From: Medicago truncatula
Taxonomy: Eukaryota; Streptophyta; Magnoliopsida; Fabales; Fabaceae
DNA: 64,000 bases
Assembly (NCBI RefSeq): GCF_003473485.1
Contig: NC_053046.1
Span: 1,498,001 to 1,562,000, forward strand
Reading direction: 5' to 3'
Below, in pieces: positions 1 through 64,000 of the stretch (within the stretch, counting starts at the first letter, position 1; each line of letters begins with the position of its first letter). The translations under genes and the position numbers were made by a program. The notes below the pieces were generated by a model. The model was not told where the DNA came from and searched no databases. It saw only the letters and a program-made list of their open reading frames with translations.

Positions 1-1060
1 ATGAGTATCTTAAGTCTCAATTAGATAGATTCTCAAAATATTCTTCAATAAAAGTAGTTGTCATGTAAAATTAAATGTTAAGAAATTATAGTTTCTTTTT
101 ACAAAAATAAATGATAGTTTTTTTTGTCAAAAAATAAATAAATGATAGTTGAATACAATTTTTTTCATTACATAAAAAAAAAAATTAATGAGGTTAATCA
201 TTATTCTATATGTGTGTGTGTATGTTGTCGATTTTACTTATAATAATTGAGTCATGTTTATAGTTTCTTAAAAAAAATGACTTTTTATAAACATAAATTT
301 TATAGTTTCTTAAAAAAATTAAAGACTTGTTATTAAAATCAAAAGATAAACATTTGATAAGGACATTCATGTATATTTTCTTTTCCGCACGTACTTTATA
401 ATATCCTTAAAGCACGTCTCAAATGTGTATATATTTTAATGTCTAAATATAAATTGAAGTCGATCTCCTCTTTTTTTTTAAATAACAAATGACACAACGT
501 ATTTACCTAAAAAAATGACAGAAAGTAACTAAACTTGCAACAATATTTTTTTAGGTATAAACTCGCAACAATATTGTTAATCGAGTGATATACTCAAATG
601 ATTAATAAACTTTAGTTAAGAACTAATTGTTAGAAGAATTCATTTCAAATATTTACTAGAACAATATATCATTGTTCAAATTTTACTTACTAATGAACTT
701 AAATTCGAACTACGACAATGTTATTTTCCTAGAAATCGAAGAGTTAAAAAGACAAAAAGAGCTCACAGCCATGTTTAGTCTAATGGCCAATTATTGCTTA
801 CTAAATATTAAATAAAACACAATAGGAATAGGGGAAAGACCAAACTCATACATGTGACAGCCAGACATATATAGTATTGTATTAGCACCAAGTTGTATTC
901 AATGTGAAAAAAATTGCACGATGAAAATGTTACAAGTATTTTAGTGAAGCGTACGATGTTTAGCTACCCTTCAATTCAGTATGCACTAACATATATTCCA
1001 ATAATGAGAAACCTTAATGATCTGTTCCAATCCATCATCACACATCGTACTCATTCCTTT
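1..1060. other. AT-rich intergenic DNA upstream of the first CHS copy
   Basis: I see no gene here. The stretch is very AT-rich, with short A and T tracts and a brief GT run near 210. From about 920 it resembles the 5' flank of the other CHS copies: a CHS-promoter-like stretch near 945-980 (reading like the G-box/H-box region of the 7.4 kb gene, but without an intact CACGTG) and a TATA-like run at 1062-1070. Confidence 0.6.
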
Positions 1061-1134
1061 TCTATATATACAACAAAAATACTGTTTACCAACATACTAT
1101 ATAGTTGCTATTATTAGAAGGTTAATATATCAAG

Positions 1135-3370
1135 ATGGTGAGTGAAGGAGCGTTAAAGTTCTTGAGGAAGAACTTTATTTTCTATCATGGTTCTATCCGT
1201 CTTTATGGACTAGTTTCTACGATTGTACGTAGAGAATACTCGCCTTACAACAATAAAATAGATATTCACAAGAATCATAGGGCAGGGCAGAAGGCCCTGC
1301 AATCATCTTGGCCATAGGAACTGCAAATCCACCAAATTGTGTTGAACAAAGCACATATCCTGATTTCTATACTTCAGAATCGCAAATAGCGAGCACAAGA
1401 CGCAACTCAGAGAGAAATTTCAGCGCATTTGTAAGTATTCTTTTAATCTATTAGTATTATTTTTAGATACTTTCCATTAACATTTATTTTCGATCTCTAG
1501 TATTCTTTTAATCTCTAGTTAAAATCTATATGAATAGGCAAAACCATTTCTGAATTTGTAAGATGTTGATCAATATATATATTTTGTTAAGCTTTCTGTC
1601 ACACTGCATGAGTTAGCACGTTAAGTGTTTATATGACAGTTGATCATGATGGGTATTTTTGGTGGTTATAAAAGCTAGACTATGCAGCTTTATAATACCA
1701 TGGTGGTTCAGGTCCAATTTTACTCAGTTTCGATTTTATAAGCGATTTAACTTGAAATTCATATCCAAAAATGTGAGATCAAATCATTATACGAGTTAAA
1801 ACGTGATTTTAACACCTTGAACTTTGGTAATAGTTTCTTGATGAAGCTTGAACTTTGGTTCCCATTTCCTTATCGTTAGGTAACGATCAGACAAAAGTTA
1901 ACATACTTCTATTTAAGTCTTCATTCTCTTGAAATTTGACATAGAAGAAATCATCAATAATTAGACACAATCATATATTTTATTTATTATTTTATATTTT
2001 TGTCTTAAGAAACCTGCTAGTTATAAAAAAACAAATTTATTTAAAGACAAATCGTTAAGTTAGGTAGAATAAGAGTTTGAATTTTGACTGAAGCAATTAC
2101 TAGTCATACTTTACTTACGTTTAAACTCCAGATTTTTAGGCCATCTTCTCATGAAAACGGGAGGGTTAAGACAAAAAGATGTAAAAAAAATTAAATACAG
2201 AAAACAAATATATGTTTAGCTCATAAAAAAATATCATTGTTTTAGAAGTCACTTGTGATTATAATTTTTCCTACTATATCGATAATAAATATTGCATTAC
2301 AAGATCTTATTATATGATTGATTTTGGTATTGCCAAAGATTTTGTTATACTAATGTCAATTATTTATAATTACTTTAGGTGAAAAATCAATGATCAAGAG
2401 AAGATACATGTACCAAACAGAAGCTATTTTGAAAGAGAATCCTAATTTTTGCACTTATATGACACCTTCTTTGGATGCTAGGCAAGACATGGTGGTGCGA
2501 GACGTGCCTAGGCTAGGAAATGAGGCTGCAGTGAAAGCTATAAAAGAATAGGGCCAACCAAAGTCAAAGATTACACACTTAATATTTTGCACCATGAGTG
2601 GTATAGGCATGCCTGGTGCCGATTACCAACTCACAAAACTCTTAGGTCTTTGCCCGGATGTGAAACGGTATATGATATACCAACAAGGATGCTTTGCAGG
2701 GGGCACTGTTCTACGTTAGGCCAAGGACTTGGCTGAGAACAATAAAGATGCTCTTGTGTTGGTAATATGTTCTGAAGTCACTACATCACTATTTTGTGGC
2801 CCTAATGAAACTGACATGAGCAACCTTGTTGGACAAGCATTATTTGGTGATGGAGCTGTTGTAGTCATTGTTGGCTCCGATCCGATATCAAAAATTGAGA
2901 AACCTCTCTTTGAGCTTGTTTGGACTGCACAAACAATAGCTCTAGATAGTGAAGAAGCAATTAGCGGCCAACTTCGTGAAGTTGGACTAACATTTAATCT
3001 TCGTAAAGATGTCCCTGAAATTATCTCAAAGAACATCGATAAAGAACTAGTTAAGGCATTCCAACCATTAGGCATCTCTGATTACAATGCAATTTTTTGG
3101 ATTGTCCACCCAGGCGGACCTGCAATTTTGGACCATGTTGAACAAAAGTTAGCTTTGAAACCGGAAAAGATGAAGGCCACTAGGGAAGTACTTAGTGAAT
3201 ATGGTAACATGTCAAGTGCTTGTGTATTGTTTATATTGGATGAAATGAGAAAGAGATCAGCTCAAGAGGGACTTGAGACCACAGGAGAAGGACTTAAATG
3301 GGGAGTGTTGTTCGGCTTTGGACCTGGACTTACCATTGAAACTGTTGTTCTCCATAGTATGGTTATATGA
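1135..3370 (+). pseudogene. chalcone synthase pseudogene with rewritten exon 1
   Basis: This is a two-exon CHS copy that has died. Exon 1 starts with the usual ATG GTG AGT G at 1135, but roughly 130 bp of unrelated DNA (about 1145-1278) replaces the first dozen codons. CHS sequence resumes near 1279 with a 5-nt duplication that shifts the frame, and a GTAAGT donor follows at 1431. Exon 2 (2379-3370) is still exactly 992 bp, like the intact copies. It carries two in-frame nonsense codons: TAG at 2549-2551 in place of a conserved Trp, and TAG at 2717-2719 in place of a Leu. The codons for Cys164, Phe215, His303 and Asn336 are still present. The text resembles the diverged copy at 12.6 kb (for example [17 protein letters not shown]) more than canonical CHS. 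An uninterrupted reading frame from 2729 to 3370 remains but lacks the catalytic Cys region. Confidence 0.9.
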
Positions 3371-4159
3371 GATGCTTTATATTGTTTTCTTTTATTTTGT
3401 TCTATTACTTTTAAGCTTGCTTGAATTTCCATGTAACAAGAATAAATAGAGTTCAATTTGACTATCAATGTTAAATAGTGTATTGGTAACATGTTGTACT
3501 GATAGAGGACTTATAGTTGACCCAATAATTATAAACTTAAGATATTTTATTTAATGTTTTGAATATAATGGTTTTTATTTAAATTCTTATCTTTTTGTTA
3601 TTATCTTAGAACTCTCTAGATGGTGGCACGTGGATGGTTACCATTCATTAATTGTAGGAATACTATGTTATTTGAATGACGAATTTTTATAACGTGCATA
3701 TTAACTTGTATTGCAAGAAAACCGACAGTTTGCTCCATATTTGTTTTGACCTGTTTTCATTTTAATTATAGTGTGGGAGATAAAGGAATGTAAAGAGGGG
3801 TAAAAGAATAAGGATTGATCTAAGTATTGAGAAACTCGCTAAGCAATCCAACAAATGACTCAGTCAATCAGATAAACTAAGTTGCCTTTTACAGTCACAA
3901 AACATTGTTGGATTGTAATGTTATCATATAGATTAACTGAGTCAAGAATCAGAATTTAATTGGTACGATAGGTCTCTCGTGATTTGCCGGGAATAATAAT
4001 GTACGAAGAACGATAGGTGAAGAAATAACCAAAAACTTGAAAGTATGTAATCTATCACGAGGATACATCAGAGGAATAGTTAATGAAATATATTCAAAGC
4101 ATGTCTGTTTATATGTGATTTTCATTACTTTTAATGTTGATTTAGTTTATGCACTACTA

Positions 4160-4286
4160 AACCTTATTCAACCCTGTCCTAATGAGCTTAGCTCAGTTGG
4201 TATGGACAATGCATAAAAATATGCAAGATTCGGGGTTCAAATCCCGGCCACAACAAAAAAAAAAAAAAAAAACCTTATTCAACCCT
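4160..4286 (+). mobile_element. tRNA-derived SINE with target-site duplication
   Basis: A short insertion at 4176-4270 has a tRNA-like A box (TAGCTCAGTTGG), a B box (GGTTCAAATCC) and a poly-A tail. It is flanked by perfect 16-bp direct repeats, AACCTTATTCAACCCT, at 4160-4175 and 4271-4286. These are target-site duplications from retroposition. The acceptor-stem halves do not pair, so it is not a tRNA gene. Confidence 0.85.
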
Positions 4287-4289
4287 ACT

Positions 4290-7130
4290 TAAGATAATAT
4301 AAGTAGCTGAACAGCAAAAATGTACCGCAAGTCTCTGTGGATACGATAAAACAAATACTTTTATTGCCACTATTAGCTATCAATGGCGTTGTTGTTGGGA
4401 ACTTGTGTCTTATATTTTAGCATAGTAGTGATTTTTATCATTCAAAGCAATTTTGCAATTTTACTTTGATTGTGCGTACATTTACTTTTTGTAACAAATT
4501 TCTAAGCAAGAAAAATATTTGATAACCGATACTGCAAAGTTCAGTAAAAAAATTATATGCTCAATTTACTTTCTTTTTTTTCTAACCCTTGGAAGAGAGT
4601 GTTGAGTTTCTGTTGTATAGAGTAGAACCATGACAGATCAAAGCATATTACCATTATACAAGAATATATGAACTTGTTGGTACAATTGCAACACCAAAGA
4701 AGGAGAAGAAGAAGAGGAGGAGGAGATTGTGTTTACGATATTGTTGCCTTCATTCATTAATCGGGAAAGCAACAAAGCGGTACTTAGATAAACCAACACA
4801 TGGTCAATTCAAATTGGTATGAATTTTAAGAGAGATTTCTTAAGAAATTTTTCCCGCACAACAGATTCATGGAGGCCAAGACAACTATTGCCATATTTTT
4901 CCAGTGCCTTAATGAAACATTTGGTGAAGCATGAGAACAGTATTTATTGTGTGTGCAAGAATAATTTAATAATTTTCTCTTTTTTATTTAAAAAAGGATA
5001 ATTAGGTTCATGACAATATTTAAAACTATAAAATAGTCCATGTGATAAAATAAAAAAAATAAAAAAAAATAAAAAGCATGCATCTTTATAGAATTTAAAA
5101 ATAAAAAGAAGACAAGATCCAAAATGAACCATAAATTATCCACAATATAACAAAGTGAGTCTTCGCTCATATATTTTACTAGACATATATTTGATTCCTA
5201 TAAGTAAATTAAATTAATAAAAAAAATTAAAAGTAAATTAATAACCTTGTATATTTATGACTTATGTAAAAAAATAAAACATTGATTGAAGTCTGAAAAA
5301 CATTTTCCATTTTCTAAGCTCATTTCTCTAAGCCCACTCAATTTCAAGTCCATCTTTCTTTGTTCAAACAAAAAAAATCCTTTCAAACACAATTTTCCAC
5401 TCTTTTTCTCCAATTTTCCATTCTCTTCTCTGTTCAGACACAAAATTCCAAACTCATACAATTTTCCAATCGAACGATGAAGCTGATTGAAGATTCAATC
5501 GTTTTGATTCATTCATCAATTGAAGCTCATTGAAGCTCCAATCGTGTTCCAATCTCGTTTTTCCGATCTAGTTTTGAAAAGTTGGTTGAAGAGCTTCAAT
5601 CTTTTCCAATCTCGGAAATTAGTAGCAAACTAGCGAACAATAAACTTTTATTCATTTGAAAAAAAAAAACCTTTATTCATTCAAAAAGCTAGGAAATAAA
5701 CAAAGTTTGTTCATAAAATATACACAACCGTGTTCTTTCTTCATATCGTTCATTGCCCTAAGAAAAACCTAAAATTCTACTAAAACTAAATTAAACTAGC
5801 AACCTATAGGAATAGAAATATCATCGTAACTTAGTTTGTTCAAATTAATTGTCAAATATCATCAAAACTTAGTTTACAAAAGTTTCAACTAACACTAAAT
5901 TAATTTATCCAACAAAAATCTAAGTTTACAAAAGTTTCAACTAACACTAAATCAATTTATCCTCACTACCAAAAAAAAATTAATTTATATATCCAACAAA
6001 AATCTAAGATTCAACTAACACTAAATTAATTTATCCAACAAAAAAAATTTCTAATAACAATAACAAACATTCATACTAGTAGGCTAGTAACAAACTAGCA
6101 ATCTATAGAAATAAAAATAAGTGTCGGATGAAAATCACGTTGAGCTATGTTTCTTGTTTCTTTCTCGTTTGTGTAATGTGCTGAAAGGTTTCTCTCTCCC
6201 TTATTTAAAACGTTTGAGGTAAGCTTTGAAAGAGGACAAAGATTAGAGTTACCACCCTTAGGATTTGATCTCCCTAATATTAAAAAAAGGTTAAAATTTG
6301 GATTGTTTATTGTTGTGATGAACTCCAATAATGTCAAAACATTTTTTATTATTAAATTGCATATTTTCATAAAACAATCAATCATCAACCACTCAAAAAA
6401 AAAAAAAACCACTCAAACATTTAAACCAAATCTAAAAATCCAACATTTAGTTAATTAACTTAGAGAAAGATATTTGTAACTCTAGTCCCTATAGACCAAT
6501 ATTTTTATTACACTACTGTACTTTCGTAAATTAAGGTGTATCGTTATTCTTGCTTCAAAAATCTATAAATTAAATATCACTTTTATGAAATAAAAAGTTT
6601 TTTGTTGACATTTATATTTTAAAAACTATCATTTTATAAGAAAAAACATTGTTTCATTATTTATAGAAATCATACTAAAAAAAATTATATTTTAATGTAA
6701 AAAATAACCAAATTTCGTCGACGTTTTTGATAAATAAGATTTGGTTTTTATAAATATAGGTAATAGAAAATAATTTTTCTTTTAAAAATTTTGGATGTAG
6801 CGTAGAACTTGCCAATTAACGGTGTCTAACTCCACACATAATAGAGTCTTATACTTTGTCGAAATATACTGTTAGTTTTTTAATCTTTGAATAAGATCAC
6901 TGTATACAACACTTGGTTGCGATGCATGTACGTACCTTTATTTCACAAAATTAATGCATAAAATGTAGCAAATTATTGTTTATTAAAATAATAAAAAGAG
7001 GGTAGAGAGGGCTTCAAAGTCATGTGGATATTTTCCACCAAACTCACACATGGAATGTCTTGGACACATTCATGCACGTTGAGCCAGCCAGATTAACAAA
7101 AGTATCTTGTTTTGGTTGTTGAATATAATA
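4290..7130. other. intergenic DNA, no gene recognised
   Basis: This stretch is AT-rich, with several short reading frames on both strands that are not supported by homology or codon character. Around 5850-6040 a phrase built on 'aactaacactaaat' and 'tttatccaacaaaaa' recurs three or four times, giving a diffuse local repeat. Confidence 0.55.
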
Positions 7131-7175
7131 TAATATTTGTCAAAATGGAAAGTGTTTCAAAGTGCTCTAGTCAAA

Positions 7176-7190
7176 CACGTGATGCTCAGC
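7176..7190 (+). promoter_or_regulatory. G-box plus H-box/MYB-like element of CHS
   Basis: An intact CACGTG G-box lies at 7176-7181, followed closely by GCTACCC, which resembles the H-box/MYB recognition element of legume CHS promoters. It sits about 65 bp upstream of a TATA box and about 225 bp upstream of the ATG. In bean CHS promoters the G-box/H-box pair mediates light, phenylpropanoid and elicitor responses. That this pair works the same way is inference. Confidence 0.7.
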
Positions 7191-7244
7191 TACCCTCCAA
7201 TCCAATATCCACCATCTCCCTTTAATTTCCAAATCTTCCATTCA

Positions 7245-7251
7245 TATATAA
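7245..7251 (+). promoter_or_regulatory. TATA box of CHS (7.4 kb gene)
   Basis: TATATAA lies about 155 bp before the ATG. The 5' leader between them includes a CA/CT-rich stretch that is nearly identical in the 20.2 kb CHS copy. Confidence 0.65.
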
Positions 7252-7404
7252 TCCTCTTCTCTCAAACATGTTTTCACCACAACACTCTTCACCCTTTCCT
7301 TTCTACAACAAATACTAAGTTCAAAATACATTACATATTTAGTTTCATACCAATATATATATATATCATATATTTGCTACATAGAAACTACCAAAAATAC
7401 CAAG

Positions 7405-8868
7405 ATGGTGAGTGTATCTGAAATTCGCAAGGCTCAAAGGGCAGAAGGTCCTGCAACCATATTGGCCATTGGCACTGCAAATCCAGCAAACTGTGTTGAA
7501 CAAAGCACATATCCTGATTTTTACTTTAAAATCACAAATAGCGAACACAAAACTGAGCTCAAAGAAAAATTTCAACGCATGTGTAAGTATGCTATTATTT
7601 ATGTTGTAACCTTTGAGTATGTAAAAACTTTGATCAGAAGGGTACAGCATACATTGTGTATGTCCAACAATTTTTTTAACAAATAGGAGTATTTTTTTTA
7701 AGGCAACAAATAGCAGTATTATTCACCACTAAGTAGCGGTGCAGACATATAACTATAGTCTATAACATTTAACAATGAAAATTATGTGCATTATGAACAT
7801 ATTATTATGTGATTAATTAGTTTGGTATTATCCCAAAACTGTTGTACTGATAAATGTTATTTCTTTATAACTTCAGGTGACAAATCCATGATCAAAAGAA
7901 GATACATGTATCTAACAGAGGAGATTTTAAAAGAGAATCCTAATGTTTGTGAATACATGGCACCTTCATTGGATGCTAGACAAGACATGGTGGTGGTAGA
8001 AGTACCTAGACTAGGGAAGGAGGCTGCAGTGAAGGCTATAAAAGAATGGGGTCAACCAAAGTCAAAGATTACTCACTTAATCGTTTGCACCACAAGCGGT
8101 GTAGACATGCCTGGGGCCGATTATCAACTCACTAAACTCTTAGGTCTTCGTCCATATGTAAAAAGATACATGATGTACCAGCAAGGTTGTTTTGCAGGTG
8201 GCACGGTACTTCGTTTGGCTAAGGATTTGGCTGAGAACAACAAAGGTGCTCGTGTGTTAGTTGTTTGTTCTGAAGTCACTGCAGTCACATTTCGTGGTCC
8301 CAGTGATACACACTTGGACAGTCTTGTTGGACAAGCACTATTTGGAGATGGAGCAGCTGCACTTATTGTTGGGTCTGATCCGGTACCAGAAATTGAAAAA
8401 CCTATATTTGAGATGATTTGGACAGCACAAACAATTGCTCCTGATAGTGAAGGTGCCATTGATGGTCATCTTCGTGAAGCTGGGTTAACATTTCACCTTC
8501 TTAAAGATGTTCCTGGGATTGTGTCAAAAAATATAAATAAAGCATTAGTTGAGGCTTTCCAACCATTGGGAATCTCTGATTACAACTCAATCTTTTGGAT
8601 TGCACACCCTGGTGGACCTGCAATTTTAGACCAAGTAGAGCAAAAGTTAGCCTTAAAGCCCGAAAAGATGAGAGCCACACGGGAGGTGCTAAGTGAATAT
8701 GGAAATATGTCAAGTGCATGTGTATTGTTTATCTTGGATGAAATGAGAAAGAAATCAACTCAAAATGGTTTGAAGACAACCGGAGAAGGGCATGAATGGG
8801 GTGTGCTATTCGGCTTTGGACCAGGACTTACCATTGAGACTGTTGTCTTGCGCAGTGTAGCTATATAA
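7405..8868 (+). CDS. CHS: chalcone synthase (canonical, intact)
   Basis: Type III polyketide synthase. It condenses p-coumaroyl-CoA with three malonyl-CoA to naringenin chalcone, the first committed step of flavonoid and isoflavonoid synthesis. It is a homodimer acting on the cytosolic face of the ER. Exons are 7405-7582 (178 bp) and 7877-8868 (992 bp), with a 294-bp intron. The intron splits the Cys60 codon (T|GT) with a GTAAGT donor and a CAG acceptor, the conserved CHS intron position. The product is 389 aa, the standard length. The catalytic residues Cys164 (QQGCFAGG), His303 (IAHPGG) and Asn336 (EYGNMSS), the gatekeepers Phe215 and Phe265, Thr132, Thr197, Gly256, Ser338 and the GFGPG loop (372-376) are all present. 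It differs from the 20.2 kb copy at eleven residues. It is the only copy here whose promoter keeps an intact CACGTG. Confidence 0.97.
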
Positions 8869-9596
8869 GATGCTTAATCATATTTATTTCCATTTATCAC
8901 TTTTAAATTTGCTTTATTTTTATGTAAGGAAGAAAAAAAAACTCATTGTACGGTCATATTCAAATTAAATAATATAGTTGTGATTAACTTTATTATTTTT
9001 TTGTCAAGATTAACTTTATATTATAACAATATTAACTTACTTCCTCGAAAAAAATTGTCATTTATTTGACTAATATAAAATATATAATTTATAATTAAGA
9101 AGAACATTGAGTTAAGATACAACAGACGATGATGAAGATGACAATGATTTTAAGTAGGGAATTAAATTTTGAAATGTAGTAATCAATCTAAAACATTAGC
9201 ATGGTCTTCATAAGTAATTTTTAATAGGATTATTATATATCGATAATAATTAATTATATAGTAAAACTCATTTGAATTAGTTTGAGGGTGTTGACGTGTG
9301 ACTTTGGAGTCTGATGTCTATGTTTGGTTCTTTCTAATGTTGATTTGAATGGTATAAGATGACAATATAGTTCTTTAAAAAAGATAATATATAGTCAATA
9401 ATGACAAGCCCACGCCAAGTCATATATTTTTTAAATGATTATTACAAATAATTTTTTGCAAGTTTTATTTAGCTAAAAATATCATGCTTTAAAATTTTTA
9501 AAAAAAAAACTTTTTAAGCCTAGCTTGAAGACCATAACGACCTGTTTGCTTATTTGACAAGACAAAACAACCTATTTTGGTAAATATAAATATAAT

Positions 9597-9790
9597 ACTC
9601 CTTATGTTTTAAATTATAAGTTGTTTTGACCATTTCATAAAGATTAAGAAACATAATCAATTGTGTATGGAAAAGCAAAATTATAAGTAATTTTATAAAA
9701 TTATCCTTTATTAAAGATATTGAAAAGATAAATTAAATAATTAAAGAAATGAGTAATAAATGATAGAGAATCCCAATGTGTCACTGAATT
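9597..9790 (+). mobile_element. possible Mariner/Stowaway-type MITE remnant
   Basis: The stretch begins with a CTCC-TTATGTTTTAAATTATAAG phrase followed by AAGTTGTTTTGACC, the usual start of a common plant Stowaway-like family. No matching inverted end is visible within 300 bp, so it looks like one end only. Confidence 0.3.
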
Positions 9791-10255
9791 GGGTTAACAA
9801 ACTCACCGTGTCTTTTACTTTTTTGTCATTTATTTTTCTGTGTTTTATTTGTTTGTTTGCATGATGTTGAAACATTAACTAGAACATTTGCCTATTTTGT
9901 ATCTGACGTTGAAACATTTCATAAAACATCTTAAAACATGTACTCTAGAATTACAAATTCACATGATCAATCCATTTTGGATTTATTCAAAGGATTACCT
10001 AAATTTGAATTTGGCTTGAAGAGATATAAAAAAAAATGATTAGGTGATCGAAGAAGATCGTACAGTTTTTGTTCAGCTTTGGTGTTATGTTTTAAAATGT
10101 TATTCCTCTCCTTTCTTTCGAAAAACAACATTTTGGGTGGCCTCTGTTAATACAAAAAATAAAATACTTGGTCTTTAAAAAGATTGACACTAAACATAAG
10201 TGTTTAACTTAACAAAGCCAAATATTTCAACCAAACTAATTATCATATTTTCAGT

Positions 10256-11000
10256 TGTTATTTACTTAAAGTGATTAATGGACATTTAAAGGAAGAAAGC
10301 AAGATTTCGACAAGCAAGATAGGTTATTTCGACATACTACACAGTGCAAAGGGATTTCTACTAAGAGCATACAGATTTCGACATACTGTATTTTCGACCA
10401 AGTGTTTTAATGTGTTGCATGCATAAGGTTTTCGATCAAAGACAATGAGAAATAATCTGAAGTTACAATTGGAGTGCAATAAGGCAAAGTGGAGCGCGTG
10501 GCGGCAAACAAGGCTGGAGGGCATGGAAGTTATTTTATGATGTCTTGTAATTATGTCAAGTGTAGGGCTCTAAGTAAAGGAAGTTATTTCTACTTTTAAT
10601 TTAGACCGTAGGATTTATTGGTAGTTTTTTCTGCAAAATCATTGATTTCTGAAAACTCCGCAACACCCACGCCATGGGAGAAAACGGGTTCAGGAGTGGA
10701 CAGATAAACGGTTTCCAACCACACCATTATATTCCCTGCAATTTAATTCCTTTATTACCGCTTTATTTTCCTTTTGTTTACTACATTTTGCATTTTTACT
10801 TTCATTTTCTTTCTTTTGAATGCTCATTTGAGTGTTATTTCTTTTGAGTCGTCATTTGATAAATTGTTTTATTAAAGTTGGAAGCAATTATAACACTAAT
10901 GAGAACGATTGGATTTGTTCTCAACAAAGACATAAGGAAAGAGACCATAAATCGCTAAACTCAAAGAACCTCAAAAAGGACTTTAATTCGGTTCTTAACA
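10256..11000. mobile_element. possible solo LTR of a retrotransposon (fossil)
   Basis: A block of different base composition starts TGTTA and ends TAACA. Its middle part is a pyrimidine-rich stretch (about 10715-10830) resembling the leader of plant Gypsy elements. No coding part is seen beside it and no convincing target-site duplication was found, so the call is weak. Confidence 0.25.
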
Positions 11001-11039
11001 GTTTTGGATAATATCATTTGTATTGTCAAAAATCAGTGT

Positions 11040-11990
11040 AAACAGTTGGACAAACATTATTTGGAGATGGAGCTCATGCGCTCATTGTTGGTTCTAACCG
11101 AATACAAGAAATTGAAAAAGTTATATTTTTTATGGCATGGACTATATAAACAATTGCTCCACGCAATGAAGGTGGCCTTCACTTCGTGAAGTTGGGCTAA
11201 CATTCATGTTCGTGGGATTTTCTCAATGAATATTGATAAAGCATTAACTGAAGCATTCCAACTAGGGGTGTTCGCGGTCCGGTTTGGATCAGTTTTGAGG
11301 TAAAATGTCAACCGATCCGAAATAAATATCACATGTGGTTCGGTTCGGTTTGGATGAGTATTCTAAAAAAATCCAAACCGAACCGATCCAAATATATGCG
11401 GTTTAATTTGGATCGGTTTTTGGACATCCAAAATGCAAAATATATTTTTTTAGTTACTCTTTTTTGAAGAATATAATTTTTTTTATTAATATTAATATTA
11501 CACAAACACGGTGAAATAATAGGTTTGATGCAAAATATATTAAGAAGTTAAAATTATTGTATGAAAATTATCAATTATTTTTTAAACATATGTAGTCATA
11601 ATAATATAGATTAAATTAGTGCAATATATATGATTAAAATTTAACAAGCAACATAATAATGCAATATATAATACTAATAAAAGAATATATAAGTATTAAT
11701 ATTTATTTTTTCGGTTCGGTTCTGTTTAATTCGGTTTTGAAAAGGTGATCCGAAACCCGATCCGATCTTAGCGGTTTTTACAAAACAATATCCAAACACA
11801 TCCAAATATATTCGGTTTTTTACAATTTTCGATTTTTTTGGATCGATTTGCGGTTTTATTTTGGATTTGAACCCCCCTAATTCCAACCATTAAACATCTT
11901 CAATTACAACCCAATCTTCTGGATTGCTCATCCGAGTGGACCTGCAATTATAGATCAAGTTGAGCACAAGTTAGGCTTAAAATATGAAAA
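11040..11990 (+). pseudogene. chalcone synthase relic (middle of exon 2), split by a transposon
   Basis: Only the central part of CHS exon 2 survives. The left piece, 11040-11262, corresponds roughly to residues 208-288 (the VGQ-LFGDGA region through KAL-EAFQ). The right piece, 11880-11990, corresponds to about residues 288-323 and includes the FWIAHP-GPA segment with the His303 codon. Small deletions have broken the frame in the left piece. Exon 1, the Cys164 region and the C-terminus are absent. A 617-bp hAT-like element sits between the pieces, inside the Phe-Gln-Pro motif. The relic is a host gene fragment that was probably dead before or when the element inserted. Confidence 0.88.
11263..11879. 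mobile_element. non-autonomous hAT-superfamily element inserted in the CHS relic
   Basis: The 617-bp element has short terminal inverted repeats (TAGGGGTGTTC at the left, and the reverse complement TAGGGGGGTTC at the right). It is flanked by a perfect 8-bp duplication ATTCCAAC at 11255-11262 and 11880-11887, the target-site length typical of hAT elements. The interior is rich in CGGTT/GATCC-type subterminal repeats (CGGTTCGGTT, CCGATCCGA) and has no transposase. Confidence 0.88.
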
Positions 11991-12503
11991 ATGAATATCA
12001 CTGTGCCGTAAACCAAAAGGTTTGAGAGTAAAAATGGTCCTCAAAGTTATCATGAGGTTATTTGACATATCTGCCACCCAACTCCAACATGTCACGGACA
12101 CAACCAGAAAGAAGCCATAGTATTTGTTGAGTTACACTTTCAAAAACACTACACCACATTTCTAGGTATAGTCGGTTTTAGATGGCTTATTTGAGGTTGG
12201 AAGTTGGAACTAAAAGTTTAGGAATTCACTAGGGAGACAACACACGAACTCTTAACATCGATTAGAGACAACTCTTTTGGCACATTTAAAGTCTCATATT
12301 ATTTGAGAATCAAGGCAAAAGGATGGTCTATTGTCTATATACAATATCCACACTCAACCCAACGAAATATCCATCAAAGTCCAATATATTGAAAGCTTTC
12401 CATAAATGTCAAAAGTGTTTTAGTCAAACAACGTCGATGTTAAGCTACCGTCCAATTAATATCAACCATGTCCCTTTCCACGATCGAGTTCAAATTGCAC
12501 TAC

Positions 12504-12510
12504 TATAAAT
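12504..12510 (+). promoter_or_regulatory. TATA box of the CHS-like gene
   Basis: TATAAAT lies 105 bp before the ATG at 12615. Upstream, at about 12420-12460, is a degraded counterpart of the CHS G-box/H-box region (AACGTCGATG then GCTACCGTCC) without an intact CACGTG. Confidence 0.55.
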
Positions 12511-12614
12511 ACACATACAAACTACTACGTACCACCATATTATTCTATGTATGATCTTAAAAAGCACATTATTATATTACTTTTTTGCTTTATAATTAGA
12601 AAACATATATTAAG

Positions 12615-15600
12615 ATGGTAACTGTATCTGAAATTCGAAGGGCTCAAAGGGCAGAAGGCCCTACAACTATCTTAGCTATTGGCACTGCAAATCCAACAAA
12701 TTGTATTGAACAAAGCACATATCCTGATCTCTATTTCAGAGTCACAAACAATGAGCACAAGACTGAATTAAAAAAGAAATTCCAGCGCATATGTTAGTAA
12801 AAATTTTCTCTATACTTCCTGTTTAAATTCACTTCTCTAGTACACTTTTTATGTGAATTTGGACTGGTTAATCTGTTTGATCGTTATAAAATTGACGAGT
12901 TTGTTTGCTTTTCTAAAAAGAAAATAAAAAAATAATCATTTAATTTGAAAAACATATCATTTTTAACGATCTTGTTTTGTTTTGTGTTTGCATACCATAA
13001 CGAAAAGGAGGAGACGTCAACCATTTCGTCGTTTAACTTTTACTCCCTCCATATTTTATTATAGATCATTTTGATATTTTCACACATATTAAAAAATATA
13101 GTTAATTTTGTATTGGAAAGAGAAATTATAAATGATTTTACAAGATGGGTTAATGGTGATTTACCCCCTGTAATATAGGTCATTTTTTGTTTTCCCCCCT
13201 GTAAAATATTTTTTTTTATTTACCCCCTGTAAAATATATTTTTTCCTAATAGGTCATAAAAAAATGAAAAATTCTGCAAAAAAAATAATAAAGTCGTTTT
13301 TTTATGACCTATTAGGGGGGGTATTCCAAAAAAATATATTTTACAAGGGGGTAAATCAAAAAAAAAAATTTACAATGGGGAAAACAAAAAATGACCTATG
13401 TTACGGATGGAAAGATTTTTTTTCCATCCGTAACAAATTTTTTATTTAATATTAAGTAATTTTGGCTTCTAGTGGCAATCATGGGTAGGGTAGGGGCGTA
13501 ACGGTTCGGTTTGTATTGGTTTTCAGTCAAAAAAATGTCTGAATCCATGAAATCTTCATCGGTTCAGATTGGTTCGGTTTTTTCTGTTTTTCAAAAAAGA
13601 AAATGAACCAAACTAGTCGGTTTGGATCGGTTCGGTTGATCGGTTTGTTTGAAAATACAATAAAAAAAATCATATTTTCACAAATTTGTGTTTCATCTAT
13701 ACAACATACTCAAATATTTCATAGAACTTTGTTTTCCATATTCTCTGTTTTTCAAACTACTTTTTATAACTAATATGAAAAAACTAAAAAGAGATGGACG
13801 ATCCTGACGGCGGTGAGGAACGATGAGTTAGGGGTGATCGACGACAAGTGTTCTTTTTTTGCAAAAACGAATTAGAGTGTGAGTGATGAGATGAAATGAT
13901 GATGGGAGAAAGTGAATGTATTAAGGAGTATTTTAGGTTGGACTTCAATTTTGAGCTTAATCATAAGTGTGTGCGAGAAGGGATAATATTACTAAAATGG
14001 GGAGTCATGTTAGCATCGGTTCGGTTCATCGGTTTATTGGATCTCAAAATAAAATACTGAGAACCAAACTTAACTACATCGGTTTAGGTTGGTTCAGTTC
14101 GGTTTTGAACCGAACCAAACAAGGTCGGATATTTTCTCAGTTTGATTCGGTTTGGATTTTCGGTTTCATCGGTTTTGTCCGAATTTTCGTTGGTTTGTTT
14201 CGTATCATAGAGTATTTCCCTATCCCTTATAATGATATGAGAAAAAGAAACTAAAATAATAGAAAGAAGATAGAATAATAAATGGGCAAGGGTATGGTAA
14301 GAAAAAAAAATCATTAATGATGCATTGGTATTGTTAAACGACATATAAAAAAATCAAAACATTTTTTTCTTTCAAAATGACTTATAATAAAATACGTACT
14401 ACCTTTTCTTTTTTGAAGAAGAATAAATCATCTTTATTTTTATTTTCAGAATACTTTAGCTTCAATTCTTATTAATTTTATACTATGTTTTCTTAAAGAA
14501 AATAAATAAATTGAATTTCACAAATGTGAATCTGAAATTTAAATTACGTACTAAATTAATCATAGGTTTTGTTATATATACATATTATTTTTGTAATTAT
14601 AAATGTTTTTTTTGAAGTGTAATTATAAATGTTTATCCCACATTTCTACTTGTTTATGTGACTCAATCACATTCAAATATTTCATTTGTCATTTTATATA
14701 TTTTTTTACCTCAAACCTGATAATATAAGAAAACAAATACAATACAGTTAACAAATAACATTATTTTTTAAGTCATTGTGACGTTAATTTTGCCTACTAT
14801 ATCAATAGAGAAATATTGCATTACAAGACTATTTTTATTTTTCCCTCAAGAAAAAAAGACTATTTTTATTTTATGTGATTTAGCTTTGGACTTTGGTATT
14901 GCCAAAATATTGTTGTACTTATATGCCATTTCTTTATAACTCCTTTAGGTGATAAATCTATGATTAGGAAGAGACATGTGTACTTAACAGAAGAGATTTT
15001 GAAAGATAATCCAAATTTTTGCTTCGATAAGACACCTTCTTTGGATGCTAGGCAAGACATGATGGCGGTAGAGATACCTAGACTAGGGAAGGAGGCTGCA
15101 GTGAAGGCTATCGAAGAATGGGGTCAACCGAAGTCAAATATTACACATTTAATTTTTTGCACCTATAGTGGTGTAGACATGCCTGGTGCGGATTACCAAC
15201 TAACAAAACTCTTAGGTCTTAACCCATATGTGAAAAGGTACATGATGTACCAACTAGGGTGTTATGCAGGTGGAACAGTACTTCGTTTGGCGAAGGACTT
15301 AGCTGAGAATAACAAAGGTGCTCGTGTGTTGGTTGTTTGTTCTGAAATCACTGCAATCTCATTTTGTGGACCTAGTAATACTCACCTACACAAACTTGTT
15401 GGACAAGCAATATTTGGAGATGGAGCTGCGGCAGTCATTGTTGGCTCTGACCTAGTACCTGAAATTGAGAAACCTTTATTTGAGTTAGTTTGGACTGCAC
15501 AAACAATTGCTTCTGATAGTGAAGGAGCTATTTGTGGTCAACTTCGTGAAGTTGGGCTAACATATAATATTCGTAAGGATGTCTCTGAGATTGTCTCAAA

Positions 15601-15940
15601 GAATATTGATAAAGTACTAGTTGAGGCATTTCAACCATTAGGAATCTCTGATTATAACTCAATCTTTTGGATTGCTCATCCGGGTGGTCCTGCAATTCTA
15701 GATCAAATTGAGCAAAAGTTAGGCTTGAAAGCTGAAAAGTTGAGGGTCGTTAGGGAAGTGCTTAGTGAATATGGTAATATGTCTAGTGCATCTGTATTGT
15801 TCATCTTGAATGAGATGAGAAGGAAATCGACTCAAGATCGACTTAAGACCACAGGTGAAGGACAAGAATGGGGTGTATTGTTAAGCTTTGGACCTGGACT
15901 TACCATTGAAACTGTTGTTTTGCATAGTATAGTTATATAA
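12615..15940 (+). CDS. chalcone synthase-like type III polyketide synthase, diverged active site
   Basis: Two exons, 12615-12792 (178 bp) and 14949-15940 (992 bp), give a full-length 389-aa product with no stops. The exon sizes match canonical CHS exactly. The 2156-bp intron is about seven times longer than in the sister genes and is filled with MITE and hAT-like DNA; the donor is GTTAGT instead of GTAAGT. The catalytic Cys164, His303 and Asn336 and gatekeeper Phe215 are kept, as are Gly256 and Ser338. Several pocket or near-pocket residues change: Thr132 to Tyr, Gln162 to Leu, Phe165 to Tyr, Thr197 to Ser, Phe265 to Tyr, Phe371 to Leu and Gly372 to Ser. Thr132, Thr197 and Phe265 are positions known to steer substrate choice and cyclisation in this family. 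It may make a product other than naringenin chalcone, or be a slowly decaying copy. Length and frame retention favour function. Confidence 0.85.
13146..13412. mobile_element. foldback element (long inverted repeats) in the CHS-like intron
   Basis: Two arms of about 110 bp are reverse complements: 13158-13268 and 13298-13405. The left arm contains three phrases reading TTTACCCCCTGTAA or close to it, plus two TAGGTCAT-type words; the right arm holds their complements. The loop is about 30 bp. No coding capacity. It resembles Mutator-like MITEs, but no target duplication is clear. Confidence 0.65.
13490..14220. mobile_element. hAT-like non-autonomous element, diverged
   Basis: The block begins TAGGGGCGTAACGGTTCGG and is filled with CGGTTCGGTT and GGTTTGGATCGGTT repeats, denser at both ends, like the hAT element at 11.26 kb. 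The right end near 14215 is poorly matched and no 8-bp duplication was found. There is no transposase. Confidence 0.45.
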
Positions 15941-16087
15941 GATGCTCAATTTTTTTTTTTAATTATGTAATATTTTCCATCTCGCCTAAGTTTCTATCTT
16001 TATGAAGAATAAATACAGAAAGTTATATATATGTGTATGCATGTATGTATATTTGATATGGTAAATAGCTTTATACCATACCTAGTG

Positions 16088-16371
16088 TGGTCTCTTCTTT
16101 TTTTCCATAAAAATAATGGAAGTTACAAAATTTATGTGATTATTTAAAAAAAATATATATAGGTATTTGATTGAATAAAATATGATCACTACAAAAAAAA
16201 AAAAAAAAATTAAATTCACCCTCAAAGGTTTATAGAGACAGCCCATAAAATCGTAGGTATAGAAAATATATACCTACGGAAACATCATTGTATGAAGGCA
16301 TAGACATCTATAAAAAAAAATACAATAAAAAATTATCATTAATGTATGTTAAATATATCAGATATACTAGA

Positions 16372-16409
<38 letters not shown>

Positions 16410-16515
16410 GAATGAGCGTTGAGTGAAATATTTGTAACCCACAAAATCCAAACATTTAACCATTTTTCATCTCATTTCCAAAGCTCAACCTCAACTTCCA
16501 ATTTTCCTAAAATCG
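16088..16515 (+). repeat. orphan duplicate of CHS 5' flank
   Basis: This segment matches 19550-19885, which lies just upstream of the intact CHS at 20167. Shared phrases include CCATAAAAATAATG, GTATTTGATTGAATAAAATA, TATGATCACTA and GAGTGAAATATTTGTAAC, in the same order and orientation. Here a longer A tract (16373-16405) interrupts the match. No CHS coding sequence follows, so the copy is an orphan. Confidence 0.7.
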
Positions 16516-16519
16516 GTCT

Positions 16520-17930
16520 CTATAATTGGCCTTACGATGAAAATCGTCTTCTAGTTCGCCAATTTCTCCATCTATTTCTATTATTAGTTTATTCAATCAT
16601 CACTTCATCTCTGTCTGAAAACTCGAATGTGCCAGAAACCCTAGACACGTGCGTGGAAGTACAAATGCATTTTTAAGAATTATTGTGTTTGCTTCAATTA
16701 ATGGAGCTTGTTCATTCTAACTATGAGTTTCTGCACTATTTTTCTCTCTGTAGACATGGATCCCTAGCTTCTTTCTCTCCCTAACATCGTGTTGAAGCGA
16801 AATTTTGATTAGGAATTTCTGAGTTTGATGATGAAATTTAAAGTTTTTTTTGACAAAAGTTAACAGCAAGGATTTATTTGACTAACGGAATATAACTTAA
16901 GGGACCAAAATGTAACGTTAATAATTTATGGGACCAAAATGAAACCAATAAATAACTTAAGGGATCAAATGATTAATTAAACCTTTTTTTTTGTGACTTT
17001 TGGGTTGTTTGTTAATTATTAATGACATTGCCACACATAAGGGTGGTAGAAGGTGTATTGCCACCTATGGTGGTATACCTATAAGGACTCAAAAATTATG
17101 GAAAAATGATTGGTAGACCACTCATATTTTCATACCACACATACACCCCCCACATATTTGAGAGGAGAGAGATGGATGAAAGAGAAGAGAGACAAAGTGT
17201 ATATGGGGTCTAGGCTACATGTCATATGTTTATGTGGAGGTTTAAGTGTGTATGTCACCTATGGATCTGCATGTATCACCACTCAAAATTATGAACCACA
17301 GTAATGAAATCTTTTGCACCTGAAGAGGGAGCTTTATTAGAGCCTAGAGGATCCTCAAACATCAAAATGATTTGATTCAATGTTGTTACCTTTTTTTCAT
17401 TAAGGAAAAACTTTTACTTGCTCAGGATTGCTCTGAACTTCAATTACTTGTGTCTCCAATGTGAATTCAAGAACATTTGTCTAGTATATATATGCCAATT
17501 TTGTTAAGTTTCTTGGTGGTGTGTCTAATCTTGAGAGAGTTTCATGGCTTTATGGATTTCAAAAGTTAACCTTTTGTTGTTATTATTTAAAGTTGATTCA
17601 ACCTAGTTTCACATTCATTCTTTTCAACAGATGAATGGTGTTCTATTGTGATGTATAGCTAACATGCATGCTTTTCATTTTTGCACGTTCTTGAAGTATT
17701 TGAGCATAGCTTATCATGACCTAGGGCATTTTGTATGATGTATAACAAATTATAGTATTGAAAATGGATTCGGTAAGTTTTAAGGAAATATCTGTAGTCA
17801 TTCACTAGATTACTAGCTCTTCCAATCTAAAGAAACTTTAGTTTTCAACAAGTACCTTACTCATGGCATAGTAGGGTAAATTTACCTCTTTTTACAAATT
17901 AAGCAATTACACATCACTAGAATGATCAAA
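16520..17930. other. intergenic DNA, no gene recognised
   Basis: A stretch at 16850-16985 with GGGACCAAAATG phrases ending in ATTAAACC resembles one end of a Mutator-like MITE. From about 17480 to 17890 the sequence matches 22440-22690 and appears to be non-coding DNA of a former F-box/FBD gene. The short open frame at 17110-17304 has no recognisable product. Confidence 0.45.
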
Positions 17931-17931
17931 T

Positions 17932-18290
17932 ATTTAAGGTTTATTTACTTAATTGAATTTGGGAGGGTTCATCAAACATACAAGCTTCCACATACACAAA
18001 AGATTTGGATTTTAGGGAAAAGAATGTCTTTCGGATTCTGAACTTAGCAAGCTTAAAGTTGTGAACTCAAAAGATATGAGTCGTGTGCCACACGAGATTG
18101 AATTCATCAAATTTTTGCTTGGTTGTTCACTTGTTTTCGAGACAATTATTCTCGTTCCTTGTATTTATGATACAAAATATTTGTTGGAAATATTAGTCGA
18201 AAGAGCTTCTAAAACAAATATTGATTTCATATTCAAAAAATAATTAGGACACTAGAAGTTCTTTCAATACACCTCCCATATCCTTCAGAT
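17932..18290 (+). pseudogene. F-box/FBD-like gene fragment (left arm of an inverted repeat)
   Basis: An open stretch reads PHEIEFIKFLLGCS followed by hydrophobic residues, which resembles the FBD/LRR tail of plant F-box proteins (ELEFIKFLL-type motif before the final strand). It is only about 60 codons and has no F-box. The same sequence, diverged, recurs in reverse orientation at 18825-19205 and in part at 22440-22850. I call it a broken fragment. The family call rests on motif memory only. Confidence 0.45.
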
Positions 18291-18824
18291 GCAACTTGGG
18301 AGAGAGGAATGCCAAATTTCTTTGCACAATCTATTCAATAGGACGCTACAAGTCCTGCGTAACTCTTCCGAGTTCAAATATTTTGGATGAGTCTCAAATC
18401 ATTATTATTTTTCCTGAATTCATTGTATGATTCTTTAAATTAGTATAATTATAATTATTATTTTTTTTGCTTGATTTTGATGAGTCACATCCAACGCTCG
18501 TAAGGGAAAAAAAATAAGTAAGACTAAAATAAAGTATGGTTTCATCCAAGGGAAGACTGCTAGAGTGAAACCCTAATTTCCACTTCATGACTTTTTTTCC
18601 CATAAAAAAAGTTGGATGAGGACTTATCCAAAACAAGCTATAAAATCAAGCAAATAAAAGGAAAAGGAAAGTTAAGCCCGTTTAAGGAAGCATACATGGA
18701 ATTAAAAAAAAAAATAGTGATTTGAGAGTCATCCAAAATATTTGAACTCAAGCATAGAAGATTAAAATATTTTCACATAATGTAGGATAAAGAATGTAGT
18801 TATGGTAGCTTATCATTTATTGGA

Positions 18825-19205
18825 GGACAAGTGAAGGGGTTGAAAGAACCTCTAGTATCCCTAACCTGAAGAAAATTGGATTGGATAATTTTCAAGCATG
18901 AAATCAATTTCTACTTCAGAAGAATCTCTTCAAAATTTCATTATTTCAATCAACATATTATCATGTATAAAGGTATGATAACATTGTGTCCATAATAGGT
19001 AAACAACCAAAAAAGAAATTGATAAATTCAATCTCTTGTAGCACACCACCATGTCTTCCAAATTCACCACTTTTAGCTTGCTAAGTACAGAATCTGAGGG
19101 GCATTCTTTTAACCAAAAATCTAAATCTTATGCATATATGGAAAGTTTAATGAAACCTTTCAATTTCAATTGAGTAATAAACCTTAAATATTTGACTGTA
19201 GGGGT
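18825..19205 (-). pseudogene. F-box/FBD-like gene fragment (right arm of an inverted repeat)
   Basis: The reverse complement of this block aligns with 17932-18290 over about 350 bp. Shared anchors are AAATATTTAAGGTTTATT, ACTTAGCAAGCT, GAGATTGAATT, TTGATTTCAT and the ACTAGAGGTTCTTTCAA-type end. Identity by eye is moderate (roughly 65-75%), and the frame is not open throughout. The 530 bp between the arms has no identified content. Confidence 0.45.
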
Positions 19206-19549
19206 GGATGATATGCAAGTATTAATAACAGAATGTTCATATTAATTAATAAAAACAGGGGAAATTTACTCAACAATATAATGAGTAAGGACATATATGT
19301 AATACTCTCAAGTGTTACTGAAATTATTTATTAACATCAGCTTTATCTAATACTAGTCAATTGTTACAAGATCTAAATAGTAACATTTATTTTTGATTTA
19401 TTTATAATTTTAAAGTGTTACTAAATCTTATATGCGTTTTAGTGATATGTAAAGCTTCTTTAGGTTGGGAGAGATAGTAATCAAGTAAAGGGCTACAAGT
19501 ATCTCTTTCATAACCTCAAAATTTACTGATCCAATTCAATAATCTCTAG

Positions 19550-19885
19550 CGTGTTCTCTCCTTTTTTTCATAAAAATAATGAAAGTAACAAAATTTTGTG
19601 TGATTATTTAAAAAAATAGGTATTTGATTGAATAAAATATGATCACTAAATAAGACAAATGAGAATTTACCCTCGAGGGTTTAAAGAGACAACTCAAAAA
19701 ATCGTAGGGATAGACATCTCCAAAAAAAATTAAACAATAAATTATTATTATTATTATTATATTTTAAAAATATCAGAAATAAAAGAGGGAATGAGTGGTG
19801 AGTGAAATATTTGTAACTTGCAAAACCCAAAAAATTCAACGTTTTCAGCTCATTTCCAAAACTCAACCTCAACTCTCAATTTATT
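19550..19885 (+). repeat. CHS 5' flank, partner of the orphan copy at 16.1 kb
   Basis: It lies 280-620 bp upstream of the ATG at 20167 and matches 16088-16515 in order and orientation. A short ATT microsatellite (about 19741-19762) lies inside. Confidence 0.65.
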
Positions 19886-20016
19886 CTTTTTGACTAGAGA
19901 GTCTTCATCAAAGTCATGGACGCAGCCAGCCAGCCATTGGTTTGTTGAATATCAAATTTTGAATAATGCAAAGTGTTTTATTCAAACATGGGATGCTATG
20001 CTACTAACAACTTTCA

Positions 20017-20024
20017 TATAAAAA
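20017..20024 (+). promoter_or_regulatory. TATA box of CHS (20.2 kb gene)
   Basis: TATAAAAA lies about 150 bp before the ATG. Upstream, the position of the G-box in the 7.4 kb gene reads CATGGGATGCTATGCTACTA, so both CACGTG and the ACC core of the H-box are lost. Confidence 0.6.
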
Positions 20025-20166
20025 CCATCTCACTCTAAACATCTTTCCACCACAACACTCTTCACCCCTTTCCTTTCTACAACAAGAACTGAAAACCAGT
20101 TAAGTTCAGAATATAAATATATATCATATATTTGCTACATAAAAGAAACTTACTAAAAATACCAAG

Positions 20167-21675
20167 ATGGTGAGTGTATCTGAAATTCGCAAGGCTCAGA
20201 GAGCAGAAGGTCCTGCAACCATTTTGGCCATTGGCACTGCAAATCCACCAAATTGTGTTGAACAAAGCACATATCCTGATTTCTACTTTAGAATCACAAA
20301 CAGTGAACACAAAACTGAACTCAAAGAGAAATTTCAACGCATGTGTAAGTGTTTTTTCATATTTTATCACTACATTTCTAGGTAATAAAATCAATGTTCT
20401 TTTTTTTATAAATATACATGGACAAGTACATTCTTGATATATTACCTCAGTTCATTTACTTATGGTTTATTTTTGGATCATATTATATACCTATTGGCTA
20501 TTGCATCTTTGAATCATATTGTATACGGTGCAAATATCATTGTTTGTAAAAGACATTGACAATATTAAACTTGCCTGTCACATGAAAAAAAAATTATTAG
20601 CACTAGGAGACATTTTAGATGCCATTGATTTCGTATCACCCAAATTTGTTGAACTAATATCATCTCTTCATAATTACCTTCAGGTGATAAATCTATGATT
20701 AAGAGAAGATACATGTACCTAACAGAGGAGATTTTAAAAGAGAATCCCAGTGTTTGTGAATACATGGCACCTTCATTGGATGCTAGGCAAGACATGGTGG
20801 TGGTAGAGGTACCTAGACTAGGAAAGGAGGCTGCCGTAAAAGCTATAAAAGAATGGGGTCAGCCAAAGTCAAAGATTACTCACTTAATTGTTTGCACCAC
20901 AAGTGGTGTAGACATGCCTGGAGCTGATTACCAACTCACCAAACTCTTAGGTCTTCGCCCATATGTGAAGAGGTACATGATGTACCAGCAAGGATGTTTT
21001 GCAGGTGGGACGGTGCTTCGTTTGGCCAAGGACTTGGCTGAGAACAACAAAGGTGCCCGTGTGTTGGTTGTCTGTTCCGAAGTCACTGCAGTCACATTTC
21101 GCGGCCCTAGTGATACTCACTTGGACAGCCTTGTTGGACAAGCTCTATTTGGAGATGGAGCTGCTGCACTAATTGTTGGTTCAGATCCAATACCAGAAAT
21201 TGAGAAACCTATATTTGAAATGGTTTGGACTGCACAAACAATCGCGCCTGATAGCGAAGGAGCCATTGACGGTCACCTTCGTGAAGCTGGACTAACATTT
21301 CACCTTCTTAAAGATGTTCCTGAAATTGTTTCAAAGAACATCAATAAAGCATTGGTTGATGCTTTCCAACCATTAGGAGTTTCTGACTACAACTCAATCT
21401 TCTGGATTGCACACCCTGGTGGCCCTGCAATTTTAGATCAAGTAGAGCAAAAGTTAGCCTTAAAGCCTGAAAAGATGAAAGCCACTAGAGAAGTGCTTAG
21501 TGAATATGGAAATATGTCAAGTGCATGTGTTTTGTTTATCTTAGATGAAATGAGAAAGAAATCAGCTCAAGATGGATTGAAGACTACCGGAGAAGGACAT
21601 GAATGGGGTGTGTTATTTGGCTTTGGACCGGGACTTACTATTGAAACTGTTGTTTTGCGTAGTGTTGCTATATGA
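20167..21675 (+). CDS. CHS: chalcone synthase (canonical, intact)
   Basis: A second intact naringenin-chalcone synthase. Exons are 20167-20344 and 20684-21675 (178 and 992 bp), with a 339-bp intron (GTAAGT donor, CAG acceptor) splitting the Cys60 codon. The product is 389 aa. Cys164, Phe215, Phe265, His303, Asn336, Thr132, Thr197, Gly256 and Ser338 are all canonical, as is the GFGPG loop. Eleven substitutions separate it from the 7.4 kb copy, all conservative or on the surface (for example Ala28Pro, Asn82Ser, Gly273Glu, Thr354Ala), or about 97% identity. The stop is followed by GATGCTTAAT, as in the sister copies, showing that the 3' UTR start was duplicated too. Its promoter lacks the G-box, so expression may differ from the first copy; this is inference. 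Confidence 0.97.
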
Positions 21676-21782
21676 GATGCTTAATTATTTTATTTTCATA
21701 TATCACTTTCAAATTTGCTTGATTTTTATGTAAGGATGAAAAACTTGTGTAGAGTTCAACATTTACCATCATATTAAAATTA

Positions 21783-22180
21783 GGCTTATTGATGTGTTTA
21801 GCCCTTGCAATTAGGCGGCATTTAAAAATTCGTCCCTGTAATTGCTAATCCTGGCATTTTAACCCTGCAATTGTTAATCGTTTAAAATTTCGTCCCTCTC
21901 CCCACTTAATCACTGCCACGCCACATGAAATTCCAAATTTACCCCTGGGTTTCCAATTCTTTCTTCAATATTTTGTCCTCTTCTTAAGGGCAAAATTGGA
22001 ATTTCATGTGTGACAGTGATTGCCACGTCATCAAATTAGTGACGTGGCAGTGATTAATTTGGTCCAAGGACCAAATTTTAAACGATTAACAATTGCAGGG
22101 TTAAAATGCCAGGATTAGCAATTACAGGGACGAATTTTTAAATGCCGCCTAATTGCAAGGGCTAAACACATCAATAAACC
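21783..22180. mobile_element. Mutator-like foldback MITE just downstream of CHS
   Basis: A 398-bp element with terminal inverted repeats of about 110 bp (left GGCTTATTGATGTGTTTAGC; right end is its near-perfect complement). It is flanked by 9-bp duplications TTAAAATTA (21774-21782) and TTAAAAATA (22181-22189), with one mismatch. Long inverted ends and a 9-bp target duplication indicate a non-autonomous Mutator-like element. It begins about 110 bp after the CHS stop and could affect the 3' UTR or polyadenylation. Confidence 0.85.
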
Positions 22181-22439
22181 TTAAAAATAATATAATTGTC
22201 ATTAGCTTTATATTCTACATAGTTATTTATTTGAAAAATATATCATTTATAATTAAGAAGTAAATCGTGTTTGCATATAAAAGACAACAAGTTAGATGAT
22301 TGATACAAGTAAATTACATTTTAATATGCAGTAATGTATAATCTATGCACTCTTCAAATTTTTAAATATATGTACTATGTTTTGTTTTGCAACAACAAAA
22401 GATAATTTTATTAGTCTAAACAGAGTCAATCCAGTAAGT

Positions 22440-22850
22440 TCAAATTGCAATTTTGTTAAGTTTTTCTTGGTTATTATTATTTAAAGTTGATTCATCCTAG
22501 TTGCTTTTCATTCTTGCACTTTCTTGAAGTATTTGAGCAGAGGTTATCATGACCTAGGGCATCTTTATATGAAAATGGAACCAGTAAGTTTTAAGGATAT
22601 GAAGGAAATATATTGGTAATCATTCGCTTGATTACAAGCTCTTCCAAACTTTAGATTTCAATAAGTCCTTACCCATGGCATAGTTGGGTATATTTCCCTC
22701 TTTTGGAAGGGATGGGGGTGTGCTACATGAGATTGAATTTATCAATTTTTTGCTTGGTTGTTCGCCAGTATATGTGGAAGCTTGTATGTTTGAAGAACCC
22801 TCCCAAATCCAATTGAGTAATAAACCTTAGGGATATATGGAAGATACGCA
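22440..22850 (+). pseudogene. third F-box/FBD-like fragment, rearranged
   Basis: The first part (22440-22690) matches 17480-17890 in direct orientation. Then comes the FBD-like phrase GAGATTGAATTTATCAA (about 22727-22770). The last part (about 22770-22830) is the reverse complement of 17940-18000. The segment is thus a chimera with an internal inversion. No open frame of useful length remains. Confidence 0.4.
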
Positions 22851-22854
22851 AGTA

Positions 22855-24820
22855 ATAAATTTCAAAAGGTTTGATTTATTAAAACACCATCTTTCTATGG
22901 AAATTATGAAAACGACGTCAATTACGAAGTTTGATAGACAAAAATAAATAGATAGACAAATATAAATATTAAAGACAACATTGATAAATTTGCGTCTTAA
23001 AAAAAAAAAAAATTGATAAATTTGAGTATGAAAAAACAACCAAACAAATAAAAGATGTCTTCTTGTACCTCCACGTTTGAACTGAGGTTCTTTTCACCTC
23101 TAAAGCTCTAAATATGAAGAAAAGGAGGTGTTATTGGATTGAGATTTCAAAAGATCGTAAAATATATTTTTATTTTGAGATATTCAATCAAAAAAATTAA
23201 AAAATATAAATCAGTCTCGTATTCAACTACGACAATTAAATCTTATCGTATTCAATTAAGACAATAGAAGTGGGGAGCCAAAGGAAGGGGTCAACCAGAA
23301 AGCATCAACCGACAAAGAGATTCGCAGCTGGTTTTGCTTGATTTCCATTTTTCCAATTCTTTTTTTTTTTTTTGTTGAAATAAAGTGGGTTACTATGATA
23401 TGATGACTGTATAGGAAAAATAAATTCAAACAAAAGAGACGTGCTTTTTTTTTTTTTTTTTGTACTAGACCTATGTTGTTGGAAATAGATAGATAGGAAA
23501 CCGTAAAAAAAACAACTAAACAGACAAAAACACCAGCTTTCTATGGAAACTGTAAAAACGTAGGACACCAATTTTATTACAAAAGTTTGATCATGTAAGT
23601 AGATGAATACAAATATTAAAGACAAATTTGAGTATGAAAAAATAAACAAACAAACAAAAGATGCACCTATTTCTTCTGTCTTCGTTTTGAACTCAGGCTC
23701 GTTTATCTTTTAAGGTGATGAGGTGATCAATGAACAACCATTAAATATGAAGAAACATATGTGATCATCCAACGAAAGAAACAACTTGATATCATTCAGA
23801 GATAAAAGTGTGAACTTATCAAAACCTCTGCTGAGGGTCGATCGTGACAAAAAGCTGCAGAGGATCACGGCGGCGGCAGCGTGCTATACCGTATTAATTC
23901 TCCAACCTCTATCTATTTATAGTACAAATTAGGGTTTTCATATATTTTTTGGTTGATAGGTTTTTCATATTTTGAGAAAGAATAACGCACGTATTACAAA
24001 TTAGGGTTAATCCAAAAATATATTTTTTCTTTTTGAAATTTTTGAATATAATAAATATTTTTTATTAATAAAAAATAGAATAAATACTTTTTGTTATATT
24101 TGAAAATATGCCTATTTTTTAGAATAAATCTTATTTTAATTTAAGAAAGCCAAACTAATCTTACACCCAAATGAAAAGATTCAAATAATCCTGTATATAG
24201 AGTAAACAAATAACTCACTTTTTATATTTATTTATTTAAATTTATTTTCTTTTTAAACTAAAAAACTAATGACTTTGAATTGTTTCTTTTATATAGGGGT
24301 GGAAATAGATTGGTTCGAGTTCGGCTTTGTAAGGTCTAAGTTTGACATGTAGTTTGTTGTAGGCTTATTTTTTTAGACTTGGATATCGCTTTTCGTAAAC
24401 ATCTTATAGTATCTTAGTCTGTTTAAAAGTTTATTTCATATGAACGTACGTATTGTATTGTAGTCTCAAATGTAATAACTTAACAAACATTATCATATTT
24501 AATTTCTTCAAAACAAAAACTAAACAAAAACATTATCATATTTAATGTTATTATTCTAAAAATACCTTGTAATTAATTTAAATTTTATTTTTCAATAACT
24601 TTTTGATACTCGTGGAAGAAGTTCCCATGAAGGGTATATTAGAGAATTCAATTAGTTTTTCTATTATTTGAGAAAATTAAATGATGTACAAATTATTGTA
24701 CAAATGTTATTTCTTTGTAACTAATTCACGTATATTAGAGAACATTCATACCTATTATCATATGACTGACTTTTGGTATAACCCACAAATTGTTGTACTA
24801 ATGTTCTTTCTCTCTAAATG
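22855..24820. other. intergenic DNA, no gene recognised
   Basis: It contains two related segments (about 22870-23045 and 23500-23665) sharing phrases such as CACCA-CTTTCTATGGAAA and AAACAAACAAAAGATG, so an old local duplication. A hAT-like left end (ATAGGGGTGGAAATAG) is seen near 24293. No CHS exon 1 was found ahead of the 24.8 kb pseudogene. Confidence 0.5.
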
Positions 24821-24827
24821 CTTTCAG

Positions 24828-25798
24828 GTGATAAATCGATGATCTAAGAGGAGATACATGTATATTACAGAAGAGATTTTGAAAGAGAATCCCAATGTTT
24901 GTGCTTATACGGCACCATCATTGGATGCTAGGCAAGACATGGTGGTTGTAAAGGTACCTAGGCTAGGAAAAGAGGTTGCAGTGAAGGCTATAAAAGAATG
25001 GGGCCAGCCAAAATCAAAGATTACACATTTAATCTTTTGCACCACAAGTGGTGTTGATATGTCTGGAGCTCATTATCAACTTACCAAACTTTTAGGTCTT
25101 CACCCATATGTAAAAAGGTACATGATGTACCAACAAAGGTGTTTTGCAGGTGGCACTGTGCTTCATTTGGCAAAGGATTTGGCTGAAAATAACCAAGATG
25201 CTCGTGTGTTGGTTGTTTGTTCTAAAGTCATTGCAGTCACATTTTGTGGCCCTGGTGATACTCATTTGGACAGTCTTGTTGGACAAGCATTATTTGGAGA
25301 TGGAGCTGCTGCACTCATTGTTGGTACTGACCCTGTACCAGAAATTGAGAAATCTATATTTGAGATGGTTTGGACTGCACAAACAATTGCTCCAAATAGT
25401 GAAGGTGCCATTGACGGTCACCTTCGTGAAGTTGGACTAACATTTCGTCTTCTTAAAGATGTCTCTGTGACTGTCTCAAAAACATTGATTAAGCACTGAT
25501 TGAGGCATTTCAACCATTAAACATCTCTGATTACAACTCAATATTTTGGATTGCTCACCCAGATGGAGCCGCAATTATTGACCAAGTTGAGCAAAAATTA
25601 GCCTTAAAACCTGAAAGATGAAGGCAATTCTTAGTGAATATGGTAATATGTCAAGTGCATGTGTATTGTTCATCTTAGACGAGATGAGAAAGAAATCAGC
25701 TCAAGAGGGAATTAAGACCATTGGTGAAGGACTTGAATGGGGGCTTTGGACCTAGACTTACCATTGAAACAGTTGTTCTTCGCAGTGTAGCCATATAA
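24828..25798 (+). pseudogene. chalcone synthase pseudogene, exon 2 only
   Basis: It begins at a CTTTCAG acceptor and runs to the TAA at 25796-25798, 971 bp against the normal 992. A one-base insertion near 24845 creates TAA within the first codons. The frame from 24858 to about 25480 then reads well as CHS residues 70-276. It carries odd changes: Gly163 to Arg beside the catalytic Cys164, Gly138 to Ser, Asp141 to His and Ser190-adjacent Glu to Lys. A one-base deletion near 25485 and further short deletions near 25618 and 25742 break the C-terminal third. No exon 1 is visible in the 3 kb upstream. It descends from the canonical, not the diverged, subfamily. Confidence 0.92.
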
Positions 25799-25799
25799 G

Positions 25800-28660
25800 A
25801 TTCTTTGATAATTTACTTTTTATTAAGTATTATTTAAAATCACTATAGTTTTTGTTTGAATAAAATAAACTTGTCTGAAGTTTAATATGTTCATGAGGTG
25901 TCACTTCAATGATGAGCTTGACATTATAACCTCAAGACACAAAGTTTACATCTCATATGAAAGTGTTGTAAAATGGCCATAAGTGTCAATATTATTAATA
26001 ATAATAATGTTCTCTTCCTCATTTCTTTTTTTTAAAATTATATCATATATACAATTACAAAGAATTTTAAATTGAATGTTCAATTTGAATATCTTACACA
26101 AACTCATGAAACATGCAACAATATAACAATAATACTCTTTTGAGGATTTAAATATGGATTCTCTGAAAGATTCGTCTTTTGACGAAGACTATTAACCATT
26201 TGAGTTCAATCGCATGATTTTATAAATGTTCATTTGGAGTTTAGGTAGATAAGAAACGTGATAATATAAATATCTTTTATCACTTTTAAATTATATGATT
26301 TTAATAATTAGTTAATATTTTTTGACAAATTAACTAATTAGTTAATATTGAATTAGTAAAAAAAAAAAAAGTTTGATATTGAAGTGAACTATAATTCTTT
26401 TGGCCCCTCATCTTTTCATTTTCAGGATCTGTCCTTGCCCAAGACATCATTTAGATCCAGATATGGTCATTACACATATTTAGTTATGCTATTTTGTGTC
26501 ACTAATGCTATCATTGGAGATGTTTTTAGATCCTCTTTTGTTTCCAATGGCACAAGAGACACTTTTGGGTCCCATTGCTATTTCTTGGGAGTTATTTGTC
26601 GTAACATTGAAGAGGACTTTTTGTCAAAGTTAGAGGATTCATTTTCCTATCTAACCATAACAGGGATATACTAAATGTGAGCTTTCTTCGCATGTATGCT
26701 AACCACTTGAAACAAGGTTGGGGAAAGATTTTGTACATAAGAGGATTTATTTTTCTTTTATAAGATTTTGTTTCCTAGATCGAGATAGAAGCTGGAGTTA
26801 GAAGCCTGAAGTGAAACGCAAATTCTCAAGTCAACCTCCTTTTCTTCTTTGGTTTCTTTCTTGTTTGAATAAAAAAGAATACAACATGAAACTAGTTGAA
26901 ACCGGGGATAAATATAACTAACGCGGTTTAAAACTTTAAATCGGTTTAAACCAAACCAAAATTGATTTGAGAAATTAACAGGTTTTTATTAAAATAGTTT
27001 TTGAGAACTGAACCAAACGGACCCTAAATGTGATTCAATTCAGTTCGATCAATGAACCACAAACACCCTCTGGAGGGAGGATAGAGAGGGGAGAGAGAAG
27101 AGAGAAGTGGGAGGGGATATATAGAGATAGAGAGATAGATAGGAAAATTTTAAAAGAAATAACAATCCTAAAAAATCTTATGTTTTCATAAAAGATTTTT
27201 TTCATGCCAAAAACTCACTAAAAAAATCCCACAAAATCCAATCTATTAAACAATTCTTCGAAATTATAGTGTTTTTAAATACCACGATATTTTTTTAACT
27301 AACACAGAGTTTTGATTGAGTATCACGGGTCTTAATTTAAGCTACAAAAAGTCTTGATTAGAGTCTTGATTGAATATGACAAAGCTTTTCTTTAAGGGAC
27401 AGAGTCTTGATTGAACACCACAAGACTTTTTCATAATAAAAATGTCTTTTAAAATCCTTTACGATCTTAATTGACAGCACCTCCTAAATGAAAAACTATT
27501 TGTAAAAAATAAATTGAAAAACTATTACCAAAACCACAAATCCCCTTTATGATGTATTTTTACCTAGTTATTGAATGCAGACACAATTTTCTTTTCAATT
27601 TGATATTCTATCATTAAAAACATTTATTTTGTCAAAAAAAATAAATCATTAAAAACATTTATCTCATCTAATACATACTAACCAACAGTTTACATTCATG
27701 AAGAAAAAAAAAAACTTTCACAAGGAATTGAACCCTACCCCTGCAAGACTCGAGAACATTTTACCTCATACCCCTGCAATTATCCCTCTACCCCTACAAG
27801 CCATATGAAAATACCAATTTTAATCTTTTTTTTTAGAATCACACCACTCACCCCCACACATGTGTTCCGGTTTGTAATGATTTCCCGAATTACTACCAAC
27901 CCTCCTTCCCATGTTCTTTTCCACGTCTCGTTTCCTCTCAATTCATTCTTCTTCTTAACATTTTGGTTTATCTCTGTGAAACATGTCGATGATGTTTCCT
28001 TCGGATAATTGGTTAGTTGGTGTTAGGAACAACACTACTTTAACAACAACAGAATAACATTCACTGGTTAGTTGGTGTTAGGAACAACACTACTTTAACA
28101 ACAACAGAATAACATTCATTTTTTTTGGATAGGTTAGTTGGTGTTTGATTGTTTTCTTTTCATTTCCATAAAGAAATCAACAAATTCAATTCCTAAATAA
28201 TTTGTTTAGATGTGTTCAATGAATATTAATTTTAGGGTTTTCCTTTTACCCTTAGTTTTAAATTGATTATATATGTCTTGAGAAATAATGTGCACTCGAT
28301 AACTTGGAACTTCATCAAAGTAAAAAAGGTAGTTGATTTTTAGAGAAGATTAAGAAACAATTGACAAGTTTAAGGGATGAATCTCTCTTGCACACGTCAA
28401 TTTCATATTAGTGCTGGAGCATTTTGTTCTTGGCAAGTTTTCAAGTAGTGGGTGTGATTTAAAAAAAAGGTTTAAAATTGATATTTTTTGTGGTTTGTTG
28501 GGGTAAAGGAATGATTGTAGGGGTATGAGGTAAAATTTCTAAGACTCAAACACGAAACTACATTTAAAAAGCCCACAAATTTGATACTTTGCTTTTTATT
28601 TTAAGAAGAAAAAAAATATGACACTACGTTGTCTCCTCCATTTTAGAAATTTACAATTTC
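25800..28660. other. intergenic DNA, no gene recognised
   Basis: A 96-codon open frame at 26384-26674 has no recognisable domain. A hAT-like block ending in CACAAACACCCTCT (about 26910-27072) and repeated GAGTCTTGATTGA phrases at 27300-27480 suggest worn transposon DNA. Confidence 0.5.
28011..28120 (+). repeat. two-copy 55-bp tandem repeat
   Basis: Units 28011-28065 and 28066-28120 are identical over nearly their whole length, beginning GGTTAGTTGGTGTTAGGAAC. A partial third start (GGTTAGTTGGTGTT) appears at 28132. The near-identity implies a recent duplication or slippage. Confidence 0.9.
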
Positions 28661-28667
28661 TTGTCCT

Positions 28668-28746
28668 CGTGAGCTTAACTCAGTTAGTAGGGACAATGCA
28701 TAATATATGTAAGGTCTAAGGTTCGAACTCCGAACATCACAAAAAA
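28668..28746 (+). mobile_element. tRNA-derived SINE
   Basis: It has an A-box-like AACTCAGTTAGTAGGGACAA and a B box GGTTCGAACTCC followed by a short A run. It is the same family as the copy at 4176. A Stowaway-like MITE begins directly after it. Confidence 0.65.
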
Positions 28747-28750
28747 ACTA

Positions 28751-29034
28751 CTCCCTCCATTTTATGATGAGTATTGCTTTAGTAAAAAAAATTGTTTTAA
28801 ATGAACGTCATTTTATATTTCCAACACAATTGTTTTTTTTTTCTTCACCTTTGCATTCAATAAGTACTCTAACTTTTCTCCCTCTCACAATTTTCAAAGC
28901 AACTTTAAGTTTGTTTTTCTCTTGTAAAGTAAGGGTAGTTTGAAAAAAGTATTATGTTTAATGATTATTTCATTTCATTTCTTAATTTGTGTGTCGAAAT
29001 CTTAAATGACTCTCATTGTAAAACAGAAGGGATG
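28751..29034. mobile_element. Stowaway-like MITE
   Basis: The 284-bp element has ends CTCCCTCCATTTTATGATGA and the diverged complement ...TGTAAAACAGAAGGGATG. It is flanked by TA at 28749-28750 and 29035-29036, as expected for Tc1/mariner-type elements. No coding capacity. Confidence 0.75.
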
Positions 29035-29229
29035 TATATTAGTAATAAATTGTTTTGATATGTCATACATCGACCTTTCCAATGACAACAACTCTCTTGT
29101 TAAATTTGTAATTTTAATAAATGTATTAATATATACGGTTAAGAAATTCAAGCCATACCCATTTTTATAAATTTTTTATATATAGACTGATCTTACTCGA
29201 GTCATCTGATTTAATACATGTACATTTTT

Positions 29230-29590
29230 TTATGTAAATCGAATTAAACAACGGAATCATGTAGCTCAGTCAAACGGTTCAAACAATGACTCGGTAGTTC
29301 GACCAATAAACCAATGACTTAATACCTTGATCGGGCTAATCACCGATCCATTTTTTAACATTGCTCTATTCCATTAAATGTTAGTTAGTTGTTTCTAATA
29401 ATATAGCAAACTTGATACTTAAACAACTGGGTCATTCGGTTTTGGCATGGAGTTCAATAGTGATCCAACGATTCAGCAAATAACCAATGACCAGTACCTT
29501 GACCTGGTTGATCAACGATCCATTTCTGAAACACTGTCGTATTTCATTAAATGATAGTGGGTGGTTTCTTAACAAAATAGTGATTGATTT
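29230..29590 (+). repeat. two diverged copies of a 160-bp repeat
   Basis: The blocks at about 29240-29400 and 29420-29580 share, in order, AACCAATGAC, TACCTTGA, GATCCATTT and TTCATTAAATG phrases. They look like an old tandem pair from a dispersed repeat. Confidence 0.5.
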
Positions 29591-29599
29591 TTAACAATA

Positions 29600-30840
29600 C
29601 AGTCAATTTAAGTGGGTATATCAAATGAGAGAGTAACTTAATGGTCAAGATTAAATTCTAGTAAAAAAAGCCTCAACACAGCTGATCTTTTTTGAGTTTC
29701 TTCTTCCTTGGTTCGGTCATCACTCATCAGAACCTTCTCTTCCAATTACAAAATCCAAATCTGTCATCCACCTCAAATCTAAATCAACATAACTTTCACT
29801 AGCAACAAATTCAACTCAGCCACGATCTCCATGTCTGTTTTTACAAATTGAACATTGAAACACATGGAATCTTAGGAAATTAAAACAGCAAATTACGTAA
29901 GAATAGAACCAATTTTAAAACAAAACTCATTCGCAAAATTCATATAGAAAATGAAAGGAAACCTTTTTACTTTCAAATAATCAAAATCACGTTTGATTTA
30001 AAAAGGGTTATTTGGGAAAATTGAAAAGGGTCAATCTTACTTAGTCGAATCTGACAAAAATGAATAAAAATTAGAATCTACAAATTGAAGATTTGATCTG
30101 AATATATCATAAAATTGATTTCCCCTTCAACCAATGTGGCTTGTGATTTGTACATGGACTTTTCGGTTTCACAAGTTTTAGAAGATGAACAACAACAATG
30201 CAAAAACACAAGGTACGAAGGTGCAACTTAAGAAAAGTAATATCTCTCAATCGTTTATTTTATTCTTATGGCTGATATTTAATGCTCTCACCCTCTCACA
30301 ATAAAATTTCATCTCACTTGATACATCCCCTCAATTTAATACTTATATATGAAATTCTAAAGTGGTGCATCACACAGGTTGAAATCTAGGTCAAAGGAAA
30401 AACTCCTTAATGTATCCTTGTAACTTTCCCCTCCTTTGCACTTGAATGCCTAACGAAAAAAATTTAGATTTTTTTTCTTAACTCTTCCATTTTTTGGTAA
30501 AAAAAAAACTTTTGATTATGATGAAAAATGATCATGATAGTTCAGAAATTGCCTCAAAATAAATGAAATATGATCAATGCCATTTTCATTTGATTCTATC
30601 ATGAATAAAATTTGTTTATCACTCATGTAAAAAAAATAAAATTGGATTTGTTCGAATTGACTTATAAAAGCTTATATACTGACATAAACATTGGTGATAT
30701 TATATTTTGGGTACATATCCTTAAATGAAAAAAGAAACGTAGCCTCGGGGATAGAGAACCCTCTAAGAATCACTTAAAGGAAAATAATTCAAGTCTTCCC
30801 ATGAAAAATTTCAAATCTTGAACCTGTCATAACTGCACCT
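29600..30840. other. intergenic DNA, no gene recognised
   Basis: AT-rich sequence with no supported gene or clear transposon ends. Confidence 0.5.
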
Positions 30841-30844
30841 CCCC

Positions 30845-31580
30845 ATCCATTCTTAATAACTCTTTTGCAGAAGCAATGACAAAAACATAATAGTGGCACT
30901 TGTTAACAGGCTTAGTAGCAATATCAATAGTAGTTTTCGAGTTCGAATAGGAACAAATATGATTGCAACCAATATTCTTGGCAATCTTCTGATAAAGAAA
31001 CAAAGCCGTAAGTTCTGCATAAGTATTAGTGGCAACAACTAGAAAGCTGCAATCAAATTACACAACTTCATCACCTCTTCTAATTAAACCACCAACTCCA
31101 GCTCCAACTTTACCGACGTCAATATAACTTTCATCCACATTAAGAACAAAACAATACTTGGATGCCAAGACACCTATCTAATGTCAATTGGCGAGATATT
31201 ATTGTTTGAAAAACAAATTAAACTTCCATAATTGAGGCAAGTGTTATTGTCTCTTCTAAGACTTGAAACAAAAAGATTTTTTTTCCTTTCCCATGTAAAC
31301 AATATTACAATCTCTCCAATTCCACCAAAGCCCAACTAAGAACAAACATGTTGAAGGGCCAATGGAGGTAGTTCGAATCCAATCCTAAAGATTCAATTTT
31401 GATAAGAAGCCGTTGTCCGTGAATCCAAGACCATGCCACACTTTCTTTGCAGCTTGGTAGTCTCACAGGCAATGAAAAATAGTTTTCTCATACGACAAAC
31501 ACCTGAAACAACAAACATAGTAGAACATGTTTCTCTTCTTAAGCTTGCACAAGGTAGGAATAGATCGATGTCAGACACAC
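30845..31580 (-). pseudogene. decayed RNase H-type domain from a LINE-like element
   Basis: Read on the - strand, the block near 31060-31150 gives VDESYIDVGKVGAG, and 30900-31040 gives ATNTYAEL and HICSYSNSKTTIDIA. These match the pattern of the RNase H domain at the end of plant LINE polyproteins and their domesticated relatives (N-VDGS-start, AE-A helix, SDS motif). The upstream part near 31400-31570 would be the zinc-binding linker. The frame is broken in several places, so no protein is expected. Confidence 0.55.
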
Positions 31581-31599
31581 CAAATTAAGAATTTGATTT

Positions 31600-32195
31600 T
31601 TTTTTCAGGAGCCTTTAAGTTCCCAAATCCACATCCAAGAACTTTTGCGATAGCCATTTATAACCATCTACTGTGTGATAGTTACCACCAATGTTTGCTT
31701 TCCAAGTAAAACAATCGAAACAAAATCATTTAAAACCAGATCAAAACTTTTAATAGTACAATAACTAATATACAGAACAATAGCTAGATCAAAACTATTA
31801 AAACTTTGATCAAAGCTTCCAAATATGAGGCATAAATAAGTGTATAATTTATCTAGGTGCCAACCACCAATAGAATAAATATCTTTGACTCTATGACGTA
31901 TCCCAAACAGCTACATAATCAATATGACGATAAAAGAGATAATTAACTGGCCAAAATGCAACTCATAACATATTTATAAGCCTATTTCAACTTCTAGTAT
32001 CCATCCAAAATCACATGTAAAAAAAACTTGGAAATCATAAAAAAAAAAAAATAATTCTATTTTATCTAGAACCAACTTATTCATAAACATTTATCATAAG
32101 ATAAACACTTATTTTTCACAAAAGATTAATGAATTAATTAAATAATAAAAATAGCTAAAAATTCAAACTCTGCTTCAAATTGAAGCTATTCTTCC
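31600..32195. other. upstream flank of XPO1
   Basis: AT-rich, with no gene seen. The AT content falls sharply at 32200, where the leader of the exportin gene begins. Confidence 0.5.
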
Positions 32196-32202
32196 TTGGA
32201 CT

Positions 32203-32209
32203 ATAAAAC
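32203..32209 (+). promoter_or_regulatory. TATA-like sequence upstream of XPO1
   Basis: TATAAAA lies 142 bp before the ATG at 32345. The intervening leader is pyrimidine-rich (CTTCG, TTTTCTTCCCTCCC), common for housekeeping genes. It may instead lie within the transcript. Confidence 0.35.
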
Positions 32210-32344
32210 TCCAAAAACCTCCCTCCTTCGCCTCTCTTCGTTTTTTCTTCCCTCCCATCCCTTTTTCCCTTCTTTCACATCTTCCAATAATCGCTTATTT
32301 CAACGGCGCTTATTTTCTAGGGTTTATCACTTTCTCTCTTCGCC

Positions 32345-35300
32345 ATGGCCGCGGAGAAACTCCGTGATTTATCTCAACCCATTGACGTCCCTTTGCTCGA
32401 TGCTACTGTTGCTGCCTTCTATGGCACCGGATCTAAAGAACAGGTTTATCTCCATTGCTTGTTCTTCTATTTCACTGTTCAACTTCATTCTTCATTGATT
32501 TGGTTTGGTTTAGTTTGAGTTGTGTTTTCGATTTCATCACTTTTTAGTGCTGTTCAGTGTTTGAAAGTGATGAAACGTTAATGAAATTTTATGTGTTAGG
32601 GTTTAGGGTTTAGTACTGTTAAATTCTGTGTTAATTAACGACTATGAGGATTAAGCTCCAAGGAGATTATTTTGATTTGTTATTTTAACTGTGAATTTGT
32701 TTTGATGTATTTAATTATAATCTTTTTTGGGTTGTATTGTTTCGAATTCGAAGAAATTAGTGGTTTTTACTGAGAAAGAGTTGCGAAATTAAGTTAGGGA
32801 AGTATGAATTATGTATAAAATTTGATATTTTTATTTAATTTTCTGCTTATATGGTCTTGTTTGTGTTTTTAATTTAATTTATAGTTTAATTATGATTTTA
32901 GTCCCGTCAATTATAGTGCGCTTTTTTTATTTTATTTGCCGGTAAGTTTTTTTATTTGGTTTCGGTCCATGCAAATTAAAAAAATGTTGTTTTTAATCCC
33001 CAATGTCAGCTTATTCGGCCATGCGACATGATTTTATTGTGCCACGAATGATGTCAGGATCAAAAACAACATTTTTTTAATTTGATGTACTGAATCTAAT
33101 AAAAAAACCTATTAATTGCAGAGACTAAAATCATGTTTAAACCTTAAATTTAATTACTTGAATCTTATTGGTGACGGTTTTTTATGTTCTAAACGTAATG
33201 CAGAGAACTGCTGCTGACCAGATTTTGCGGGAATTGCAAAATAATCCAGACATGTGGCTACAAGTCATGCATATTTTACAGAACACTCAAAATCTAAATA
33301 CCAAGTTCTTTGCTTTGCAGGTTAGTTTTTTAGCTATGTTTATGCTCGAGAACCCTACTCCACCCTGAAAGCAAATGTACCTTATTTTGCTCAAGTAATA
33401 CATGAGTTGAGATTGTAATCATATTGTTAGATAATGATTACCAATGTTTTAAATCATGGTTGCAACATGGTACTTGATATTGCATAGAATTACAATCGTC
33501 GTCCAACTGCTCAGGTCTTCGAACCTCGACAGTTTGACATTGTGGATTTGCGGTCACAATTGTTGTTGCAATCTTTATTTTTAATAAACCTTGCAAATGT
33601 ATATAGAGTAATGAATGAAATGGTTTATGTTTGAAAACGGCGATACAGAGAGAGGACAGAAAGGAGAAGAGAGAAAAGGGTTAGGGTTGTGCAAAAAACC
33701 CAAATCGCCCTTCAAATGGTTCAAATTTTAAGGTCTGAATCGTGACACTGGAGCGGGAACGTGGGAACCGAACAACGCGAACCGTGACCCCGCTCTCCCA
33801 CCTGGAGTGGCTGCAAACCAGAAGTGGGCTGGGATTCACATTCCCGTTGCAGTTTTTCCCTTAGATGCTCTGCTCCTCCAGGATCCCGCCGGGATTGACT
33901 ACCTAGAATGAAAAAAACTCAAAAAAAAGAAGAATACCACAACCAGTGTGGGACTCGTGCGTTTATGAGGGTGTACTGTGTGCAGATGTGCCACAACCAG
34001 GATCCCGCCGGGATTGACTATCTAAAGTTTTTATTTTATCCCGCCCCCCTATTTTTATAATATTTGACCCCGCTGCTCTAATTTTTATTCATTGCAAATT
34101 CTACCCCGCCCTTTCCCTTTATGTGACCGCATTTCATAAAATCAAACAACCCTGTTCCATCAAACAACCTTTCTCGACGGACCAGTCTCTGTTTATTTGA
34201 TCTGGCCCACAGTTGGATGCATCATGGGCCTGCCTTTAAGAACTTTGTTTTCTTTTTCTGCTTTGTTGTCTGAATTAGTTCAGTTTGGTTTATTCTTCAT
34301 CTTGCAGTAAACATGGATATTTGGTAAATAATTGCTTTGTTAGATAAAGAAAAAGATTTTCCACAATAAATATCCCAGTTAATACTTTATACATTGAGTA
34401 ATCATCTGAGTGTGTCGGCTCCTCCACATGCTCCAACACAACTGACGTGTGATGCCCGGTAACTTCCCTGTGATCTCATGGTGAACATGGAGGGGGAGAT
34501 TTCAGAGTCCTATATATGGGATCAGAAGCAATCTTTAATACTAATTTGTGTATTGCTTTGTTGGATAAAACTATAGATTTCTGTACTTCTGTATCATATT
34601 TTCATTTGCTTGTTTGCACTTTACTTGGTTTGTTTTTCATCTTTACCTTTGCATCCAACATGGTTGTCAGTGCTTCCGTAGTAATAATGATTATTAAATG
34701 TCCTACAAGTTCTTCACTTTGTTACCATAATTCTATTCTTAACTGCATTTCTCAGTATATATTCTTTCTATGTTTGTTAACACAGGTGCTAGAGGGTGTG
34801 ATTAAATATAGATGGAACGCACTACCGGTTGAGCAGCGAGATGGAATGAAAAATTTCATCTCCGATGTTATTGTACAGGTATCACTCACATGGAGGAAGC
34901 TGATACATGAGCTAGCCCAACTTACTTTGTTGTTGTATCAATGCTTGTATTACGTGTCCTTTATTCCATTATTCACCTATTTTGCACAGCTATCTCGCAA
35001 CGAGGCCTCATTTCGAACGGAGCGATTGTATGTCAACAAACTCAATATTATATTAGTTCAGGTAATATTGACCTTGCATTTTCCTTCTATCATTTAGAGT
35101 GATATTTTCCTGTTATTTCAACCTGTTATTCAGTTCATTTGCTTTCTTTATCTTGTTGAAAGTTATAATTTCTTCAGTTTATTTATGTTTTTACACGGGG
35201 ACTTGGATTTCCTTTTCTTTGCTCTTTAAAAATCAAGATTTGCAAGATTTCTTTGTAATCTTTTCATGTATTGGTAACTACCTAAAAATTTGTAACATTT

Positions 35301-38300
35301 ATATAATGATCTGTATATATCGTTCATATATGCAGATTCTGAAGCATGAGTGGCCTGCGAGATGGCGAAACTTTATTCCTGACCTTGTTTCAGCAGCTAA
35401 GACCAGTGAAACTATTTGTGAGAATTGTATGGCTATATTGAAGGTAAGTTTATCTTCATTTATGTTAAATATATTCCTTTAATCAATGAGTAACATTGTG
35501 AAATGTTCTTTCAGCTTTTGAGTGAAGAGGTTTTTGATTTTTCAAGAGGCGAGATGACTCAGCTGAAGATTAAAGAGCTTAAACAATCATTGAATAGGTA
35601 ACAGTTAATAGCGTTTGTCTATTTTAAAAGAAATCTAACCTAATACTTTTTGGGTGCTATTTCATTTCCCCATACTTTAACCGGGAGATCTGGCAAACTT
35701 TTTTGTTCTAAAGAGGACCCACCATTGAGGTGGTCAACAATGGGCCCTAGGGAAGCCCACATGGGTAGGGGGATGGGGAAAGGGATGGAGTGCATTTCAG
35801 GGATGATGATTTATTTAATGGAAAATGCTTAACAAGTGTTAAGGAACCAAATATAGTAAAACTATCTTGGAATTTACTTTTTTTGTGTCCTAAACAACCG
35901 GTTAGCATGACACATAGCTAAAAACAATCTTCAAGTGTTGGGTTCAATTATTGATATTCTAACTGGTTCTGGCTTTAGATGCTCTAGCTTGTCAGCAGTT
36001 CAATTATTTAATTTAAATTGTCTACGCTTACTCTTTATGGACTACCTATACATTGCTAAGGATTACACATGGTTGTTTGCAGTGAATTTCAGCTCATACA
36101 TGAGTTATGCTTATTCGTGTTATCAGTTTCCCAACGAACTGAGCTGATACGTGCAACACTCTCTACATTGCATGCCTTCTTATCTTGGATTCCCTTGGGC
36201 TATATATTTGAATCACCATTGGTAGGTATACACGTTTGTGTAATTCATATTACACTGCCATGGAGGAAATCTGAGATCTTTTGGTATTTGTGTTAATCAC
36301 AGCTCGAGACATTACTGAAGTTTTTCACAATGCAAGCATATCGGAACCTGACATTGCAATGTTTAACTGAGGTATGGTCCCTCTTCCTAGTGCTTGTGCA
36401 TTTACTTTAAAATTTTAAGACTATCATTCATTTTTTATATTCACAGGTGGCATCGCTTCAATTTGGGAATTTCTATGATGCACAATATGTTAAGATGTAT
36501 AACATATTCATGGTTCAGTTGCAGGTATGGTTAATTTAAATAGCTTTTCATTTTGTTCCACATGCAGATGCTGCACTTTTCTTTTTGTTTATTTGCTTCA
36601 TTGTAGTCATGTATCCGTTTTGTTCTATTCTGATTGTGTAAAACAATTATAATTTTTGTGGCTGATTTTGGGATGATACTATGTTTAATGCATCAGAGCA
36701 TACTCCCACCTACTACAAATATACCTGAGGCATATGCACATGGTTCAAGTGATGAACAGGTGAGTCTTTGCAATTTGCTGAATATAAGAAGCCTGATTTA
36801 CTGAATTGTTTGTGATGTCTAACATTGACTTTTTATTCACATTGTCTGTCCAGGCATTTATACAAAATTTGGCACTGTTCTTCACCTTATTTTTCAAGGT
36901 AGGGTCGCTCTCTCTCCTTTTTTTTTTTTTTTTTTTTCTTTTCCCTTCCTATATGGGATTTTTTCATATGTGTGAGCATACTAGCTTTATTACCGTTTCA
37001 CTATCCATTGCCATGCATATGAGTTAGTTAAAGTAGCTGGCACTTAAGCTTTAACTGATCTGTAACTATTTCAAGTTAGTTATCAGCGTGTGTAGGACAA
37101 GCACCACTGTTAATGCAGGATTAACATGTATATAAACAATTGTTCCTTGATCTCTTTGATCAAGAATTTACACTCAAATACATAAATTTTTGTATTGTTT
37201 TCTATCTGAATTTTCCACTCTAATATCTTACTGTAGTTTTTATGCATTGTCAACGATATCATGCTTGTGGTGGGATATTTTAAAATGGACCCTTATTTTT
37301 ATATCTTATATTGTGGTGCCGAAATTTCCTTTTCCATATGTGTGTAGCACCTCCTCCTCCTCATCTCTTTTGCTTCCATTTATGTTCCCCTTTTTATGTT
37401 CCCCTTTTTTGCTTGATGGCTATTACACTCTATAAACATTTTTACTGTTTATGCAGGTTCACATACGAATTCTAGAATCCACACAAGAGAATATCTCTGC
37501 TTTACTATTGGGTCTTGAATATCTCATCAACATCTCATATGTGGACGATACTGAGGTTTTTAAGGTATGATGTTGTAATAATATGTTTCATTGCTTTGTA
37601 TAGTTAATGATATGAGTACTCGAGCTTAAGTGCTCATTCCTCATGCTTATGTTGATAAAGCTTTCTTCTCTCTTGCCCTCAAAAGCATCCCAACTTTTTA
37701 TCTTGCATGAGTTCTGTATATGCAATATTCATGTATTACTTTAATTTGTAAAAATACCAGGTCTGTCTGGACTACTGGAATACTTTGGTTTCAGAACTTT
37801 TTCAGCCACACCGCAGCTTGGAGAATTCTGCTGCAGCAGCCACAAACATGATGGGATCACAGGTACTCTCTCTAATGATGTGTCAAATCCTTGTTCCTTG
37901 ATGGCTAAAATCCACAATTTCTTTTCTCCCACCAAACACTTTTGTGTAGCACAAAAGGATTCTTTCCATTTGACCTAAAAAAAAAAAAGGATTCTTCCCA
38001 TTTAGCGTACTTGGTATTGTTTTAATATTCACATGGAACATTGAGAGTCAATGCTTATGTAGTGTTGCTGTTCAGCATTATTTGCTTGTAACTTGGCAGG
38101 TAGTTCTGTCATCATCCACCCCCCAATGATGTTTTCTTATCCTTGTTTTCCTATGTAACTCTATTTTCCATCTCTTAATAAATTTCTTCTGTAAAAAATT
38201 AAGTGAACCGTTGCACACAATCTGCCCAGACTGGTTTTTTATTTATTTCCACACTGTTGTAAGGTGAATTTTCAAGATAATTTGGATCAGTAGGTCTTAA

Positions 38301-40024
38301 ACCAAAAACCATGATTTTGGGATACCCATTATGTAAAAATGGTATTCAACTATGTTATTAGGAACTATATCTTGCAGATTATTTTTTGCTGGAAATGTTG
38401 ATATTTTAGGCTGACTGTCTCTTGTGAACCTGATGTACTATTTTCAGCTTTCATAGAATGACATTGGTCTGTATTTGCAATCGAATAAACAGGTGTCATT
38501 AATGCCTCCTGGTATGGTTGATGGCCTTGGTCCACAGCTTCTTCAGCGCCGACAGCTTTATGCTGGTCCCGTGTCTAAGTTGAGAATGCTTATGATCTGT
38601 CGTATGGCTAAACCAGAAGAAGTTCTCATAGTTGAAGATGAAAATGGGAATATAGTCCGTGAAACCATGAAAGACAGCGATGTTCTCGTTCAATATAAGG
38701 TTAACATATAGATGTGAACACAATACATTTAGTAGTATTAACTATTTAGTCGTTTTATGCAAATTAAATTTGAGATATTTCTGGGCTAAATACTGTCAAT
38801 ATATGTATTTGATTTGAATTAGTTTCTTTTATGTAAATATCTCAATAGTAGGTTTGTTTCAAGCAATCCATACTAATCCAAGTTCAATCATTGTATAGAT
38901 TATGAGGGAAACTCTTATTTACTTGTCACATCTGGATCACGATGATACTGAAAAGCAGGTATGTGAATCAGAAAGAACTGGTCTTATCTTGTTCTGTCAG
39001 GAAATGAAAAGCCATTGTAATTCTTTTTTGTATGCATTTTAAATTGTTATATGGAGATTTATACTGTTTCATTTACCTCTGTCATAAAATATATCATTTT
39101 ACAAGCTTGTTTTTTAATTTTCATATAATGGCCAAATTAGGATAGATATTTGTGTTTCACAGTTCTTTTAACAATAAAATTAATGAGCTGACTGAGATTT
39201 AGTTATATCAATGTTATGCAGATATATTGATATACTGATTAACTGTTTTGAAATCGTTATTATTTGTGCCTATATAAAAAGCACTCCTTAATGTAATGGA
39301 CTAACGTGTTGTAATGTACAGATGCTTGGAAAATTAAGCAAGCAACTAAGTGGTAAGGATTGGACATGGAACAATCTGAACACATTGTGCTGGGCAATAG
39401 GATCTATTTCAGGTTCCATGGGCGAAGAACAGGTATTGCAAACAAACAAATATGCATTGTCCAGCAAATGCTTATTTTCCATTGCTTCTATTAAACTATT
39501 TGTTTGATCTACATTCTATATGAAGAATTATCATATATTCCTTGTCCATTTTTCTTTTATTGCTTCGTTTATTTTGTTACTGATAATAACCCGAAGAGTG
39601 TTCCATATAAATTTTTGTCCAGGGCAGGTATTGCATACCTTGTCTGAATTCTTGTTCTAAATCCCTTGTCATTGTGTGGGTGAATAGTGGGACTGGGATG
39701 ACGGGACTCTGCACATAAACATTCAACAATAGATTTATTTATTTATTTTCAAAATTAAGACATTCATAATTAATTATCTGAAGTCTTGGTTTAAATTTAA
39801 ATCTACAATCATCATCAATCAAAGACATAATCACCGGGATTGTGAAGTGCAATGATAAACACAATAGAGTAGAGTGAAAAAGGCAAGATGATAATTTAAC
39901 AGGAAAAATCCAAACACATTGTTTAATAACTAAAAATGTGAACGAAAGAGGAAGAAGGAAGATGATGGGACAAAAACACAGAAAACTGTGGAGGAAGAAC
40001 ATAATGCAGAGAGAGTAAGATGGA

Positions 40025-40082
<58 letters not shown>

Positions 40083-43000
40083 TGTTTCACTGGGTCTAAC
40101 CATCAGACAATAGATTTCAATAGAAACGGGCCATATTGTTTTTTTTTTTTTTTTTTTTTTTGTGTGTGAATGATTGAGAAATCAGGGGACAAATTTAGTG
40201 TCAACCCCAGTTTAGTTAGGGAATGTGACATTATCCAGGTACGTTGGCTGCAATTTTAGTTTCGACGGTTGCAAATATGTAAGAGCCTCCATAGCCACAG
40301 TGCTGCTATTTTGAACTGATGACTTTGGTGGGAGTATGATGACACATGGTTTTCTCAATTCTACCATTGGCCCAAAATTATATTAGCTGGTGATATAGGA
40401 ACAGTCTGGCACAATTTTGTTTCCGCTACTTTGCAAGTTAGCAGATTTCCAGGTTTTTTTGTTAGGGAACATGACACAATTATTTAATTGGTGAATTCAC
40501 ATAAGGGACTTAATTTTGTTTTTGGCTGTCGAGGTATTTCTGTTACTGTGGTCTCCTGGTGTCTTTAGTATTTCTTTAACTGACTTTTAACATGTATTTC
40601 AAATGGCTCTTTCCTAAACTTAAACCTGTGTGCTCCTGACTCAATTTTTATCCAATATATTTTTTTATTTTTACTTGTATAACATCCATTTCTCAACCGT
40701 TTCAATTTGATTTTTCTCTTGTTGATTCTTTTATTGGATCTAATATTTTTAGTTTTTAACATCTATAGCTCAGTTGATCAATTCTTGCTTCTGTACAGGA
40801 AAACAGATTTTTGGTTATGGTCATCCGTGATTTATTAAATCTATGTGAAATAACAAAGGGCAAAGATAACAAAGCTGTTATTGCAAGTAATATCATGTAA
40901 GATTTGTTTGTGTTCATCTGCTGTTTGTTGAGGTTCCTGTTTCTTTGTTGAATAATATATAGTCTTGTTCTTGTCTGTTGGCAGGTATGTCGTAGGACAG
41001 TACCCACGGTTTTTAAGAGCTCATTGGAAGTTTCTAAAAACTGTTGTGAATAAGTTGTTTGAGTTTATGCATGAAACACATCCTGGAGTTCAGGTTAATA
41101 TTTTCTTCCTTTGAGGTTTTCTGCCAGTCTCTACATGTTTGTCATCTCAAGTGATACTTGTGTAATTTTTTATAAAACAAACCTAGTCTGTGGTAGTTTT
41201 TCATGTATGATATGTTTTTGTGTAATGTCAAATGACTCAAGGTGTTTTATGTGATGCAAAAGTACCGCTTAAGTTGAAGGGAAATTTTTATCGAACAACG
41301 GTAAGACCGGCGATGTTGTATGGGACAGTGTTGGGCGGTGAAGAACCAACATGAACATAAAATAAGCTTTGCTGAAATGAGGATGTTACGTCGGATGTGT
41401 GGTAAGACTCGAGATAAAATTAGAAATGACGACATTAGAGAGAGAGTTGGGAATTGGGATACCACCTATTGTAGAAAAGATGGTAGAAACTAGACTTAGG
41501 TGGCTTGGACATGTAGAGAGAAGACCCGTGAATTCTGCAGTTAGGAGAGTAGATCAGATGGAGGAGAGTCAGATCACTAGAGGTAGGGGTAGACCTAGAA
41601 AAACTACAAGAGAAACTATTAGGAAGGATCCAGAGATAAATGAGTTGGAGAAAGACATGGTTTTTGATAGAACGCTATGGCGTTGTTTGATTCATGTAGC
41701 CGACCATTAGTGAGATAAGGCTTGGTTGTTGTTGTCAAATGACACAATTTGAGTTGCTGTTTTTTCAAATGTTTTATTTTTTAGTATTAGTTTGACATCT
41801 TACATTTCTTGTGTGTATTATGAATATGAAATACTTCATGTTTGCTTCTGAGTTGTTACTGCTCATGCCTTATAATTTCTATAAATCATCTCGAAGAAAC
41901 AACTCAGAAATCTGCCAAAAATTCGTATTAGTTTTTTAAGAATCCTTGTCTTTAGTTTTCTTTTTTAAGTTTACAATTTGATTGTATTTGTGCTATAAGT
42001 GTATACTGTATGCGGTCTTACTTATTGCGTGGTACTGTATTTAATTACTGCTTAGTAGAATTATTGAAGCTTAACTTTGTTCTCATTTCACGTATATCAG
42101 GATATGGCCTGTGATACATTCTTGAAAATAGTCCAAAAGTGTAGGCGAAAATTTGTTATCACCCAGGTAAAATGGGTTACTTTTCCTTTTTTTTATTTTT
42201 TTATTTTTTATCCTCCCAAAGGAGACTCTTACAGGTCTCTTCGGCACATATCCAGCTCTCAGTGTTTGCTAATCTTTCATGTTCATAACTGCGGTCATTA
42301 TTTCAGGTTGGGGAAAATGAGCCATTCGTGTCTGAACTTTTATCTGGCCTTTCAACTACAATTGCAGATCTTGAACCCCATCAAATACACACCTTCTATG
42401 AATCTGTATCTATCTTTCTCTCTTTTATCTTAACTTCATTGATTGTAAATTTTTGTACTATACTTTATCTTAGTACTTACGTTGCACGTATCCTGTTGTA
42501 GGTTGGCAGCATGATTCAAGCAGAATCTGATTCACAAAAGAGAGATGAATATCTTCAACGGTTGATGGTGCTTCCAAATCAGGTTCTGTTCTTTCTTGAG
42601 TAGCCATATAATTAATATTTACCAAAATCTTTTGATTTTATGTTAATGAACACTGCATTATTTGCAGTCATCCATGTGTTATATAATATTAGATATCTCA
42701 ACCATTTTCTTCTGCAGAAATGGATGGAAATTATTGGGCAGGCACGTCAAAATGCTGATTTCCTTAAGGATCAAGATGTTATTCGAACTGTGCTTAATGT
42801 GTTGCAGGTATAACTTTGCAGTTGTTTTTAGCATGATTCTGCTATATGTTCTTTGATTTATTTCATTCTTCATTGTTGAAGAACATTTGAAGTAAAAGTT
42901 ACACGTTTTTGTCATCTGTGAAATATTATTTTCTTGACTTGTTTGATCTTTACTCTGTAAATTCAACATTTATGTCTACACATTAGCTTTCATTTGGGGA

Positions 43001-46000
43001 TAAAATATGTCTACACATTAGCTTTCATTTTGGGATAAAATGTTTCTATGTTTTTCCTCAAGTATTAGTAAATGAAAAAAAAAAAAAACAGAAATAGGTT
43101 TCCACTAAGCTTTGATGTCCAATGGTTATTGTCATGAACCATTTATTCTGATAGCTTATTCTATTCGGTGAACATTTCTGAATAGTTTTATATTACATGC
43201 CGCACGTCCCTGCTTGCAAGAGTTCTTTTGACGTGAAGTGCAGAGAATACGTAGGACTTGTTTTGAAATTTCAGTTTTTATTAAAAGAATGTGGGATACG
43301 ATGAATAAACTCCAGACTATCTGGTCATGGTGGTAAGTATTCAAGCGTTTATAGAACCCTTAAAAGTTGGCTATCAAGGGGGAGGAATCAAACCACTCAA
43401 ATGCTTCATTGAGCATCTCATATTGCTTGTACTCGGTCTTCCCGGTCTACCCATTCGTAGGTAGCCCTTTCTGAGTCACCATCAATCAGACTCATACCAA
43501 TTGACAAGTATTCAAGCATTTGGGAATCCTCTCTTAATAGCTACATATCATGGGGGAAGAACCAAGCCACTCCACCGAACATCCCATACTACTCAATGTG
43601 GATTAGGGCACCCCATATTACCAAAGTCCCTATCACATAGATGCTCTAATACAATGTCATGAAGCAACTATTTCAAAAATTTAACATGTTTAGTAACACG
43701 ATTAATTTTGTCTTTCTTTATTAATTATTAACCTTTGTCAATTCCAAGGTCTGTAGTTTTTCTTGGTTTTATCTCCTAATTTATGATCATACGTTTGTTA
43801 TTGATGTCACTTCTGAATTGCAGACAAATACAAGTGTTGCATCTTCTTTAGGAACATATTTCCTGCCTCAAATCACATTGATCTTTTTGGACATGTTGAA
43901 TGTTTACAGGTATATTCTGTTTACTTTTAAGTCTTTACATTGTTTTGGTGTGGGACTTGGTCTTGGCAGTAAATAATTTGGCTACGTTATTTTTTGTTTC
44001 AGTAAATATTAAATAACATGTACGTTTTGCCTGCAACAGGATGTACAGTGAGCTTATATCAAAGAGTATTGCAGAAGGGACACCTTTTACATCTAGAACC
44101 TCATATGTTAAACTTCTGCGGTAAGGTTAATTGTGATTATGTTGGTGTTGTTCTACTGGATTACAAATTAGAACCGTATCTGTAAGTGATCTTCTTGATG
44201 CAGTTCGGTTAAGAGGGAGACACTTAAGCTGATTGAGACATTTTTGGACAAGGCTGAAGATCAACCACAAATTGGAAAACAATTTGTGCCACCAATGATG
44301 GATCCTGTTCTGGGAGATTATGCCAGGAATGTGCCTGATGCAAGGGAATCAGAGGTTTTGTCACTTTTTGCCACAATTATAAATAAGTATGTAATTTTTC
44401 TTTCCCATTTTTTTGTTGTTTTCTTTTATAATTGATGTAGGCACCCAACTTCTGTGTTCTATCTACATTTAATTTTGTCTTACTTCCTGATGGTTACCCC
44501 TGTCCGCAAACAAGAGTATTCTTATACTGGCTGTTTTAATTACCATCAATATGTTCACTCATTTCTATCTCATACTTGTAGATATAAAGCTTCAATGATT
44601 GAAGACATCCCGCACATATTTGAAGCTGTTTTCCAGTGTACACTAGAAGTAAGTACTTGTGTTTGTCATTTGGCTAGGTTTGAGTGATCTACTCGACCAC
44701 CATTCTGATAGTGGCCTTGTGTTGAGCTTCAGTTTTGAAAAATGTGATGGTGTAAAATTATTGGATTCTGCAATGGAATATCAATTGAACTATATTTCCC
44801 CTTTTATTCTGTTTTACAGATGATTACGAAAAACTTTGAAGATTACCCAGAGCATAGGCTAAAATTTTTCTCTTTACTGCGCGCCATAGCTACTCATTGT
44901 TTTCCTGCATTGATATGCTTGTCAAGTCAGGTTTTATTTCTTGCTCCTCTCTGTCCATGCTAAACCAATACCACGTCAATTTATTTGATCTCATTTAGTG
45001 TTGACCGTGACTATTTTTAAATTTTGTATCTCTACCTGATGTTTGCAATATATGCCAGCAACTGAAGTTTGTTATGGATTCAATCATATGGGCATTTCGG
45101 CATACAGAAAGAAATATTGCTGAAACTGGTCTGAACCTTTTGTTGGAGATGCTGAACAAGTTTCAGGTGTGATGTTTGTGTGTGTGTATATATATATATA
45201 TATTTTTTTTCCCCAGAACTTTCACTCAATTTTCAAAAGTTCCTTTTAGATTCACAGTTTTCTTGTTATTGTGTGTAGTTTTTCCTGTTATGCATGATTT
45301 CTTGTCATCTCTGATTCTACTTTCCTCATTTATTCGGTAGTATACCCTTTTTCTTTTGAATATGCTGGCTGAATGTCTATTTATGTATGATAAACAGGCT
45401 TCGGAGTTCTGCAATCAGTTTTATCGGACTTATTTTTTGACAATAGAGCAAGAGATATTTGCTGTCTTGACAGACACTTTTCATAAGCCTGGGTTCAAAT
45501 TGCATGTCTTGGTGCTTCAACATTTATTATGTCTGGTACGGTGCCTATATTGTGCTTTTAATTTCTTTTATGAAGTGAGAAAATGTTTAATAATGGATTT
45601 GGTGCATTTCAGGCTGAATCTGGTGCCCTGACTGAGCCTCTATGGGATGCTGCTACAAATTCATATCCATACCCAAGTAATGGTGCTTTTGTGCGCGAGT
45701 ACACAATTAAACTTTTAAGCACGTCATTTCCCAACATGACTGCTGCAGAGGTAATCGTCGATAAACGTCGATAAACATTTAATATTTACCCCCTCCTTTG
45801 CCTGAATAGATGACCAATTTCAAGAATTTCGCAGGTTACCCAATTTGTTAATGGACTTTTTGAGTCCACAAATGACCTCTCCACATTCAAAACTCACATA
45901 CGGGATTTTCTTATACAATCAAAAGAGTTTTCAGCTCAGGTAATGCTTTTTGTTGTTTTTTTTAACCATTAAAAGTAACATTGTTTTCAAAAAAAGGAAG

Positions 46001-46282
46001 TAACATTAACTAAAATTCTCGACAATAACTGCTGGTTACTTTGGTATGCTTGTTTAATTACCTCGTTGCTTATTTGACCATACAATGTAGCATGATATAT
46101 TGGAACATACTGTATTTGAGCACGTTGAAGTTTGTTAACTTGTTCTCTCTACATTGCAGGATAACAAAGATCTTTATGCCGAAGAAGCCGCAGCTCAGAG
46201 AGAGAGAGAACGGCAAAGAATGCTTTCTATTCCAGGGCTTATTGCCCCAGTTGAGTTGCAAGATGAAATGGTGGACTCATAG
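32345..46282 (+). CDS. XPO1: exportin-1 (CRM1), complete 32-exon gene
   Basis: Nuclear export receptor. It binds Ran-GTP and leucine-rich NES cargo and carries them through the nuclear pore. All 32 coding exons could be placed: 32345-32443, 33204-33320, 34786-34878, 34990-35061, 35336-35443, 35515-35597, 36083-36221, 36303-36371, 36447-36524, 36697-36759, 36854-36898, 37457-37564, 37761-37862, 38493-38699, 38899-38958, 39322-39432, 40799-40896, 40985-41093, 42101-42166, 42307-42405, 42502-42582, 42718-42807, 43824-43909, 44040-44120, 44204-44386, 44582-44648, 44820-44930, 45059-45166, 45398-45535, 45613-45750, 45835-45939, 46160-46282. They sum to 3237 nt, 1078 aa (Arabidopsis XPO1A is about 1075), with GT-AG borders and no stops. 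The importin-beta N domain spans roughly residues 35-100, an exportin-1-like region about 110-260, HEAT repeats throughout, and CRM1 C-terminal domain about 710-1040. Cys534 ([14 protein letters not shown]) matches human Cys528, the leptomycin B target in the NES groove. The end EMVDS is typical of plants. Confidence 0.96.
32883..33150. mobile_element. foldback MITE in XPO1 intron 1
   Basis: The ends GTTTAATTATGATTTTAGTC and (reversed) GACTAAAATCATGTTTAAAC are inverted repeats. Inner arms AAAAACAACATTTTTTTAAT and its complement also pair. This resembles non-autonomous Mutator-like elements common in legumes. There is no coding capacity and no clear target duplication. Confidence 0.6.
33640..34060. 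repeat. unclassified GC-richer repeat in XPO1 intron 2
   Basis: A GC-richer island in an AT-rich intron. The phrase GGATCCCGCCGGGATTGACT occurs twice, at 33881-33900 and 34000-34019, and CCACAACCAG occurs twice nearby. It is probably a transposon remnant, but no ends were identified. Confidence 0.4.
40031..40078 (+). repeat. (GA)24 microsatellite in XPO1 intron 16
   Basis: Twenty-four uninterrupted GA units, followed about 60 bp later by a T tract (40140-40161). Likely polymorphic. Confidence 0.95.
41237..41732 (+). mobile_element. 5'-truncated RTE-type LINE in XPO1 intron 18
   Basis: It encodes the C-terminal end of a LINE reverse transcriptase: [16 protein letters not shown]-like text, [31 protein letters not shown] and [13 protein letters not shown], then TAG. 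The 3' end reads GATAAGGCTTGGTTGTTGTTG, the TTG-type tail of plant RTE elements. An 11-bp duplication TGTCAAATGAC flanks it (41226-41236 and 41733-41743). It lies in the sense direction of the host gene, about 140 bp after the exon 18 donor. At least one frame change separates 41300-41400 from the open part at 41399-41710. Confidence 0.9.
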
Positions 46283-46790
46283 CTATAGGCTAATCAACAT
46301 GAGAGTAAATAGGAGCGCATGTTTACTTGTGTCGCATGCACATTCATTCAAACAAACACCAGATGCTGTGAGAACAGATGCATCATTGTCCTATTTATTA
46401 TATAGTTTTGTTTTTGCGCTCTTCCCAATATTTCATGTTGGGACTTGTTTGCAATAGATTCCTGATTTCAGAGGTTAGGCTGGCAATACCGCCTTGTCTA
46501 TTGGTTGAGTGTAGATCACAATAGATACTGACATTAGTAAGTGTTTAGTTGGGGCAGCATTCCATAGAATTATGACAGGATGAGTGACCCAATTTCTAGT
46601 ATTGGTGACTTCCTAAACTCTGGTGGATTGTGCAGAAAACCCCTGTGGTTTGATATTTTGTTGTTTTTTCACCGATTAATTTTAGAAAAACTAATGTACC
46701 ATAATTTGCAGTTTCTATATGAGTTTTATGGTATTGGTTTGTTGCGGATCATACACCAACTAATGTTTCGATTCAGGTTTTTTTTCCCCA
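46283..46790 (+). other. XPO1 3' flank and probable 3' UTR
   Basis: Follows the XPO1 stop. No gene is seen. Confidence 0.45.
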
Positions 46791-47115
46791 GGTAATCTAG
46801 TGGTTAAGATTCACACGTGTAAGTGTGGAGAATATGAGGTTTGAACCCTAGTCTCTCTAGTAGCTACCAACTGAGCTACATTTATGGAACAACAATAATT
46901 TCAACAACATAATATTACAATGTAAAACAACAACAATAATAATTGCAACAACACAAACACGATTATGATTCAAATAATGTTTCAGCCTTTTTATTGTTTT
47001 CGGGATTAAGTATTCTAGTGGCTAGATTCACACATTTAAGTGTGAAAAAGTGGGAAATCAAGGCTTCAAATCCCGGCCCCTGCAAATAATGTCTCTGGTA
47101 GCGACCAATTCAACT
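46791..47115 (+). mobile_element. two diverged tRNA-like SINE copies in tandem
   Basis: The copies at about 46791-46900 and 47011-47115 share AATCTAGTGGTTAAGATTCA / TTCTAGTGGCTAGATTCA (A-box-like), a GTGTAAGTGTG-type middle, and B boxes GGTTTGAACCC and GCTTCAAATCCC. Both continue with a GTAGC(T/G)ACCAA segment. They look like two copies of one dispersed tRNA-derived family. Confidence 0.55.
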
Positions 47116-47119
47116 ACAC

Positions 47120-48225
47120 TTATGCGGCACAATAATGGATTACAACATAATACAACATAATTTTAGGTTCTAAACCCAATTAAACTTTCCTGAATTTTAT
47201 GAAAAAAAATATCACTAAGGAAGGGTCTATGACATGGTAACCCAAAAAAACTTGAAAATAAAAAAGACAGACATAAACTTCAAAATTGTTGTGCTAAATT
47301 TGAAAAGTAAAGAGACTAAATTAAGTGACATTCTTTAATTTAAGGGACAGAATTATCGTTGTGCAAATTCGAGTGGCTAAGTTGTTGGCTATTACAATTA
47401 CAAGTGTCTATACAATATAGTAGTACTAGGTTAAATTTTGTCCAACTTCGAATTAATACGACATGTTAAGAAGAAAAATAACATACAATCTAGTCAAGAT
47501 AATATATGCTAAAAAATCATAGCAAATAGAACAAAACAATGAAGATCATTTGCAACACATCCACCGATACTTTTTAGAGAAAAACACTGACACCTTTTAA
47601 TTGTCTTTTTTTTTTTAGTAAGACTTTTTAATTGTTTAAATTAACCACTATTTTTTTTTTCTTTTTAAAAATATTAATAACTATTAAAATATTTTTTGGG
47701 TAGAATTCTTAAAATATATTAATCATTTATTATCTTATTCAATTTATTTCTCACTATAACATAAGAACCAAATATTTCTACAAAATGAAACATTATTAAA
47801 ATACATTTAAGATCTCATTCAATTATTTCTCACTATAATAAATAAATAAAAATCATTCTACTAGTATGACACTTAAAATGGAAGGAATTGAGGGAGTAAT
47901 TAAATCAATCGGTTTTTTAGGCATTCAATCACCAGTTTAGAAATTTACAAAAGAAAAAAACTTTACACATTTTTGTCTCCCCCTCATAAAGACAATTATA
48001 TATGAGTTGTTGAAAGAACCTCCTTTTAAAATTAGAAAACCACAAGTTTCTTGTATGTGTGAAATCATTCTCCACTTCCTTGACATAGTGTTAACATTTT
48101 CAAATGATCGGATGATATTGTTGTTTCTCTAAGATACAAATTGTATGTTTGACTTTGCTGCAATATCTGTATTTACTAATATTGACAAAAAAAATAAAAA
48201 TATCACGATATATATATATATAATA
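47120..48225. other. intergenic DNA, no gene recognised
   Basis: AT-rich. A phrase GGAATTGAGGGAGTAA near 47882 resembles the right end of a Stowaway-like MITE, but a left end is not clear. Confidence 0.45.
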
Positions 48226-48229
48226 AGCA

Positions 48230-51200
48230 AAATGCATTCGTGTCCTCACCTGACCAATTCAGATTGTTCATGATTTTCTTGAGGACATGATCTTTACTCA
48301 CATCAAGTGACATCACAATCATTCTAGTACATAATCAATTAGATTTGTCCATAAAAACATTTATATAACAAAATTTAGAATCTCTTCAGGAGTTCTAATA
48401 TATATACGATTATAACAAATTCATTTCAAATCCTTAAAATGGACAAATGATGTCATATTTTCAATAGATTTGATAGTACGTTTCCCTCAAATGAAATCCT
48501 TCAAGTAGTTTCATATAATACAAATAAATTGTAGCACATTTTCATATAATTTGAGCCTTTCATATGCTACTGAACTTAATCAAGTATGAAAAAGTTCTTG
48601 GATTCACTTCTGGTGAATATGTCTTTTAAAATAAATGGTAGACATTTATCAATTCACTTCAGGTGAACATATGAAACTCTGTATATATGTAATTTACCAT
48701 ACTAATTCCTTTTTCGCGCGAAAAATCATATGTAGTCATTTAACTTCACACCTTCAAGTGTGCAGACTACAAGTCCAAACAAAGTCTGCTTCATGAAACG
48801 AGTTTGATTTCAGTAGAATTGTCTCTTTCCATTCTGTAGATATTTTCTTTATCTATAATCTTTAGTCGACTTTAACACATGATCCTCATTATTATTTATC
48901 ACATATAGCGCTATATTATATGCAAAAACACGTCAACGTTGACTTCATTTTGGTTCCATCTCATTCCATTGAGATCTTTTATTCATGACATAATTTATCA
49001 ATATTTTATAAGTTTCAGGTACCTGATTAATTCTTTTGGAACTGAAAAATCAATTATGTCAGAAAACTCTTTTAGAGTTTCTATATCCTCGTTTTGGGTT
49101 ATCTTTCCTTTAAGCTCCTTTTCTTATTCAAAACTTTTTATATTTGGAACCGATTGATCTATCATGCTTCAGGCACGATGAAGACTCATTTGCAATATTA
49201 GATTATCTGATATGGACATCTATTTTGATTGGAGCATTAGCAGCTAATAAGATTTGTTTACCTTTGCAAATGAGTTATATCTTGAGGATCAAGAAGAGAC
49301 AATAATATTTCCTTTCAAATAATTTATTTGAACTTCAGGTTCACAATTTTTAGCTGCTTACTATCTCCCCCTAATATTGGGAAAACTAAACCATCAATTG
49401 ATAATCAGCCTACTAGACTGTAAACAAGTTGGCTCAATACAATTAATGATAGATGGAGATTTATATCAAATATATTTTTCCAATATTCTTTCAAGATTTA
49501 TCAAAAGGCATTATATTGGAGCAATTGTGACATACACAACACATCTAAAAATTGACTTAGATGAGAAATATCAGGTTGTTAACCTTAAATCAATGATAAA
49601 TTAAGGGGAGAACTTACATATAGTAATGTGTTGGCTTTATGCATATCAATATCTCAATATACAAAATTATTGATTCCCAAAATTGAGTTTATAAGGCATT
49701 ATCTCATAACCAAAATAGAGTTTATAAGGTATAATCTGATAAGTATCAATTATACAATTAATTTTAGACGTCTAAAGAATGGACCTTCCAGTCCATTTTA
49801 TGAGCATATGCTTGTTCAATATCAATTTCAATTGAAAAATGATACTTATCAAATGATTTCTGAAAAATTTCAGAAAATAAACTCTTAGTCAAATTTGTTG
49901 AGAAAATAATCTCATAAACTTCTGATAGTGAATATACATGTGATCATTTAGTTAATGCATCAATTCAAATCATATAATATCCAAGTGATTCACATGATCC
50001 GTGTATTAATTTAAATAACACCTTATATAGACGAGACACTCATTCCTTTAAATTGTCAACTTCCCTTAGGAACTAGTAACACAAAAGTCACTAGATTGAA
50101 GAATCTTCTGACTCTTCAATATATATCCATAATAATTTATTTTTTTCAACTAGTTTATGCATCATAATGACAACCCAACTAGTCTTGCCAACAATAAATT
50201 TAATATAATTTGTAAGCTTCTGATTTACGATATTACGTGCTTCCATTGCACAAATAATATAATATGTAAACTTCAGGTTTACAATAATATGTGCTTCCAT
50301 TGCACTAATATAAGTGTATTATAAATAAGAGACAAAATAAAATTTTCACTACACTTATTTTCTCCAGAGTATATCTCGTAATATAGAGATTTTTAACATT
50401 AAAATTTTATGAGAATGCAATCTCAATGTTTAACTTTTTTCCTCAATGTAACAATAAATTAGTTATTCAGGAGCCTTCAATAATTTATTTATTTTTGAAG
50501 TGCAATGCTAACATTGATTCCTTGCATCATAATTTATGAAAAATATTCCCGATTCTTCCAAAATGCATGATTGAAACCATATTATTGTTAAAAAAATTAA
50601 TAACAATAAATTTTAAATATCATAATCATGCTACAACCAAAATATTCAATTTCAAATGAAATAAATTTGAATCATATATATATCAAAAAATATTCATACC
50701 ACTATTGATTCACTACATATGAATGATTCTTTAACCATTTATTGTAGAGTCAATATTTATCAGAATTAACGATCAAACCTTTATTTAATGTACTACCAAA
50801 TTGAATAACAAAAGACGAGATTCATCTTTAAAATACACCAAATATTCCTCAAATATATATATCATAATCAAATATATTTCTAAATACAAATTTTATACAT
50901 AAAATTCATGTGAATCAATTTTAATTTCAAATAGAAATTAAACAGTAGGATATAAAATATTTTTTTTTAAATAAAAATATATTTTCAGAACAAATCAATT
51001 CACCTTAATTAAATTAAATCTAAATCTTTATTTGCTAACAACATATTTGCGTTTGATGTTACAATGATCAAATACCCATACTTAATAATTCAAAACAAAT
51101 ATTTGTATACAAGACATTCAAGTGCATATCGATGATGAGTTTTAAATAAGTTTAAATCAAAATCAACAAAAAATTGCCCAAATTACGTGAAAGCACAACC

Positions 51201-52526
51201 ATAAAAATAAAATAAAACAGACATATTTACAAGACCAAATTGATGTACATATCTCCTTTATATTGAACTTCAATTTTGTCGAAAGTATAGAAAAATTTTT
51301 AGTCGAAAAAATTGACCAACTATATTTAGAAAAGAGTGTACCAAAATTCAAGAAGTTAAAACATAATAATTTAGGTGGCAAACACGATTTTAGTGGTTGA
51401 GGAATCAATTCACTTCTAAAAAAATGATTTTAACCAACTATTCTTCACAACAATAAAATTTGTGACAATTAGTTAAAATAAAATATATGATTTTAATTAG
51501 AGTTTACCAATCGAATTAACGTTGGATCCATAACAAACATGGACCGTAAAGTTAGAAAAAAAAATTGAATTAGTTACAATATCTTTTTGAATTAGTTTCT
51601 TATTTTGGAAAAGTAAAAATATATAGAATTTAGAAAATAATTTTTGGATCAAATTTTCAAATAAAGATTATTGCTATAATTTGAGTCCTTCATGGATGTA
51701 TCACTGCTAAATTCTTCAGGAATTCATGGAGGATAAAGATTGATTTTTAAGTTCTTCAAGAACTATGCAATAAATTTAAACCATAAAATAATTCTCCAAG
51801 CAATCCTTTCTTCATAGATTAACAATTTTGAATTCTTCAGGAATTCAAAGAGAAAAATATTAAGTTCTTCAGGAACTACGCAGTTGAATTCTTCAGGAAT
51901 TCAAAGAGAATAATATTTAGTTCTTCAGAAACTACGGTTTTTAATTATTCAGGAATCCACAAAGAATAATAGTGAGTTCATGAACCACACTTTTGAATTC
52001 TTCCAAAATTCACATAGAGTAATATTGACTTATTCAGGAACCATATAATAGATCTCTTTGATTTTATAATATGAGAAGATCAATTCTTATGCAACACTTC
52101 ACTATTATATATGGAATAAATAAACACAACAATAAATTACAATTCACATAACAATGATTTAATGTATCTATAAGGCACTGATTTCAATTGATGGAATTGT
52201 AATAGTATAGCCTATAATCATTGATACAAAATTAAAACTTATTTACATAAAAAATAGATTAAGAAGAATTGCATACCTCAGTTGGTAAGCTCGTACTGAT
52301 AACGTGTTATGAAACTATTAAAATAAGAAGAACAAGATTAAAGAGAAGAAGAGAGAAGAAAGAGGATTATATTATTCTCTTGGTATCTCTAATTAGGTTA
52401 CATATGAGCTCTATTTATAGAGAAATACAATGACTTGGGGAGCAAGCACAATATGGCCCAATAAGCTAACAGTATGATCCAATAACCCAATTGCTATATG
52501 GACATCCACTTATAATATTTATAACA
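48230..52526 (-). mobile_element. decayed Copia LTR retrotransposon (fossil)
   Basis: An old, heavily broken element on the - strand. A 222-bp LTR at 52305-52526 starts TGTTAT and ends ATAACA, with the plant Copia-type primer-binding motif (ATCAGTACGAGC read on the - strand) beside it near 52290-52303. A leader with repeated TTCCTGAAGAA phrases follows (about 51700-52050). Near 48900-49390 the - strand shows the integrase-to-reverse-transcriptase linker signature of Copia elements. Many breaks are present and no useful frame remains. The second LTR was not found. The level of decay implies an old insertion. Confidence 0.65.
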
Positions 52527-53375
52527 AGCACAATAAATTAGGATTTTTTTTTTTTTTGCAATACAAAATTTTAGGTGAGATGTGTTTCGAGGCTCACTAG
52601 GGTTAGGGTAGATCTCTAGACTCAAATGCACTTACATAGATATCATTTACTAAAGAGATCCTCACATCAGCAACGAGAGTTGAAGCTATGATCTTGTGGG
52701 AGAGTCGACCTTGCAAGTGAATTAACTACTTACCAATTGAGTCCACCTTCGTCGACTTATAGTACATAAATTTATTCCTTCACAAAACCCTCTTTGAAGT
52801 TTCAAGAAAACCACTTAGCATAAGGACTTGCTTTTTTTAAATAAAAAAAACCACTCAACACAAGGACTTGATTTCTCCTTCAAAGGTTACCAAGAACCCT
52901 TAACTTTGCTCAACGTGCTTCTGTCATAACTGTGTGATAACATAGATGTATAGGAACAAAGATATATACTTTAGATATTTGGATTAATTGGTTTTAGTAT
53001 TTGGTTGTAATTTGTCTGATCAATCTTTGTGTTTTTGATGAATGTGCTTGTTTGTTACTCCTCATTCGATTAAACGTGTAACGTGTTATCTGGTTTTGTT
53101 TATTATGTTAATGTATTATCTGCAATAGTTTTGATTGTGAACATGTAAAGTTAAAAAACAAAGTATCAATTCCTCAGGGATAGTTAGATAGATACTAATA
53201 GTTATGTAATCTAAATTGGTTGAATAACACTATATATTACTTTTATGCTTAGGATCAAGTTTGAAGTATGCTTCTTGATGATGTTATTATCCAATCTACA
53301 TTTTTTCTATAACATTTCTTCTTAAGCCTTGATATGAGTTATAGTTATCAGGTTTTGATTTCCGATATTTCCTTG
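52527..53375. other. intergenic DNA, no gene recognised
   Basis: No gene or clear element is seen. Confidence 0.45.
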
Positions 53376-53379
53376 TCAG

Positions 53380-53732
53380 ATGGCGTCTTCTGGTATTTTC
53401 ATAGGTCCTAAACACCAGGCGGAAGTTCCTTCAGTGCTTAAGAAAGAAGATGATGTTGAGCGTTAGACAAAAAAGAAGCACATGATAATCCTGATAATGA
53501 TGGAAACAAGATGGTTGAAAGCCGGAAATTATATCAACACGCTTGTGATGTTGATTCTTTGGAACAGCATGCTGATATAAATCTCTGGAGACAAATCACT
53601 AGAAACAAACCATTGAAAGTTAGAGCGTTTGCAATCAGAAACAAACCATTGAAAGTTAGAGCCCAAGATCCTTTCAATCCTTGCCGCAAGCCTCGTATGA
53701 GAGGCAAAACAATGATGCTTCGTCTTTGTTAA
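53380..53732 (+). pseudogene. broken gene fragment, possibly from an ELM2/SANT-type protein
   Basis: It starts ATGGCGTCTTCTGG and reads MASSGIFIGPKHQAEVPSV, which recalls the 'GP-(F/Y)QAE(V/I)P' entry of plant ELM2 domains. A stop follows after about 28 codons. A second open stretch (53511-53732) holds an internal duplication: RNKPLKVRA occurs twice, from a 36-bp direct repeat at about 53605-53662. Base composition is more gene-like than the surroundings. There is no intron. A retrocopy fragment is possible. The family call is weak. Confidence 0.35.
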
Positions 53733-54173
53733 GATCATGGGAATGCATATGGTGGTGTTACCTAAATATTTCTAAGCAACTTAGTTAGGTTAAAAGAGTT
53801 TCTGGCTTTTGAAATTGGTTTGGAATGTACTGATGCATCTCCTGCCAGATGACTAGACATACCCACACAATTCATTAAATTCAGCTCTTGTGAAGAATAG
53901 GTAGATGTCATACAATAAAGTATGAGCAACAAGTATGTTTATAACACAATAACCCTTAGTATTAGAAAGAAGGTTGTACAAAAGTTATCATAAAATTGTT
54001 CAACAAATATCATTTTTCTTAAATTAATTAATAACTATTCTTCTATTTATTTTCTTATACACAACTTTATTATTGTATTCCGAGCAATTGCACCAGTTTG
54101 GCCAATTTCTTTCAAACTTATGTCTATACTTGTACCAACAAAAAAACCTTATGTAAATGCAAGGAACAAAATA

Positions 54174-54375
54174 ATATCATAAGTAACCAAGTTGTTTGGG
54201 CTCCAGTGGCAAGGAGCTCCTTCCGAGGACGTATTCGGGGAATACCGGGTTCGATTCCCAGGGGGAACAACACTTGGCCAGTGCGCATGCCTCTACGCAT
54301 GAGCCGGATTAATCGTCCACCATTGGTGGGTCGGAAACCGGTGCGAAAGCCAAAAAAGAAAATATATCATAAGTA
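54174..54375 (+). mobile_element. tRNA-derived SINE with target-site duplication
   Basis: A 178-bp insertion (54186-54363), notably GC-rich, with A-box-like GGCTCCAGTGGCAAGGAGC and B box GGTTCGATTCCC, then a non-tRNA body (CGCATGAGCCGGATTAATCG). It is flanked by perfect 12-bp duplications ATATCATAAGTA at 54174-54185 and 54364-54375. Any reading frame across it is an artefact of the SINE. Confidence 0.85.
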
Positions 54376-54401
54376 CAAAACTAGTAGGAACAAAATAAAA
54401 T

Positions 54402-54585
54402 CATTTATGATGTGTCTATCTATCTACTCTATTATTAGCACTTGCAGCATGTAACACCTTCATGATACCTTCATTATTGTCTGCAACATGTGCTCTTTCT
54501 TCTTCTACTAATGAAGGTACCATGAAGGAGTTAGAGACTAAAAGTGCTCATAATAGAGTAGATAGATAGACACATCATAGATGAT
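54402..54585. repeat. 184-bp hairpin-forming inverted repeat
   Basis: The arms at 54402-54442 and 54543-54585 are near-perfect reverse complements (ATGTGTCTATCTATCTACTC and its partner, then AGCACT / AGTGCT). Inside, a second pair (ACCTTCATGATACCTTCAT and ATGAAGGTACCATGAAGG) also pairs. It has no coding capacity, and no recognised MITE ends. Confidence 0.8.
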
Positions 54586-54587
54586 AT

Positions 54588-54697
54588 ATTTGGTCTCTTT
54601 CTGCTTTGTGGTGGTCGGCGTTTGAACCTCGGACCTTGCATATATTATGCGTTGTTTATACCAATTGAGTTAAGCTCACAAAGAATTTGGTCTCTTT
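54588..54697 (-). mobile_element. tRNA-derived SINE, reverse orientation, with target-site duplication
   Basis: On the - strand it reads GAGCTTAACTCAATTGGTAT (A box), then GGTTCAAAC (B box), the same family as the copies at 4176 and 28668. The insert 54601-54684 is flanked by 13-bp duplications ATTTGGTCTCTTT at 54588-54600 and 54685-54697. Confidence 0.8.
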
Positions 54698-54699
54698 TT

Positions 54700-55870
54700 G
54701 CTAATTATAATAAAGATACTTTACCAAAAAAAGATTGATTGAAATATTTTACAAAATAATAATACAACGTGACATTATAAAATTTAATTGAATATTTATG
54801 TTTTAAAGTATTCGTGGGTAGCTAATTTTAGTCCCCCAATTAATTAGGGTAAACTTAAGGTTTTGGTCCAAAGAAAAAGCATGGAAAACTAAAATACTTT
54901 TTCATGGAAATAAGGGGATGTATAATAACAATCCTCAAAGATATAATAGTGAAGTTAAGTTTAGGTGGACTCTCCACTTATACGAAATATGAAGTCCTCA
55001 GTATATTGAGATTGACGGATGAAAATAAAATATTACAATTTGTTTATCTATACTATATTTAATAAGAATAGACGATTTTTGAGGTGATATTTCATTTTTA
55101 ATTATACTTTAAACAAATTTATTTATATATTGTTGATATCATTCAAAAAGATAAGAAATTATATTATATTTTTTATATTGATGGTGTCATTGAAAAAGAT
55201 TAGTATATTTATTATAATATGCAAATGCATAGTATTTATATCTATAATTTTAATCAAAATAATTTTAATTAAAATTAAAATTTCATAGAAACTACTGTTC
55301 ATAATTTATTCGCATCAACGCAATAAAAAGAGCAGACGAACAGACCCATCTAAATGTTAGTATAGATGACTCTAAAAATATAGACGGGTCTAAACATACC
55401 CCTCTAAAAAAGAATAATTATATTCAAAAATAATATACTTTTATATTTATCAAAATTTTAAGTTTAGTTAAAATTAAATGATACCAAAAAGTATTTTAAT
55501 TCATGTTAATATTAGTTTTAAAGAATTACACATATATCTAATAATGTATTGTTACCTCAACTAATCAATGTATTTCAAACACATAAAATAATTATAAATT
55601 AATAATACTCCTAGATATTAATTATTAAATCATAGTTTAAAACATGTAGAAGAAAAATGATTTATGTTGTTCCTCTCCTCCTCCTATATTTAGTTTTGTT
55701 TAGATTTATTCTAACAAAAGAATATTCTGTTGTATTCAATGACGAATTAAGTTTAACTTTTTTAACTTAAAAAAGAAAGAAAGTTCTTGGAAAAAAAGGA
55801 AGAAAGCAAGAGGAAAAAGAGGCAACGCTACCTGATTCCTTCCGTTAGGTTTTGTTGTTGTTTCTTGCAG
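54700..55870. other. intergenic DNA upstream of the first ARF gene
   Basis: AT-rich, with no gene seen. The last 100 bp become purine-rich, then pyrimidine-rich, and probably include the transcription start. Confidence 0.5.
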
Positions 55871-55872
55871 TT

Positions 55873-55875
<3 letters not shown>

Positions 55876-55918
<43 letters not shown>
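55876..55918 (+). repeat. (CT)n microsatellite in the ARF 5' leader
   Basis: About 43 bp of uninterrupted CT, ending 39 bp before the ATG. CT-rich leaders are common in plant housekeeping genes. It is probably transcribed and length-variable. Confidence 0.9.
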
Positions 55919-55922
<4 letters not shown>

Positions 55923-55957
55923 CTGATTCTAAGGTGAAATTGCAAAGTAGAAAGAAG

Positions 55958-58489
<2,532 letters not shown>

Positions 58490-59095
58490 TTGTCAAGGTT
58501 TGAACGACACTTTCCGTTGTTAACAAGTTCCATTCTCGTGTATCATTCCATTACATTTCATCATTGGTATTATTGTATACTGCAGGTATTATGGCCAGGT
58601 AATTGACGAAGGAAAGTGTAGAGTCTGGTTATCAGTTTCATTCAAGAATGCTGTAGATTGTAGGACAAGTTTTAGTATGAACCCAGATTATTATGTAAAT
58701 ACTAGACAACAACATGTTCAATCATGATCTATATATAAAATTAAGTTCGGATTTGTGTATCTAGAATGAAAGATGGGTCCATCTTCCTGCTATGAGAGTT
58801 GTGAAGGAAACTATAAAGAGAGAATTGGTGAATGCTGACAGAGAACCATCCTCTATCCGATGAATGTGTCTGCTGAAAAGATCTGACTGTTGAGAAAATA
58901 ATTTCATTACTTAATATATCCTAACCCATGATAATATTTCAAAATTTATTCTGAATAACAATAAAACTTGTGTGCTTTTCTTTAAGTGTTGTTTATATTG
59001 TTCACCAATAGTAATGTTAAGTACGTTAAAACTTAGATTAACTTAATTGCAAATAAATTACATGACAAGACTGTAAGGAGCCGTGCCCTTCTTGT
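58490..59095 (+). other. 3' flank of the first ARF gene
   Basis: Probable 3' UTR, then AT-rich DNA. The stretch around 58705-58750 (CAACATGTTCAATCATGATC) recurs after the second ARF gene at about 61495-61515, so the two genes share 3' UTR ancestry. Confidence 0.55.
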
Positions 59096-59869
59096 GCGTG
59101 GTGTTATGCACTCATCATCATTTTCGAACAGTTGAATGCAAGGCTTGTGCGTTACTCTCAGTGTTCTAATGGATTCTAGACTATGAGTTGGATAATGTAA
59201 TTATCAAAATGGGGTACAAAGTGATGGCCGACGTTATCAATCTCTCAAGGAAAATGTTTTGATTTAGGAGTTATCATAATGCAGAATTTATTAAGAGATA
59301 AACTAATGAAATCTCACACGATCTAACACAGGCAACACCTTTTATGATTAGTCCACAATATTTTTTTCTTTTTTTTTTTCATATTCCACTTTCTATTCCC
59401 CCCTTCTATTTTATTTTTTGAAATGAAGTAGTTTGCTACTGTGGAAAATAAAGCTAGCAAATTGAAATTAGCCAGTGGGATGAGAAAACCTGGAGGTAAT
59501 TATGCTATTTTGATGCAGTAAAAGGAATTAAGAAAAAGGAAGAAGGTTCAAACTATGTTGCAAACACCAAAAGTATTGAACAAAACTAAACATGCCAAGT
59601 TGACTTGGCGAGCAAACAAACCAAATGTGTAATAATATTTTGAATAAGTCAATGGTTGGACAATGTGATGTCCATAATATATTATTATGATCACCCTTCT
59701 CAGAAGGAAGGGATTAATAAAGAAATTTAGAGGCTAAGCTACCAGTTCCCATTGGGTGATATTGTTTGTTAAATTTCAAAGTCCACACTTGAATATCTCT
59801 CTCTCTGGTTTTGATTCTCAGCACAAACTGCAAACTAGGATTGAAATTGAAAGCTTTCAAGTGGTTATT
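59096..59869 (+). repeat. upstream flank of ARF copy 2, duplicated upstream of copy 3
   Basis: Matches 62966-63730 in order and orientation, with shared phrases ACAGTTGAATGC, AGGCTTGTGC, ATGAGTTGG, GTTGACTTGGCGA and GTGATGTCCATAATATATTA. Divergence is higher away from the gene. Confidence 0.8.
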
Positions 59870-61297
<1,428 letters not shown>

Positions 61298-61538
61298 ATG
61301 TGAACCTTATCCTTCTAATTGTCAAGGTTTTTCATTCCATTATATCATGTGTATTATTGTATATAATACAGGTATTTTGACATTTGTTGTTGATGAACAA
61401 ACGTGTGGAGTTTGGCCAGTTTCATTTAAGAGTGCTGTATAATGTGGAATTGTTTTACTGTAAACTTGGGTTAAAACTTATGTAACACAAGACCACAACA
61501 TGTTCAATCATGATCTATGTACAAAATTAAGTTAGAAA

Positions 61539-62885
61539 TGTAAGATAATGAAATGCTTGTCTTTCTCATTACTGAATGGAGTGTATATATAAACGAGTGT
61601 AGGTCAACTATATCTAATTATGTTACATCATAATTATAGGGAAATCATTAACACTAATTATAACAAATATTATATTCTATCACACCCTCGCAGTCGAAGC
61701 GGGAGGTTCACGGACGCTTAGACTAGTCCGAAAGTCGTCAAATAGAATACGAGGGAGTCCTTTGGTGAAGAGATGTCTGCAATCTGATGTCTGGAGGGAA
61801 CATGAAGTACGCGTGCCTGACCACCGACTACTTTTTCCCGTACAAAATGAATGTCCATCTCAATATGTTTGGTACGCTGATGCTGCGCAGGATTACCAGA
61901 TAGATAGATGGCACTAACATTGTCACAATATACCAGAGTGGCATGAGGAATGGGAAAATGAAACTCCAGAAGAAGGTTGCGAGTCCAGCAGGATTCAGAG
62001 ACAACATTCGCAACACCTCTATATTCAGCTTCAGCACTAGAACGAGAAAGAGTAGACTGCCTTTTGGAAGACCAAGAGATAAGATTGTCATCGAGAAAAA
62101 CACAGTACCCAGATGTGGAGCGTCTAGTGTCAGGACATCCACCCCAATCAACGTCAGTGTAAGAAATCAACTTAGTAATGGGGATGGTGATAAATGTAGA
62201 CCAAGGTGTATGGTACCCTTTACATAATGGAGAATGTGCTTAAGAGCAACCATGTGTTCTATGTTGGGTGCATGCATGTGAAGACAGATTTTTTAAACTG
62301 AATAGGAGATGTCGGGTCTAGTGAACGTGAGGTACTGTAAAGCTCCTGCAAGACTACGATATAAAGAAGGATCCTCATAAAGTGTATCAGAGGAGGTGCT
62401 GAGTTTCTTCTTGGTATCGACAGGTGTGGCAGAAGGTTTGCAAGATGTCATGCCAGCATGCTCGATGATCTCAGAAGCATAGGTGCTTTGACTAAGAAAA
62501 AGGCCACCAGGATGATGAGATACAACAATACCCAAAACATAACTCAAGGGTCCCAGGTCCTTCATCGCAAATTCAGATGCTAAGAGTGACATAATTGATT
62601 TGTGAAGGGCATGAGAAGAGGTGATAAGTATGATGTCGTCCACATAGAGAAGACTGTAGGCGATGTCAGACTGTTGTTGATATATGAAGAGAGAGTGGTA
62701 TGATGTGCTATGTCGGAAACCGGTGGTGGATACATAGTCAGCAAAACGTTGGTACCATATGCTCTGGGCGCTTGCTTGAGACCATAAAGTGACTTCTTCA
62801 AACGACACACATAATCACTGCACTGAAAAGTGGAATCCATCGAGTTGCTTTTGAAGATCAGTGGGTTTCTTCCTTGATAGACACT
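61539..62885 (-). mobile_element. 3' part of a Copia LTR retrotransposon (fossil)
   Basis: On the - strand the remaining coding text covers the end of the reverse transcriptase (with its YVDD motif) and the RNase H domain typical of plant Copia elements. It is followed by a probable 3' LTR at 61539-61682, which begins TGATAG and ends CTTACA on that strand. The gag, protease and integrase parts and the 5' LTR are missing. The coding part is broken in a few places. It is younger-looking than the element at 48-52 kb and lies between ARF copies 2 and 3. Confidence 0.85.
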
Positions 62886-62965
62886 CTTAAGTGTAAGAAT
62901 GATGCTGAGTTTTCTGAGGAACATGGTTATATATTCTTATGGTATGCGCATTTGAGACTCAATAT

Positions 62966-63730
62966 GCTTGTGTGGCGCTATGTACTCCTCCTCGTAATCT
63001 TCCAACAGTTGAATGCGAGGCTTGTGCCATACTCTCGGCGCTCTAGTGGACTCTTGACCATGAGTTGGAAAATGTAATTGTTGAAGTGGTGTATAAAGTA
63101 GTAGTGACAGACCTTATGAATCACTCAAAGGAATATTTTGATTTAGGGCTCATCATAGTGCAGAATTTACTAATAGATAAACGAATGAAATTGCACATAA
63201 TCTAACATAGGCAACACCGTTCATGATTAATATCCAAAAAAAAAATTATATCATAATTTACTTTGTATTCCTCTTTTAATTTATTTTGAAATGAAGAAGT
63301 AGTTTGCTATTGTGGGAAAAATAAGCTAGCAAATTGGAATTAGTCCGTTGGAGAGAAAACATGGAGGTAATTAAGTTATTTTGATGAAGTAAAAGGAGTT
63401 AAGAAAAAGAAAAAAGGTTCAAATTAATTGCAACAACAAAAACTATAGAACTGGAATTGGCTCTAGAATTTCATCTCAACCAAACTGAACATGCCATGTT
63501 GACTTGGCGAACAAACAAACCAAATGTGTAAGTCAATGGTTGGGATATGTGATGTCCATAATATATTATTAGGATCACCCTTCTTAGAAGGAAGGAATTA
63601 ATAAAGTAATAGGGTGGTATTGTTGTTTGTTATAATTCAAAGTCCACACTTCAATCTATATCTCTTTTTCTGATTCTCAGCACAAATTGCAAACTAGAGA
63701 ATTGAAATTGAAAGCTTTCAAGTGGTTATT
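62966..63730 (+). repeat. upstream flank of ARF copy 3 (tandem duplicate of 59.1-59.87 kb)
   Basis: Collinear with the flank of copy 2. In the last 100 bp and into the gene the match is nearly exact. The distance between the two start codons is 3861 bp. Confidence 0.8.

Positions 63731-64000
<270 letters not shown>

Follow-up and report, generated by a model that had tools for sequence, protein, structure and literature searches.

The CHS array and gene D

The window analysed here, a stretch of 64,000 nucleotides of Medicago truncatula contig NC_053046.1, contains an array of chalcone synthase (CHS) genes and gene copies. The gene under study, labelled D, lies within this array at 12615-15940 on the forward strand, together with intact (B and E) and dead or fragmentary copies (A, C and F). 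The features are as follows.

1284..3370, + strand: copy A, a pseudogene of D's clade, with two in-frame stops in exon 2, a frame break in exon 1 and the first 11 codons unmatched
7405..8868, + strand: copy B, an intact canonical CHS (exons 7405-7582 and 7877-8868), 384/389 identical to alfalfa CHS2
11045..12114, + strand: copy C, CHS exon 2 fragments directly upstream of D
12412..12477, + strand: proximal promoter module of D, homologous to that of B
12615..12792, + strand: exon 1 of D, codons 1-59 and the first base of codon 60, open frame, GT donor at 12793
12793..14948, + strand: intron of D, 2156 bp, phase 1
14949..15940, + strand: exon 2 of D, from the remainder of the Cys60 codon through the stop, residues 61-389
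20167..21675, + strand: copy E, an intact canonical CHS (exons 20167-20344 and 20684-21675), 376/389 identical to alfalfa CHS2
24827..25798, + strand: copy F, an exon 2 pseudogene with frameshifts, deletions and a stop; tblastn found no exon 1

Splicing of 12615-12792 to 14949-15940, with a GT donor and an AG acceptor, gave an open frame of 389 codons followed by a stop. The junction falls within the Cys60 codon, at precisely the position seen in B and E, and all 16 intact paralogues modelled elsewhere in the genome likewise have a phase-1 GT/AG intron at this site. The donor reads GTTAGT in D and GTAAGT in B and E. The D intron was longer than those of 15 intact paralogues outside the window, which ranged between 99 and 615 bp, and than that of a further paralogue, L022 (1423 bp). 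It contains a foldback with arms of 68 nt that are 85% complementary (13161-13228 and 13346-13413), and part of this foldback was found as a single copy in a scan of the window. Upstream, local alignment of the D and B promoter modules scored 73, against a maximum of 32 in 500 single-base shuffles, and the G-box CACGTG of the B promoter is represented in D by the ACGT core only. Segment-wise distances showed no recent gene conversion of D with B or E: in each of eight segments of 48 codons (codons 1-384), the share of differing sites was 12-25% between D and B and 12-21% between D and E.

The D protein

Residues 1-389 of D could be aligned with alfalfa CHS2 (1bi5) with no gap, 315/389 being identical, and CHS2 numbering is therefore used directly. 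Both Chal_sti_synt domains of Pfam were detected at full length (PF00195, E = 2.4e-111, residues 5-227; PF02797, E = 4.1e-62, residues 238-387). An earlier note on this DNA had described D as a full-length enzyme of 389 residues that keeps Cys164, His303 and Asn336 and carries T132Y, T197S, F265Y, Q162L and G372S. The splicing and the gapless alignment confirmed its length, the alignment confirmed the triad, and every named residue was right. Phe215 and the CoA residues Lys55, Arg58 and Lys62 are also retained. The codons concerned are listed below.

15062..15064, + strand: codon 98 (ATG), V98M, the same residue as in peanut STS
15164..15166, + strand: codon 132 (TAT), Thr132 to Tyr
15254..15265, + strand: codons 162-165 (LGCY), Q162L, catalytic Cys164 and F165Y; Leu162 and Tyr165 also occur in BAS and Cannabis TKS
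15359..15361, + strand: codon 197 (TCA), T197S
15410..15412, + strand: codon 214 (ATA), L214I, as in BAS and TKS, next to the retained Phe215
15563..15565, + strand: codon 265 (TAT), gatekeeper F265Y, as in benzophenone synthase 5uco
15677..15679, + strand: catalytic His303
15776..15778, + strand: catalytic Asn336
15884..15886, + strand: codon 372 (AGC), G372S, in the GFGPG loop

In total D differs from CHS2 at 74 positions, which include, beyond those already named, V99A, V196I, R199C, D255C, H257Q, L268R and F371L. It is unchanged at Ser133, Gly134, Asp136, Met137, Thr194, Ile254, Gly256 and Ser338. For comparison, 12 solved type III polyketide synthases (PKSs) were aligned. Among the PDB chains used in this work, we take 6dxa to be pine CHS, 7bur to be from soybean, 4yjy from rice, and 5uco to be HaBPS. 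Tyr132, which the note had called unusual, was found in none of the 12 aligned enzymes and was likewise absent from the other 18 intact paralogues for which gene models were made (B, E and 16 beyond the window). A literature search combining T132Y or Tyr132 with chalcone synthase returned, in the extracts available, only work on flavonol synthase. Q162L and L214I were each present in two of the seven non-CHS enzymes aligned (BAS and TKS) and in none of the five CHSs. F165Y was seen in BAS, TKS, PCS and AmQNS, and also in 9lym, a solved chain that bears the name chalcone synthase. The intact paralogues L022 and L026 also carry G372S. An AlphaFold2 model of D exon 2, built from three sequences, had a mean pLDDT of 41.2, too low to rely on.

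Phylogenetic position and ancestry

In the trees D was nested among canonical CHS paralogues, where it formed a clade with copy A and L022 (SH-aLRT/ultrafast bootstrap 98.7/100 in the codon tree and 99.5/100 in the nucleotide tree). L022 is an intact paralogue on a different, chromosome-sized contig (C2, near 30.2 Mb). The 15-sequence set left out L015, L017, L019, L020, L021 and L023, which are close to sequences that were kept, and L025, which is disrupted; L024 and L027-L033 are broken, distant or without a match and lie outside the modelled paralogues. All members of the clade have lost Thr132: in the 15-sequence set, codon 132 is TAT in D, ATA (Ile) in L022 and ATG (Met) in A, with TCA in L026 and ACN in the other 11. 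Copy A also carries T197L. The order within the clade differed between the trees, with D and L022 paired in the codon tree (82.1/90) and D and A in the nucleotide tree (0.4/61). In a five-sequence set, alternative groupings of D, A and F were worse by 14.3 and 15.3 lnL. The ancestor of the D clade was reconstructed with Ile132 (0.88) and Thr197 (0.98) in the 15-sequence codon tree, unlike the five-sequence reconstruction, in which the A-D ancestor had Thr132 (0.73) and Ser197 (0.55).

L022 is identical to D at 314/389 positions and shares with it V196I, R199C, D255C, H257Q, F371L and G372S. Unlike D, it has Ile132 and P304S, and it is CHS-like at Gln162, Phe165, Thr197 and Phe265. Searches with the D protein produced 2 pattern matches in viral contigs and 40 in contigs of GTDB genomes, none of which was confirmed, as expected for a plant gene.

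Selection

The D branch had an omega of 0.271 (omega = 1 was worse by 17.1 lnL) and the L022 branch 0.191 (worse by 15.9 lnL). On the stem of the clade omega was 1.06, against 0.039 on background branches, and setting the stem equal to the background was worse by 11.95 lnL. A dN/dS near 1, which the note had named as evidence against its reading, was thus not observed on the D branch, where the value is clearly lower. As a caution, the value for D is almost equal to those for the lineages of two dead copies (A 0.24, F 0.23). The proposed remodelling of the pocket holds in so far as CHS-specific residues are altered around a preserved catalytic core. At sites invariant in the five CHSs and free in the other seven PKSs, D is changed at 38/182, B at 0/182 and E at 2/182. 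Within the 12-residue pocket list itself there was no enrichment of changes (3/12, compared with 71/377 at other sites, p = 0.71). Neofunctionalisation of D has partial support: it agrees with a clade that lacks Thr132 and whose dN/dS was about 1.06 on the stem and later clearly below 1 in D and L022; the similar dN/dS of the dead copies and the lack of pocket enrichment call for caution.

Proposed function of D

We suggest that D is a working type III PKS that has lost chalcone formation and most probably releases a di- or triketide, a reading to which we give a probability of roughly 0.5. The best explanation of the sequence would be a homodimeric, catalytically competent enzyme, derived from a CHS copy and belonging to a small clade without Thr132. 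The prediction of a di- or triketide is made because a bulky residue 132 goes with such products in BAS (Leu), QNS (Met) and the BPS mutant T135L, precedents that by analogy point to fewer extensions or to lactonisation. D would load an aromatic CoA ester of the coumaroyl, cinnamoyl or benzoyl type on Cys164 and decarboxylate malonyl-CoA through Phe215, His303 and Asn336 as in CHS. The Tyr132 side chain may narrow the coumaroyl and cyclisation pockets, together with Tyr265 and the altered residues Leu162, Tyr165 and Ile214, which lie close to the active site. Because of this narrowing, release would follow the first or second extension, and the product would be a diketide of the benzalacetone type or a triketide pyrone rather than a Claisen-cyclised chalcone.

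Purifying selection on the D branch, the intact sister on another contig and the retained CHS-type promoter module all speak for a working enzyme. Against it are an omega almost equal to that of dead copies, the GTTAGT donor, the 2.1-kb intron, the absence of the BAS change F215L and the lack of pocket enrichment, as well as a higher rate of invariant-site hits than in peanut STS, the occurrence of F165Y in 9lym and the Thr132 ancestor of the five-sequence reconstruction.

The foremost alternative is that D is decaying into a pseudogene like A and F, as a duplicate on which selection has been relaxed, with a frame open by luck and perhaps no expression. We consider this doubtful. The window holds three dead or fragmentary copies, the omega of D resembles theirs where measured (A and F), its donor is the weaker one, and D has changed at family-invariant positions, including G357R, P248S and P272S. 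These positions number 93 if gaps disqualify a column and 96 otherwise, with 7 or 8 hits in D; pseudogene F has 10 hits at 74 such sites, and the hits per change are 8/74 in D, 4/89 in peanut STS and 10/41 in F. An open frame is also compatible with late neutrality, the probability of no stop on the D branch being 0.042 if omega was 0.03 and the last quarter neutral, and 0.30 if omega was 0.2 and the last tenth neutral. However, in neutral simulations that began from copy B rather than the true ancestor and ran until 54 replacements had accumulated, as many as were inferred on D's own branch, the absence of a stop had a probability of 0.040, eight or fewer hits at the 96 invariant sites 0.058, and both together 0.002. 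Moreover, 34 of the 73 replacements of D relative to B are residues known at that position in the 12 solved PKSs, compared with 13.6 on average and at most 24 over 1000 neutral simulations, so the changes in D do not look like random decay. The intact state and low omega of L022, and the complete set of catalytic, CoA and Phe215 residues in D, also argue against decay.

Two further readings keep D functional. A stilbene- or resorcinol-type (aldol) enzyme, in which the tetraketide is hydrolysed off and closed from C2 to C7, is improbable in our judgement. Met98 also occurs in peanut STS, where a contribution to the altered Area 2 structure is attributed to it (PMC5870536; PMC10742623), V99A is common to pine STS and CUS, and position 132 carries Ile or Ala in the STSs of Polygonum and Rheum and in apple BIS (PMC5870536), as it carries Ala in Cannabis TKS and Ile in L022. 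Yet the aldol switch that depends on Thr132 is lost while Gly134, Asp136 and Met137 remain CHS-like, the Tyr side chain exceeds those of Ile and Ala in bulk, and no universal consensus for predicting the switch has been found (PMC7217186). Least probable of all is that D has remained a chalcone synthase, its kinetics altered and its changes tolerated. Its position among canonical paralogues and the retention of Ser133, Met137, Thr194, Phe215, Ile254, Gly256 and Ser338 would fit this, but the 38 changes at CHS-invariant, otherwise free sites do not, and Areas 2 and 4, well conserved as TTSGVDM and LKDVPG in chalcone-forming enzymes (PMC5870536), read TYSGVDM and RKDVSE in D.

Returning to D as a working enzyme that makes a shorter product, a wider proposal is that D and L022 represent a Medicago-lineage clade of CHS-derived PKSs without Thr132 and with a non-flavonoid product, either a di- or triketide or the outcome of a new ring closure involving Tyr132 and Tyr265, and that D represents a renewed convergence of type III enzymes on the Leu162, Tyr165 and Ile214 of BAS and TKS. 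We offer this tentatively, as possible rather than probable. Literature searches found no description of a clade of D and L022.

Chalcone synthase is the entry enzyme of legume flavonoid synthesis, and several plant polyketide enzymes derive from its duplicates. D may be a good candidate for a new branch of plant chemistry, because its pocket changes are of a kind that in some related enzymes accompany other, often shorter products, and it might yield a new legume metabolite. A single genome here offers several stages for comparison, from canonical copies through a clade that lost Thr132 with a burst of amino-acid change to the heavily rebuilt D, with dead relatives as controls. If D is inactive, it would instead illustrate in detail how a copy in a tandem array decays slowly.

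Comparison with known enzymes

Alfalfa CHS2, B and E have the same fold family and triad as D, and B and E the same two-exon structure with the Cys60 intron. D is set apart from all three by V98M, T132Y, Q162L, F165Y, T197S, L214I, D255C, H257Q, F265Y, L268R, F371L and G372S. Three of the seven residues listed for chalcone formation (Thr132, Ser133, Thr194, Thr197, Gly256, Phe265 and Ser338; PMC6274091) are changed in D (T132Y, T197S and F265Y), and the 12 residues aligned with the CHS signature (PMC6278125) depart from it.

Rheum palmatum BAS (3a5q) resembles D in its bulky residue 132 (Leu), Leu162, Tyr165 and Ile214, but has Leu215 and Ala133 where D has Phe215 and Ser133. In BAS, Leu132 helps to block the coumaroyl pocket, and its replacement by Thr gives naringenin and lactones beside benzalacetone (PMC6274091). 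Tyr132 may close the coumaroyl pocket of D in a similar way. The Phe215 to Leu change of BAS is absent from D, and the bifunctional PcPKS1 also keeps Phe215 (PMC6274091). QNS of C. microcarpa combines Met132 with Met194 and Tyr197 (PMC6274091). Cannabis TKS (6gw3) shares with D the motif YQLGCY and a second motif of 17 residues, Leu162, Tyr165, Ile214 and Phe215, but differs in Ala132, Asp192, Met194 and Leu197.

The benzoate-specific PKSs HaBPS and BIS share Tyr265 with D (PMC5713876; chain 5uco). Their diagnostic pair is Tyr265 with Gly338 (PMC5713876), whereas D keeps Ser338, and it has Leu263 where HaBPS has Met263. The T135L mutation of HaBPS, which places a bulky residue at 132, shortens the product to a triketide pyrone (PMC5713876). 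Peanut STS (1z1e), a legume relative of CHS, has Met98 like D, but also Thr132, VALPGV in place of VDMPGA, Phe165 and Leu214. Legume-type STSs carry EDMMIREVPRV around Met98 and CTTSGVALPGV around Thr132 (PMC10742623); the two corresponding 11-residue stretches of D differ from these, and Met98 alone is shared.

The CHS-L enzymes of Senna tora, also a legume, come from a tandem cluster linked to anthraquinones and, in the available part of their description, show Thr197 to Asn or Ser and Phe265 to Tyr, together with Leu256 and Trp338 where D retains Gly256 and Ser338 (PMC10003783). T197S and F265Y are mild changes, both of which thereby have a counterpart in Senna CHS-L.

Gene structure and the CHS array

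Gene D, a chalcone synthase (CHS)-like gene in the window (C5:1498001-1562000 in the genome), was found where the earlier note had placed it, with exons at 12615-12792 and 14949-15940, 389 codons and GT-AG splice sites.

CHS copies and other features of the window
1284-3370, + strand: CHS pseudogene A
7405-8868, + strand: intact CHS copy B
11045-12114, + strand: CHS fragments C
12615-15940, + strand: gene D
20167-21675, + strand: intact CHS copy E
24827-25798, + strand: CHS pseudogene F
34474-35479: exportin 1 (CRM1) exons, with IBN_N and Xpo1 domains
60451-60723: ADP-ribosylation factor exon (PF00025)
61721-62814, - strand: copia-type retrotransposon remnant, with an RVT_2 domain in 62296-62814

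The intron interrupts the Cys60 codon of D, as it does in B and E. The D protein contained both CHS Pfam domains and all the type III polyketide synthase (PKS) sequence features tested, and aligned without gaps to alfalfa CHS2 (315/389 identical; 384/389 for B). A genome search recovered two additional exon-2 loci immediately upstream of the window and other matches on C1-C4, C7 and C8. Among 25 loci retrieved outside the window, coding models were obtained for 17, 16 of them intact; the other, L025, was disrupted. Four near-alike, canonical CHS copies in tandem (L018-L021, C1:47766600-47786300) had equal exon-2 profile scores, a likeness perhaps due to recent duplication or conversion. An intact CHS-like paralogue, L026 (C3:42476400-42479000), was changed at five of 12 pocket residues (T132S, T194R, T197N, G256A, F265L) and at only 2 of 96 family-invariant sites. 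It is perhaps a cleaner neofunctionalisation candidate than D.

Pocket residues

The catalytic Cys164, His303 and Asn336 (alfalfa CHS2 numbering) were retained in D, as claimed previously, together with Phe215, Lys55, Arg58, Lys62, Gly256, Ser338, Ser133, Thr194, Met137 and Ile254. The reported changes T132Y, T197S and F265Y were present and represent three of the 12 pocket residues listed in the accessible text of PMC11093982. Q162L and G372S were likewise recovered, and further changes were V98M, V99A, F165Y, V196I, R199C, L214I, D255C, H257Q, L268R and F371L.

D was compared with 18 other intact paralogues (16 outside the window, B and E) and with 12 solved type III PKSs (five CHS and seven others). 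Tyr132 occurred in 0/18 of the former and 0/12 of the latter, in agreement with its earlier description as unusual. Leu162, Tyr165, Ile214 and Tyr265 were each found in 0/18 paralogues. Among the solved enzymes, Leu162 with Ile214 occurred only in benzalacetone synthase (BAS) and Cannabis TKS, Tyr165 in BAS, TKS and PCS, and Met98 only in peanut stilbene synthase (STS). Two points qualify this picture: Tyr165 is also present in solved chain 9lym, named chalcone synthase, and the 12 listed pocket residues taken together were not enriched for change (3/12 vs 71/377, p = 0.71).

Phylogeny and order of changes

D clustered with pseudogene A and L022, an intact locus on contig C2 (SH-aLRT/ultrafast bootstrap 98.7/100 codon, 99.5/100 nucleotide). 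L022 (C2:30207800-30211600), the sister of D, possesses T132I, P304S and a 1423-bp intron, and retains a CACGTG G-box upstream. In a 14-row protein tree including solved enzymes, D and A were joined (bootstrap/SH-aLRT 97/92) inside a group with CHS2, B, E and F, leaving soybean CHS1 and peanut STS outside (95/89). With 17 rows this was left unsettled: the tree had no closed D-A fork, and the open group containing it, seven members in all (87/90), also took in peanut STS.

Thr132 was lost in all three clade members (Tyr, TAT, in D; Ile, ATA, in L022; Met, ATG, in A), and the 15-sequence codon tree reconstructed the ancestral residue as Ile (0.88). The change at 132 therefore probably started before D took its present form, although five sequences alone instead favoured an ancestral Thr (0.73). 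On the 15-sequence tree, T197S, F265Y, Q162L, F165Y, L214I and V98M were placed later, on the D branch alone. Pseudogene A has pocket changes of its own (T132M, T197L) but was changed at only 3/75 family-invariant sites, which suggests a period as a divergent enzyme prior to its death.

Selection and possible decay

Omega (dN/dS) was estimated with a purpose-written branch model (GY94, F3x4). With five sequences, omega was 0.277 for D (approximate profile range 0.18 to 0.44, most parameters fixed) and lay at 0.024-0.037 on the B and E branches and the stem they share. With 15 sequences it was 0.271 for D, 0.191 for L022, 0.244 for A, 0.230 for F, 0.251 for L026, 0.305 for the D-L022 branch, 1.06 for the clade stem and 0.039 for the background. 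Fixing D at 1 cost 11.4 lnL (five sequences) or 17.1 lnL (15 sequences; 15.9 for L022), so whole-branch neutrality was rejected and the dN/dS near 1 named earlier as refuting was absent. Set to background, the stem cost 11.95 lnL and L022 12.46.

Family-invariant changes numbered 8/96 in D, 10/74 in F, 4/96 in L022 and 0/96 in B and E; known enzymes had 4/100 (peanut STS) and 9/103 (TKS). The invariant share of changes in D (8/74) lay between those of peanut STS (4/89) and F (10/41). In neutral simulations from B with 54 replacements, the probability of no stop was 0.040 and that of at most eight invariant changes 0.058 (joint 0.002). Replacements in D relative to B were already known in the family in 34/73 cases (neutral mean 13.6, maximum 24 in 1000; 31/63 in A and 13/42 in F among dead copies). 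From the rejection of neutrality and these three site tests, we conclude that D was a constrained protein for most of its history, with late relaxation possible.

Predicted activity and alternatives

With a bulky Tyr132, an intact triad and Phe215, D would most likely prime, extend and halt early, and we give roughly even odds (about 0.5) that it is such a working, non-chalcone enzyme. In the accessible texts, BAS Leu132 is one of three residues blocking the coumaroyl pocket, and its replacement by Thr yields naringenin and lactones in addition to benzalacetone (PMC6274091). Quinolone synthase of C. microcarpa, with Met132, Met194 and Tyr197, ends the chain at a diketide (PMC6274091). The T135L mutant of benzophenone synthase HaBPS carries out two extensions instead of three, with closure moved to lactonisation, and F265Y is common to known benzoate-specific enzymes (PMC5713876). 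D lacks the BAS-defining change, Phe215 being kept, and, with Ser338, the residue defining benzoate PKSs.

Decay of D, set against by the selection results, is a doubtful but serious alternative: constraint was some seven times weaker than background, and D is not distinguishable by omega alone from the dead A and F. Its splice donor, GTTAGT and not GTAAGT, and its 2156-bp intron with a foldback were counted against expression. A 66-bp stretch of the proximal promoter (12412-12477) still aligned with the B promoter (score 73, against at most 32 in shuffles), with the G-box CACGTG of B shrunk to an ACGT core. The foldback (13161-13413) is MITE-like, with 68-nt arms, 85% complementary, and CCCCCTGTAA repeats; a scan of the window found one copy. 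Ring closure by aldol chemistry is improbable. Met98 of peanut STS is thought to add to its altered loop structure, and other aldol enzymes have Ile or Ala in place of Thr132 (PMC5870536; PMC10742623, as far as accessible); D lacks defining residues of legume STS, and the accessible TKS study describes an aldol switch without universal consensus (PMC7217186). Least probable is an ordinary CHS; D departs from CHS at defining residues.

Comparison with known genes

No description of D and no match to three motif strings of its protein were found in the open-access papers searched, where T132Y or Tyr132 with chalcone synthase matched one flavonol synthase paper. Legumes already have CHS-like genes with an altered pocket or signature, as far as the accessible texts report: Senna tora CHS-L, with Thr197 to Asn/Ser, Gly256 to Leu, Phe265 to Tyr and Ser338 to Trp (PMC10003783), GmCHS14, whose altered signature includes F371L (PMC6278125), and peanut STS (PMC10742623).
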